Below are positions 1 through 64,000 of a stretch of 64,000 nt of DNA, piece by piece (position 1 is the first letter of the stretch; each line of letters begins with the position of its first letter). Where the stretch lies: NCBI RefSeq assembly GCF_020520425.1, contig NC_079491.1, forward strand, positions 29,441,449-29,505,448, read 5' to 3'. A model generated the notes under the pieces. It made no database searches. It worked only from the letters and a program-made list of their open reading frames with translations, and had not been told where the DNA came from. The translations under genes and the position numbers were made by a program. Source of the stretch: Spinacia oleracea. Lineage: Eukaryota; Streptophyta; Magnoliopsida; Caryophyllales; Amaranthaceae.

Positions 1-1053
1 AAACGATGATATTGCCGGAAACGGAAATATGGATCGTATCGGAAATATAAATATTATCCAAGTCGTAGATGTTGCCGGAAACGGAAACATGGTACGTATC
101 GGAAAATATTATCGGAAATGGAAATATTACCAGAATCGGAAATATTGCCGGAAACGGAAATATTGTTAGAATCGGAAATATTATCGGAATCGGAAAATAA
201 TTCCGGAAACGGAAATATTAAATATTTGTTCGAAACGGAAATTGATTCCGGAATCGGAAATATTAAATATTGTTCGTATCGGAAATGAATTCCGGAACCG
301 GGAATTTAATCGGAATCGTATCGTACGAATTAGCATCGGACGAGGCCTGCCGGACGAAGGCCCAGCACGAAGTCGGGCCATCGCCCAGCAAGCCAAACGC
401 GCACCACAAGCCCAGCCAAGGCAGCGCCCAGGCCTACCGCAAGGCAGGCCCAGCGCGCGCCAAGGCCACGGCTGCGTGGGCTGCTGCTCGCACGCACGCG
501 CATGGGCGGCCCTTGTGGCTGCCGTGTGTGTGTGAGTTTGTGTTCATGCATGATTCCTAAAACTATTAGAATTAGTATATGATTAAATTCCTATTCCTAA
601 AAGGATAAATTAATTAATTAGAGTTCTTGTAGGATTCTAAGTTTAATTAATTCGTATCCTACTAGGATTCCAATTCCCTTTCCATAACTCTATAAATACG
701 TGCCTAGGGTCACATATTTTCAGAGATTAATTCAAGTATTCAAAGTGAGTTTTGAGAGAAAAATTCAGCCATATTTCTTACCTAAGAGTGCCGAAAATTC
801 TAGTACCTTAAGGGCGATTCTAGTTGGTCAATCTTAAGGCGGATCCGGACGTGCTGTGGACTATCTACGGAGGGACGACACTTGGAGTCCTAAAGAATTG
901 TTCTTGTTCGGTTCGGGCGCAGCTAGGGAAGGCACGCAACAAAGAGTATGCATCTAAATTATGCTATATGATTATGTGTAAATAATATGTATTCCTGGGT
1001 TAATGGTTGTTTCCGCATGATTTATGTAATATCATATGTATCATAACCTAACA
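1..1053 (+). mobile_element. 5' LTR of the first copia element (partial)
   Basis: This matches the 3' LTR from base 8979 onward. About 320 bases of its left end lie outside the window. The first 300 bases are a chain of CGGAAA/CGGAAT motifs. A GC-rich block follows (about 330-525), then an AT-rich U3/R part with a TATA box. By eye it differs from the 3' LTR at four positions (167, 403, 845, 897) and lacks a 14-bp segment present at about 9457-9470. Confidence 0.95.
691..698 (+). promoter_or_regulatory. TATA box of the 5' LTR
   Basis: TATAAATA lies in the U3/R part of the LTR, with the same sequence at 9683-9690 in the other LTR. Transcription of the element would start shortly downstream, near 720. 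Confidence 0.65.
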
Positions 1054-1054
1054 G

Positions 1055-1070
1055 TGGTATCACGAGCCCC
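1055..1070 (+). other. Primer-binding site (initiator Met tRNA type)
   Basis: TGGTATCACGAGCCCC begins one base after the LTR end. Compared with the usual plant site TGGTATCAGAGCC it has an extra base after TGGTATCA. The copia element at 26693-37866 has the same variant (TGGTATCACGAGCC), so this form is recurrent here and not a random mutation. Confidence 0.8.
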
Positions 1071-2029
1071 TTATTATTTTCATAATCTAAATTGCATGAA
1101 CATGGTTAAATATTACAAATTTGCAAGAATTAAAAGGGGTGATTAATTTTCGTAATTGTTAATTAATTGCAAATTGCGTTTATTTAATTATACGTACGCA
1201 GTTTTTCGGCAGTTTCTTCGTTACTCATCCAAATCGAGTGATTTTTGTGTCAATTCCGCATGTAAAAGGCATTCTAAAATTTTGACAAAAATAGTCTATT
1301 TCTGCCGAACCCAGAATTCTCAAATTCGAAGCCTAACTATGACTTTTCGAAGGTTTTAGTTTTTCGAATGCAAAATTTCGTAAATTTAAGATGTTAAAAT
1401 TAAATATTTGCGATTCTTGTTGATAAATCTTGAATTTTTGATTGACCTACTGTATATGTTTAACAAGTTTGAATGCCTAGCCTTGTTAATTATGCAATCT
1501 AATTTGTAATTATGATTAATTTGTTGAAAATTAGAATAATTTAGAATTAATTTGATTTTCATAATTAATTATAATTTAATTAGATACCTATGATTAAAAA
1601 CCACCATAAAAAATTGTAAATTTATGATAAATTTTAAATTTTTATGACCTAGACTTGAATCCATAATAATCGGAAATCAATTGGATAATAAATTTTCGAT
1701 TTTTTGCCCTAAAATTATGAAATTAATATTATTTATTAATTTGTCATTAATTTTAAATATAAATTTTAATTTTTATGCGATTCGTTCATATAACTTGCAC
1801 GCACAAAGCAATAGACGCTTCGTGTTACCCTTAAGGGGTGTTGTATAGTGCGGGCATACGACGACGAGCAAGGGAGCTCGTCGCCCGTGCGGCACGAATG
1901 CAATGAGCAAGGGCATGGTGCACGAGTACAAGGCAGCAGCCCTGCCTTGTGTCGTGGGCCACGAGCTATGAACAAATGGGCATGGGCGAAAGGCAAGCCA
2001 AGGCAGTCGCGTGTGGGCAGCAAGCGAGC

Positions 2030-2420
2030 TGCGCCACGACGCGCACTGCCTCGCGCAAGCGCGCGCAGCGAGCGCGCAGCGAGCGCTAGCTCGCGTGCCA
2101 CGAGCGCTGCGCCCAGCGTTGAACGCGCGCAATTGCTCGCGCGCTCAGCGAGCGATGGCTCGCGCGCACAAGCGAGCGATGGCTCGCGCGCACAAGCGAG
2201 CGATGGCTCGCGCGCACAGCGAGCAATGGCTCGCGCGCACAGCGAGCGATGGAGCGAGCGCAGCGTGCGCTGGCGAGCGCGCACAGCGAGCGATGGCTCG
2301 CGTGCGTCGAGCGCTGGCGCGCGCACAGCGAGCACCACAGCGTGCGATGGCTTGCGATGGAGATGCAGCAGCTATGCGACGAGCGCATAGGCTGCGCGCA
2401 CATGGCCAGCAATGGCTGTG
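2030..2420. repeat. GC-rich leader block with a 23-24 bp tandem repeat
   Basis: An island of GC-rich sequence in the AT-rich untranslated leader of the copia element. From 2147 a unit of 23-24 bases (AGCGAGCGATGGCTCGCGCG plus CACA) repeats at 2147, 2171, 2195 and 2218. It then continues in degraded form to about 2335. Because the sequence is CG-rich and repetitive, it leaves long open frames on both strands (for example 1766-2338 minus and 1848-2390 plus). These encode Ala/Arg/Ser repeats and are not believable proteins. Confidence 0.85.
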
Positions 2421-4619
2421 TGCGTGCGGCCCATGGGCGTGCAATGCGTAGGGTGTTTGCGTTGCGATTAGATCGTTTTGAATGTTTAATTTGAAATTTT
2501 TCAGTTTACGTAATTTTAATTAATTTTAAAATTAATAATTTAAATTATTTTATTGGATTTTAATTTTGAATATTATAATTATAATAAATTTTATTTATTC
2601 TAATTATTTTACTAAAAAAAATTAAAATCATGAATTAATTTAAATACGACTGAAATTAAATTAAACTTTTTGGATTCAATTATAAATTTATATGAGCTTT
2701 AAATTTTAATTAAATTTGTATGTTTCCGGTTAGACTAGAAATACATTTTTATGTTTAAAATTAGTAAAGCATATGAATTTATTGGTTTAAGTGGGAGCCC
2801 TTTTAGTCATAAAACTCTTGATTAGGTCTACAAATCCTTAAGGTTAAAACAACTTGATTAGAATTAATAAGGACTGAATAATTGGTAGATTATTGGTGCC
2901 CTTGATTAATTGCTGCAAATGTTTACGTGATGCATAATGTGTTTTACTAACCAGCTATGTGGGCCATTCATGATAATGAATGGGTGAATGGTATATATAT
3001 ATATATATTGTATATGTACTGTTTTGCAGGTTATGAAGTGACTAGTATGGCCCAAATAGGATAGAAAATATGGTCTGCGTACCATTAATTTGAATGTAAT
3101 TGGTCTAAAGTACCAAAGTTATTTTTCAATTCAAATATGGTCTGCGAACCATCAAATAGTTGTAATTAGTTATAGCTTATCCTATTTGAAGAAAATGGTG
3201 CCTCCCACGGAGATTTTCAAGACGGACTTTGAAGTCAAAGCTTCAAGATGAAGTCGGGCCATACTAGATCACATTTATCTTATGCATGCTTTAAGTTATT
3301 TATTACTTTAAATATGTCTTAATTATGCATATTATTGTGGCTTGATTATGTTGCATGATTAAGGATTTTAGTTCACTTAAAATCTAACCAACATAGTAAG
3401 AGCCTTAAGTTCCAAACTTAAAAATTGAGTTAAAAGGTGCCATGCCAAAATATACACTTGCTTGGATATCCTTTACATCAATCTAGTAATAGTTTTCGCT
3501 CAGCGAGGTGTTACTTATTGGTCCTAAAGGGGCAAGGTACACAAATAATTGTGAGTACATGTTAGTTTTAGTGAAACTCAACTATATAAGTAAGGAGTCC
3601 TTTTATGTCGTGGCAAAATCGATAGGTTTACCTAATAAGTAATTAGACGTACCTATCAACCAAGAGTAGTTTCTAGACTATTAGCAAAAGGCTTTTGCTT
3701 ACCTAAAATGTTTTAGAATTGAGTCGACAAACTGTGCTTAATTCTTCAATGGTTTTAGGGTCTTGGAATCATTTATTCACACCCGCCGGAACAATAAAAT
3801 CGAATAAAATGCTAATAACTTGTTTGAATTGCATGGTTGCTTTAATTTCAAGTTATTATTCATGATAAATATTTAGACTTTGCATGCTTCAATGTATGTT
3901 TTAATTATTGTTTAAAATTAAATATCTTGCACTGCAATAAATCCTTTTAGAAAGGTAACAGTAGATTTCCTCGATTGGTAGTGAATCCAAGAACGATTCA
4001 CGGAAATGAGAGAAAATGAGCAATTTAAAATGTACGTTTCTTTTAGCGACTTTTATGGTTGTTTTCGAACATCAAAGTCGAATGGCAAACCAATTGGTGC
4101 TTGTGAATTCAAAATACACTGTAGTTTTGAGATCATAAAGCATTGAGTTTAATACGCTCAGCTTTACCAATGGTTAACAACCTAATATCTTTGTCCATTT
4201 AATTCTCGAATGAGTCTAGTCCCTAGACATTCGAATAGATCGATGCTTAGAGAACTTTAGAAGCTTCTGGTAAGATCATCTAGTTGAAACTTAATATTCA
4301 ACATAAATTAAATGGTAAGAACCTTGTTGGGGTGACATTGGACATGTCTAACAAAGTATAAAAGTCAACACTAAAGAATTCAATTCTTAAGACTATAAGA
4401 AAGGGTACAAGAAATAGGAAAACGAGGAACAAATGAAAGGAATTTACGATTCCGTTTCTACCTATAAGTTCATGTTTAAAGAGAAGTGACCTAGCAATCA
4501 AACTTCCTTGGTATCATATACCGCTTGAGGTTCTTACTTCGGTAATAACTCAAACAATGGAAGCTAGGATACACTAATGACCTACAAGTGGGAAATGAAG
4601 CATGGAAATGCTACATTAG

Positions 4620-7600
4620 TTGTAGGGTCATCTAGTTTGTTTTAAGTCCTTTCAAAGGCTGGAACTTAATGGCTATTTTGTTCCATAATCAGCATACCTA
4701 AATTTCTGTTTTTCAAACACAGAAAGACTCACATTCAAGAAAAACAAAAACAATGTTTGTTTGTTTATTTGAGTGAAATGGTCAATTACGGGTTGAGTCA
4801 ATATGCTTGATTAAAACAAACAACTCTTTAACAATAAAAACTTTACTAGGTTCAAATCAAACCCTTGATTTGAGTTCCATTAATCTTTGGCATTGTTGCT
4901 TAGACCATATCAACAAGTTAACATTCATAAGCTCTATTTTGATGGACTTTTTGAAAGTTGGTTGATTTCTAGATCAACTTAAGAAAAGCTAGTCTTACTT
5001 GTTGAAAGTAACAAAGAATATGAACTATTGTTAGAACGCCTAGACGATAGAGTTCAAAGCTAAAGAAAGGTTTTATGACTTTATTATTTCACATGGATTT
5101 TAGTGAATATAGGTTTATTTACTCAAATGTGATATAAGTTGAATCTGTTTGGCTAGTTCAAAGATTCAGAAGTATAAAATCCACTTGGCAAGAAATCATA
5201 AAGATCTAGGTTAGATCATGTTGATGATTACTTGAGACCAAATATGATCATCAATGATTGTGTGTTGTAATTTCACAATCTAGCTCCATAAGATATGGCA
5301 TATCTAAGTTGGAATGATCGAAGTCGATTAGTACTTGATTCGATCAATGATGGATCATAAAGACTTTTCCTTTAATTTCTAAAACAAAATGCTCAACTAC
5401 CACCAAACTAAACCAAATTCGTCAAAGCTATTGAAAAGTAATTTCAGAATAACTTTTCATAAAATATATCTAGAGAGTTCCTAAACTCAGTGGGAGCTTA
5501 GTGTTTGTCATTCGACAAACTAAGGCCCAAGTATAGATATATGTTTCATTGTGATTTATTCAATTGAGACACAAGGGTATTGTTTCTACCACGAATTTTT
5601 GAGAACATAATGTTTGGTTGCTCGAAATAATGTCCTTTTGGAGATTCGTTTCCAAAATGACAAGTGGGAGAAAATAGACCTCGAAAGTCTTCGAGGCGAA
5701 CAACAAACATAAACGGACATTCCGGAGGCTTTTCGAAATGCTTCAGAAAATCCGAACTTATTCTTTAAGGACTTTAGAAGTGGCTTTAAAGAATAGACAT
5801 CTCTTAGAAGACTTTACAAGTGCTTCAAGGAGAACAGAATATTCAAAGGACTTTCAAGTGGCTATTGATATTCTATTGTTTGATGTTCTATACCCAAGTA
5901 GGCATAGAGTTCAAGTCACTGAAACTATGCAATTCTTCTATTAGATAGTAAAGAAACCTACAACTTGCAGTCAAACTAAAAGAAGTGACTTGTAAGAAAG
6001 CTATGACGAAACCCAGATTCCCTAAAATGGTTAGAGGCCATATATAGACTATATGTTTAATTGGTTAAAGGCCATAAAACATACTCAATGTGTTGATGAC
6101 AAAATTGAAATTTTGTTGATTTGCAAGAATAGTTTCACACCTATTGGTTGCAAGTTTGTTTTAAGGATAAAAACCATCAAACATGGAATTGTGTTCACAC
6201 ACAAAGCTAGATTAGTTGCTAAAGGTTACAAGCAAATTCATGGCATGGATTGTGTTGAAACCTCATGCAAAATCATAATGCTTAAGTCTATAATTCAAGC
6301 AATGATTGCATATTGGTACATATGGCAATTGGATGACAAAACGTATTCCTCAATCAAATGTTGGAATATAATATGTACATGGTATGTCATAGAATTTGTG
6401 GATCCAAATAAATGCTTGAAAAAGAAAGCTAGCTTATAAAATCTAAGTACAGATTTAAGCAAGCAATTGGGAATTGGAACTATATTTTAAGTGAAGCTAA
6501 TAAGCATTTTAGTTTCATAAAATATACATGATTCTTATAGATATATAAGAAGTTTAGTGGGAGTACTTAAAACTTAATTGGTCCTATGTGTATTACACAC
6601 ATATCTCTCTGTTGTGAAATAACATTCAAATGCTAATGACTTAGATTTGAAATTATTCATCAATGATGGACCAAGGCGAAACTTAGTACATACTGGGTAT
6701 TAAGATCTATTTACAAAGATCTTATGATATTGTTTTGGATTAAGTAATGGCATTTACTAAATCAAACACGAAAGTCTCCATTGGAGATATTCGACCCATG
6801 TGAATAAATCTAAGTAAAGGATGTTTGAACTATGTATAAGCATTTACTAAGTTAAACATCAAAGAGTCTAAATGAGATTCATAACCTATATTATATGTCA
6901 AAGAATTTAGCCGAATTTAGTATCTACTGAAACTAGATAAGCTAAAGTTACATGAATAGAATTCAATTGGGAATTATTCTGCAAAAGAATTTATCATGTA
7001 TGATATAATATGAGGATCGCCAAAAACGTATCGTATGACTTTAGGCATGACGAACATATACCAATCTCTATTGATCTAAGTGAAGATCAACTAGATTGAG
7101 ATCAAGAATACTTATGGTACTTGAAAAGGTACATAGGAATAGTTCTTGATTCAAGGAAATAAAGATATGCTAAATATTGATGCTACACGCATAAACACTG
7201 GCAAAGGATCAAGCAAGACCCTTTGGAGTTAACCATTGATAAGGACGAGCTATAGAGCATCGTGTTTTGAAATGGCAACATGGATTGGAGACCATGAGTT
7301 GTTGCGTGGGAAATTAAAATATTAATTTCTATGTTCTAAGATACAGCTGGAAAGTCTTCCACATGTCTGTGAACTGCTTGGATAAGTAAATCCAAACAAA
7401 GCATCACTAGCAACCTAAACAGTTGAAGTAAAAGTAATTATTGCCTAAGAAGCAATAAAACAGGGTTTTTTAAAGTTCTTCACTGAACTTGGGTAGATCA
7501 CCTATCTGCTGGCTTGATGGTTCTTCATTAAAAAATACGTAGAACCACTCTTGAAGCAAGAAAAACGTCTGCTAACTTAATGGTTCTTCATTGCAAAATG

Positions 7601-7870
7601 AGTAAAACCACCATCGAAGTAAGAAAGACTAGATCACATAATAAACAAACTCGAAAAGATCTTATCATCATATCTCGAAGAACATTCGATGAAAAGGATG
7701 TTAAGATTGGCAAAGCATGATAACTAAACCTATGCAACAAGTGAGAAGCAACACTCACGTTGTAGCACTGGAAATCAAGCGTAGCTTTGAATTCCATGAA
7801 TTGTTTTAGAAGATGGGTTTTGAGGCCCATGGTTATAAAACATTGGGGTTGAACATTTATCATATATGAA
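4620..7870 (+). pseudogene. Decayed copia pol (integrase, reverse transcriptase, RNase H)
   Basis: At 4885-4917 the bases read L-W-H-C-C-L-D-H-I-N-K, the GAG-pre-integrase motif with one Cys/Gly-type position lost. At 6053-6439 an open segment contains GCKFVLRIKT, KARLVAKGYKQ and WQLDDKT, matching the copia RT start. The usual ETFSPV reads ETSCKI, and the frame is lost afterwards, including the YVDD region. At about 7345-7460 there is a damaged SWKSSKQ RNase H segment. Near 7640-7720 is a relic of the conserved pol C-terminus (KDVKIGKA). Stops and frameshifts are everywhere, so no enzyme can be made. Protein homology before 4600 (gag) could not be recognised. Confidence 0.85.
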
Positions 7871-8632
7871 ATGTATTTTCATATTCCATTTAATCTTGGT
7901 TTAGTATTAAATGATGAGTCCCTTCAATTTGACGATATATTCAAGATAGACTGTCAGGACCAGTCCTGTGACTAAGAAATGTCTATCAAGTGAACTTGAA
8001 TGTCAAAGGTTGAAAATGGTCCCTGGTCGGAGTTTTCTATAAAATTGGACGCATAGAAAACGTTAGACGATTAGAATGCAAGATGACTAGTAGTTCTGTT
8101 TCTTGAACTATGTGGACATGGCAATGTCATAATCATTTGCATAGATACTTACTTTGGGAAGACTAGTATCGGACAAGACCTATGAAACTTTACTGTAAGA
8201 GATGAAAATCTGTCATAAGTAAATTTCATTAAAATTATTAGACACTAAATCCTCAGTACCTGAGTGATTTGAGATTACTTGTTTGAGAACTGGTTGCTTT
8301 GACGTTGACCAACCGTCGCACCGTAAAAGGAGGCTATAAAGGCAACGCTCAGGTAATCACCTATCAAACGAAGTCTAATCTCAAGATCGCAAGATTGGGA
8401 TTGTCCTCCCATAAATCGGGATGAGATGCTTAAAAGTTGTACAAGGCCACTCGGAGAGCTAGAAACTGTGAAATGCATGGCCGTGCTCGGATGAATCATA
8501 AGCTATGATTATCTGTTTATTTGATCAGTTGAACTCTGAAACCGAGGAACACCTCTGGACATAATAAGGATGACAACTCTTACCTTATGTTCAAGAGCAA
8601 GCATCGAGCGACAAAGGAATTAGGAAATGCAC

Positions 8633-8659
8633 ACTTGTCCCTAAGGACAAGTGGGAGAC
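8633..8659 (+). other. Hairpin plus polypurine tract before the 3' LTR
   Basis: ACTTGTCC-CTAA-GGACAAGT is a perfect 8-bp stem with a 4-base loop (8633-8652). It runs directly into the purine tract GTGGGAGAC that ends one base before the 3' LTR. The purine tract primes plus-strand DNA synthesis in LTR elements. The hairpin overlapping it is an observation without an assigned role. Confidence 0.75.
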
Positions 8660-10045
8660 TGAAGGAAATAATGCCCTTGGTCCAAGTATGCATTCTATGT
8701 TAAGTCTAATAAATGCGGTTCAGTATTAATTAACAAGTTAATAATTCAGTGAGATCAAGTGAGCTGAATGCCTAGCTAGAGGCCGCTTCAGTTCAAGTGG
8801 AATTAATGATATTAATCCACAGCTTACTCTTGACTGAACCCGTAGGGTCACACAAATAGTACGTAAACGGATCAAGTATTTAATGGCATTAGATACTCCA
8901 TCTATGGATATTCGGAATCGACGGATCTTGGTTTCAGTGGGAGCTGAGATCGTCACAGGCAAGAAATGAATACTCCGGAAACGATGATATTGCCGGAAAC
9001 GGAAATATGGATCGTATCGGAAATATAAATATTATCCAAGTCGTAGATGTTGCCGGAAACGGAAACATGGTACGTATCGGAAAATATTATCGGAAATGGA
9101 AATATTACCAGAATCGGAAATATTGCCGGAAACGGAAATATTGTCAGAATCGGAAATATTATCGGAATCGGAAAATAATTCCGGAAACGGAAATATTAAA
9201 TATTTGTTCGAAACGGAAATTGATTCCGGAATCGGAAATATTAAATATTGTTCGTATCGGAAATGAATTCCGGAACCGGGAATTTAATCGGAATCGTATC
9301 GTACGAATTAGCATCGGACGAGGCCTGCCGGACGAAGGCCCAGCACGAAGTCGGGCCATCGCCCAGCAAGCCAAACGCGCGCCACAAGCCCAGCCAAGGC
9401 AGCGCCCAGGCCTACCGCAAGGCAGGCCCAGCGCGCGCCAAGGCCACGGCTGCGTGGGCCTCGCTGCGTGGGCTGCTGCTCGCACGCACGCGCATGGGCG
9501 GCCCTTGTGGCTGCCGTGTGTGTGTGAGTTTGTGTTCATGCATGATTCCTAAAACTATTAGAATTAGTATATGATTAAATTCCTATTCCTAAAAGGATAA
9601 ATTAATTAATTAGAGTTCTTGTAGGATTCTAAGTTTAATTAATTCGTATCCTACTAGGATTCCAATTCCCTTTCCATAACTCTATAAATACGTGCCTAGG
9701 GTCACATATTTTCAGAGATTAATTCAAGTATTCAAAGTGAGTTTTGAGAGAAAAATTCAGCCATATTTCTTACCTAAGAGTGCCGAAAATTCTAGTACCT
9801 TAAGGGCGATTCTAGTTGGTCAATCTTAAGGCGGATTCGGACGTGCTGTGGACTATCTACGGAGGGACGACACTTGGAGTCCTAAAGACTTGTTCTTGTT
9901 CGGTTCGGGCGCAGCTAGGGAAGGCACGCAACAAAGAGTATGCATCTAAATTATGCTATATGATTATGTGTAAATAATATGTATTCCTGGGTTAATGGTT
10001 GTTTCCGCATGATTTATGTAATATCATATGTATCATAACCTAACA
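8660..10045 (+). mobile_element. 3' LTR of the first copia element (complete, 1386 bp)
   Basis: It starts TGAAGGAAATAATGCC after the purine tract and ends CCTAACA, giving TG...CA termini. It is complete, unlike the 5' copy. The right junction (10045/10046) is with a LINE reverse transcriptase frame on the other strand. Confidence 0.95.
9683..9690 (+). promoter_or_regulatory. TATA box of the 3' LTR
   Basis: TATAAATA in the same position as in the 5' LTR. A transcript started here would read rightward into the LINE remnant and towards the gene at 11700. Confidence 0.55.
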
Positions 10046-11190
10046 CAAAGAACACTAATACGGGGAGTAGTAATGCAAGACATAATTAGACTTATTAACT
10101 GGGAAGGAAATCCAAAGCTACTCAAGGTATCCCGAATAAAGCTCCATTCCAAACTATCGTAAGCCTTAGTTAGATCAAGCTTAAGAGCCATTATTTTCTT
10201 ACCCTTTTTACTTTTATGGAAAACATGAGCCATTTCCTTCACTAAAATTATATTATCCTCAATTCCCCGCCCCGGAATGAAACTGGACTGAAACGGACTA
10301 ATTAACTTACCCAGAATTGGACGGACACGAGTGGTAATAATTTTAGTAATAAGCTTATAAATAGTGTTACATAATCCGATGGGTCTAAAGTCCCGCATAC
10401 TTTCAGGAGCGTCCACCTTTGGAATGAGAGTAATAAATGAACGATTAATATCCGACGGGATGGCCGCAGATAAAAAACAGGAACTACAAAACTTAAATAT
10501 ACTATCTCCGAGCTCAGCCCAGTATCTCTGAAAGAAAATGGGCTGAATGCCATCCGGACCAGGGCTCTTAATTGGGTCCATTAACCTTAAATTATGCCAA
10601 ACTTCATCCTTAGAGATCGGTTTAAGTAAACTCAACCTATCCTCATCAGATAACTTGTTAACATTAGGATATGAAACCCCCAAAACACTTCTAATCAAAG
10701 ACGTTTGGAAAAGAGTATCAAAATAGGAAACATCCATATCTTTAAGCACTTCCCCCTCCGTAACCCAAACACCATCCCCATTTTTAAGAGTTAAAATTTT
10801 CCCCCTACTTTTCCTAACTTTAGCAATAATGTGAAAATATTTGGTATTATAATTCCCGAATTTCCTCCAATTTAATCCGGCCTTTTGAGCCCAAATTAAA
10901 CGTTCTTTCCTAAAAATGCTATTAAGCTGATTAAGCAAATCTCGTTCTAGATTAACCAAAAACCGACTATACGATTTAGATAAAGCCAATTGAATACCGT
11001 TGATACGCGCCAATAACCGTTTTTTTTGCAGTCGTAAGTTACCAAACACATTACTATTCCAACCAACAATGTTTTTTAAAAAACTGTCCCGCCCTCTAAT
11101 GAAATCAAACTCACAGTCAGACCAATTATGCAAAAAGAAATCCTTAAACTGGGGGTGTACTTGTATTAAATTTGTAGTCCAACTTTTAAT
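10046..11190 (-). pseudogene. LINE (L1-type) reverse transcriptase fragment, cut by the LTR element
   Basis: On the minus strand an uninterrupted frame of about 365 residues runs from 11133 down to the LTR junction, and the same frame stays open further upstream. Landmarks in order: NYNTKYFHIIAKVRKSRG (end of the endonuclease-RT linker), KSPGPDGIQPIFFQRYW, FITLIPKVDAPESMRDFRPI, QSSFIPGRGIEDNIILVKE and LKLDLTKAYDSLEW. These are the N-terminal RT blocks of plant L1-type LINEs. The frame stops at ITTPRISVL because the copia 3' LTR begins there. The catalytic FADD block and the rest would lie left of the window. The endonuclease half is absent, so the copy is also 5'-truncated, with an unclear boundary near 11150-11190. 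Confidence 0.88.
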
Positions 11191-11699
11191 GAAAAAGATT
11201 TGGGATGAAAGAGAAATACAAAAATCAAAATGTGAACATTACTTTCCCTTCCTTGATGTGTTTTTTTTCTTTGTACATAATCAAAACTTGGCATATCTTC
11301 CCTCAAAAAAAAAAAAAAGAAAAAAACAAAACACGATTAGGCGATTAGCCCCCAAATCATACATTTCCAATTTCAGTGTTCCATCTCTAGCATAATCAAA
11401 TCCAAAATTCCCGTAAAAGTAAAGGCAAGAGAGGAAAGAAGACGCAGAGAATAAGTTCGATCAGGCGTTCCGAATTGAGATTTGAGGCTGAATCGGTGGA
11501 TTAGATGCTACACATTTCCAGTCCGCACTTGTTCCTCCCACTTTTATTGGTATATTTCTATCTCGGGACTGTTAATTAGGGTTTAGTTACATTTTGCAGA
11601 AAGGATTAGGGTTAGGGTTACTGGGTTATTGCTATAGAATTGTTAATGAAATTGGGTGCATTGGTGTTGAAATAGGTGGTGTAAGAGGAGGTGGTAAAG
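11191..11699 (+). promoter_or_regulatory. Presumed promoter and 5' UTR of the small coiled-coil gene
   Basis: AT-rich with an A-tract at 11307-11330. No clear TATA box was found. A purine-rich stretch at 11410-11450 (AGAGAGGAAAGAAGACGCAGAG) looks like the start of a 5' UTR. The only in-frame ATG that gives a sensible protein is at 11700. Confidence 0.35.
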
Positions 11700-14077
11700 A
11701 TGTCTAGGCCGATGTTGCTGGTATTCTTGCTGCTCATTCTTATCATTACTTCTCAGTTCGAGTGGAGGCAACAGCTTGTCGCTGATGTCGATTCCAACCA
11801 CACTTTGTCTCAGAAACATCACCGTATTTCCAACAGAGAAGAAGCTGTCAAGGAGAAGGTTTTTTTTTTTTTTTTGTTGCTGCTGACTATTTCATATTAT
11901 TACAACTGCTAGCTGTGCTTCATTTTCTGTAATTTCAAACTAGCCTATCTAATGATTTGAACCTCTATCGTGTTTACTGCAGTTTCTAAAAGCTTCATCT
12001 TAATGTCCAATGTTAACTGCAGATTTCGCCTTTGTGTTTCAGTAAATCAATAGCGTCTCTGGCTCTTTTGCAATTGCCTCCCGCATTTAATTTGCAGCAC
12101 TCTCTTGTCTCTCCATACTTCCGCAATCATAATCTTTGGGATGAATGTCCCCTCTCCCCTTTCAAATTCCACTGTTTGGTCTCAATGCCATTTGACAGTT
12201 TTCTTCGTCCTACTCTTAAATACCAACCAATATAATGTGTTGAGTCAGCAATGCATACACTCACTAGGAATGTCATTGTGGTCCTCGTAGAGTCGTATGG
12301 CACATATCACTCTGCGTAGAAGAAAGTGATGGAAGCACTTTTCAAATTCATTTAGCATATGATGTTAGTTAACTGGATTTACTGGATAGATCCTGCTATG
12401 AGATAGGGATCTATGGAGAATGGTGGAAGTAATAGTGAACATGCCATTAAAGGGAAAATTGGATGCAACATTGGGTACTGCTCTGAGAAATGAAACATTC
12501 AGCCAGTGAAGGAAGTAAAAAAGGCCCCAACTTGTATTCTACGAACTATCTGAGTAGTTGAGATGTGAGATATGTTGTCTATATGCCTTGTTTGTGGGAA
12601 TGACCTTCCTTGTGAAATTAACTCCGTATTAATCAAGATAGGTTGATTAGGAAGAGAACGCAGTCTTTGTATGAAGAGTGCTGTTCGTATAGTATTGTGT
12701 TGGTGATTGTGGGGAACAAGTTACTAGCTTAAAATTGTTGAAATCTTCCAACATATTTTTATGTATTTTTGTTCTTGTTGAGTAGTGAAATCCTTGAAGG
12801 CAGGTGTAGGCATCTGGTTTTTATGCTTTTATTGTGTAAATGACTGACTGCTAGTTTGTTCTTATGGCATCTCCAGTGGTTGCCTACTATTTGGTGTAGC
12901 TTGCCAGTGCCATATAATATAAGCTCTCTTAATTTGTTATCTGGGTACCACTCCAATGGTAGGCTACAGGGATATAGGTTAAATGGTCCGTCCTGTCAGT
13001 CAACACTCCAACATTGTTTATTTGCAATTGTAATTTTTTGTTTTCCCTGTTGGAAAACTATTTGTAGTTTCAGAAAATGAAATGAAATTATGATTGACTG
13101 CTAGTTTATTCTTATGATATCTCCAGTTATTGGCTACCAGTTTGTATAGTTTTATTTGTGGTTTTCCAAGTTTTGTTGCTACTAGGCCTACAACCAGTGA
13201 GAGCGCTGAACCCCCCCCCCCAAAAAAAAGGGAACTGAAATGCTTAGTGCTTAGATGGGGGATAACCCTAAGGCATCAGACACCTCTATCATGCTTGCAT
13301 TTTCACTGTGTTTGATGTTAATGCAAGTCTCCTGTCTGCCTTGCTTCGTTTTGATTTTATTAAAAATCCAATCAGAGTTTCCTGTTTTGGCTACTTATCC
13401 TGAGCCCAACTAGGAACATTCTCCCGTGGCTCTTCAGCAGTCCACCAGGTAGGTAATTTTGAGCTGGGACTAGAGGCTGCAATTGGAGTTGCTCTTATGT
13501 TGGTATGGCTGGCTGATTTCTGTTAGGATGTACCCATAGTAGACATGGTGTTATAACTGTTTAGACATGGTGTTTGAACATTTCTGCCTTCTCTCTTGCT
13601 AAAACCATCTTCCGTTTTGGCTGTCTACCTTTTTGTAGTTGACAACAATTCATATTCTATTACCATCTCTAGTTATTGAGGTAATTAGGTGAAATGCTCT
13701 CTGGATCAATCTAGTGTTACTCACCAATCTGTTTTTTTTGTTATCCAGCGTGTTAGGCTTTTAGTTTGAAGTATTTAAGGCGCCCGTGATGTTTGTGAGA
13801 CAAATTCTGATAAATTTAGTAGAATTTTCCTATTGTATGACGTGCAGTAGATAACTTTGTCTCAACTGAACATCTTGACAATTCATCTTCTCATGTTCAA
13901 ACATCGCAGATCATTTTATCTCAAGAGAAGAGCATTCAGAAACTCAATGAGCTTGTACGAAGTCTGCGAGAACAGTTATCAGATTGCCGTAGTATTAATG
14001 GAAGTGCAAACAGCAGTTTAAGCAATTTAACTGAAAGTATTATAGAGCTTGAACGGCAGCAATTTTTGGAAGATTAA
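11700..14077 (+). CDS. Small signal-anchored coiled-coil protein, 2 exons, function unknown
   Basis: Exons 11700-11858 and 13910-14077 join in phase 0 (GAGAAG|gt...cgcag|ATCATT) and encode 108 residues. The protein begins MSRPMLLVFLLLILIITSQF, a hydrophobic signal peptide or signal anchor at about residues 5-18. A short charged luminal part follows. A heptad-like helical segment runs from about residue 45 to 80 (REEAVKEKIILSQEKSIQKL and on through LVRSLREQL), and it ends in ELERQQFLED. It is probably membrane-anchored or secreted and self-associating. I recall similar short conserved plant proteins of unknown function, without a name. The 2051-base intron lies between the two halves of the helix. 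The frame also contains an upstream GTG codon at 11691, but ATG at 11700 is the natural start. Confidence 0.8.
11859..13909 (+). other. Intron of the small coiled-coil gene
   Basis: A GT-AG intron of 2051 bases with no gene inside. It holds a degenerate direct repeat: 'gactgactgctagtttgttc' near 12840 recurs with changes at about 13093 and continues for some 50 bases. A C11-A8 run lies at about 13211-13229. Confidence 0.7.
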
Positions 14078-14305
14078 GCAAGCTGTGCGTATTGTTCCAT
14101 TTAATCATGTGATAGGAGGGTTTTATACGTGTTTTGTGCCCTTGAATGTTGCCATATTTGTATTCAAAATTCATTCATACACACAAGTTGTACCTGCTGT
14201 AGGGAAGAGAGTATTGTATCTTATAAAGGCATGTCTATATTATGTTTTAAATATGTGATATGACATTCTCTTTAAGATTAAGCTTGATTGTGAAAATGTG
14301 GCAAT

Positions 14306-14399
14306 GAAATTGGTTTGGATCCAGATGGGATATGTGTGCTAGATCATTTAAAGAAATTGGTTTTGATCCAGATGGGATATGTGTGCTAGATCATTCAAA
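14306..14399. repeat. 47-bp tandem duplication
   Basis: Two copies (14306-14352 and 14353-14399), each starting GAAATTGGTTT and containing GATCCAGATGGGATATGTG. They differ at very few positions. They lie in the presumed 3' flank of the preceding gene. Confidence 0.85.
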
Positions 14400-14532
14400 T
14401 TTTGTGAAGCGTTCTTAGTGTTTAGAAATTAGATAGCCTTAACTGGTATAGATGAGATTTCATTGCATGTCAAGAATAAAGGCACCTCAGGGCTTAGAGG
14501 ACTTTACTCATGGAGCTATCCGGCATTGATTG

Positions 14533-14639
14533 TTTTTCTTTTGGTGTAAATGAGCCATAATGGCGGGGATTAGAATCGATACCAGGATCACCTGAAACCG
14601 GGAGGGAAGCTCTAACCAACTGAGCTATCCCCCACTCTC
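14533..14639 (-). mobile_element. tRNA-derived SINE with 15-bp target site duplications
   Basis: Read on the minus strand it begins GAGAGTGGGGGATAGCTCAG. It has an A box (TAGCTCAGTTGG) and a B box-like GGTATCGATTC about 35 bases further on, and ends in an A-rich tail (the T-run at 14533-14542 on the + strand). It is flanked by ATCCGGCATTGATTG (14518-14532) and ATCTGGCATTGATTG (14640-14654), direct repeats with one mismatch. These are the hallmarks of LINE-mobilised SINE insertion. The total of 107 bp is very short for a plant SINE, so it may be little more than the tRNA head plus tail. The arms pair too poorly for it to be a working tRNA gene. Confidence 0.82.
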
Positions 14640-14654
14640 ATCTGGCATTGATTG

Positions 14655-15354
14655 TGATTAGTTGTAAATCCATCCTAAAATATTCAATTATAGTTCTTTT
14701 ATTATTTTTGTACTTGCATCTAAAGATGGCACTGGGACGGTCATGTGCACGAAAAAGCATAACCCGACACGAGAATGAAGTTGTGAGCTATGGGTTGGGC
14801 CCGATTTGTATTCTTTTTTTTTTTGGAAATAGCACGACAAAACACGTTAAATTAAGTGATATTATGCTTAGTCGAGTCCGGACACATTTTTTTAATTTGA
14901 GGCACAACCCGGCCAAGCACGTAACAAATCGGATTGGCATACCCTTTCAGACCCTAGGCACATGACCTCGGCATGAAGCACGACCCGACCCACAACCATC
15001 TTTACTAGCGTTAGTTAGGACTAGTTTTATATGTACGTGATGCGTGTGAGAGTAAAAAAATAAATATTGTGTTATTACATACCATCCAATAAATAATAGG
15101 TTAGAAAATTGTTCACAAAGTTCAGCTAAAGAAATCATCTCTATAAAAACATCTAACAACATACGCATGTCTTTACTTTACATGACACAAAATTCTAAAT
15201 GGTAAGGAGCAGTACAAAAGTAGAGAAATTAAACATAATTGGGTTTCACTTGTAAATAAGGCTGGAAAAGGCAAGTGTATCATGTCATTTCAGAGGGGTG
15301 GGGTGGGTGTAATTCTGAAACTATTTGTTTAATAGGGTGGTGGGACATAGGATA
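14655..15354. other. Intergenic DNA without recognised gene
   Basis: 14700-15000 contains moderately GC-rich, repeat-like sequence (CGACCCGACCCAC and similar). I cannot assign it to a family. The rest is AT-rich with nothing I can support. Confidence 0.5.
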
Positions 15355-15356
15355 TA

Positions 15357-15683
15357 CTCCCTCCGTCCCTTAATACTCCCACCAGTTTGACCGGTACGGA
15401 GTTTAAGACATTTAGATTGACTTATTAATTTAATGGGTGTTAGTTGATAGTGGGGTATTTTTTTAATATAGTTAGTGGGAAATGGGTAAGAGGTGGAGAG
15501 TGGTGAGTGGGGGTGTAATTTTTTAAATGATTTTTTTGTAGGGAATAGGGGTGTAGGTGAGGTTAGTAAGTAAGTGTGAGAAATAATAAAATATTGGTAT
15601 AAATTTTCATTTATAGAAGCGGTGCAAGTATTAAGGGACGACCTGTAAAGGAAAGCGGTGCGAATATTAAGGGACGGAGGGAG
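15357..15683. mobile_element. Stowaway-like MITE (327 bp)
   Basis: Terminal inverted repeats CTCCCTCCGTCCCTTAATAC / ...TATTAAGGGACGGAGGGAG are flanked by TA on both sides (15355-15356 and 15684-15685). This is the signature of Tc1/mariner-derived Stowaway elements. No coding capacity. Confidence 0.9.
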
Positions 15684-15685
15684 TA

Positions 15686-16703
15686 TTAGATAGATTATTT
15701 AATTAGATGGTGGGGTTGATAAGTTACTAAAAATGGCAAGTGTATCTCTTAAATAAATAAGGCTAGAAAAGGCAAGTGTATCTCTTAAATAAATACGGAG
15801 GGGGCAGCTCTTTAGTTCTAAAAAAAATTGTAACAGATAAATAAGGCCTCGTTCGGTATCTTTTTTGTTTCCAGTTTTCTGTTTTTTTACTAAACTAAAA
15901 ACCAAAATATGAAAACCACAAAAAGTAGTTTCCAATTTTTTTATTGTCAGTTTTAAAAATCAATATGATTACTATAAGTATGATTATTTTTTAGTTAATG
16001 GCTCAATCAAAATCACATGACTTTGTATTTGTATAATTAGTAGTTATTCAACTACAATCAATAATAATACTCTAACATGATCTTACATTATAGATCACAT
16101 AAAGTGAGAGCGAAACATGTATTGTGTTTTGAGTGATTAAGATGGGGAGGGAGTTAAGTTTATATAGTAAACAAATGTTACTTATATTTTGCTTCTTGTG
16201 AGTTGATTGACGCGAATTATGGGTTAATTGTTATTATCCCCAAATTTAGATTAATCATAAATTATAATTGCAATAATTACAAAGATGATTGAATTTATTT
16301 AATTTATTTTCACATTGGCAATTACTCCGATATAATTATTCTTGATTTAATATAAGGCAAGATTTGTTATTAATTCAATTATGAGCAAGGGTATAATATA
16401 TAGACTATTCTATAGGGGACTCCAAAAGTGTAGTTACTAAATTGAGCTCATGAGTTCTCTTATGAAATAGAGATGAATCAATAAGTTGTCACTTTTATTC
16501 CTTAATTAAATTTTATTAACTCAAAACCCTTATAAATATTTTGTTTTCTTGTGAAAAAAGATTAAAAAATAACAATTTTCCATAAAAGTAAAACAATTAT
16601 AGTTAATCTTTTATTTTCCCTTTTCTTTAATAACCACATAAATGGCAAACGGGAAAAACATTTAGGGACGGAAAAAGTACCAATTAGGTATGTACATAAA
16701 ATC
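15686..16703. other. AT-rich intergenic DNA
   Basis: A phrase 'ggcaagtgtatctcttaaataaata' occurs twice at 15736-15800 and in changed form near 15260, on the other side of the Stowaway element. Nothing else recognisable. Confidence 0.5.
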
Positions 16704-16705
16704 TA

Positions 16706-16971
16706 CCCCTTCCGTTCCTTTTTGTTCTTATCGTTTGGCTTTTTACACGTTTATTAACGACTAATTAATGTGCATTGAGATTCCTCTATTTTTTTTATTT
16801 AAACAAGGTAAATTGCGTTTATTTAAAATGTTTTCACTTTTACCAAAATTCTAATATTGGACAATGAGAAAATTTTAATTTCACAATGAAAAAGAGTGAG
16901 AGATTAAATGAACCAATTAATTTAATTGGTTAAAAAAAAAACCCGTAAAAAAAAAAAAGAGACGGAGGGAG
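16706..16971. mobile_element. Stowaway-like MITE (266 bp), upstream of the EEP/EF-hand gene
   Basis: It starts CCCCTTCCGTTCC and ends GAGACGGAGGGAG, with TA on each side (16704-16705, 16972-16973). Its interior (for example AAATTGCGTTTATTTAAAATG) is shared with the elements at 21097-22155. It ends about 235 bases before the ATG of the next gene, so it may form part of that promoter. Confidence 0.82.
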
Positions 16972-17205
16972 TACTAATCTAGGGAGATTTCCAAAATTGA
17001 GGCCATGATGGTTTTATAGAACGTCGGCCCCTTATTTCCCTGTCAATGTTTGTAGACTAGTGTTTGTTGACTTGTAACTTTACTTGACCATCATAAATGT
17101 ATTAATGTATTATTATGTCCATTCATTTTTTGATACTAAACCTCTAATCTTTGTGCTTTAACCTCTAATATTGTGTGTGTGGTGGTGAATTGAGCAAACT
17201 TTGAG

Positions 17206-19353
17206 ATGTTTAATATTGATATTGATACTGATATGGTTGAGCCAGTAATGGTTAATGGGTTGAACCAACGAGTAGACGATCGAAACAAAAATATGCAGAA
17301 TTTGGATGATTGTGATCCTATTTCTTGTACAACTTTCAATATCCTTGCACCTATTTACAAGCGACTTGGTGGAGGGGTATGTCTTTCTGTCACTAATTTT
17401 GTCTATCTTTTACTAACTCGATCTTTTGGTCTCTTGACTCTTGGTGTGATTATTATTGTTTTTCATTTCAGACACGTGAAAGCGAGTTTAGGGAGTCTTG
17501 GCATTGTAGGAACAACAAGATATTGGATATGTTGCTAGACTTGAAATCCTCTGTATTATGTTTGCAGGTAGGGGAAACTCATTCTTTTCTGTCAAAGAGA
17601 TATAGTAGATTCATTGAATGACTTTTTAGGAATTTTGGGTGGATAATGAGGAACTAGTTGGGATGTATGAGAAGAGGCTTCATGATGCGGGCTATCATAC
17701 TTACAAGCTTGCTCGAACTAACAATCGTGGTGATATATGGTACGTGCTATTGGAATGCCTTTCTTCATGATCAATTTCTGGAGTTGGTTGTTTTGTTTTG
17801 AGCATTAATTAATAGAAAGCTTTTCTTTCCAGGTCTTTTAACAGCACTACATCAAAGCCAGTTCCGGTTGTTAAATTACAGAGAATTGTTGTTCAATGAT
17901 ATTGCTGATCGTGTAGCACAAGTTTTGCATGTTGAGGTATTTTGTGACATTGCACAGAAGAATACCACAAATATAGTGAAAGAAGTGATGATTGTGAATA
18001 CTCATTTGATATTTCCTCATGATTCAAGATACTGCTTTCTTCGGCTACAGCAGGTGCTGCTTTATGTATTCAGCATAATTTTATTAAATGTAGTCAGCTA
18101 AAATTGTAGATATCAAAATATATGATTCTGGTTGGGTGTTTTTGTTTCAAAGGTTTACAAGATTTTGCAATATATCAGGTCATACATGGAGAAATATGCC
18201 CTCCTTATACCTGTCATCCTCTGCGGGTATGGTCTAATTAATCCCAGATCTTACATGTTACAGTGAACGGTTTTCATATCCTGTATATCTTTGTGTTACA
18301 TACCTGATACCTTTGTATAGGGATTGGAATGGAAGTAAGAAAGGACATGTCTACAAGTTTTTGCGATCACAAGGTTTTGTCTCGTCCTATGATATTGCTC
18401 ACCATCATCAGGATGATACTGAAGATTCACAAAAGGTCCGCTGGCATGCCTCATTCGTCATTCTGATATCTGACCATTTTTCAATTTTCAGTCAAGCTAG
18501 TAGTGATGGTAATACTTATTTTACAGTGGGTTAGTCACCGCAACCACAGAGGAAATATATGTGGAGTGGATTTTATTTGGCTGCAGAATCCCGGGAAACA
18601 GCAGAAAGCCTTAAAAGAAAGCTTCATGGAAGCACTTTTGGGAAACATTAAGGTAACTTTTTTATTTTTTATTTTGAATGTGGTTACAACTTACAAATCA
18701 TGGTATAATGGAGTTGGCAAAGTGTAATTCACAGAATCTCCTGCACAAAGTTATAAGTGGAGGCGTTGATCAGTTGCCACTGAGACTAAGGGACGGATGT
18801 ATAACATATTCTGAGTTTTCTCAAGCCCTTGTAGAGGTAGCCTGTAGTCTTTGCTGTGATAAATTATCCTTTGTTGAAATGCTGCATCTGATGATTAAAA
18901 CATTTTATTGTTGTAGTTGGGCATAAGTGAGCATCCTCATGGAGGCCTAAATGGTGAGGATATCAGAGAAATATGGGAGCGTATAGATGCAGATGCAGAT
19001 GCAGATGCAGATGCAGATGGAGATGGAATTGTTAACGTGCCAAACTATTTGGTACGGCTTTTCCTTGACATTCACATTATATGTACGTTGATCCATCAGC
19101 TCATTCCTGTAGAGTGCATGCATGACCCTTTGTACTTAATTGATTCATTTTCAGCATGAAGAAGATGATAATTATAGTGTAAAGTGTAAAGGAAGTAGAA
19201 GATCCGAGGAATTGTGTGCCTGCAATTGGATTTGTGGTCAAGAAGGCTACACTTTTCCCTCAACAAGTGGAGGAAGGCTCTTGGCCGGAGAATTACTTGC
19301 TTTCTGATCATGCACATCTCACTGTCCAATTTTCACTATCTCAATACATGTAA
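17206..19353 (+). CDS. Endonuclease/exonuclease/phosphatase-fold protein with C-terminal EF-hands (At1g02270-like)
   Basis: Ten exons: 17206-17376, 17472-17567, 17630-17729 (or 17739), 17833-18053, 18153-18226, 18321-18435, 18527-18652, 18735-18836, 18917-19051, 19192 (or 19155)-19353. The fold's catalytic blocks are all visible: TTFNILAPIY, LCLQEFWV, VNTHLIFPHD, LCGDWNGSKKGHVYKF, CGVDFIWL and LSDHAHLTVQF. EF-hand-like segments follow: a degenerate one (RDGCITYSEF) and one with loop DADGDGIVNVPN, in which a (DA) repeat has expanded. Relatives are CCR4-like Mg2+-dependent nucleases or phosphatases; the plant member is described only as a calcium-binding protein. Two junctions are odd. The strong donor at 17740 breaks the frame, while GTGATA at 17730 keeps it. 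The normal acceptor at 19154 gives a stop at 19305 and loses the SDH block, while AG at 19191 keeps it. The best in-frame model has 433 residues. It may be a gene with unusual splicing, an early pseudogene, or contain sequence errors. Confidence 0.85.
18986..19027 (+). repeat. GATGCA codon repeat inside the second EF-hand
   Basis: Five perfect GATGCA units (18986-19015) followed by two GATGGA units encode Asp-Ala repeats running into the Ca2+ loop. Extra Asp-Ala pairs just before the loop let it be read in several registers. Position 12 of the natural register is Asn and not the usual Glu. Confidence 0.85.
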
Positions 19354-20905
19354 GCCAGTGTGTTCTATCATGTTATATACTTAGGGTGCGTTCTATTCAC
19401 TTGATTTTCACTTATATACTTATACTTAATAGTGCGCTTAAAATGAACTAGGGCGAGATCATCGTGTTGAGTTTTAGTTGATGATTCCAACCAATTAACA
19501 GCAGAGTATGCATGTTGTCATGTTGATGTACTCCACATCTCAGTATCCGAATACATGTATACATGTATGTTTTTTTTTTGACATGAGCTTAAACAAACTA
19601 GCTTAAACAACCTAACATTTATGTATACATGTATGTTAGGTTGGGTAGATAACCAAGATCGATTACTTCATTAGTAGACTCATGACTTTTTATCTTACCA
19701 TCAAGGCATTATAATTACTCCGTAATTAATACTCTAATTTCATAATGATTGGCCATATATATATACATGAACACAAGATTATATTATTGGGAATGAGATT
19801 AACATTTAATGTCAACATTAATGATATCACCTCAATAGTCAAACGTGGATCATAGACTGTCATCTTCCTATTTCCATTTCTATAATCCAAATTCAACTAT
19901 GCAAATTCAACTATGCAAATTCAACCAATTCAACCTCACTGTGAATATAATTCTACTACTCATAGCTTTAGGATATAATTGTTGTAATTATCTTCGTCTG
20001 ATTTCCTAACATTGTAAGTATTAATACTTCACATTATAAATACAATCAATGGAATACTCTCATATTCAGAGAGTTCACAAAATCCAACATGGTAAACGCA
20101 CTTAGATTAAGGAGTATTATAAAACATCTACTCAGTATCCGCAATACTGAAAATTATAAGGTGCATTGTGCACCCAATAGTATTTTTATTCTCATTGATG
20201 GTCTTTCTCACATTTTCTCCTCACATGTAAGCAAAAAGGTGAGAATGTAAACCTTATATGTTCTAATCCAATCACATGACAAAAAAGGAAAACAAAAGTC
20301 GCCAACCAAAGCCGATTACTAAACAAGGTCAATAGGTCATATCGGGACTAACTTAGCTAACGAGGCTAGTTAACCCCGAGTCCGATGCATGGTCCAAGCA
20401 CATAGTTACTGAATTTGAGCGGGCTTGGACTAGGGCCTTATAAATTTTACTCCAAATTAACGATGAAATTGGGCCATCGCTATAAATCTAAATAAAGAGT
20501 GAAGATTCAATAGACTAACCACTCAGAATTTAGGGGCCGTTAGATGGGCAGATGATGATGTCACTTCACGTCAGGTGAATAGATGATGCTATAAAGAGAG
20601 GCCGCACATTGATCCAATTGCTGCACTTAATACTCTTAATTAATACAGGACGTTAGCTACTACCCAAATATGGAGTATTATTACTGCTCTACTCTTTACC
20701 AATTGTATGTTGGTTGTGGTGATTGAGGTTGAACTTGGTAGGGAGGATCGCGTGTTCATCATCTGAAATAACAATTGAGAGGGGACTGAAACCTATCTAC
20801 CCATAACTCGCCCCAAATTCGAATTAACGCTAAGATAAATCAGGTGATAACACCAAAAAAAACTTACCCTACTCTTTCATTTAAACCATTTTGGAAGATC
20901 CCGTC
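19354..20905. other. Intergenic DNA downstream of the EEP/EF-hand gene
   Basis: It contains TATACATGTATGTT twice (near 19557 and 19623) around a T-run, and a 15-base unit AATTCAACTATGCAA repeated near 19890-19920. Nothing protein-coding is convincing. A 'gtgcattgtgcaccc' string near 20162 resembles the ends of the elements at 49947 and 56622. Confidence 0.5.
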
Positions 20906-20907
20906 AA

Positions 20908-20957
<50 letters not shown>
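20906..20957. repeat. (AAT)n microsatellite
   Basis: An uninterrupted run of about 17 AAT triplets. Confidence 0.97.
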
Positions 20958-20958
<1 letters not shown>

Positions 20959-21096
20959 TGGAAGAGAGATCCTTCTTCAATACTCACTTTACTCCGTATT
21001 AAACTTTCAATTCTCATACATATAAGATCAGTACCCAATTTATTGTTTAGTATATTGCATGCCGGATTACATGTCACATCATCTTTTACTTAATTA

Positions 21097-21515
21097 TCTC
21101 CTTCGCCCCTTTTTATTCTTTACGTTTAGTATTATGCACGCGATTTAACAACTGCTCTTTTCGTCTCTTCTTATTCTTTACGTGTATTCCATTTCGGGTG
21201 TTCCATTTTGTTCTTTACCTGCATTTCATTTTACATTATCACATAAATGCCTTAATATTTTATAAAAATATGTGTCCAAATAATATTTTAACTAATTAAA
21301 TTCATTAGGGCATTTAATCTCTCACACTTTTCTATTGAGGCATTAAATCTTTTTCCGTTTCCCACAGTTAGATTTGTTATAAAAGTGAAAATTTTAAAAT
21401 AAAGGTAATTTGTTTTATTTAAATACAAAAATAGAGGAATCTTAGTGCACATTAATTAGTCACTAAATCGCGTACATAATACCAACCGTAAAAAAATATT
21501 TTGGGACAGAGGGAG
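21097..21515. mobile_element. Stowaway-like MITE, inverted relative to the next one
   Basis: The left end TCTCCTTCGCCCC is decayed; the right end GGGACAGAGGGAG is clear with TA on each side. The interior is the reverse complement of that of 21699-22155 and 16706-16971. A second end-like segment at about 21152 (CTCTTTTCGTCTCTTCTTATTC) suggests a duplication or a nested partial copy. Confidence 0.7.
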
Positions 21516-21529
21516 TAATTAATATTGAT

Positions 21530-21690
21530 TATTCATTCTTTTTTTTAAAAAAAACAATGCAAATTACATTTATTGATAATGTTTTCACTTTTTATCTAAA
21601 ATATGACATTGGAAAAATGTGTCAATGGGAAAGTGTGGAAAGTTTAGTGCCCCAATGAACTTGATTGATAAAAATAATCACTTGCACGAT
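21530..21690. mobile_element. Degenerate partial copy of the same MITE family
   Basis: Between two better copies, sequence such as AATTACATTTATTGATAATG followed by GTTTTCACTTT matches their interiors, but no ends are preserved. Confidence 0.5.
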
Positions 21691-21698
21691 TTTTGGTA

Positions 21699-22155
21699 CT
21701 CCCTCCGTCTCCTTTTGTTCTTTATGTTTGGTATTTTCACGGGTTTTAATGATTAATTTGTATCGAGATTCCTTAATATTTTATTTAAACAAGATAAATT
21801 GCGTTTATTTATAATGTTTTCACTTTTATCAATATTCTGATATTGGGAAATGAAAAAAAAAATTAATGTCCCAATGGAAAAGTGTGAAAGATTAAGTGAC
21901 ATAATGAATTTAATTGGTTAAAATAATAATTGGACACAAATTTTGATAGAATACTAAGTCATTTATGTAATAATATAAAAAGAAATGTAAAGAACATTTT
22001 GAAATACCCAATAAGGAAAACGTAAAGAACAAAAAGAAATGGAGTAGAATATTATGGATATTTATGCTACAGTTAAAAAGAAATATTTCAAATGTAAAAA
22101 TTAAAAGTGGATACTCAAGACGGAAAGCGTAAAGAATAAAAAGGAACAGAGGGAG
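21699..22155. mobile_element. Stowaway-like MITE (457 bp)
   Basis: CTCCCTCCGTCTCCTTTTG at the left and GGAACAGAGGGAG at the right, flanked by TA (21697-21698 and 22156-22157). The right third repeats an end-like phrase (AACGTAAAGAACAAAAAGAAATGG near 22020 and AGCGTAAAGAATAAAAAGGAAC near 22126). The element may therefore be a composite with an extra end. Confidence 0.8.
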
Positions 22156-22157
22156 TA

Positions 22158-23328
22158 GTATGCTATTTAACATGGTCAAGTGATGGTCTAACAACTAAAT
22201 AAGTTTAGGTTGTCGTGACAAATTAAGTTTTATTTTTATTAAATTTAATAATAACCAAAATAAGTTGGAAAAAATTAAAAACTTGGATCACAATAAAATG
22301 TGCGCCACTTGGTATATGGATACAAATAGAGAGTTTGGTTTGACCTACAACGGATCAAAACGCGGTGCGGAAATATGTCAAAGGTAATAAAGGAGTAAAA
22401 TACATAATAGAGTAGTAAAGGGCCAAATTTGCCTAGGATTTTCCCTATTTTATTTTATGTCTCTATGAAAATGAAAAAAGGAATAGCGGTTAGATTGAGA
22501 AGAAAAAAAAAAAGGAAATAGAGAATGGAGATTAGAGAATAGAAAAATGAAAGCAATAAAGTGCGAATTAAAGGAAGATGACTAGGTGAGGTAATGAATT
22601 AGAAGAAGGGTCGCAGCAGCTTAGCAGATGCAATTACTCCCAATCTTACTAATATCTTTCAATTTATACGCCTCTCTAATATCTATTGCTCTACCTGAGT
22701 ACAATATAGGAAATATACATTTTTTTTAAAAAAAAAAAAGAAAAAGAAAAATGTATATATGTTCCCAAGTGTAGGCATATTAAAGAATTTGTTAAGGCAT
22801 TTAATTTACACTCGTCTTCTTCCTGAATCCTGATAATAATAAAATGAAATTATAATTAAAAAGTTTCCCTCTAGCTCTTGCTTAGTTTGTTGTTCGTTGT
22901 TGTTGGTGATCGGCATCGGCCACCACCAACATAATTATCTTTCTCAAAAAACAAAACAAATCTCTCTCTCTTACGGAGTACTCTTCTACAATTCCTATCC
23001 ATAATTTAATTAAGAATTAAAGACACCCTCTTTAATTTTCTTCTCTCTTCAATTTCCCCCTCTATATAATGAACTTCACATGAACTTAACTATTCCCATT
23101 TCCCATTTCCCATTTCCCAACCCCCTTCTCTTTCTTCCATTCTCTTTCTTAATTTCTCTCTCTTCTTTGTTTCATCAAGCTAAGGAAAGGAAAGGAGCTG
23201 CTCATATATATCAATTTCAAGTAAGTGATTTAATTTTACATAATACTATATATATATATAGATAGAATGAATGAATGAATGAATTTATAATAAAAGTGTT
23301 GGATGGGATGGGGTTTCAGGTATAAAAA
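22158..23328 (+). promoter_or_regulatory. Promoter, 5' UTR and 5'-UTR intron of the GIR-like gene
   Basis: CT-rich sequence at 23030-23170 with CTCTATATAATG at about 23061 is a plausible TATA and leader. A UTR intron is likely: CTTTCAA|GTAAGTG at 23221 and GGGGTTTCAG|GTATAAAAA ending at 23319, ten bases before the ATG. Farther upstream is AT-rich with an A-rich tract at 22503-22520 and 22728-22750. Confidence 0.5.
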
Positions 23329-23658
23329 ATGAGTAGGAGGAATAACAATAATCGAAGGGGTGGTGGAGCAAATCAAGAATTGGATTTGAAGCTAAATCTG
23401 TCACCCCCACCAACAAGGGTGGTTGGGGGACCAGTGATAGGACGACATAATCATCATAGAATGTCAACATCATCGTCAGAGGAGTCTCCACCAAGATCAT
23501 GTGTTTCTTCTGAAGAAAGCCTGAAATACGCTAGCAGTCCTGAGACTTCCTCCATGGTTCTTGTGGGTTGTCCCAGGTGTCTTATGTATGTCATGCTGTC
23601 TGAGGCTGATCCTCGCTGCCCCAAATGTAAGAGTACCGTCCTCCTCGATTTTCTCCGC

Positions 23659-23689
<31 letters not shown>

Positions 23690-23739
23690 TCATCAACAAC
23701 CAAAACAACAACCATCACAACGACAACGATCGACGCTAA
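23329..23739 (+). CDS. GIR1-like: GL2-interacting-repressor-like protein (EAR motif, Cys-rich C-terminal box)
   Basis: A single coding exon of 136 residues. It has an N-terminal basic, Asn-rich stretch, then ELDLKLNLSPP (residues about 17-27), an LxLxL EAR repression motif. A Ser-rich linker follows (SCVSSEESLKYASSPETSS). Then comes the family hallmark, residues about 77-108: MVLVGCPRCLMYVMLSEADP running into RCPKCKSTVLLDFL, with two CxxC pairs suited to zinc binding. Arabidopsis GIR1 and GIR2 (At5g06270, At3g11600) link GLABRA2-type homeodomain factors to TOPLESS co-repressors in root-hair control. The role here is inferred from this likeness. The tail is poly-Asn from an AAC repeat, longer than I expect for the family. 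The start ATG follows a likely 5'-UTR intron. Confidence 0.9.
23656..23737 (+). repeat. AAC-repeat tract coding poly-Asn
   Basis: CAACAACAAC runs at 23658-23690 followed by imperfect AAC/CAT/CAC triplets to the stop codon. The repeats encode an Asn/His-rich disordered tail in the GIR-like protein and are likely length-variable. Confidence 0.85.
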
Positions 23740-26687
23740 ACTCCATTGCCCGCCTTCTAAAAATATAAATATATAAACTTAAATGAAAAAAGCGGCAGTT
23801 GGTTATTGCTTATTGGTACGTGCTACGGAGTACTTAGCTAGCTAGCTACAAACGCAACCTTAATTAGACGTACTCCTCTCTCAGTCTCTGCTTTAATTTG
23901 TCTTTCATTAATTATATATTTACTATTTAGGTGTTAAGTAAGTTTATTTAGATCCATCTGCTTAATTAATTGAAATGTCCTCTTTGGTTGCCCATAAGAC
24001 GGGAGTTAAGCTAGCTGCTCTTATGAGTTACGATCATTATGTTGTAAATCATTTCCCCGTCTTCTCTGCAACCAAATGGTTATCATTTTAATTACAATTA
24101 TTATTATTATTATTAGTATTATTATTGTTGTGTTAAAATTGTATTAGTTTGGGTATTAATGGTAGTAGTTGTTATCTTCAATTTTGCTTCTTAATTAGCA
24201 TTGAATCATTGAATGTGGATGGATGCAACAACATTTAAAGTCTTAATGGAAATTATTCACATTTAATTTAGATGATAAAAAGGGTCTCCTTACTCCCTTG
24301 GTTTTGCATGAAACGAGGGTGACATTACTCAATGCCTTTCTAAAGTCAAATTTCATCATCTTAATTTTTTTTTATTAATTAAATAATATTATTTACGTCT
24401 TACGTGGCCAAGGCAGGGACCATATCTACCAAAGTCATCAAACTGTTACTACAAAGTCTACATGCACTACCACTAGTACTACTATTACTAGTTTACTACT
24501 ACTGCTCCCTGTTTACTTATTAGCATATACGTAGTAGTGTAGTACAAACAGAAACTGATTTAATTTAAATAAATTAAAAATCAAGAAAATAATTGAACAC
24601 TACACGTGAAGCCTTATAAATGTTTAACTAATTGTGCGTCATTGCTTAATTTATGGCGCCCAGTTAGCTAAACCCATACTTATTACCCGAAAGCCCATAA
24701 TCAACACCACTTAACCCAATTAATATTCACTAATTAAGTTTAATTAAATACTATGGAGTACTAAAAACCTTTATTTGCATGGACCCATTCCCATCAAATC
24801 CATTGTACTATGTGTCTATGTTGCAACCCTAGTAGGCCCATTTCATCTACGTACTACTTCATACTTTCAATCCAATGTGGAAGTGTGAAACCTTCTCTTC
24901 CAACTTTTCCACTCTCGACGTGCCACAATTCGTCTTACCATCACATTTTTACTAGCATACGGAGTATTACGTATTGCACTTTAAATTTTCATTCTTTTAT
25001 GATATTATAGTTTCAAATTTGATATCTGGCTCCTAATTAATTACATTTTACATTCTTTAGGTTGAAAAGACTCGGGAAAGAATAATAAATTTTTATAAGA
25101 GCGGTTGAGGAGTTATAATTTCTAAGAAAATAAATAGCTTGATTATTTAGTTGTGAACAATGCTCGATGTGTCATAATCAAGTGCTTGTACAATCATTTC
25201 TTACCAATTGCGCGCTTATGCAACACACTTAAAATTTGTAATCCACCATAAAATTTGTTAACATAAATCTAACCCTTACACAAAAAAAATACCCTTAATT
25301 AAAATAAGTAATTGAACCATTATTATCTACGGAGTAGTCAAGAAAAAAAGACAATTGACCAATTTATGTGGGGACAAAAGAAAGAGAAAAGCCCACTTTC
25401 ACTTTTCGTATTTTCCTTAGTACTAAGTAATATCAATAGACAAATGACATCTACATAATAATTAACCCAAAGAAAAAATAGTCAAGCTAGCTTTTCTTCA
25501 AATTTTATTAAGATCAGAAATTTGTATAAAATAGGTTGCACGTTCAAATCCCTTCCCTCATTCATAATTCGTAATGTGTTGCGACTTATTCACACACAAA
25601 AAAAAAAGGAAAACTCGATCACTGGATTTTAAATCTTACTTCTGGAGAATTAATACTGCAACTGTCTTATACTAAAATCAGTCACTCCCTGCTCGAAGTA
25701 CGACAAGAGAGTGACCGTATTAACTGTGTAATAACTTATACAAGTATATCAAAGTGAATTTCCCATTTAACATTGGATGACTGATTTTAGTTACAAATTC
25801 TACTTGATTAACTCTTATTTAGACTTATCTAAATGGATTACTCTCTAAGGAGTCAAAATAAATTGATCATAAAAACACTTAGTTTAGTTAAACGAAATGA
25901 TAAAGGTCGCAACTTGCGACTTTTAAGCCGTGTTACAATGATGACATGACACGCTTATATGTCATGATTTAAATTGGAAACTAAAATATTTAGATTATAT
26001 AACAAATTATACATGTTACAAAAAATGTAGAAAAATCATAATATTCTAATGTACAAATTGAATAATGTAAGTTTTCATTTCAAAAATATATTTATGATTT
26101 GTATAGAAAAATATTTGTTTCCTTCTCTGTATCAACTACCTTATTTACATATTTTCATAGTAAAAATATTTTGATGACGTATGACCTACATGACGCTCAT
26201 ATGTACCATTTAAAACCCAACACGTAGGATTGCGACAACTAAATGTTGTCTCAACTTGCAACCTTTATAATCACCCTTAATTAAATCCGATGAAACAAAA
26301 GACAACAATTAATAAAGAAAAAATATTGGTTAAATCCGATGAAACAAAAGACAACATTAATAGAGAAAAAATATTGTTTAGTAAAAATGTCAACTCCTAA
26401 CCAAGTAAATTATCAAAGATGTTGTACGGTGCAAAGTTCACACACCATCGTATTTTTGTAGAAGAAAACTTTATCTGATTCAAATTGATTATGTATTTTG
26501 TTATATTTAAATTTCTTTTGAAACTATCTATAAAAGATTATTAACGAATATATTTTAATTACTATAAATAAATACATTGTATTAAAGATGAGCGTTAGGA
26601 TCCTCTAGAGTTGGAGAGAACTATCTATAAAAGATTATTAACGAATATATTTGATTTTTCCATTAAAATAAAATATATTTTCAATTA
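23740..26687. other. AT-rich intergenic DNA
   Basis: No coding segment is convincing. Small features: a TTA-rich microsatellite near 24100-24125; the phrase AAATCCGATGAAACAAAAGA twice (26284 and 26334); ATCTATAAAAGATTATTAAC twice (26527 and 26623). Confidence 0.6.
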
Positions 26688-26692
26688 AAAAA

Positions 26693-26842
26693 TGACAAAT
26701 AATCTCAATCCCGTACTTCTCATTAATTATCAACGTCATATATATATTACATTAGGAAGGCTAACTAGGTAATTCCGTATATATTTAGGATATTACAATA
26801 TTCACATAATAAACTCCGTATACTCCGTATCCTATTGTAACA
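26693..26842 (-). mobile_element. 3' LTR of the second copia element
   Basis: 150 bp with TG...CA ends on the minus strand. By eye it differs from the 5' LTR at three bases and by one TA unit. Confidence 0.93.
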
Positions 26843-26853
26843 TCCCCCCTCAA
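26843..26853 (-). other. Polypurine tract of the second copia element
   Basis: On the minus strand TTGAGGGGGGA stands directly before the 3' LTR. Confidence 0.85.
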
Positions 26854-27360
26854 GGTGAAGCATGAAGATCCCGAATGCCCATCTTGTCTAGAAAGAACTC
26901 AAATTGCGCCTTCCCCAATGCCTTGGTAAAAATGTCCGCCAATTGAACCTTCGTCGACACATACGACAGACAAATAATACCCTCCTTGATTGCATCACGT
27001 ATAAAATGACAATCCAACTCAATGTGTTTCGTCCGCTCATGAAACACTGGATTTTGTGCAATATGTAATGCAGACTGACTATCACAGAACACGTTCATAC
27101 CTTGTTTATGCGAGACTCCCAAATCCCATAGTAGTTGTTTCAACCACTTTAATTCACAAGTTAATGCAGCCATTGAGCGATATTCTGCTTCCGCCGACGA
27201 ACGAGAGACGGTATGTTGTTTCTTGGTTTTCCAAGACACCGGGGACAGACCAAGCAACACAAACCAACCCGTCAAGGAGCGTCGAGTCAACGGACAACTT
27301 GCCCAATAATCTGAATCGCACCACCCTTCCAACTGTAAAACACTATCCGAACGAAGGAGA
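26850..27360 (-). pseudogene. Copia RNase H and pol C-terminus (downstream part of the split pol)
   Basis: The open frame carries [64 protein letters not shown] and [10 protein letters not shown], the classic RNase H end of copia pol. Its first codons (through [12 protein letters not shown]) read straight out of the CACTA right-flank frame once the insert and one AGA copy are removed. This shows the break at 27360 is the insertion site. Confidence 0.92.
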
Positions 27361-27610
27361 CACTAGTAGAAAAAACCCCTGTTGCAACCCCCTTGTTGCA
27401 GCGTACATGTGTTAATACGCTTCAACAACCAGTCGGTCAACGCGGGTCAAACCCTTTAAAGGGTTATTGCAGCGTACAATTTAATTGTTCCCTGCAAAAA
27501 AGTTTGTTGCAGCGTACATTTTAAAAGCCCGCTGCAATAGCTCGTTTTTGTTGCAGCGTACTTGTTAAAGCCCCCTGCAATAACCCTGGTAAAAAAAATT
27601 TCGCTGCAAT
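27361..27610. repeat. Left subterminal repeats of the CACTA element
   Basis: GTTGCAGCGTAC-type motifs at about 27402, 27465, 27508 and 27552, alternating with CCCGCTGCAATA or CCCCCTGCAATA in the other orientation. Confidence 0.85.
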
Positions 27611-27639
27611 ATTCGTTGAAACTAATTCAAAACAAATTA

Positions 27640-28130
27640 AGCATCTCTCACTCTCAACTCCCTTCTTCTCCCTTAACTTTCCCTGCGTCATCCCCTCAAA
27701 AAAAACCCTTTCTCTTCGTCGGTGGTTCTAGCCTCCTCACCAGAGGCCACCTATTAGCTTGCTCGGCCGTTGGTTCCAAGGAAAAACTTAGCTTGCTCGC
27801 GCCGGTGGTTTCAAGAAAGAAAGTTGCTCGCGTCCTATTTTCCGTCAACCTCTTCGCCGCGGCTACCTGTCCCCTCTTTTAGGTTTGCTCGATTCGTTTA
27901 CCTGATTTTTGTTTTAAGAATTAGGGTTTTTCAATTCGTTTTTAGGGTTCTTTGCGTTTGTTCAATTCTTTTTTAGGGTTTGTTCAATTCGTTTCTTCAA
28001 TTCATTTTTTCAATTCGTTTTTAGGGTTCAATTCGTTTGTTCAATTCGTTTTTAGGGTTTGTTCAATTTGTTTTTACGGTTTGTTTAATTTGTTTGTTCA
28101 ATTCGTTTGTCCAGTCACTGTAGCTAGGCC
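27640..28130 (+). other. Leader-like sequence with TTCAATTCGTTTTTAGGG repeats inside the CACTA element
   Basis: A pyrimidine-rich stretch (27640-27720) resembles a plant 5' UTR. From 27925 to 28110 the phrase TTCAATTCGTTT(TT)AGGGTT recurs six or seven times irregularly. It may be the transcribed leader of a captured gene. Open frames here are simple-sequence by-products. Confidence 0.5.
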
Positions 28131-28682
28131 TAACATGGTAGGAGTATGTGAGAGACACTGACAAAATAAATCAATGTAACAATGCAACTATTTTCTATGC
28201 GCATCCTCTGCTAGATTTTCCTGTATATAGACTTAGTGAGGTAGTGTACAGTTGTTGTCACTGACTCATTGGCTTGGCTTAACTTCCCTTGCTTTATTCC
28301 AAATCATGTTTTGATGACGAGTTCTGGTCTTCCCGTTATGATTATATTTTGGCCTTCATCTCTGTTCCACATTACAAGCTTTTTGCTTAAAAGACATCCT
28401 AATTTGAAAGTGTAACAATTTTTTTCATGAAAGTACTATTCTTAGAGGTCGTACCCAGTTATTCTCATAAAGTTGTGAGATCTCGGTAGAGTCCAAGAAG
28501 TCAATGATCTCTTTGCAGCTACCATTTTTCCATATGATATGTAAGGTCGGTTATTAGTTTGTTGTAGTGTAGATTCCGGGTGATAATCATTCTGGCTTGT
28601 GAGTATAATTTTTAGGTCAGCATAGCTTCTTCATCCCTGAAAATAAATCATTCGTGATAGCCTCAATCTCAAAATAGTATAA

Positions 28683-28704
28683 TCCCCTCCCCCCCCCCCC
28701 CCCA
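28683..28704. repeat. Poly-C run
   Basis: About 17-18 C in a row after TCCCCT, inside the CACTA element. Such runs vary in length and are error-prone to sequence. Confidence 0.9.
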
Positions 28705-28763
28705 TTTGTATATATGTTTTAAGTTTTTAACAGAAGATTGATTAGTTAATTCGGCTTTGGTAG

Positions 28764-29659
28764 GCTGTCGTTCATAGAGCTAAGAACTCAAAATATTCAG
28801 CTGATGAGGATATGGAGGAGACAGATGTTAAAGATCCAAATTTAAAGCAATCTCTGGAGTCTGCTACTTCTCAGATTAGCCAGCTAGCTCTTTCTAATAG
28901 TCCTACTGGTAAATCTTCACTGAATTCTATTGTGGGATCAGATACGGCCAATGCAGGTGTAGATATTGACTTTTTGACTTTTTATGTCTGTACATTGATG
29001 ATCTGCATGCAGGTGTTGCCAATCTTGCAGCTGTTTTTCTGTTCCCGCTTTTCATAAATTATTTTCAGATGGGTGTCACTGGAGCAGCCACTGCCACTGT
29101 TGTGTCTCAGTATGCACTTTCTTCCTGAAGTCTGTTAGTCGGCTTTCTTTTAACTATATTGGTAATCATGCTGCTTGTTTGTGCTCCAGATACATAGGTA
29201 GCTTCTTGATGATTTGGTTTCTTAGCAAGAGAGTAATATTATTACCTCCAAAATTTGGAGATCTGAAGTTTGGGGTCTATTTAAAATCTGGTGAGTGTCA
29301 GAGAAATGTTTATGGTTATTTTCTGTTTTTGATTCTTTATCCAACACATTGATTTTAATAACCTTCTACTTAATAATCACCATTACAAACTTCTTAAATT
29401 AGTCTGCTTAAGTGGCCATTGTTTGTACCTACTTAAAGTGTTACTCGTACATGTTTGGATTGTCGTCTGTTTCCTTATGTTTACCTTTTTTCCAGGTGGA
29501 TTTCTGATTGGAAGAACTGTGGCTGTTTTGATAACTATGACGATGGGGACCTCGATGGCTGCTCGTCAAGGTCCTCTAGCTATGGTTGCTCATCAAATCT
29601 GTATGCAAGTGTGGTTGGCTGTCTCTCTTTTAACTGATGGATTGGCCGCATCTGGTCAG
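28764..29659 (+). pseudogene. Captured fragment of a MATE transporter (DETOXIFICATION 45-like)
   Basis: Three exons join in frame with good splice sites: 29013-29109, 29190-29290 and 29496-29659. They encode LAAVFLFPLFINYFQMGV, SKRVILLPPKFGDLKFGVYL and GGFLIGRTVAVLITMTMGTS, ending MVAHQICMQVWLAVSLLTDG. The match is to the plastid-type MATE family DTX44/45, multidrug and organic-anion antiporters with 12 membrane helices; only about helices 6-9 are here. A further exon-like segment at 28764-28911 (AKNSKYSADEDMEETD and on) may be the acidic linker of the same gene, but I am unsure. The start, several middle exons and the C-terminus are missing. It lies inside the CACTA element, so it is most simply a captured copy. 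Confidence 0.82.
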
Positions 29660-29984
29660 GTATGAGCTTTCATCTAACTAGGAGGTTCGATATCCAGGCT
29701 ATAGGTTTTTCAGGCATCTAGACTACCTCTATTCTACAGTGCTTGTCCATTATGATTTATGATTATCACAAAAGTTGAAGATTGTGAATAATGTGTGGGT
29801 TTTAACCAAATAGGAAAAGCTTCTTGGATTAATAAGCATTTGTTGTTGTCCAAAGATCCTGATTTGTGAACAATAAACCAAATAGGAAAAGCTACATATT
29901 TTCTCAGAGTATTACACTTATTACATGTTTAATATGAATAGTTTTAACTTTCTAACACTCATTCCAATCTACTTATGCAAATTT

Positions 29985-32660
29985 AAGGCTTGTTTGGTCG
30001 TTATAGGTCATATTAGGCTAAAATGAGGCTTTTTTGCTCCCAAATATGAAATAAAGAACCTTAGGACTCATTTTAAACATATTAAATGTTTTATATGATT
30101 AGTTTAACTTTACAAGACTTAATCCAATCTATTTATGCACATTCATGACTTATTTGGCCGTTATAGGTCATATTTAGGCTAAAATGACATTTTCGCTCCC
30201 AACTTTGATCTAACGAACTTAAAAACTAATTTCAAACTTATTACATGATTCATATGATTATTTTTAACTTTTCAAGACTCAATCCTATCTATTATGCACA
30301 TTTGAGACTTGTTTGGTCGTTATAGGTCCCAACTATGAACCAAAGAACCTAAGGACTCATTTTAAACTTACTAAATGTTTTATATGCTTATTTTTAAATT
30401 TCTAGGACTCATTCCAATCCATTTATGCACATTTAAGGCTCATTGTGTCGTTATGGGTCATATTTAGGCTAAAATGACATTTTCGCTCCCAACTTTGAAC
30501 TTAAGAACCTAATGACTCATTTTAAACTTATTATATGATAAATATGCTTAGTTTTAAGTTTCTAAGACTTATTCTAATCTACTTATACCCATTTAATGCT
30601 TGTTTGATCGTTATAGGTCATATTTAGGATAAAATAAGGCATTTTCGATCCCAACTTTAAAATAAAGAACCTAAGGACTTATTTTAAACTTATTACATGT
30701 TTAATATGCTTAGTTTTAAGTTTCTAAGACTTATTCTAACTACTTATACACATTTAAGGCTTGTTTGGTCGTTATAGGACATATTTAGGCTAAAATGACA
30801 TTTTCGCCCCCAACTATGAACCAAAGAACCTAAGGACTCATTTTAAACTTACTAAATATTTTATATGCTTATTTTTAACTTTCTAGGACTCATTCCAATC
30901 CATTTATGCACATTTAAGGCTCATTGTGTCGTTTTAGGTCATATTTAGGCTAAAATGACATTTTCGCTCCCAACTTTGAACTTAAGAACCTAAGGACTCA
31001 TTTTTAAATTATTATATGATTAATAAGCTTAGTTTTGAGTTTCTAGGACTTATTCTAATCTACTTATACCCATTTAATGCTTGTTTGATCGTTATAGGTC
31101 ATATCTAGGCTAAAATAAGGCATTTTCGCTCCCAACTTTAAAATAAAGAACCTAAGGACTCATTTAAAACTTATTACATGTTTAATATGCATAATTTTAA
31201 CGATCTAAGACTCGTTCCAATCTATTTATGCACCTATAGGCTCATTGGGTCGTTATAGGTCATATTTAGGCTAAAATGAGCATTTTCTCTCCCAAATTTG
31301 AAATAAAGAACCTAAGGACTCATTTTAAACCTTTTAAATGATTAATATACTTAGCTTTAAGTTTCCAAGACTCGTTCCAATCTATTTATGCACATTTAAG
31401 GTTCATTGGGTCGTTATAGATCTTATTTAGGCTGGATTGACATTTTCGCTCCCAACTTTGAACTAAAGAACCTAATGACTCATTTTAAACTTTTTACATG
31501 TTTAATATGCATAGTTTTAACTTTCTAAGACTCATTCGAATCTATTAATGCACATTTAAGGCTCATTGGTTCGTTATAGGTCATATTTAGGCTAAAATGA
31601 TATTTTCGCTCCCAAATTTGAACTCAAGAACCTAAGGACTTATTTTCAACTTTGTACATGATTAATATGCTTAGTTTGAAGTTTCCAAGACTTATTCCAA
31701 TCTATTTATGCACATTTAAGGTTTGTTTGGTCGTTATTGGCCATATTTAGGCTAAAATGAGCATTTTCTCTCCCAAATTTGAAATAAAGAACCTAAGGAC
31801 TCATTTTAAACCTTTTAAATGATTAATATACTTAGCTTTAAGTTTCCAAGACTCGTTCCAATCTATTTATGCACATTTAAGGTTCATTGGGTCGTTATAG
31901 GTCTTATTTAGGCTGGATTGACATTTTCGCTCCCAACTTTGAACTAAAGAACCTAATGACTCATTTTAAACTTTTTACATGTTTAATATGCATAGTTTTA
32001 ACTTTCTAAGACTCATTCGAATCTATTAATGCACATTTAAGGCTCATTGGTTCGTTATAGGTCATATTTAGGCTAAAATGATATTTTCGCTCCCAAATTT
32101 GAACTCAAGAACCTAAGGACTTATTTTAAACTTTGTACATGATTAATATGCTTAGTTTGAAGTTTCCAAGACTTATTCCAATCTATTTATGCACATTTAA
32201 GGTTTGTTTGGTCGTTATTGGCCATATTTAGGCTAAAATGAGCATTTTCTCTCCCAAATTTGAAATAAAGAACCTAAGGACTCATTTTAAACCTTTTAAA
32301 TGATTAATATACTTAGCTTTAAGTTTCCAAGACTCGTTCCAATCTATTTATGCACATTTAAGGTTCATTGGGTCGTTATAGGTCTTATTTAGGCTGGATT
32401 GACATTTTCGCTCCCAACTTTGAACTAAAGAACCTAATGACTCATTTTAAACTTTTTACATGTTTAATATGCATAGTTTTAACTTTCTAAGACTCATTCC
32501 AATCTATTTACGCACATTTAAGGCTCATTGGGTCGTTATAGGTTTTATTTAGGCTAAAATGACATTTTCGCTCCCAAATTTGAGCTACATGACCTAAGAA
32601 TTCATTTTATACCTTTTACATGATTAATATGCTTAGCTTTAAGTTTCCAAGACTATTAGG
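29985..32660. repeat. Tandem array of about 160-bp units (about 17 copies) with a 480-bp higher-order repeat
   Basis: Each unit contains GGTCGTTATAGGTCATATTT, GGCTAAAATGACATTTTCGC, TCCCAACTTTGAA, AAGAACCTAAGGACTCATTT and CAATCTATTTATGCACATTT. The GTCGTTAT word occurs about every 160 bases from 29998 to 32532. From about 31270 three adjacent units behave as one 480-base block repeated at spacing 480-481 (anchor GAGCATTTTCTCTCCCAAAT at about 31279, 31759 and 32240) and are nearly identical. The array follows a MATE exon as if in an intron. Confidence 0.93.
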
Positions 32661-33100
32661 ACATTGTTATTAGTTGCTTGAATGTTAAAGTGTGATATTT
32701 AATTTGAATTTAATCTAATGCTTAGTTGAAATTTCTGTTTTTGTAAAGGTCTACACTCCGAGGAATGCGCCTATACTAGTGAGGAAATTGATGTGGTTCG
32801 TGAGCAACGGGCTAAGTGTTTTACCCGCAAGTATTTACTATTGGCTTGAGCGCGCTTGATCGAGGTGGTTTAGTTGTTATAGAACAATCGTTTACATTAA
32901 AATGTATGCGTACATTGAAATTGGAACGTATATTTGAATGTAGTACGTGCACTTTGGTTTTGGGATATATATATATGTATACAAAACACCAGTTATTATT
33001 TTTTATATTTGTTCTACAGGTTGCGATATTTTATTTATTGTTGTTGACAGGTTCCTATATTTGGTGCAAGACACCCTAGGTATAGATAAATAAAACTAAA
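32661..33100 (+). other. Unassigned segment between the array and the right CACTA end
   Basis: At 32749-32860 one frame reads VYTPRNAPILVRKLMWFVSN followed by GLSVLPASIYYWLERA before a stop, preceded by an acceptor-like TTTTTGTAAAG. It looks like an exon end of a captured or element gene, but I do not recognise it. The rest is AT-rich. Confidence 0.4.
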
Positions 33101-33545
33101 ATTTTCCCGCCAAAAGCACAGCTTTGTTGCAGGGGGCATATACTTGTTCGCTGCAACAAGTGTGTAAAATTAGGCAAAAATCAAGACTTGTTGCAGCGTA
33201 CAAAATGATGTACGCTGCAACAGACTGGTTTGTTGCAGCGAACAAAATGATGTACGCTGCAACAGACTGGTTTGTTGCAGCGTACAAATAAAAGCCCGCT
33301 GCAACAAACCAGTCTGTTGCAGCGTACATCATTTTGTACGCTGCAACAAGTCTTGATTTTTGCCTAATTTTACACACTTGTTGCAGCGTACATGCAAATG
33401 TACGCTGCAAAAAAGTACTTTTCGCAGCGTACATTGTACGCTGCAACAAGTCAATACTTGTTGCAGGCCCCCCAGTTGCAGCATACGATGTACGCTGCAA
33501 CAGGGGTCTAAAAGCCCGCTGCAACAAGGGTTTTTTCTACTAGTG
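33101..33545. repeat. Right subterminal repeat block of the CACTA element, with a large palindrome
   Basis: GTTGCAGCGTACA and its reverse complement alternate at least ten times. The stretch from about 33150 to 33388 is one imperfect palindrome centred near 33270. Its left arm contains TAAAATTAGGCAAAAATCAA and its right arm TTGATTTTTGCCTAATTTTA. The DNA could extrude a long cruciform. Confidence 0.88.
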
Positions 33546-36500
33546 AGAATGCCTTGCACGGGGCACTTTTTCAAGTACCTCACCACTCGTAACGCCGCTT
33601 CCCAATGTTCCTCTTTCGGTGACTGCATAAATTGGGATAGAATATGAACAGAATAAGCCAAATCGGGTCTTGTGACTGCCAAATAGATCAAACGCCCAAT
33701 CAGGCGCCTATACTTCTCACCATCTGCAAAATCTGGACCGTCTGCCAATGCTAATTTTTTATTTTGCTCCATCAGAAACTCCGCAGACTTTGCACCCAAC
33801 AACCCAGTTTCAGAAATTATATCCAAAGCATATTTTCTTTGACAAACATAGAACCCCAGACTACTACGAGCAACCTCAAGCCCCAAAAAATACTTCAGAG
33901 CGCCCAGATCCTTCATCTTAAAACATTCACTTAAATATGCTTTAAAACTTTCTAGCGCAAAAGTACTATTGCTTGCAATAATCATGTCATCTACATAAAT
34001 AAGCACATTTAACTACAACGTACCCTTAGAAAGTGTAAACAAGGAGTAGTCCGAGTACGACTGATGAAATCCATAGTGCTTCAGGGCCGTAGACAATTTC
34101 TCGAACCAACACCGAGGTGCCTGTTTCAAGCCATACAAAGATTTTCTCATTCTGCATACCTTGTCCGAATTATGTTTCTGAAATCCAGGTGGTATTTTCA
34201 TATAAATTTCTTCCTCCAAATCTCCATGAAGAAAAGCATTGTGAACATCTATCTGATGCACCTCCCAATTCTTAACACTTGCTACCGCCAGGAAAGTACG
34301 AACTGTAGCCATTTTCGCTACGGGGGCGAAAGTTTCGTTATAATCTAGGCCTTCCTCTTGATGATTGCCTAGACAGACTAGGCGTGCCTTTAAACGCAAC
34401 AGGTTCCCATCTTCGTCCCTCTTCTCAGTGTACACCCATTTACTTCCGAGTGCTTTCTTCCCTTCCGGCAAACTTTCCAATGTCCAAGTACCCTGATCCT
34501 CTAAAGCAGCGATTTCAGCCGCCATTGCATCGCGCCACCCCTCATGTTGCATTGCCTGTTTAAAGGTTTTTGGTGCCTTTTCTTCCTGCAATGCTGCAAT
34601 AAAATTTCTGTGTTTCGACGAAAAACGTTCATAATTAACAAAATAGGTGATAGGATAAGGAGTACCTGAAGACGATGACATTGGTGAATTCTCGGATGAA
34701 CTATATTTTTTCCGGATTGTGTGCGTCATGTAATCCCGCAACCTCGAAGATGGGAACTTCTCTCGATTGCCCCTACCCAATTCCGTACTATTCAAATCCA
34801 TCTCCGTACTACTCGTACCCTCCTCATGTAACGTGGTCTGCTTCTCAACCCCGTTACCACAACAGCACTTTGCAAGCTGATGTCCCTGCACGTTGCTGCC
34901 TGCAGTCCCTCAGCATGCAGCGCCTCACAAGGCTCGCCTCGCCCCTGCGCCTCACGCTGCGCCTCAGTCGCCTCACTTCGCGCCTCAGTCGCCTCGCTCT
35001 GCGCCTCGCCTCGCGCCTCACTCACAGGCAGGCGCTGCGCCTCGCCTCGCTCCTCACTCACTGGCAGACTTGGCTCCCCCTGCAGCACTGCTTCTGCTTC
35101 ACTCACAGGTAGATGGCTAGCAGCAGCAGGACGTGCCACTGTTGTCCCAACTCCCTCATTCCCATCATCTCTCAACACATCCCATTGCTCAAACCCATTT
35201 GCGCCCTCCATAGAGGCATGATCAACCTCCACATTACCATTCGGAACCTCCACAAATGGAAAAATATGCTCACGAAACCTCACATCCCGTGAGACAAAAA
35301 ATTCATGGGTCTCAACATCATACATATTCCACCATTTTTTTCCAAACGGATACCCTACAAAGACACATTTCCGACTACGTGAGGCAAATTTATCTCCCTT
35401 ACTCCGTAGATTATAAGTGTAACACAAGCACCCAAACACACGGATAGTTGCAAACGACGGCACCTTCCCAAACACCATTTTATACGGAGTTTCATTTCCA
35501 AGAATAGGGGTAGGCGTTCGATTAATCAAATAACATGCAGCCATAACACATTCCCCCCAAAACCTTTTAGGCAAATTCCCTTGAAAGCGTAACGCTCTCC
35601 CCACATTCAAAATATGTTGATGTTTTCTTTCAACTCTCCCGTTTTGTTGAGGCGTTCCAACACACGAAGATTCAAACAACATGCCATGCTTAAAGAAATA
35701 TCCTTGCAAACAGTTAAATTCCGTACCATTATCACTCCTAACCACCTTGATTGTTTGATTAAATTGGCACTTTATCAAAGCAACAAAATTAAAAAACATC
35801 AACTCAACTTCAGTTTTATTACGAATCAAATAAATCCACACACTTCTTGAAAAATCATCAACAATTGTTAAAAAATATTTCTCTCCACAAGATGACGGAG
35901 TTTTGTAAGGACCCCATAGATCAATGTGAACTAACTCAAACAATCTACTAGCATGACTATCACTAACAGGAAAACTCTCTCTACATTGCTTTGCACGCGG
36001 ACATACATCGCAAACTTTATTATTCTTTCTACGAGTACTACTCATAGGAGGGAGTAACTGTAATATCTTCTCCGACGGATGCCCCATACGTTGATGCCAC
36101 AAATCAACCACACAACGCACCGCAAGCACCTTCACTCTCGGAACTCCTCGGAAAAAATATAGTCCTTCTTGTCGATCACCCACGCCAATCACCGTCCTCG
36201 TCATATGGTCCTGAATCACACAAATTTTGTTAGTAAATTGAGCTGAACAATTCGATTCGTCACTTAATTGAGTTACAGAAATTAAATTGCAGTTTAATTT
36301 AGGTACAAATAAAACACCGTGAAGAACCAATCTCCCTTCCAATGTCACAGAACCATATTGATTCGAGTTTGCCGCCACACCATCCGGTAACACAACCGAA
36401 CAATCTTGAGACGTAGTAATATTTCTCAAAAGTGAAAGATTTCCCGTCACATGATTCGAAGCACCTGTGTCAACTATCCAGCGTAAGTCTAGATTACCTT

Positions 36501-36947
36501 GCAATTTTGCCTTAGGCTTAGACAAAATATCCATTATTTGCTGCACTTGGTCTTTCGAAACCCCCGCAATACCGTGCAAATCTGTTACAGCAGCTGTTGT
36601 CCCTGCTTTGCTGCCATCCTGCGCTACTACACTGCTGCTCGCATTAGGTGTTGTTACAGCATTGGCACGTGCTGCCACAACTGTGCCGGTATGTCCACGG
36701 CCAGCTTTGCCGCCACGAGAACCTGTTCTGCCACCCCTCCCTGGACCACGACCACCCCGCCGTTTCTCATCCCACCAATCAGGAAACCCAATGAGTTGAT
36801 AACAACTTTCCTCTTCATGATATGGTCCTCACGATTACAGTGAGTACAGAACTTGGCAGACACATCAACAAAATTTGGTCTAGACTTGGTTTCGACTTTA
36901 AACGCCATCACATTCTCCATTCCCTTACTGCCTTTAGCCCGCATATT
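33546..36947 (-). pseudogene. Copia pol (protease, integrase, RT), upstream part of the split pol
   Basis: Reading from right to left: a damaged gag zinc knuckle CTHCNREDHIMKR (about 36845, last Cys replaced) after an in-frame TAG at 36945-36947. Then the protease WIVDTGASNHVTG, GAG-pre-integrase LWHQRMGHPSEK, integrase HIDLWGPY, SDNGTEF and GTPQQNGRVERKH, and [40 protein letters not shown] and LIYVDDMIIASN. Faults seen: frameshifts near 36670 and near 34850, and an in-frame TAG at 34011-34013 just before YVDD. The frame is cut at 33546 by the CACTA element after LKKCPVQGI. The integrase-RT linker (about 34930-35110) is swollen by repeats of Ser-Glu-Ala-Arg/Thr-Glu-Ala type. Confidence 0.93.
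34920..35115 (-). repeat. GC-rich coding repeats in the copia integrase-RT linker
   Basis: Variants of GCCTCGC/GCGCCTC(AG) and of CTCACTCACAGGCAG repeat many times. They encode acidic Ala/Glu-rich repeats (LPVSEARGEAQ and similar, LPVSE three times). GC content contrasts with the surrounding pol. Confidence 0.8.
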
Positions 36948-37634
36948 CTACGTATTAACCACAGTCTGGTAAGCCTCATCAACAGAAGGAAACAGTGTTT
37001 GAGCCAACAATTGGGCTCGAATGGCCTCATAATGATCATCAAGGCCTATTAAAAAATAATGCAGACGATCTTCCTCCCGTATTTCTCCAACCTGCTTTGC
37101 GATATTGCAGGTACACCCCGCACATGTACACCTCGGCACCCTCGCGTACTGTACGTACTCCTTCCATATTTTCGACATTCGTCTGAAATACTCCGTAACA
37201 GCCTCGGTGGTGGCCTGTTTATAGCTACTCAATGCCATTTTAATATGACAAACTCTCGTCCCGGTCACCACGCAAAACCTCTTCCTCAAGTGACACCATA
37301 ATTCGAACGCAATATCATAGTCTTCAATGGAAGACCGTAGAGTCTCGTCAATTTTGTTCGTAATCCATGACACAACCATAGAATTCACAGCGTACCAATG
37401 CTTCATCTTGTTTGAATCAGTAGAAGGCTCGGTAACAGAACCATCCACAAACCCAAATTTAAACTTCGAAATCATTGAACGCCTTACAGCCTTTGCCCAT
37501 TCATCGTAATTAACTGAACCGCGAAGCTTCACCGGCGTTATTATGATGCATGGCCCATCGCCAGAGCCAAGATAATAGTCGAGGTCGACCCGCGGAGGCT
37601 CCTTCGCCGGTGGTGATCCTTCATCGTCTCCCAT
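36948..37634 (-). pseudogene. Copia gag (N-terminal part)
   Basis: 229 codons from ATG at 37634 to a TAG at 36945-36947. It shows the UBN2/Retrofit-type gag pattern: LRGSVNYDEWAKAVRRSM, DIAFELWCHLRKRF, MALSSYKQATTEAVTEYFRR and REEDRLHYFLIGLDDHYEAI. The frame resumes beyond the stop with the zinc-knuckle region, so a single nonsense mutation separates them. Confidence 0.9.
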
Positions 37635-37704
37635 GGTTTACGATTAAACGGCTGCACTCCTCTAAGTTTGTGCGGAAAAAAAAAATTATTCTAGGTTTAA
37701 CCTA

Positions 37705-37718
37705 GGCTCGTGATACCA
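37705..37718 (-). other. Primer-binding site of the second copia element
   Basis: On the minus strand TGGTATCACGAGCC abuts the 5' LTR. It is the same variant initiator-Met site as at 1055-1070. Confidence 0.85.
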
Positions 37719-37866
37719 TGAAAAATAATCTCAATCTCGTACTTCTCATTAATTATCAACGTTATATATATTACATTAGGAAGGCTAACTAGGTAATTCC
37801 GTATATATTTAGGATATTACAATATTCACATAATAAACTCCGTATACTCCGTATCCTATTGTAACA
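37719..37866 (-). mobile_element. 5' LTR of the second copia element
   Basis: 148 bp, TG...CA on the minus strand, matching 26693-26842. Confidence 0.93.
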
Positions 37867-37871
37867 AAAAA

Positions 37872-38403
37872 TAACAACATGACCAAAACCTAGGTGCACG
37901 GTGATTCTTCTATGCAAGAACATCTCCATTTCAAAGGAAATTAAGGTACCAAACATACTACGTAGATGATTTTTACTTTCTTTTATTACGAGTGAGGCAC
38001 AAAAACATTACAAATTTGAGGAGAGGGTATTTGAATATGTTAGTTACCATACACAAATTTTAGTCTTTTTGACTAGGCTAAGGCTAAGTCTTCATTGATA
38101 ACATAGATGGCATGGATTTGTTCATTATGATTTATGGTTGATATCCGTGGAAGAATATCAATGCTGCTCCCAGTCTGATGCAACTTAATTTCTCAAAACT
38201 ATGTGCATTGCACTAATTAATAAAATTTTCAAATTAAGCCTGAGGTAAGAAATAATTCAATAAATACACGATATTAAACATGTTGAATCTAACATGATTC
38301 TTTTCATTTCTGATTTATTGAGTCTTAACTACAGTATTCAACATATTTAACCATTTTCTTTACTCGTAATAAATGACAAATCCATCAAGATCCTAATTTT
38401 TCT
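37872..38403. other. AT-rich intergenic DNA
   Basis: I see no gene or repeat here that I can support. Confidence 0.5.
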
Positions 38404-38406
38404 TTA

Positions 38407-38775
38407 GAGCACGATCAACCCTATATCTTAAGCCTTGAGTTATGCTGACATGGCATATGACTCACATAGTCTTAAGATTGAACAAAGTAACTTGTACTCC
38501 GTAGCATTGAAGTGGATGCGTTTTGCCAAAGTCTTAAACTGATTCTTGAAAAACTAAGACTCCACTTATAATTAAGACTCCTTGTGTGAGTTGAGTAAAA
38601 TAATAAAATAATAAATGGTGCATAAATATACAAGTCTTAAACAAGTTTGAAGGTGAAGAGCTAAATTTGATTGAATCTTAAAGAGTCTTAATTATAATTT
38701 AATTATTTAATAATAGTAAAATGCTGACATGACATGTGAAAAAAATCTTAAGACAAGACCCCCTTGATCTTGCTC
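38407..38775. mobile_element. Tourist-like MITE, first of a tandem pair
   Basis: GAGCACGATCAA at the left and TTGATCTTGCTC at the right are inverted, flanked by TTA (38404-38406, 38776-38778), the PIF/Harbinger target duplication. Interior: CTTAAGATT-, GCTGACATGGCATATGA- and CAAGTCTTAAA-type phrases. No coding capacity. Confidence 0.85.
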
Positions 38776-38778
38776 TTA

Positions 38779-39132
38779 GAGCATGATCAGCCTCAAATCT
38801 TAAGATATGAGTTGTACTGACATGGCATATGATTCATCAGTCTTAAGATCAGACATATAGAAATTGTAGCATTCAAGTAGACAAGTTTTATCAAAGTCTT
38901 AAAGTGAGTCTTGAAAAATTAAGACTCAACTTAAGACTTGGTATGTGAGTTAAATTAAATAATAAAATGATATTTTACATAAATTTACAAGTCTTAAATG
39001 ATTTAATGGGTGAAGAACTAAATTTGATTGAATCTTAAGGAGTCTTAACAATTATTTAATTATTTAATATTAATGAAATGCTGACATGGCAAATGAAGAA
39101 AATCTTAAGACAAGACCCCCTTGATCTTGCTC
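38779..39132. mobile_element. Tourist-like MITE, second of a tandem pair
   Basis: The same family and the same orientation as 38407-38775. It shares the single middle TTA and ends at TTA 39133-39135. The two copies have many scattered differences, so the pair is not recent. Confidence 0.85.
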
Positions 39133-39135
39133 TTA

Positions 39136-41500
39136 GGCTTTAGGAGGGTGCATCGGCAGTTCATATAAATATCGGGAAGTGATAAATCCAAAAAAAAATT
39201 TACTTCTTCTAAGGAAATCCACATTTTTTAAAGTTGATTTCCTTGGAAGAAGTGAAATTATTCCTTGGATTTATTATTTCCCATAAGTATCAAGTATTGT
39301 TTTCATATTACTAAATTCCGACAATTCCCCAAAAGTGTTTTTTAAGTTTATTGCATTTATGTGTATTAAAAGATATACTGAATACGCAATTTAGGTCATA
39401 TGGTTTGAATATTTAAAAGTTGAATCCGGTCTAAATGTTTCTGATCGATTTTGATTGGTCTGATTATCGGAAATGATATCTTAATATGAGTGAACTTTAC
39501 AATCAAGTAGAAGATTTATGTACGTTTAATGAATACGCACCCAGAAAACTCGTTAATTAGGAAATGGTAAAGTTATATTGTTGGTAAACTAGATTGGAAA
39601 GAGTAGTACTCCGTACTTAATTAATTATTGAAATAAATATATAATGTCCTTTGGTAAAGAATAGACAAACAAAGAAAGGTAGTTTGGTACATAAAGATTG
39701 ATAAATAGAAGCTATAAAAATGAAAGGTTGGTAAGAGGCTGGGTAGGATAAATTAAAATGAATTAATATAGTTCCTTTCAACCATTTAATTAGCAATGAA
39801 TTGGAATTGAATTAACGAGTAGACATGGATCGAAGTTAATAGCTAGCTCTGCCATTTTCATCTTAAATTCAATAACATTAATACCATCATTACTTTGTGA
39901 CCCCTTTCTTCATTGCCATCTTCTCTCTTACAACTGCAATTTGCACCCACCTCAACTCCATTTTTTTTTTATTACTACTCGTACTCACCTCATTAATTCT
40001 TGAATTAATTTTCTACCGATCGATAAATGCATATTTATTTTAATTTCATTCATTAATTTAAACTCCAACCAAGAATATTAATTATCTTATTCAATTTCCT
40101 TTTTTCTGTATCTTTACAAATTCGGTTCACTTCAATTCAATTCAATTCAATTCAATTCAGTTCAGTATGATATTATAACATACATGTACATATTCTATAA
40201 GTTGGATGATGCAATTAAGTAGTTAATGAATGAAGATGGCACATGTTTGTTTTAATGAGGAGAAGAGTAATAGCCGCAGCTCCCTAGCTGTACCCATTTA
40301 TAATCATCCATCACTAACTACTTATTATTACTATTTGACATCTTTTATTTAAATTTGCCTAGCTCAAGCTCCATCTTTAAATTCTTTAGCTTAATTAATT
40401 AGTGAGATAGATCAATCAATAAACCATATCAATCAATAAAGGTATATAAGGCATATACGTTATTTAATAAAGTTTAGATAGTATAATAGTTGGTGCGTAA
40501 TTAAAACACACTTAAAGAAGTTTAAGTTAAATAAATGAAAGTACATGCCATGATATTATGATCCATAATGACTCATGATTCACCAAGTTGGACTTTGCAT
40601 GCCACATTCAACATTTACCATTGTCAGCTGTCGCTTATTAAGGCTACTTCAATTCTTCCATCGCTCGATCTTCACGTACTTTTAGCTTCTTAATTTCAAC
40701 TACCATCAATTTCATATTATCCCCCAAATTTAACTCTTTATATTAATTTACATGTACATTAATTAATTAATTCCGTCTTTTAATTTGTCACACCAACTCA
40801 ATCTTTGAACATCAAATTTAATCTCACATTTACGTTGCTACAAATACTCTTTATCATTCTAAACTTTCATTACGATTATCGAATATTCTATGTCGTCAAT
40901 GCAAAACTTACAACCATAAATAAGGAACTCTTTAGGTAACATGATCTACTCTAACTCTCTAACCTATCAACCATACATTTCTGTTTTAATTAACTTTTTG
41001 CGACATTAATACATATTAACGATTTTTATATATACTTGTGAAACACAGTCATACTTGTGGTAATTATTAGTTTCTCCATTTTCATAATGTTCTTTGTATT
41101 TACTATTTCTACGGACAAATTTTTAAAAACATTAACCATAATTACTAATAGAAAAAATATGAACTTGTATTCGATCAAAGTCAACCAAACATTTAAGTTT
41201 CGAAACATTTTCTCAGGTAGGTTGTTTATGGAACAATAATGAATACTACGCATTTTCCCAGTGGTTGCTAAGATCAATTCATATATATGTATGAAAATCG
41301 AAGAGAAGGATGGATCCAAATCTTGAACTCGAGATTTCATAGAATGGAATAATTCGTGATTATAGTGTTTCTCATCTTTAATTGTACAATGAGGCCCAAG
41401 TTGAGGGGGACCAATTTCATTGACCAGTCAAAATCCTTTAATATTTTCTCCAATTTAATATACGGACTCTAGTAATTTTTGTGTCGTACAATCGTATCAA
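39136..41500. other. AT-rich intergenic DNA
   Basis: It includes an ATTCA microsatellite (about 40131-40162) and many homopolymer runs. No exon-like segments were identified. Confidence 0.55.
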
Positions 41501-41503
41501 TTA

Positions 41504-41791
41504 GAGCAACTCCAATGGTGAGCTATAAATTGGTATGGCTAAGTTTGCCACATCAAATTTCTAACTATAATTGATTAAAACTACAAATTATCACATTGGT
41601 GGGTTACAATAATATTTAATTCAAATAATTTATTTATTAGAGCTACTTCGTATATTTTTTTGAGCTACGTAGCCCAAAATAGCTACAAGGTTTTAACAGC
41701 GGCTTATATCATTGTTGTACCAATGGTGGGCTACCTGCTCACATGTTCATTTTTTTTGAGCATGTCCCTTTTGTAACCATTGGAGTTGTTC
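41504..41791. mobile_element. Tourist-like MITE (288 bp)
   Basis: GAGCAACTCCAATGGT and ACCATTGGAGTTGTTC are inverted and flanked by TTA (41501-41503, 41792-41794). The phrase CCAATGGTGGGCTAC appears inside near the right end and, in variant form, near the left. Confidence 0.87.
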
Positions 41792-41995
41792 TTACTCCCT
41801 CCACGGAAAAAGACTACATATACCCTCAGGGTATGATACCCTTGGCTGTGATTGGTCTAAAATTTTAAATTTCATGTGGGGTTGTAATTTTAGATTTAAA
41901 TTGTAATCCCATGTGGGATTACTTATGTGAGATCAACCAATTGGAGCACAATGTATGTTACTATTTGATACCTTGAGGTATATGTAGCAGCTTCC

Positions 41996-42594
41996 CTCCC
42001 TCCGTCCCATTTTTATTGTCTTGTTTGGCTAAAAATACGATTTTAAGAAAAATGAAATGTAATATATAGGAAAGTGAAATATAGTAGAGTGGAATATAAT
42101 ATATTAGAAAGGGGAATATAGTACGTGGGAAAGGGGAATATAGTACATGGGAAAAAAGAATATAGTACATAAGGAAGTGAAATGTAGTACACGTGGAAGT
42201 TTGTTGTGTTTTCAATGCAGTTTAAAATAATACTTCCTCCGTTTTTTAATACTTGCAACGTTTGTTATTTTCACGCATGGCAATGCATAACTTTGATCAT
42301 TTATATCTTAAATTCACTTTATGAAAAAATTATAAAAAATTGATATTTTGAAAATACACATTGAGACGAATCTAACAAGATCCCACATGACTATGTTTTA
42401 TGTTATAAATAAAACACCAACAATAATCAAAGTAGATTATGTGAATAGTGTAAATAATCCAAATATTGCAAGTATTGAAAAACAGAGGAAGTATAGTACA
42501 TTGGAAAGTGGAGAATTTCAAGTCAAAAAATAGAACAAGACTATAATTTTGGGACCGATTAGAAAAACAAGACTATAATTATGAGACGGAGGGA
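41996..42594. mobile_element. Stowaway-like MITE interrupted by another
   Basis: The left end CCCTCCCTCCGTCCC and right end GAGACGGAGGGA face each other. Interior phrases occur in both halves in opposite senses (ATTGTCTTGTTTGGC, and AAACAAGACTATAATT). A second MITE sits at 42233-42491. A stretch of 'ggaatatagtacatgg' repeats lies at about 42100-42190. Confidence 0.75.
42233..42491. mobile_element. Stowaway-like MITE (259 bp) nested in another
   Basis: CTTCCTCCGTTTTTTAATAC and its inverse (TATTGAAAAACAGAGGAAG) are flanked by TA. It is the same family as 59165-59421 but in opposite orientation. Confidence 0.85.
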
Positions 42595-43084
42595 ATATAT
42601 TCTATTACTCCTTCCGTCCTTAAAGGGATTGTTCCATAATCAAAATTCACTTTCCTTAAGAATTAGTTATAAAATATGCACATAGGTTCGTAAAGTGGGT
42701 CCGTAAGCTAGGAGAGAGATAGAGAGAAAACAAATGGAAAAAATTTACCATTTAAGATATGGGGTCTGGTAAACTTAAAGAGACATTTAAAAAAGGAATA
42801 TAATCAGGGTAATCTTTTAGGGAATGAGAGAGTGCTCCGTAGCTTGGAAAATATTATTTGCATATTTTACCTTCTTTCACATAATATACCTTTCTTCACA
42901 AAAACTCAACTAGTACTCCCTCCGTACGTTTTTAGCAGTGACATTTTGACCAGCACAAGTATTAAGAAATAAGATATAAAAATAATATAAATAATAAAGA
43001 AAATAGGGGAGGGAGTAATAACCAAATAGAAAAAAGGGATGGTGAGAAAAATATCGTGATCAAAGTATAGAGAGAATTTACTTA
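42595..43084. other. AT-rich DNA with Stowaway-type end motifs
   Basis: CTCCCTCCGTACGTTTTTAG at 42918 and GGGGAGGGAGTA at about 43008 are Stowaway-like ends. They are only about 100 bases apart, so this is either a very short element or the remains of a longer one split by the solo LTR. CTCCTTCCGTCC at about 42608 is another possible end without a clear partner. Confidence 0.45.
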
Positions 43085-43089
43085 ATAGT

Positions 43090-46051
43090 TGTAATACCTC
43101 GTATTTTTCTGTATTTATAAATATATTTTATTATATTTATAAAATCATTTTTATGATTTTTAAAATTTAAATCGCATTTAAATATTATTTAAATGTATTT
43201 TAATTAATTAGAATATTTATTATTTTAATTAATTACAAAAAGAATTTATTATTTCATGTTGGGAATTTAATTGGGTTTCAAAAGTAAAACGATTTTTAAT
43301 TAATCTAGCCCAATTCATTTCCAAGTTCAAGTCCAAACAAATTAAGCAAGCACATCCTATGTTTAATGAAGCCCGAAAGGGAATCCTAAAGCCTAGCCCA
43401 TCTTGGAGTTTCCTAAGCCTATAAATATGGGTGTTCACCCTCAAAATCCCACACTATTATTCATTAAACCTAAAAGTAAAACTCTAACTCTAAATTCCTC
43501 TTTCTTTCGTCGAACTTATATTTGGCCGTTTTTCACCTAATTCCGTTCCTTTTCAGGAAACGGTTTCTTCTTCAAAGTTGTAGATCTCGAAAAGTTCTTG
43601 AACTTTTCCTTTTAAGAATCGATTGAATCCGAGTTATAGATTAGAAGTTATGAGAGTTCTAAAATCCTGCTGCAGTATTTCAGTTTTCTCTTTTTCTCTC
43701 CCTTTTCTCCGCCTTCCCTTGCGTCGTTCCCAGCCCCGAGCACTCAACGCCCATCACTCGTTACTCTCCTTCATTACTGCCTGCTTCCCCTCACACACAC
43801 TCGCACACTCGTGCCTTGTTCCCTCGCTCTCTCGCCCTCCCTTTGTCGCACAGCACTCGCGCCTCACGCCGAGTGTTGCTGTTGTTTGTTGTTGATGATG
43901 TTGCCTTCGTTGCCCGCACACACCCGCAACGCACACACACGTACCCCTCGTGTGTGTTGCGTGTGTATTGTATTCCGTATACTCCGTATACTTTTATCCC
44001 TATTTCAATTCCGTTTTTAAATTATTAAATTATTATTATTGTTTTGGATTAGTTAAATTGCTGGGAACGGTTATGAACACCGTGTTTTAATGTTTTTCGT
44101 ATTTGAATTGATGGGATTGATTTTAATTGTACAAACTATTATTTTGAGATTTAGTAATTAATTAAAGTGTCAATTTTTATGGTCAAAACATGGTTTTATT
44201 GATGACCTATTGATAGGACTTTAATTCCAATTGTTTAGGCGATTGATTCACATAATTTAATGACGATTTAAATTATGAGAATCAACTTAAATTTTCAGAT
44301 TCATTATAAAGCTTTAAATGTTGATTTTCAATGATTTTAAGGTCAAAAAGTCAATGTTTTTTATACTAGGACTTGAGTTGACTATTTGAGACTATTAAAT
44401 TGACGAATAACGATTAATTTCTAATTAAACCAAGGGTTTTAGTTTCTTAAATAGTTGCTGGAAATTTAGTAAACATGATTAATAATTAAGTTTCTCCTTT
44501 GTGTTTATAGGAGTTGATTTCTAGTGAGTCGTGATTCGCACAGTGGCCCCCGTACTTAGGTATTCCAGGTACGTACAAGACTAGACTTTATGAAGTGTAT
44601 TGAATGCGAATCATGTGAACTTATGTGTTTAGAATTCATGTTTGATGTGTAGACAAGCATGTGAGGATTGTTATTGAATATATGTGAACGAGCATGTTAT
44701 GAATTGAATTATGCTTTATAGATTCTGTTGAACTATCATGTTATGGACTTTTATAATCGTTGAACTATGTCAAGCATGTTGTTCAAGTTGGTATGCATGT
44801 ATGAGTGTTGCGCATGCAAGTTATTATGATTATGCTATAGTACGGGATGTCTAGCATACAGTGAGCATATTGAATATTGCCGCAGTGCATTGTTTATTCT
44901 ACCGCAAGTGTAGAATACGTTTAGAGAGTCTATGTGAATTGAACTAAGGACTATTCGTGCTAAGGGCACACCCCGCTTGTTAATAGGCAATGTCGGGTTA
45001 TCTCAAACAGTGTTTTTGAGAAGGAACAATGAGAGTAATTTCACTTTAGTCCTATGTTTGATCACAAGTCCTAAAGGATTAAAATGAAGTGTCATTGTTG
45101 AATTATGTGTTGGTGTAATTGTTGAATTATTTGTGAGTTATGTCTTTGGGTTGAGTCTTGAACATAACATACTAATTAACGTAAAATGCAAACCGAATGA
45201 GCTTCAAAACTCTTAGAACGTATATACCTCGAGTATGAACAATGGGGGAGTCTTGCCGGAAAACTTGTACTCCTTGAATGATACAAGACGTTGTTTCATT
45301 CTTCTTTTTATGCTGTTATGCATTAGAATTGCGTCGGTATGGCCCGACTATCGGTAAGAGTCTGACTTATTATTATTTGGTGTATGGTTGGCTCCCATCA
45401 CCCTTTTCTTTCCTTTTGAGGATACTTTATTTTACCCATTTGAAGCTAATTCTTTATTAAAATGTGAGTTAAGAGTCGTGTCAAGTATCAAGTCTTGTCT
45501 CCATGTTTACTTGTTTATTAAATGGCTTTTGCATGTGGATTAATAATTCGTTGAGTGAAGCATATTAGGATAGAATATTATTCAAGCTTGTTCGTACTCA
45601 GCTTTTGCTGACTTCGTGCTTCATGTCTTTTGGTCATGGCCTTCGCCTTAATGACCCTATGATGATCCATCATTGCATTTGCGTTGTTGGGGAGTAGATT
45701 TTAATAAAACAGGTTTGTAGAGATAACTTGCAGGAGAAGTTATCATGGGAATCGTGTCTGAGAGTTTATTTCTCTTCCGTACTTTATAAACTCTACTTTT
45801 AATTATAGTCATGACTATCGTTACTACTATTACTATTTTTGAAATGATTTATTACTTTGGTTTGGCCTTGATGGTTCCAAGTTGTTTTAATGATCATTAA
45901 CTATTTAATACGTTTTGAAAGTTAGTTATTTCCGCTGCGTAATTCTGGTAAATAGTTTACCCGTTATCACGGTGGCGGTGATATCTTGGTAGTTCCTTTG
46001 TTTTAAGTGGGAAAATGTTTTGTAAAAGCAAGGAATTATTGGGGTATTATA
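43090..46051 (+). mobile_element. Solo LTR, 2962 bp, with a perfect 5-bp target duplication
   Basis: It starts TGTAATACC and ends GGTATTATA (the usual TACA end changed by one base), flanked by ATAGT on both sides (43085-43089 and 46052-46056). Inside are a TATA box at 43420 and a leader-like CT-rich stretch (43490-43900), but no pol frame or second LTR. The length fits LTRs of large Ty3/gypsy elements; the family is not assigned. It would have formed by recombination between the two LTRs of a full element. Confidence 0.87.
43420..43428 (+). promoter_or_regulatory. TATA box of the solo LTR
   Basis: TATAAATAT, about 330 bases into the LTR, followed by a plausible transcription start around 43450. 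Confidence 0.5.
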
Positions 46052-46130
46052 ATAGTGGTCCCATGAGAAGTATTATATAATTTTTAAGTGGGTGAAATTT
46101 ACCAAAAATAGATATGTAACCCCTAAGGCC

Positions 46131-47540
46131 CTATTTATGCATTATTTAGTTCACCTTATTTCTTCAGGACTTTATTACTTATTTCAGATTCAATCAGATC
46201 AGATCAGATCAGATCAGAAAAAGTAAGTGTAGTTTAGATGATGATTATTATTATTTAACGAATATGTCTAGATCAAAACCGGTAAGATCATATCATGTCC
46301 AGATCAGAACCGATTTGTATAGATCATGTGTAAATCATAACTGATATGTCCATATCATAGCTAATTTGTACAGATCATGTCAAGATCAGAACAGATCTAT
46401 ATAGATCATGTCTAGAGTATCGATATGTCCAGATCAAATCATGTTTAGATCATAACCAATCTGTACATATCATCTCTAGATCAGAACCGATATGTGCATA
46501 TCAAAACCGATTGGTACATATCATGGTCATATCAAACCGATATATCCAGATCAGATTTTATCTGTACAGATCATGTCCAGACCAGAACTAATGTATACAA
46601 ATCATGTCCAGACCAGAACCGATATGTGCAGATAATGTCCAAATCAGAACCGATATGTCCAGATATGTACTAATATATTCAAATCTAAATTGATATGTCC
46701 AGATCAGAACTGATATGTCCAGATCATAACTTGTATGATCAGAACAAGTATGATTGATATGTGCAGATCATGTCCAGATCAGAACCTTCATGTCCAGATC
46801 AGAACGATTATGTCTTGATGAGAACTGGTATGTGCAAATCATGTCTAGATAAGAACTGGTATGTACAATTCTTGTCCAAATCAGAACCGATCAGTACAAT
46901 TCATGTCCAAATCAGAACCGATCTGTACATATCATGTCCAGATCATAACTGGTATGCTTAGAACCGGTATGACCAGTATGTGTAGATCATGTTCAGATTA
47001 GATCCTGTGCAAATCATGTCCGGATCAAAACCGATCAGTATACTTCATGTCTAGATAAGAACCGATTTGTACAAATCATGTCCATATCCAAATCTATTTG
47101 TACAGATCTTGTGCAGATCAGAATCCATACATCCAGATCAGAACCGGTGTGCAGTGTCCTAATAATGTCCAAGTTATAACCATTATTTTAAAAACTAATA
47201 TGTCCTGATCATGTCCAAATTAGAACCGATCCATCCAAACCATTTCCATGTCTATCTAATGTATGAAATAGTTAAATAATTACTAAAGTCAAATAAATAA
47301 TTTGTAATTATAACAATAATATAAATTTGTATAAAAATTTACTTTACGTGTAAATCATTCAATTTTAATAATTGTAGTTTTTGTTATTTAAAACTTAATT
47401 TGAAAAATCATATCAAAACAGACCAGATCAAAAAAACAAGTTCAGATCAGATTAGATCAGAAAAAATAAGTTCAAATCAGATTAGATCGAATCAGATCAG
47501 ATCGGACAAGGAGAAATAAGGTGAACTAAACGGGGCCTTA
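46131..47540. mobile_element. Inverted-repeat element filled with a GATCAG/ATGTCCAGATCAGAACC array
   Basis: The left end AAGGCCCTATTTATGCATTA followed by TTTAGTTCACCTTATTTC is matched in inverse at the right by GAAATAAGGTGAACTAAACG followed by GGGCCTTA. Between them (about 46190-47180) a degenerate unit near 30 bases, best read as CATGTCCAGATCAGAACC plus GATATGT, occurs dozens of times. (AGATC)n runs sit near both ends. No coding region. Element class unknown. Confidence 0.75.
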
Positions 47541-47642
47541 GTTCACGTTATTTCATGACCTTATTACTTATTTCAGATCTTATCATATTAGTTAAAAAAA
47601 AAAAGAGTTCAGATCAAATCAGATCAAATGATGATTATTATT
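47541..47642. repeat. Second truncated copy of the left end of the GATCAG element
   Basis: TTAGTTCACGTTATTTCATG, CTTATTACTTATTTCAGATC and GATGATTATTATTA repeat the left-end sequence at 46149-46255 directly after the right end of the full element. Confidence 0.75.
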
Positions 47643-49436
47643 AGAAATATTTTATATTTGCTACCTTAAAGATACAATACTTTTGTATTAACTATCTAAT
47701 GAAAATTTTATTGTAATTTACTACCTTAAATATGTTTTTGTTTTCGAATCGCTACCACTTTACCGTTTTCTCGTTTTATAATTAGGAAATTTTGTGAAAC
47801 ACTACCTTTAAGTTTAGTGGTTTTGTGAATTGCTACCTTATACAAACTTTTTTTTAAAAATTTAACTACCTTATAAGTTTGGTTTGTTTGACTAACACTA
47901 CCATTTGACTTTGGACATAGTTAATTACGATTTATTAGTCAAAATTTCAATCAACATGCTCTTAAGACTTCAATAATATGAGCAAATAAACTATTATCCG
48001 TGCTTCATATAATTATATTACGACAATGAGAATGTGGAAAAAGTTAATTTTGATATTTAAGATTAAATATAGAGTTCTTACTAAAGAAAGTATATGGCTA
48101 GGGGGCTCATTTTGTTATATTAGTTAAAAAATGGCCTATAAAATGTTTGAGACAACCTTGTTAAATACATTTAACCAATAGTTAACTTTTGTTATGCATA
48201 TCCGTATTCTTTATGTAGCACAAATTCTTAAAAATGTATGATAGTATTATAATAATATAATTGATAGTCCAAGCTAAACTATTTTAAGATTTTCTATATC
48301 AAAGGAACGTTCGAAAATATCCGTACTTAGTATATGACACAATTTCTAAACGAAACTTGATAGTACTTACAATTAATAATTATTTATGTTATAAGATAGG
48401 CAAATCAGATAACGACATTTGTCATCTCTACATCGATTTGCCTCTCTTTTTAGTGTAGTACGGAGCATATATAGATTTAAATTAAGAAATTGACATGAGT
48501 AAATAAGTAATTCGTAGTATAATAAATTATTACCATAAGTAATTAGAAGATTTTGGGTAAAAAATATACAAAGTATATTAATTACTTTATCATTGGTTAG
48601 TTACCAATATTATAAAAGAGGCAAATTAGAGCGGCATTTGTTCAGCTCCACATCAATTTGCCTCTCTTTTAGAATAGTACTCCGTATACATATGTTTGTT
48701 AAAAATCGACTAAAATAAGTCAATTTATTGGCATAAATTATTTGGAGGAGATTTTTTAAGCAGAGAGGACTACATATTAGTCGCGCATCATTTTTTTTGT
48801 TTACCATTTCTTCCATTTTTTTTTGGGATAAACCACTTTTATTTTCATGGTTGTTAGTAAATAAATTCAACTATTAATATCGAAATTATCAATTAGTAAA
48901 AATTATTTTGAAAAAAGGTAGTATTATGTAAGTATTTAGACATATCCAAAAAAATTCTACAGAGCACATGACTATGTTCATCATAAAGTATTAATAATCA
49001 TAAAAAAAAAAACAAAAAACAGAAAATGTAGTGTTATATGCGAATATTATAGCTAGTGTAAACTTAAATAGTTGCATCTAAAAAATGTAGGAATTGCGTA
49101 GTAAAGTAGTAGATAGATTAGATTTCACAACAATTTCTCATGTTTAATGAAGCTACATAATTATTTTTTTAACGTAGTACAAAATGGTGGTGATAATTAT
49201 CGATTTTAGTTGCTAAATATACTACGTATAAAATAGTACAATCAATGACGGTTATATTACCGCATTTAATTGTTAGAATATTATAGAGTACTATTGTAAT
49301 TTTTTTTCATACATCTTATTCCTTGATTGATTTTCCATTTCATTTGTATTCGAATTATGTAAATACTAAATACAAATAATTAGACCGCTCTTAAATTTTT
49401 ATGAAAATCATACTACGTACTCCATATAATGGATTA
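47643..49436. other. AT-rich intergenic DNA with short hairpin repeats
   Basis: Two related segments, 48388-48460 and 48612-48685, share GGCAAAT..., GACATTTGTCA or GGCATTTGTTCA, and ATTTGCCTCTCTTTT. The second is a clear hairpin with AAAAGAGGCAAATT facing AATTTGCCTCTCTTTT. A related segment surrounds 49920-50250. No gene seen. Confidence 0.5.
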
Positions 49437-49702
49437 AAGCTCCGTTCTATTGGACTTATTTTGACTGAACTTATATTATCTGAACTTATCTGTATTTAAC
49501 TGAGCTTATCTGAACTTAACTGAAATTATCTGAACTTATTTTATCTGGAAAAAAACTTATTTTGTCTGAAATAGACTTATTTGTGTGTGAAAATGTCTGA
49601 ATTTTTTTTATTTTTGCTGAACTTAACTTATCTAAACTTAATGAACTTATCTGAACTTATTTTGTCTGAAATAAGTCAAAATAAGTCGAACAGAATAGGG
49701 CC
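49437..49702. mobile_element. Inverted-repeat element built from CTGAACTTAT repeats (266 bp)
   Basis: The left end GCTCCGTTCTATTGGACTTA followed by TTTTGACT faces the right end AGTCAAAATAAGTCGAACAG followed by AATAGGGCC. In between, (C)TGAACTTAT(C) recurs at least nine times. It looks like a non-autonomous DNA transposon; I could not settle its target duplication. Confidence 0.75.
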
Positions 49703-49946
49703 TAATTTTTATATAAAGATAATCTTATATTGGTTATATTTGTTACCATGTAGTAAAGATATATAATTAAAAAGATATTCCCTATGTATAGAATGAAATC
49801 TTTTTTATTTTGAGGAAAGGAGAATCAATTTTTTTTTTGAGGTAAAAGTTAACAAAAATAATTATAGAATCAAGTATTTTACTTTTTTTTAATAATTTTT
49901 TTAATATCTATAAGAGAGACCAATGAATGAGTGACATTTGTCATCA

Positions 49947-50202
49947 ATATATGGTTTATACACCCGTATTGTGCACCCTGTTTTACAAAGAACATATAGT
50001 TCAAATACAAAGAACATATTGTTCATACACAAAGAACATATAGCCAATGAACATATAGTTCAAATCAATAGAACATATAGTTTAAATATTTCACTAATAC
50101 ATGTACATTGATATCGTTTTCAATGTTCATTAGATTTTTCAATAAATGTTCAATAGGGTGCACAATGAGCACTGTGCACCCGGGTGTATAATCCAAATTG
50201 CG
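49947..50202. mobile_element. MULE-like MITE with AAAGAACATATAG repeats (256 bp)
   Basis: The ends ATATATGGTTTATACACCCG and GGGTGTATAATCCAAATTGC are inverted, with GTGCACCC just inside each. ATTTGTCATCA flanks both sides (49936-49946, 50203-50213), an 11-bp direct repeat. Inside, AAAGAACATATAGTTCAAAT-type phrases repeat about five times. The flanking DNA belongs to the hairpin repeat seen at 48388, so the direct repeat could in part reflect that repeat's own structure. Confidence 0.7.
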
Positions 50203-50213
50203 ATTTGTCATCA

Positions 50214-50575
50214 CCACATTGATTTTCTCTTTTTTAGTATAATATATATAGATAGAAGATTTATAACATTACGATATTTATGTATATAGTGTGAAATTAA
50301 AGAATTTTAAATTTTAAATTTATGAAAAGTATCAAAAGTCTTGGTGTAATAAGAATTGGAGGAAATAATTTATTTGTAACGATTTATCATCCATTTGATC
50401 AAGTAGTATTGAAAATTGGGGTTTATCTTGGGAATAATAGGAGTGGGCGAGTGGGGGCGGTGACGAACGCAGATCTTACTCTGTCTTGTGGTGTATCTCT
50501 TTATCACCCACACCGGAACCTCTATTTACCGATTTTCTCTCTCATTAGTTAAAACTTCGATTTTGTTCGCCGAAA
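50214..50575 (+). promoter_or_regulatory. Presumed promoter and 5' UTR of UEV1
   Basis: AT-rich sequence changing to a mixed leader with CT-rich TTTACCGATTTTCTCTCTC at 50526-50544, typical of plant 5' UTRs. TATATAGTGTG at 50283 is a candidate TATA element far upstream. No strong core promoter. Confidence 0.35.
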
Positions 50576-53500
50576 ATGACGATCGGCTCCGGTGGATCAA
50601 GCGTCGTGGGTAGGATGTTAATTAATTTGTTTATCTTTTGATTCATTAGCTATTTGTTCACTTATCGTTAAAGTTATTGAATACTTAGCTCTCTTATTTA
50701 TCGTTAAATTTAAGTTTACTATCCTTGTTTCCTGAATTGAGTGTGTTTTGATGTTAGTTCTTATAGATTCAACATTTGAGCTTACTGCAGCTCATAAACT
50801 TTAGCGTTTTATTGAATTCCGATTTTAAACTTAGGGTTTGTTTCTTTTGTTTCAATTTCAGATTATCGTAGGTTGTTCACTTCTTGTTTCTTGTTCGGCT
50901 GTTTCAAGATGTTGTCTTTGTCAATTTTAAGGATCATTATTGATAGGGCTTATATTTCCCACCCCATCAATATACAAAACTCTTATTTGCAAAACAAGGA
51001 AATTCAAATGTGAATCGGAGGGTTATAAAAGTTATATAACGTGCATGGTACAGTCAAGGAAATGCTGATTTCAGGGTTGGAAGGTCTAAGGTAGGCTGAT
51101 TTCAGTAATAAACATGCTGTAAGGCATTAGGGTTAGATATGTGAACACTAATTCTGAACATCGTCATACTTTTTGAAATGTTAGTTTTTTTGGTCCCTAT
51201 GTGAGTTCTAAATTGCTGTTTGGAGTAGTTTAGTGTTAAAGGGGATGAATCTAGTCATCGCCCAACTAAGGTGGTGATTGGTGAGGAGCATTGCAAGTTT
51301 CGAACCCTCTACATTTTTCAGAGGAGGCCTAAGGCCCTGAAATGATGCTCAATGCATTTTGTTCCTGGTTAGTAAAGTCTTTAAAATCGAGAATTTTAGT
51401 GAGTGGCATGTAATCCTTTTGGTTGCAATTTATGCTAAGGCATTTTTGAATGCGTAGCCATCCAATTTTCTTGACAATTTGATTGATTCTCCACATTTTC
51501 TCTTTCAGCGATAGTTTGTCTTATGCTTTGTATAAAATCCATGAGCATTTTTGGAATGAATCGTACTGTGTATTTGGAATCATGGATAGAGTACTACTGA
51601 GGGAAAGGGAGCTAAAAATAAAAGTTACTCGGGGGAGAGTGAATGGGGGAGAATTGGAGGTACTCATTTGCCTTCCCATTTTTAACTCAAATTATTCCAA
51701 TGTTGGAAACATTTCGAAAGAAAATGCAAACTCTCATTTCCCTCCCTCCCTCCCTTCCCTTCCCTTCCCTTCCCTTTCTTTTTTCTTTCTTCTCCTCCCC
51801 TTCGTTTCCTTCCATAATAGCTACCCAAACACAGGGTTAATTCATTTGTGAGATTCCTTTGGATGAAATTCATGCCCTGGATTCTCTAACAGCATACTCA
51901 TCATTTTTTTCTTAATTATTTCCAATTGACTCTTCTCGTTCTCTCTTGCAAGAAAGGGTTTGTCTGCATTTTTCTGTATATTGGCTACTTTTATTTCCTT
52001 TTAGTTGAATTTCATGTAAAACTGCACTTGAACTACATTATGTAGGCATGTAGAATGTATAGTTGTATACTCAATCATACTTTTACTGATGTGGTCATAC
52101 AGTTCCCAGAAACTTCAGGTTGCTGGAAGAACTTGAACGTGGTGAAAAAGGAATTGGAGATGGGAGCGTCAGCTATGGTATGGATGATGGTGATGACATC
52201 TACATGCGTTCTTGGACGGGTACTATAATTGGCCCTCATAATGTGAGTTGTGCTTTACTTGTCACTATATGCTCTTTTTGTAAGAGTGTGTCTAATTTCT
52301 GAGTAGAACGTGGTGTTCATGATGTTCTCTTAAGTCGTTTCATCACTGAGAAATTATTGCAGAACTATGTTGTTCATACATGGATTTAAGTGTCATGTCC
52401 GACACTACTGTCGGAGGATGCTACACTCAGGCACGGAGACACGGTCAAATAGGTGTCTTAACTAGTTCTTTAGACACGACTATCCTATAAAGGTTCAAAA
52501 AGAATCTCACCCCATATTATTTTAATGGTTTTTTCATGAAATACCCCTGACTTTTGGCGTAATTCACCAAATGCCCCTCGACTTTCAATAATACATATAA
52601 ATATCCCTAAAACAAAACTCCATACCCCATATACACTTACTTTTAACGTGCCGTTAGTGCTCCGTTAGCCCAAATTTCAAATTCACCAAATACTCCTATT
52701 CTTAAACTCATTTCACTTTATACCTCTATTCGGAAACTTAATTCACCAAATACTCATATGTTTAAAGTACCCATTTTGATTCTCAACGGCTAGATTTTGT
52801 GTTTATAAAAGTAGCCGTTGGTTATTTATTGCATATAAATACCCTTGTTTTGCATGGCAGTTCATGTGGTTGAGCAATTATTGTGTTAATTTCTTAAGAT
52901 TTTGTCATGAGTTCTCTCTTGGGATAAAGAGAAGTGTTAGCATGTATCCCAAACAGTACAACACCTTAGATAACCGATTTGATAGTGAAAACCTACAGAT
53001 TAAGATTCAGTCGATCTTGCTGACAAAATCTATTCAAACCTGTAGATTAAGGTTAAGTCGATCTTGCTGACAAAATCTATTCAAACCTATAGATCTTGTA
53101 GGAGTCCTAAGTTTCTTCAAGTACTCAGTTGCTAAAGATTCATGCTAACTGCGCTCAAGTAATGACAAACTAGGAATTGTTAATAGGAAACTGATTTATG
53201 CATCCTATTCCATTCGCCTCAAGTAATGATACACCGTCCGTATTTGGTTGTTAGTAAATGACCCTCTCATTTGGGGTGGATCCTCGAGATCAAGTAGGCT
53301 AGCCACGGTGCTAGCATGAACCACCTTATACCCAACTGTGTTCCCTACCCGAGTGTTATTTATTTGGGTTAATCGCATGAAATTCAGATGGGTCGCTGCC
53401 TTTCATTCAGTTTTTTGCTATTTATTTGGCTTTTCATTTAGTTTTCTGCTATTTATTTGTTTTTTGTCTACTGTCCAACAAGTAATGGCAATAGACTTTT

Positions 53501-55262
53501 TTGTTGAAGTGGTTGTGATTGATGATCGATATTTTCTACATACAGCCAACATTAAGAAAGAAGAAAAAGAGTACGAATGTGATTATTGCTTCATGATTAT
53601 GTTTGCCATTGAATGATTGTATTTTCTTTTTCACCATGCAAAACATGGTTATGTATATGCAAAGAATAACCAACGGCTACTTTTTCAAACACAAAACTAG
53701 CCGATGAGCATCAAAATGGGTACTTTAAACATATGAGTATTTGGTGAATTAAGTTTTTGAATGAGGGTATTTAGTGAAATAAGTTTAAAAATAAAATAGG
53801 GGTATTTGGTGAATTTGAAATATGGGTTAACGGAGCACTAACGGTCGTTAAAAGTAAGGGTATCTGGGGTATTAAGTTTTGTTTTAGGGGTATTTTATGT
53901 ATTATTGAAAGTCGATTGCCATTTGGTGAATTACGCCAAAACTCAGGGGTATTTCATGAAAAGACCGTTATTTTAATATATAAAAAGAAAAAGAAGAGGA
54001 AGGCACTAAGCCACTAAGTTACATAACTTTTAAGTTTTTTATTTTACTAAGAACTTTCTGATCCGAGTAACATGCGGTAAGACTAATTTATTAATCAACT
54101 ATGCTTTATCTTCATCTTGGATACCAAAAATTCAACTTTTTTTTTTTCTCTTTTTCTTTCTCCAATCTCGACACTTGATTTCGGATCCGTTTTCCGACAC
54201 GGGTGTCGACACTTCCTTGGACACCTATAGAGTGTTATGTCGTGTCGACACCCGACTTTCCCAGTCAACCAGGATGTCAGAGTAACATAGCTGCAAAATG
54301 TTAAATATTCAAGAATCATGTAACTTCTTTCGCTATTATATACTACATCTGTCCACTAATTTCTACTCTCTGCCCTCTTTCTTGAGTCTTCTTTCATATA
54401 GGGCTGGGTAATGGGAGTATATTGTTGCTAGATGCAAACTGTTGGTATCTGCTATGGTGATAAATAATTCCAAATGGCACATAAGCTGTACGTTGTAGTT
54501 AGGTTTTTTGTAAAATTAAGTTGAAGATTCATTTTGGTTCTGTAGCAGAGCGTACATGAAGGCCGTATCTATCAGTTGAAGCTCTTCTGTGACAAGGATT
54601 ATCCAGAGAAACCTCCAAGTGCCCGCTTCCACACACGGGTTAACATGACTTGTGTGAATCCTGAGACTGGAATGGTAATGTTCTTGACTTCTTCCTAACT
54701 AACTTGGGCAAATGTGCTGTTTAGTCTTCATACTATTTATTTTCAGTCTGTTGAGGATGCCAACATAAGAAGCATGTTAATCTATTGAGGATATCATATG
54801 TTCCTTGCAGCTAGGAGAGTGAGGGATTATCATATGTTTCTTATAGAGGAATAAGTTAAATATCTGCCTGTGTCTATATTGGTGGTGCTGTTTAAGTCCA
54901 CTAATTGATTTTTGATGTGTAAAAATGTTTTGGACTCGAATTATTAGTTTATAGGTGAAAGTTATCTATTTGTGAATCTCAATGAGATAAGCAGGTATTA
55001 TGTTGTCGTATAGAGAGCTTATTTCATGCTGAAGTAGAATGATATTATTTCAATGAGTGTTAAACTGTGTGATCTTTGATGTGATAGTTTATGTCTTGAC
55101 AAGCAACATGTTGGGTGGCAGGTTGAACCAAAGAAGTTTGGGATGTTGGCGAATTGGCAGAGAGAGTTCACCATGGAGGACATCCTGAGTCAGCTGAGGA
55201 AAGAAATGGCTGCACCCCACAACCGAAAACTTGTTCAACCTCCAGAAGGAACCTATTTCTAG
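50576..55262 (+). CDS. UEV1: Ubiquitin-conjugating enzyme E2 variant 1 (UEV1C/D, MMS2-like)
   Basis: Four exons: 50576-50609, 52103-52242, 54549-54674 and 55122-55262, all with GT-AG borders, together 146 residues. The protein begins [20 protein letters not shown] and contains [36 protein letters not shown] and [20 protein letters not shown], and ends [11 protein letters not shown]. This is nearly the known plant UEV1C/D proteins over their whole length. UEVs keep the E2 fold but lack the active-site Cys. They bind UBC13-type E2s so that Lys63-linked ubiquitin chains are made, for DNA-damage tolerance and signalling. No catalytic Cys is expected and none sits at the usual HPN-type site. The very short first exon ends after VVV (phase 1), as in relatives. 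Introns 1 and 2 are long; intron 2 carries a MULE-like element. Confidence 0.97.
51738..51802. repeat. Polypyrimidine tract in UEV1 intron 1
   Basis: CCCTCC and CCCTT repeats followed by CTTTCTTCTCCTCCCC; mirror-like and almost purely C/T. It can form triplex DNA in principle. Open frames here (51483-51873) are by-products. Confidence 0.85.
52527..53967. mobile_element. Mutator-like element with about 335-bp terminal inverted repeats in UEV1 intron 2
   Basis: Left arm 52527 to about 52862 and right arm about 53632-53967 are reverse complements with scattered changes. Shared phrases include TTTCATGAAATACCCCTGA, GTTAGTGCTCCGTTA, ACTCATATGTTTAAAGTACC and AGTAGCCGTTGGTTATT. TTATTTTAAT flanks both sides (52517-52526, 53968-53977), a 10-bp target duplication in the Mutator range (9-11). 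The middle (about 52863-53631) has an imperfect duplication near 53000-53090 and no recognised transposase. Confidence 0.9.
52998..53092. repeat. Tandem duplication inside the Mutator-like element
   Basis: AGTCGATCTTGCTGACAAAA followed by TCTATTCAAACCT occurs twice, about 48 bases apart, each preceded by AGATTAAG. Confidence 0.8.
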
Positions 55263-55785
55263 GTGCGAAGGCTTAAAACGACAGGAGTCTTTTATAAGGT
55301 TATATAATTCAGTATATATTTTAATTATGATATGGAAGTCTTTGAAGGAAAAAGATCCAATACTGTTTTCTTATACATATTGTTGAATCTTCCTTCTACA
55401 ATGTGTTTGTAAGAGAAAGTAAAACTTGAGACCTGAAACACGGACCCCCTTGTTGGATGATATACGCTGAATTATCTCTATTATTTTGGATGATATACGC
55501 TGAATTATCTCTATTATTTTGGATGATATAGAATTTGACTGATTGGTAATTCGATTCCATAACCAAATAAATTAATTGACTCCATAATATGCCGAATAAA
55601 GGGAGAAAAAACTAAAATTGGTCTTGGGTAGAGGATAGTGTACGTCATGGAGTGTGAATACCCTGTCGAATACATACTCCCCAAGTTCTAATCTCCGTAC
55701 TTCGTGTGATGGGTTGATGTTGGATGTATTGGGAAAACAACTTAAAGCTTATGGAGTACTGACGTACTGTACTTCATACGGAGTA
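55263..55785 (+). other. UEV1 3' flank
   Basis: The 3' UTR begins at 55263. Near 55455-55530 the unit TTGGATGATATACGCTGAAT followed by TATCTCTATTAT occurs twice, with a third partial copy. No gene. Confidence 0.6.
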
Positions 55786-55788
55786 TTA

Positions 55789-56166
55789 GAGCATCAATTA
55801 TAAAGGTCACTCTTATTTACCCACTCTTAATCTCTCTCTTCATCCACCTCATCACCCTCTCCTAATAAGAGTTATCTCTCAAAAAATCCAAGAAATAACA
55901 ATCTCTTAGTTATTCCCTCTCAAACACCTTTTACCTGCATTTATTTTTATTATTTTTTAACAAAAATGTCAAAAACAAATAAAATATTCCCACAATCATC
56001 CATCTCACCCCACTCTTATTTCTAAGAGTTACCTCTTATTTAGAGGATGTCTTAATCAACCTCTAAATAAGAGGTAGCTAAGAGTTAGCTCTTTTTTATT
56101 AAGAGCTAACTCTTAAAATTTCTCTCTCTTTAAGAGTGGGCTAAGAGTACATTACCATTGATGCTC
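55789..56166. mobile_element. Tourist-like MITE (378 bp)
   Basis: GAGCATCAATTATAAAGGTC and its right partner ATTACCATTGATGCTC are flanked by TTA (55786-55788, 56167-56169). Arms rich in ACTCTTA/TAAGAGT suggest a long hairpin. Confidence 0.85.
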
Positions 56167-56245
56167 TTAGATATTCCCTCGGTTTCACAAATATGATTAT
56201 GCCTCACTTCTTACAAAGTTACGAGCGTCGCTAAGATACTTTGGG

Positions 56246-56425
56246 AGATCCTACTACATGTACACCTAGTGTACAAGACATCTTGTACATCATGCTTTTC
56301 TATTGGTTGAAATGATATATTTATTGTCCTTCATTTTCATTTTTTAGTGGGTTTGAGATGTGTCAACAAATTAATGGTGGTGTACAAGAGAATCTTGTAC
56401 ACTAGATATACATGTAGCATTTTCC
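56246..56425. mobile_element. Small MULE-type MITE (180 bp) with a 9-bp target duplication
   Basis: TACTTTGGG flanks both sides (56237-56245, 56426-56434). Inverted ends: CTACATGTACACCTAGTGTA and CAAG at the left, CTTG and TACACTAGATATACATGTAG at the right. It landed in sequence that itself looks like a decayed Stowaway (CCCTCGGTTTCACAAATATG at 56176). Confidence 0.82.
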
Positions 56426-57763
56426 TACTTTGGGCCTGTGCAGTTTTATTAAATTGGGCATTTTTTCACGATTCAACCTTATAGAAATATTAAATAAACA
56501 TTATTACGAGATCGATTTTGATTCTATTGACTGTCTTTTGGGATTTTAATAGCACTTGAAAACCAAATTTTCCTATTAACATCATCACCTATATTTCAAA
56601 AAATCTCTACTCCTTATATTACGCAAATATGATGCAGGGGTGTGCACGGTGTTCTTGGTGCACTGGTGTCCAAACGACAGACAATAAATATACAACGTGG
56701 ATATCTTGTTGAATCCGGAGAAGAAAAGAACAAACTTTGTTTTTTTGATAAAAAAAAGAACAAACATTGTTCTTTTGTTAAAAAAAAGAACAATGACTGC
56801 TCTGTCCCTTTTTTTTCGTTCTTTTGTTTTTCACTCTATTTTTCTGGTATATATACCTTTTTTTTTTTTTTTGTAATTTTCGAATCAGAATTTGTGAAGA
56901 GGAGAGAGAAAAACTATGGAAAGGAGAGAGAAACTGTGAAGAGGAGAGAGAAAGTAATGGAAAATTCTCAGATATTGGTTGTTTTTTCTACTTCAATATC
57001 AAATTTTTTAGATTCTTCTTCTTCAAATTTGAATTCCTCTGCTAATAATCCAATTTGTGAAGGTAATTTTTCAATTTTTTAAAAACGAATTCCTTATTTA
57101 TGATAGATTTTGATTTTGATTTCGATGTTCATTATTTTGATCATTTCAATATATTTTGATTTTTTTGATCATTTCGATTTCTGCATTTCTCAATAACTTT
57201 GATTAATGTATTTTGATTCTATATTTTGATGATTTTGATAATTAATGTATCTTGATTATATATTTCTGATGATTTTGATTTCTGTTCTTTTTTCGATTTT
57301 ATATGTTCTTTTAGTCTTATCTTTTGTTCTTTTATATATTGGTTCTCATATATGTATTAAGAGATTGTAATAATGCAGAAAATAATTATTGAACATGTTG
57401 TTCTTTTTTGCTTTAACTTGTTGTTCTTTTATGCTTTAGTTTGTTGTTCTTTTATGCTTTAGCTTGTTGTTCTTTTTTGCTTTAGCTTGTTGTTCTTTTG
57501 ATATTACACACTTCAGATCAAATTGTTCTTTTACCATTTTTGTTGTTCTTTTATCTTTTATCTTATTCTTTTTTCACATGGTTAAAATAAGTGTTCTACA
57601 TGATATGTTCTTTTCTGTTATTTATAATGTTCTTTTTCTTTACTTTATTATGTTCTTTTATGCTCTATTGTTGTTCGTTTTTTTATTGGTAATGTTGTTT
57701 TACATGGTTAAAATAAGTGTTCTACATGATATATTCTTTTCTGTATTTATAATGTTCTTTTAT

Positions 57764-57949
57764 TTATAATGTTCTTAGAGGTTCATCCTCTTTTTGTTCT
57801 TTTGAGGAATTGCTCTGTTTATTCAGCCTCTCTTCTTGTTCTTTCAGCTGTTTTTGAAGATTTAACATCATTTGTTTTTTGTCAAGTAAAAGCTTCCTTT
57901 GCTCTTCAATACTGTACTTTTTGAAAAAAGAACAAACATAAAAGAACAT
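57764..57949 (-). other. Charged coiled-coil open frame inside the TGTTCTTTT element
   Basis: 62 codons including SIEEQRKLLLDKKQMMLNLQ and KQLKEQEERLNKQSN, a strongly heptad-like Leu/Lys/Glu sequence unlike the low-complexity frames around it. It may be a remnant exon of a transposase or captured gene. No homologue recognised; it may also be chance. Confidence 0.35.
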
Positions 57950-58654
57950 TAAGATTTATATCTAATAAACATAAAAGAACTGAACAACAAAACACAAAAA
58001 AAAAAAAAAACAAGTGCACCGTTCTTATCATGAACATGGTTTGTATTTCTTCTCCTTCCCCCTTTTTTTTTATTTCTTTAATTTTTCATTTTCTATATAT
58101 ATAATATTTCTCCTATTGGATTCATAACTTCTCATTTTAGAAACACATTCTTGAGAGAGAAAGAGGAGAGCTTTTAGTTTCTCCCAACAAAAGAGAGATT
58201 TTATGAGAGAGAAAGTTCAAAACCAAATTTCTCCTCCTTCTTTCTCTGAAATGTGATTTTAATTGAATTACGTTTACAAAAAAAACTAGTTTATTAAGAG
58301 AAATACTATTAATTTCGCTATTTTCTGAATTTTTTTTATTCATTCAAAGAGGTTTATGCTGTTGATGAAGGTGCATCGGGTGATTAAGGTAAATTTTCTC
58401 GTTCTTAATTCTATGTTCTTTTTAAATTTTAATGTTCTTTTCTTATAACTTTCTATTTCTTTGGCATCAAAATAGTGTGTTCTTTTTTAGAATCAGCAAT
58501 TGTTCTTTTTACATATTTATAGTGTTGTTTTCAAATATTTTTTGATAAATAAAATAACGGAATTAAAACATATTTTTAATCTTAAATAATAATATATATC
58601 AGAAGTGCACTAACGACTTTTAAAATTCGACGTCGTGTTATTTTTTTAATTAGA

Positions 58655-58935
58655 ACATCAATTGGTTGAAAAAGAACATTTCCAAAACTTAAAAGAACAA
58701 GAAAAAATATAGATCTGGTTTTAAAGTTCATCAAAGATTTGTCGTTTTATTTTTTAATTAGAACATAAATTGGTTGGAAAAGAACATTTCCAGAACTTAA
58801 AAGAACAAGAAAAAATATAAATCTGGTTTTAAAGTTCATCAAAGGTTCGTCGTTTTATTTTTTAATTAGGACATACTGTAAATTGGTTGGAAAAGAACAT
58901 TTCCAGAACTTAAAAGAACAAGAAAAAATATAACT
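58655..58935. repeat. Three tandem copies of a roughly 95-bp unit
   Basis: Units begin TTAGAACAT, continue with AATTGGTTGGAAAAGAACAT and TTAAAAGAACAAGAAAAAAT, and end GTTCATCAAAGRTTYGTCGT. Copies start near 58655, 58755 and 58862; the third is incomplete. Confidence 0.8.
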
Positions 58936-59164
58936 GCTTATTATATTTGTACCTTTTGTCTGATTTGTCAATATTAGTGTTCTTTTTGGTTTTTTGCTAA
59001 TGTTCTTTTACTTTACTTGTTAATGTTCTTTTCTGATTTATTTTCTCTGTTCTTTTTTTTTTTTGCAATTTTTATGTTTGTTGCGTTTTATTGTTATTTT
59101 TGTGCGTTTTTGGGCAGGTGCACGAAGAGCACAGTGCACACCCCTGTATAATCCGAGCGTTATA

Positions 59165-59421
59165 CTTCCTCCATTTTTTAATAATTGCACCATCTTGATT
59201 TTAATACTATTCACATATTCTTATATAGTTTTTTTTTTGTGATTTATATGTAAGGAACAATATATTCATGTGGGATCTTGTTAGATTCGTCTCGAAATAT
59301 ACTTTCAAATTATCAAATTTTTATAATTTTTTAAAATGTATAATGAGAGATATTAGTGGTTAAAATAGTGCATTGATAAGCGTGAAATCCCAAATGGTGC
59401 AATTAAAAAAAATGGAGGAAG
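59165..59421. mobile_element. Stowaway-like MITE (257 bp)
   Basis: CTTCCTCCATTTTTTAATAA and its inverse (TTAAAAAAAATGGAGGAAG) are flanked by TA (59163-59164, 59422-59423). It is related to 42233-42491 in opposite orientation. It sits inside the right target duplication of the TGTTCTTTT element. Confidence 0.88.
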
Positions 59422-59426
59422 TATTA

Positions 59427-59974
59427 GGGAATGTTTGAGACGTTGCAACGATTGTCCATTTTACTCTTTACTTAAAACAAAAAAATAAACACAAAATATT
59501 TTATATTTTAATATAGAAAGAAATCAATTTAAAAGATATTTATCAAGATCACAAAATATTAAAACTATGAAACAATATAAATAGGAAAAAGTGCAAAACG
59601 TAGTTATCCAATTAATTAGTGCATTTTTTAAAGGCAGTATTATTTTGCGTGCATTTTTAAAATCCTCAAATTTTATATGTGACTTGCCAAACCAAATGAT
59701 GGTGTGACCCTTTCACACAAGTTACTGTTACAATTTATCCTCTATTTAAAACAAACAAAAAAATAAGATACTTCGTATATCACTTGTACTTCAGGGTAAC
59801 AACTGGTAATGTCATTGAGGCCCATCGTCCAGTTAATTTTGGGCAATAAAATCGATAGGAATCCTTGATTCATTAATGGTGAAGTAGAAGGAAAGAAAAG
59901 AGAGTGGCAGGTGGATTTCTGGATTTAGAACCAAAAGAACTTAATTGCTGGAGTTGTTAATGGCTTCTTGTCTC
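59427..59974. other. AT-rich intergenic DNA
   Basis: No gene seen. It borders the 3' LTR of the third copia element, whose exact left end I cannot fix. Confidence 0.5.
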
Positions 59975-60168
59975 CATTTTGGAGGTATAGTCACAGATTG
60001 TTTTAAACTTTAACTTAGTAATATTGAAAGAATTGTAGTTCGTGAGTTTTATTAAAATACAAAGCAATGCTTATATACATAGTACAGTAGGGTTGGGGTT
60101 TTTGGAGGCTTTCCATAATTACAGGATATTGTTACAAAATATAAAATATAAATATACGGTGTCTATCA
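59975..60168 (-). mobile_element. 3' LTR of the third copia element (left end approximate)
   Basis: It begins TGATAGACACCG on the minus strand right after the purine tract (60169-60185). The other end, probably near TACCTCCA at about 59977, cannot be proved without the partner LTR. Confidence 0.65.
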
Positions 60169-63082
60169 CACCCCCGCAGTCGAAGCGGGAGGTTCACGGA
60201 CGCTTAGACTGTCTCGAAAATCATTAAAGAGTATGCGCGGAAGACCTTTGGTGAAGATGCATGTCAGCAATCTGATAGCGAGACGGGACATGTAAGATAC
60301 GAGCCTCACCCTGAGATACATTTTCACGTACAAAGTGAATGTCCATGTCGATATGTTTAGTGCGTTGGTGTTGCACAGGATTGCCGGAAAGATAAATTGC
60401 ACTAACATTATCACAATAGACCAATGTGGCTTTGCGGATCGGACAGAAGAGTTCCAAAAGAAGGTTACGGATCCAGCAAGATTCAGAGACAACATTGGCG
60501 ACCCCCCTATATTCAGCTTCAGCACTAGAACGGGATAATGTGGGTTGTCGTTTGGAGGACCAGGAGATCAGGTTGTCACCGAGAAAAACACAATAACCGG
60601 AGGTGGATCGTCGAGTGTCAGGACAACCACCCCAGTCTGCATCTGTATAAGATATGAGTGATGCAACATATGATTTGTATTGATGCAAGCCAAAACTGAG
60701 AGTACCTTGAACATAACGCAAAATGCGCTTAAGAGCATTCATGTGCTCTATCTTCGGATCATGCATGTGAAGACAAACCGCATTGGAGATATCCGGTCTG
60801 GTGAATGTGAGATACTGCAAAGCACTGGCAAGGCTACGATAAAATGTAGGATCATCATATGGAGTACCGGCGGTGGAGCTCAGTTTTGAGCCGGTGTCAA
60901 CAGGTGTGGGTGACGATTTGCAGGATGCCATACCTGCCCGTTCAATAATTTCCTCGGCATATTTTGTCTGAGATAGAAATAGACCACCTGCATGGCAGGT
61001 TACTGCAATGCCCAAGAAATAACTGAGAGGACCTAAATCCTTCATAGCAAATTCAGAACTCAGACTACACATAATTGATAGGCGAAGAGAATCAGTTGAG
61101 GCAGTCAGAATTATATCATCAACATATAATAGAAGATAAGCAATATCATTACCACGATGATAAATGAAGAGAGTGTGATCAGATTTGCTGTGAGAAAAGC
61201 CAATAGATGCGACAAAATCTGCAAATCGTTGATACCAGGCTCGGGGAGCTTGTTTGAGACCATATAAAGATTTCTTCAACAAGCAAACATGATCTGGATA
61301 TTTTGGATCACGGAAACCCATGGGCTGATGCATATAAACTGTTTCAGTGAGATTACCATGGAGAAATGCATTTTTGACATCCAACTGATGAATAGACCAA
61401 GAATGTGATAAAGAGATGCTCAACACAGCCCGAATTAGGCGAAGAGAATCAGTTGAGGCAGTCAGAATTATATCATCAACATATAATAGAAGATAAGCAA
61501 TATCATTACCACGATGATAAATGAAGAGAGTGTGATCAGATTTGCTGTGAGAAAAGCCAATAGATGCGACAAAATCTGCAAATCGTTGATACCAGGCTCG
61601 GGGAGCTTGTTTGAGACCATATAAAGATTTCTTCAACAAGCAAACATGATCTGGATATTTTGGATCACGGAAACCCATGGGCTGATGCATATAAACTGTT
61701 TCAGTGAGATTACCATGGAGAAATGCATTTTTGACATCCAACTGATGAATAGACCAAGAATGTGATAAAGAGATGCTCAACACAGCCCGAATAGTTGCCG
61801 GTTTTACAATCGGGCTAAAAGTCTCGAAACAATCAACTCCCACCTGTTGAGATTGTCCATCACCTACAAGTCGAGCTTTATGCCTCTCAAAAGAACCGTC
61901 AGATATCTTTTTATGAAGAAAAATCCATAAAGAACGAATAATATTCACATCAGCAGGACAGGGTACTAATTCCCACGTCTTATCTTCAATTAGAGCAGAA
62001 TATTCATCTAACATTGCCAATTTCCAATTCGGGTCATTTAAAGCACTTACTGGATTTTTTGGTATTGGAGAAATGGAGGGAGGAGTGGTTGTGCTCAAAT
62101 TGAAAAGTCGTTTTGGTTTAAATATACCATGCTGACTCATTGTGCACATCTTTGTGGGTTGTGCTGACTGGGCCGAAGGGAGAGCAGTAGTCGGTTGGTG
62201 GGCCGAGCTAAATGCTGGGACGGGTGATGGGGCAGGAGCAGGAGATTGGTGAGCCAGAGATGGAGGAGTAGTGTGGGCCGTTGGAGAGTGAGAAGAGATT
62301 GGGCCAGGGGTGAATGGGGAAGGGGAGTCACGCTGCAAGATGGCAGCAGAGGGGACAGGCGAGTGGGCCTCCTGAATTTGGGCCACTGGCTGCACATTAG
62401 GGATGGTCTGGTCTAGTTGAGACAAAATATAAGGTGAGGGTGCATCCATGAATTCATATGAGATGGGGGTTGGGTTGTGGATTTTAGAGAATGGGAATTG
62501 GGTCTCTTCAAACAGAACATGGCGGGAAATAAATATTTTCCGAGTTGATAAGTCATAGCATTTGTAACCCCGATGATTCGAAGGATAACCCAAGAAAACG
62601 CACGGTGTGGACCGTGGTTGAAGTTTATTGATGGTGGTGGATGGGAAGAGGGGGTAGCATAAACACCCGAATACACGGAGGTGATTGAAAGTCGGATCTT
62701 TTTGAAAGAGAATTTGAGTCGGTGACTTATACCCCAGAACTTTTGTAGGAAGAATGTTAATAAGATATGTTGCCATTTGAAGAGCATGGTGCCAGAAAGA
62801 GGGGGGCATGGAAGAGTGAGCAAGAAGAGTCCGAACAATGTTGTTAATGGACTTTATTTTTCGCTCAAATTTTCCATTTTGTGGCGAAGTATGAGGGCAC
62901 AAAAAACGAAATTGCATACCATTTTGGTCACAAAGTTTATGGGAAGGTGCGTTGTCAAATTCTCGCCCGTTATCACATTGAAATTTTTTGATATTTCTTT
63001 CGAACTGAGTGGTGACATAGGCATGGAATTTTTGAAAAATCGAAAGTACTTGTGATTTTTTGGAGATGGCAAAATTCCACAA
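60169..63082 (-). pseudogene. Copia pol: integrase end, duplicated reverse transcriptase, RNase H
   Basis: A very long minus-strand frame (952 codons, 63082-60224) still open. Integrase: CDNGREFDN, SPQNGKFERKIKSINN. A Pro-rich linker. [60 protein letters not shown] and LLYVDDIILTAS. Then 119 residues of this RT, including YVDD, appear a second time in frame. RNase H follows: [31 protein letters not shown]. Near 60255 an insertion of about 4 bases shifts the frame, so the normal C-terminus (IFTKGLPRILFNDF) continues in another frame to about 60166. An in-frame TAA upstream (about 63083) separates it from the first part of integrase. Confidence 0.93.
61081..61794 (-). repeat. Exact 357-bp tandem duplication within reverse transcriptase
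   Basis: Bases 61081-61437 and 61438-61794 are identical as far as I can read. Being 119 codons, the duplication keeps the frame and doubles the segment from RAVLSISLSHSWSIHQLDV to YVDDIILTASTDSLRL. Confidence 0.95.
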
Positions 63083-64000
63083 ATAATTCGATTAATTATC
63101 CAAGAATAAGACATAATAGCGGTGATCAGATGAACTTATAATGGGAGAAGTCCATAAATCACTGTGCACAATTTCAAATGGCAAGAAAGTAAATGACATA
63201 ATATAGAATTTTGAAATGGTAGTTTCATGTGTTTCCCAAGTGGACACGATGGACAAAAAAAATTGCGGTCCTTATTACATTCAATAAAATTGTTGCTACG
63301 GAGAGAGTTTAAAACTGATTCCCAGGGATGCCCTAAACGGCTATGCCATAAACTAAAAGATAAAGCAGTAAAAGCTGAAGGAGAATTGGCCCGATTTTTG
63401 GTAATAGGATAGAGTTCGCCCGAGCTTTCACATCTCATTAGAGGCTTCCCCGTCCGTAATTCCTTCACAGAAAACCCAAAAGGATCAAACTCAATAGAAC
63501 AAGCATTATCTGTAGTAAATTTTCAAACAGAAACAAGATTCTTAATGAGTTTGGGAGCATCCAATACATTTTTTAGAGTTAAGGGGGGGTTAGGTCTTGT
63601 GAGGGTCGTGCTTCCATAACCAAGAATTGGGATTGAGTGGCCATTTCCGACAACAATTTCTCGATTAGTGCTCAAATTGAAATAAGACGTGAGAGTACCT
63701 GGATTTGCCGTCATATGGGAGGTAGCCCCGGTGTCCATGTACCAATTATCATCCGGTGGTGTGAGGGAGAGTGTGTGCATTGCCTCCTCGATGTCAGTAG
63801 GTTCATAACCCGAAGTAGGGGGAGCAGGAGCATGACAGGCTTGGGGTGGACGTGCACCCAAGATTCCTGGTTGCTTGGGATTTGGTGCACGTGGCTGCCA
63901 TGTTGAGGGATAAGGGCATGGTGGAGTTGCCCATGGCTGCGGTGACCAAGCTCCCCATGGTGTGAATTGCCAGCAGGCTGGCCAAGGTTGTGCTTGTGGT
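63083..64000 (-). pseudogene. Copia gag tail, protease and GAG-pre-integrase
   Basis: Reading from 64000 leftwards one frame gives a Pro/Trp/Ala-rich gag end, then PPDDNWYMDTGATSHMTAN (protease catalytic DTG at about 63735), then LKNVLDAPKLIKNLVSV to a stop near 63520. The next segment (63468-63136) has SLWHSRLGHPWESVLN and CPSCPLGKHMKLPF, the zinc-binding integrase N-terminus. After that a frameshift precedes the integrase core. So pol is broken in at least three places. Confidence 0.88.

What the first reader, a model, noticed from the sequence alone, without database searches (positions are those of the whole stretch)
1..10045. Near-identical LTRs around a ruined pol: an LTR element that moved in trans
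Over the 1053 bases compared I see only about four substitutions and one 14-bp indel between the LTRs, so the insertion is young. Yet the internal pol is riddled with stops and frameshifts and has lost motifs such as ETFSP and YVDD. Decay after insertion cannot explain that. The copy most likely descends from a non-autonomous lineage whose RNA is mobilised by a partner's proteins.
Basis: partly seen in the sequence, partly recalled or inferred. Interest (0 to 1): 0.7.

Follow-up and report, generated by a model that had tools for sequence, protein, structure and literature searches.

The report
Dead retrotransposon spreading with borrowed proteins
In what is probably the spinach genome, a jumping element whose protein genes are long dead keeps making fresh copies, apparently by using the proteins of an intact relative with which it shares nearly identical ends; such freeloading families are already known from other plants, and this is an extreme example.

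Summary
The LTRs differ by 3 transitions, 1 transversion and one 14-bp indel. A CAAAG duplication flanks the element, which splits a LINE frame that is open when the flanks are joined.

In 36 copies compared, each of 16 in-frame stops of the window's pol recurs in 27 to 36. Seven of 7 full dead copies have near-identical LTRs (4 to 11 differences); 6 of 7 have matching duplications. A partner exists: 73 of 96 scored pol hits lie in open frames of 1324 to 1360 codons. Five such copies share PPT and 3' region with the window; two frame-broken partner copies share LTRs and leader too.

Outside the core, 7 dead and 2 partner copies show 1 fixed difference in about 5 kb and 25 shared polymorphisms; inside, detectable patches match at 30-44% of residues. 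So the ends are probably refreshed by recombination between co-packaged RNAs. Wheat Angela is the closest described case. Movement in trans is inferred, not shown.

The parts
1..1053 (+). 5' LTR, window part (the first 319 bases lie upstream of the window; full length 1372 bp)
1055..1069 (+). primer-binding-site-like TGGTATCACGAGCCC one base after the LTR; found in 9 of 9 full copies searched (7 dead, 2 partner type), one with a one-base change
   Evidence: match to initiator-Met tRNA is recalled, not tested
1054..3755 (+). non-coding leader, about 2.7 kb, shared with the partner at 92-99.7% per 100 bp (lowest in the minisatellite and in the last 100 bp)
2102..2308 (+). GC-rich repeats of about 23 bp inside the leader, variable between copies
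3756..7930 (+). dead pol core; similarity to the partner falls away within about 200 bp at each side
5088..5709 (+). integrase and SH3-like relics, frames 3 then 1, 8 in-frame stops
6095..6722 (+). reverse transcriptase relic, frames 2, 1, 3, 8 in-frame stops
7931..8648 (+). 3' non-coding region shared with the partner at 97.8-100% per 100 bp
8649..8659 (+). polypurine tract region AAGTGGGAGAC, identical in 7 of 7 partner-type copies read
8660..10045 (+). 3' LTR, 1386 bp, TG...CA
10046..10050 (+). target-site duplication CAAAG (other copy just upstream of the 5' LTR, outside the window)
10051..11238 (-). host site: part of a LINE reverse transcriptase frame, 606 codons open when both flanks are joined

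Best explanation
A non-autonomous Ty1/copia family with many copies. Its pol died long before the present insertions. Its RNA carries the partner's promoter, leader, PBS and PPT and (inferred) is packaged, reverse transcribed and integrated by the Gag and Pol of the intact partner family. Because both RNAs would share particles, template switching in the shared ends keeps LTRs, leader and 3' region in one common pool, while the dead core, too different to recombine, drifts neutrally. Shown: same lesions in many young copies, a partner with the same ends, neutral drift of the core, exchange of ends. Inferred: packaging in trans and RNA-level template switching.
For: Shared lesions: each of 16 stops is present in 27-36 of 36 copies, 8 of them in all 36. 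Young copies: 4-11 LTR differences in 7 of 7 dead copies, matching 5-bp duplications in 6 of 7. Partner: open frames of 1324-1360 codons in 73 of 96 scored hits; the same pol in two copies with gag, integrase and RT domains and the same ends. Neutral core: segregating sites at codon positions 69/56/60, p 0.49, against 10/8/19 in partner RT. Exchange: dead-partner distance equals dead-dead distance in the LTR (0.0125 v 0.0126) and is close in leader (0.0220 v 0.0201) and 3' region (0.0126 v 0.0103); 1 fixed difference; 25 of 82 partner polymorphisms shared, 20 of them outside CpG/CHG against about 2 expected by coincidence of position. Leader distances do not follow core distances (r -0.11).
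Against: No RNA, particle or extrachromosomal DNA data. LTR and 3'-region distances do correlate with core distances (r 0.73, p 0.0025; r 0.56, p 0.04). In part of the 3' region (36 dead, 7 partner-type copies) only 2 of 36 dead copies have a partner copy at least as near as the nearest dead copy, and 5 of 16 shared polymorphisms are only modestly above the roughly 2 expected (16 x 61 / 443). So exchange is not free everywhere. The two partner copies used for LTR and leader are themselves frame-broken. In one of seven dead copies (L024) the 3' LTR breaks off after about 1135 bases and no duplication could be read. The 36 copies were picked by likeness to the window, not at random.
Confidence: 0.87

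Rival explanations
1. Fossil capture: an old, immobile, decayed copia body was joined once by recombination to the partner's ends, and that chimera then amplified. Trans movement is recent, not ancient.
For: Most of the 16 stops are in nearly all copies and so predate their common ancestor: decay before amplification was not watched in progress. The core-to-partner boundary is sharp.
Against: One founder carries one haplotype, yet leader and LTR share 24 polymorphisms with the partner. The dead-dead core differs by 0.035 but ends by 0.010-0.020, so the ends look younger than the core. [quoted passage not shown]
Confidence: 0.22
2. Ends are homogenised by gene conversion between chromosomal copies rather than by template switching before insertion.
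For: Many similar copies seem to exist (first-look candidates, of which only 40 each were scored: 3764 for the LTR, 4051 for the core). The short form of the 14-bp indel also occurs in 6 of 34 other LTRs.
Against: Within the copy the two LTRs differ by 4 bases, between 5' LTRs of different copies by about 1.3%, so copies are not being homogenised to each other after insertion. Three of 4 differences are private. The indel lies in a 10-bp direct repeat and can recur by slippage (sequence).
Confidence: 0.12
3. Pol decayed after insertion and the LTRs only look young because of LTR-LTR conversion inside the element.
Against: Lesions are shared by most or all of 36 copies. The copy has only 14 private substitutions in 3928 core sites, which at 1.3e-8 is at most about 0.27 My. 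The LINE frame around it is still open.
Confidence: 0.01
4. Ends are alike only because of strong purifying selection on cis signals, without exchange.
For: Ends carry promoter, PBS, PPT and probably packaging signals.
Against: Selection would lower variation within groups too; here within-group and between-group distances are about equal at 1-2% and polymorphisms are shared.
Confidence: 0.04

Closest known systems
Non-autonomous sub-families of wheat RLC_Angela (PMC9744471; passages, section 2.6 read in full)
   Same: Copia; similar length to the autonomous form; degenerated coding region with many stops and frameshifts; LTR tree conflicts with the interior tree
   Different: There the two forms are over 85% identical at DNA level; here the coding core matches the partner at 30-44% of residues in the detectable patches, while the ends are about 98-99% alike
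Dasheng and RIRE2 in rice; SNRE and LTR swapping in soybean (only titles in reference lists and a mention seen; the papers are not held)
   Same: Non-autonomous LTR family with a named partner; exchange of LTRs (recalled)
   Different: As recalled, Dasheng has no coding remains; here copia pol relics remain
Onsen recombination in Arabidopsis (PMC5668417; abstract and passages)
   Same: Direct evidence for frequent recombination between copia RNAs, taken by its authors to be co-packaged, with old copies re-entering
   Different: Experimental and within one small family; here inferred from genome copies
Non-autonomous pararetroviruses in grasses (PMC5491270; abstract)
   Same: Defective and autonomous forms keep common non-coding regions through region-specific recombination
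   Different: Pararetroviruses, not LTR elements

Membership tests
Ty1/copia LTR retrotransposon | integrase lies before reverse transcriptase | tested here: met
   Relics in order INT 5088-5709, RT 6095-6722; partner frames rve then RVT_2
Ty1/copia LTR retrotransposon | TG...CA LTRs and 5-bp target duplication | tested here: met
   for the window copy; 6 of 7 full dead copies have matching duplications; L014's 5' LTR begins TA instead of TG
Ty1/copia LTR retrotransposon | PBS complementary to a tRNA | tested here: inconclusive
   TGGTATCACGAGCC follows the LTR; one base longer than the initiator-Met site that I recall; no tRNA was compared
Angela lineage of copia | RT groups with Angela references in a tree | not tested
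   No labelled references on hand; inferred only because Angela is given as more than 94% of copia elements in Spinacia (PMC7840529, passages)
Non-autonomous LTR family with an autonomous partner | many copies share the same coding lesions | tested here: met
   16 stops, each in 27-36 of 36 copies
Non-autonomous LTR family with an autonomous partner | intact family with the same LTR ends, PBS and PPT | tested here: met
   PPT, LTR start and 3' region read in 5 open-frame copies; whole 5' LTR and PBS only in two frame-broken partner copies
Non-autonomous LTR family with an autonomous partner | RNA packaged and copied by partner proteins | not testable with these tools
   Needs RNA, particle or extrachromosomal DNA data
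LARD (large retrotransposon derivative) | interior without coding remains (definition recalled) | tested here: not met
   RVT_2 relic at E 1.5e-7; INT and RT relics by tblastn

The most novel reading that the evidence does not exclude
The family is one recombining pool of ends with exchangeable interiors: a dead pol body, gag type 1 plus pol, and gag type 2 plus the same pol. The dead body is an ancient lineage that has moved in trans for perhaps ten or more million years, kept young only at its ends by exchange with each new partner.
Probability: 0.4. Interest if true: 0.65.

Novelty: new member of a known kind. Interest (0 to 1): 0.5.

Why it matters
It is a clear natural case of a mobile element that lost its proteins and apparently still spreads. 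Because the dead core evolves neutrally while the ends are exchanged with the partner, each copy holds a clock and a recombination record. That makes it possible to measure how often co-packaged plant retrotransposon RNAs recombine and how long a parasite lineage lasts.

Tried and rejected
Decay after insertion: rejected by shared stops. LTR conversion inside the copy: not supported. Copy-number comparison of dead and partner forms from first-look candidates (4051 against 190): rejected, because the search skips very common words. Codon-position test on the two frame-broken partner copies alone (4/3/3): uninformative. Age of pol death from dead-to-partner distance (JC 0.63, 0.57, 0.91 at codon positions 1, 2, 3): too rough and biased to conserved patches; an order of magnitude only. 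Viral contigs: 0 matches to one LTR pattern. No intermediate relatives of the dead core could be sought, because only the best 40 matches of a DNA search are scored.
Full report
WHAT IS THERE. The window is C5:29441449-29505448 of an assembly of 894,210,420 bases in 242 contigs. The lengths of C1 to C6 add up to about 879 Mb. A published spinach assembly has about 894.3 Mb, in 307 contigs (PMC8668906, passages), so the host is most likely spinach; this is an inference. The element begins 319 bases upstream of the window and ends at 10045. Its LTRs are 1372 and 1386 bp and differ by 3 transitions, 1 transversion and one 14-bp indel. A CAAAG duplication flanks it. With both flanks joined and one duplication removed, a LINE reverse transcriptase frame of 606 codons is open across the site. 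So this is one clean, recent insertion, about 0.11 My old at 1.3e-8; that rate was used for spinach in PMC6337768 (passages).

IS THE POL REALLY RUINED. With pieces of two other copia elements of the window as queries, only an RT patch was detectable. With the partner's frames as queries, INT and RT relics appear in frames 3, 1, 2, 1 and 3 with 16 in-frame stops; I dropped two further stops that fell in an out-of-frame part of a query. No gag relic was found inside the dead cores at E 1e-3.

SAME LESIONS IN OTHER COPIES. A 1001-base piece of the dead core gave 4051 first-look candidates, and the 40 that were scored are 98-100% identical. I compared 36 copies: the window, 29 of the other 39 scored hits, and 6 found through the LTR. 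Each of the 16 stops is a stop in 27 to 36 of 36; 8 are in all 36. Frame steps between landmarks are kept by 25, 19, 35 and 34 of 36. Segregating sites in the relics fall evenly on codon positions (69, 56, 60; p 0.49): the core drifts neutrally. In partner RT (8 copies) they fall 10, 8 and 19. The 29 were chosen by closeness to the window's core, so they are not a random sample.

THESE COPIES ARE YOUNG. LTR differences in the full dead copies: window 4, L010 6, L012 11, L014 6, L016 7, L022 7, L024 6 over the 1136 bases read, that is 0.11 to 0.31 My. Target duplications match in 6 of 7; in L024 the 3' LTR breaks off and none could be read. The partner copy L020 is of like age (8 in 1387, matching duplication); L019 shows 10 in the 824 bases read. 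Copies were found by LTR likeness to the window, which favours young ones.

THE PARTNER. Two copies found by the LTR search, L019 and L020, have the same ends but long open frames (944 and 442; 833 and 439 codons) with zinc knuckle, Pol_BBD, gag_pre-integrs, rve, SH3 and RVT_2 domains; the copia gag model is found in L020 only, and the zinc knuckle of L019 is below Pfam's cut-off. Each has a break in its frame. A search with the 439-residue RT piece of L020 gave 96 scored hits; the 95 others are listed at 100% over 438 residues, and 73 of 96 lie in frames of 1324-1360 codons. Five such open-frame copies share the PPT and LTR start and are 98.7 to 99.3% identical to the window over 700 bases of 3' region. 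Of 39 non-self hits to the 3' region, the first 20 were read: 13 have the dead core, 6 the partner pol, 1 neither.

ENDS SHARED, CORE NOT. Per 100 bp, dead-partner identity in the leader is about the same as dead-dead identity (mostly 0.96-0.997, lower in the minisatellite), then falls below 0.5 between about 3700 and 3900. It recovers between about 7750 and 7950. Over LTR, leader and 3' region (4967 columns, those with a gap set aside) 7 dead and 2 partner copies show 1 fixed difference; 25 of 82 partner polymorphisms also segregate among dead copies. Outside CpG and CHG contexts 20 are shared where about 2 coincidences of position are expected. Splitting the nine copies into all 36 possible pairs against the rest, the partner pair ranks 20th, 6th and 6th in separation for LTR, leader and 3' region. 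Against free exchange: LTR and 3'-region distances follow core distances (r 0.73 and 0.56), though leader distances do not (r -0.11); and in 443 columns of the 3' region, with 36 dead and 7 partner-type copies, there are 0 fixed differences and 5 of 16 partner polymorphisms are shared (about 2 expected by position), but only 2 of 36 dead copies have a partner copy at least as near as the nearest dead one.

MECHANISM. The simplest reading: the LTR promoter makes RNA from dead copies; shared leader, PBS and PPT let partner Gag and Pol package, copy and insert it; shared particles allow template switching, which keeps the ends common. Such recombination was shown for Onsen (PMC5668417, abstract and passages). 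The core was already dead and diverged before the sampled copies split: mean dead-dead core difference is 0.035 among the 7 full copies, dead-partner coding difference is 0.40-0.53 per codon position. At 1.3e-8 that would be tens of millions of years on the dead branch, but reverse transcription errors and unknown pre-death divergence make this a loose figure.

KNOWN OR NEW. Wheat Angela has the same kind of partnership, with incongruent LTR and interior trees (PMC9744471, section 2.6 read). Searches for this family in spinach listed papers on spinach repeats; in the passages I saw of PMC6337768 and PMC7840529 Angela is the main copia lineage and no dead-pol family is described. I did not read these papers whole. 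I file it as a new member of a known kind, at the extreme end for decay of the core.

Noticed in passing
L019, L020, L099-L102: Partner copies carry two gags only about 30% identical, one in L019 and two copies with 1340- and 1342-codon frames, the other in L020 and two copies with 1353-codon frames, with the same pol: a gag cassette exchange.
   Followed up: partly
window 61079-61792 (-): A copia frame (60224-63091) holds an exact in-frame tandem duplication of 357 bp of its reverse transcriptase.
   Followed up: partly
window 33329-37637 (-): Another copia element with long open gag and pol frames in several pieces.
   Followed up: no
window 2102-2308: GC-rich repeats of about 23 bp in an otherwise AT-rich leader, varying between copies.
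   Followed up: no
window 1055-1069: The PBS-like site has one extra base compared with the usual plant initiator-Met PBS (recalled), in dead and partner copies alike.
   Followed up: no
L002: A solo LTR of the family with duplication AAAAA.
   Followed up: no
LTR around window 471 and 9449: The 14-bp indel sits in a 10-bp direct repeat, and the short form recurs in 6 of 34 other LTRs, so it should not be counted as an age signal.
   Followed up: yes
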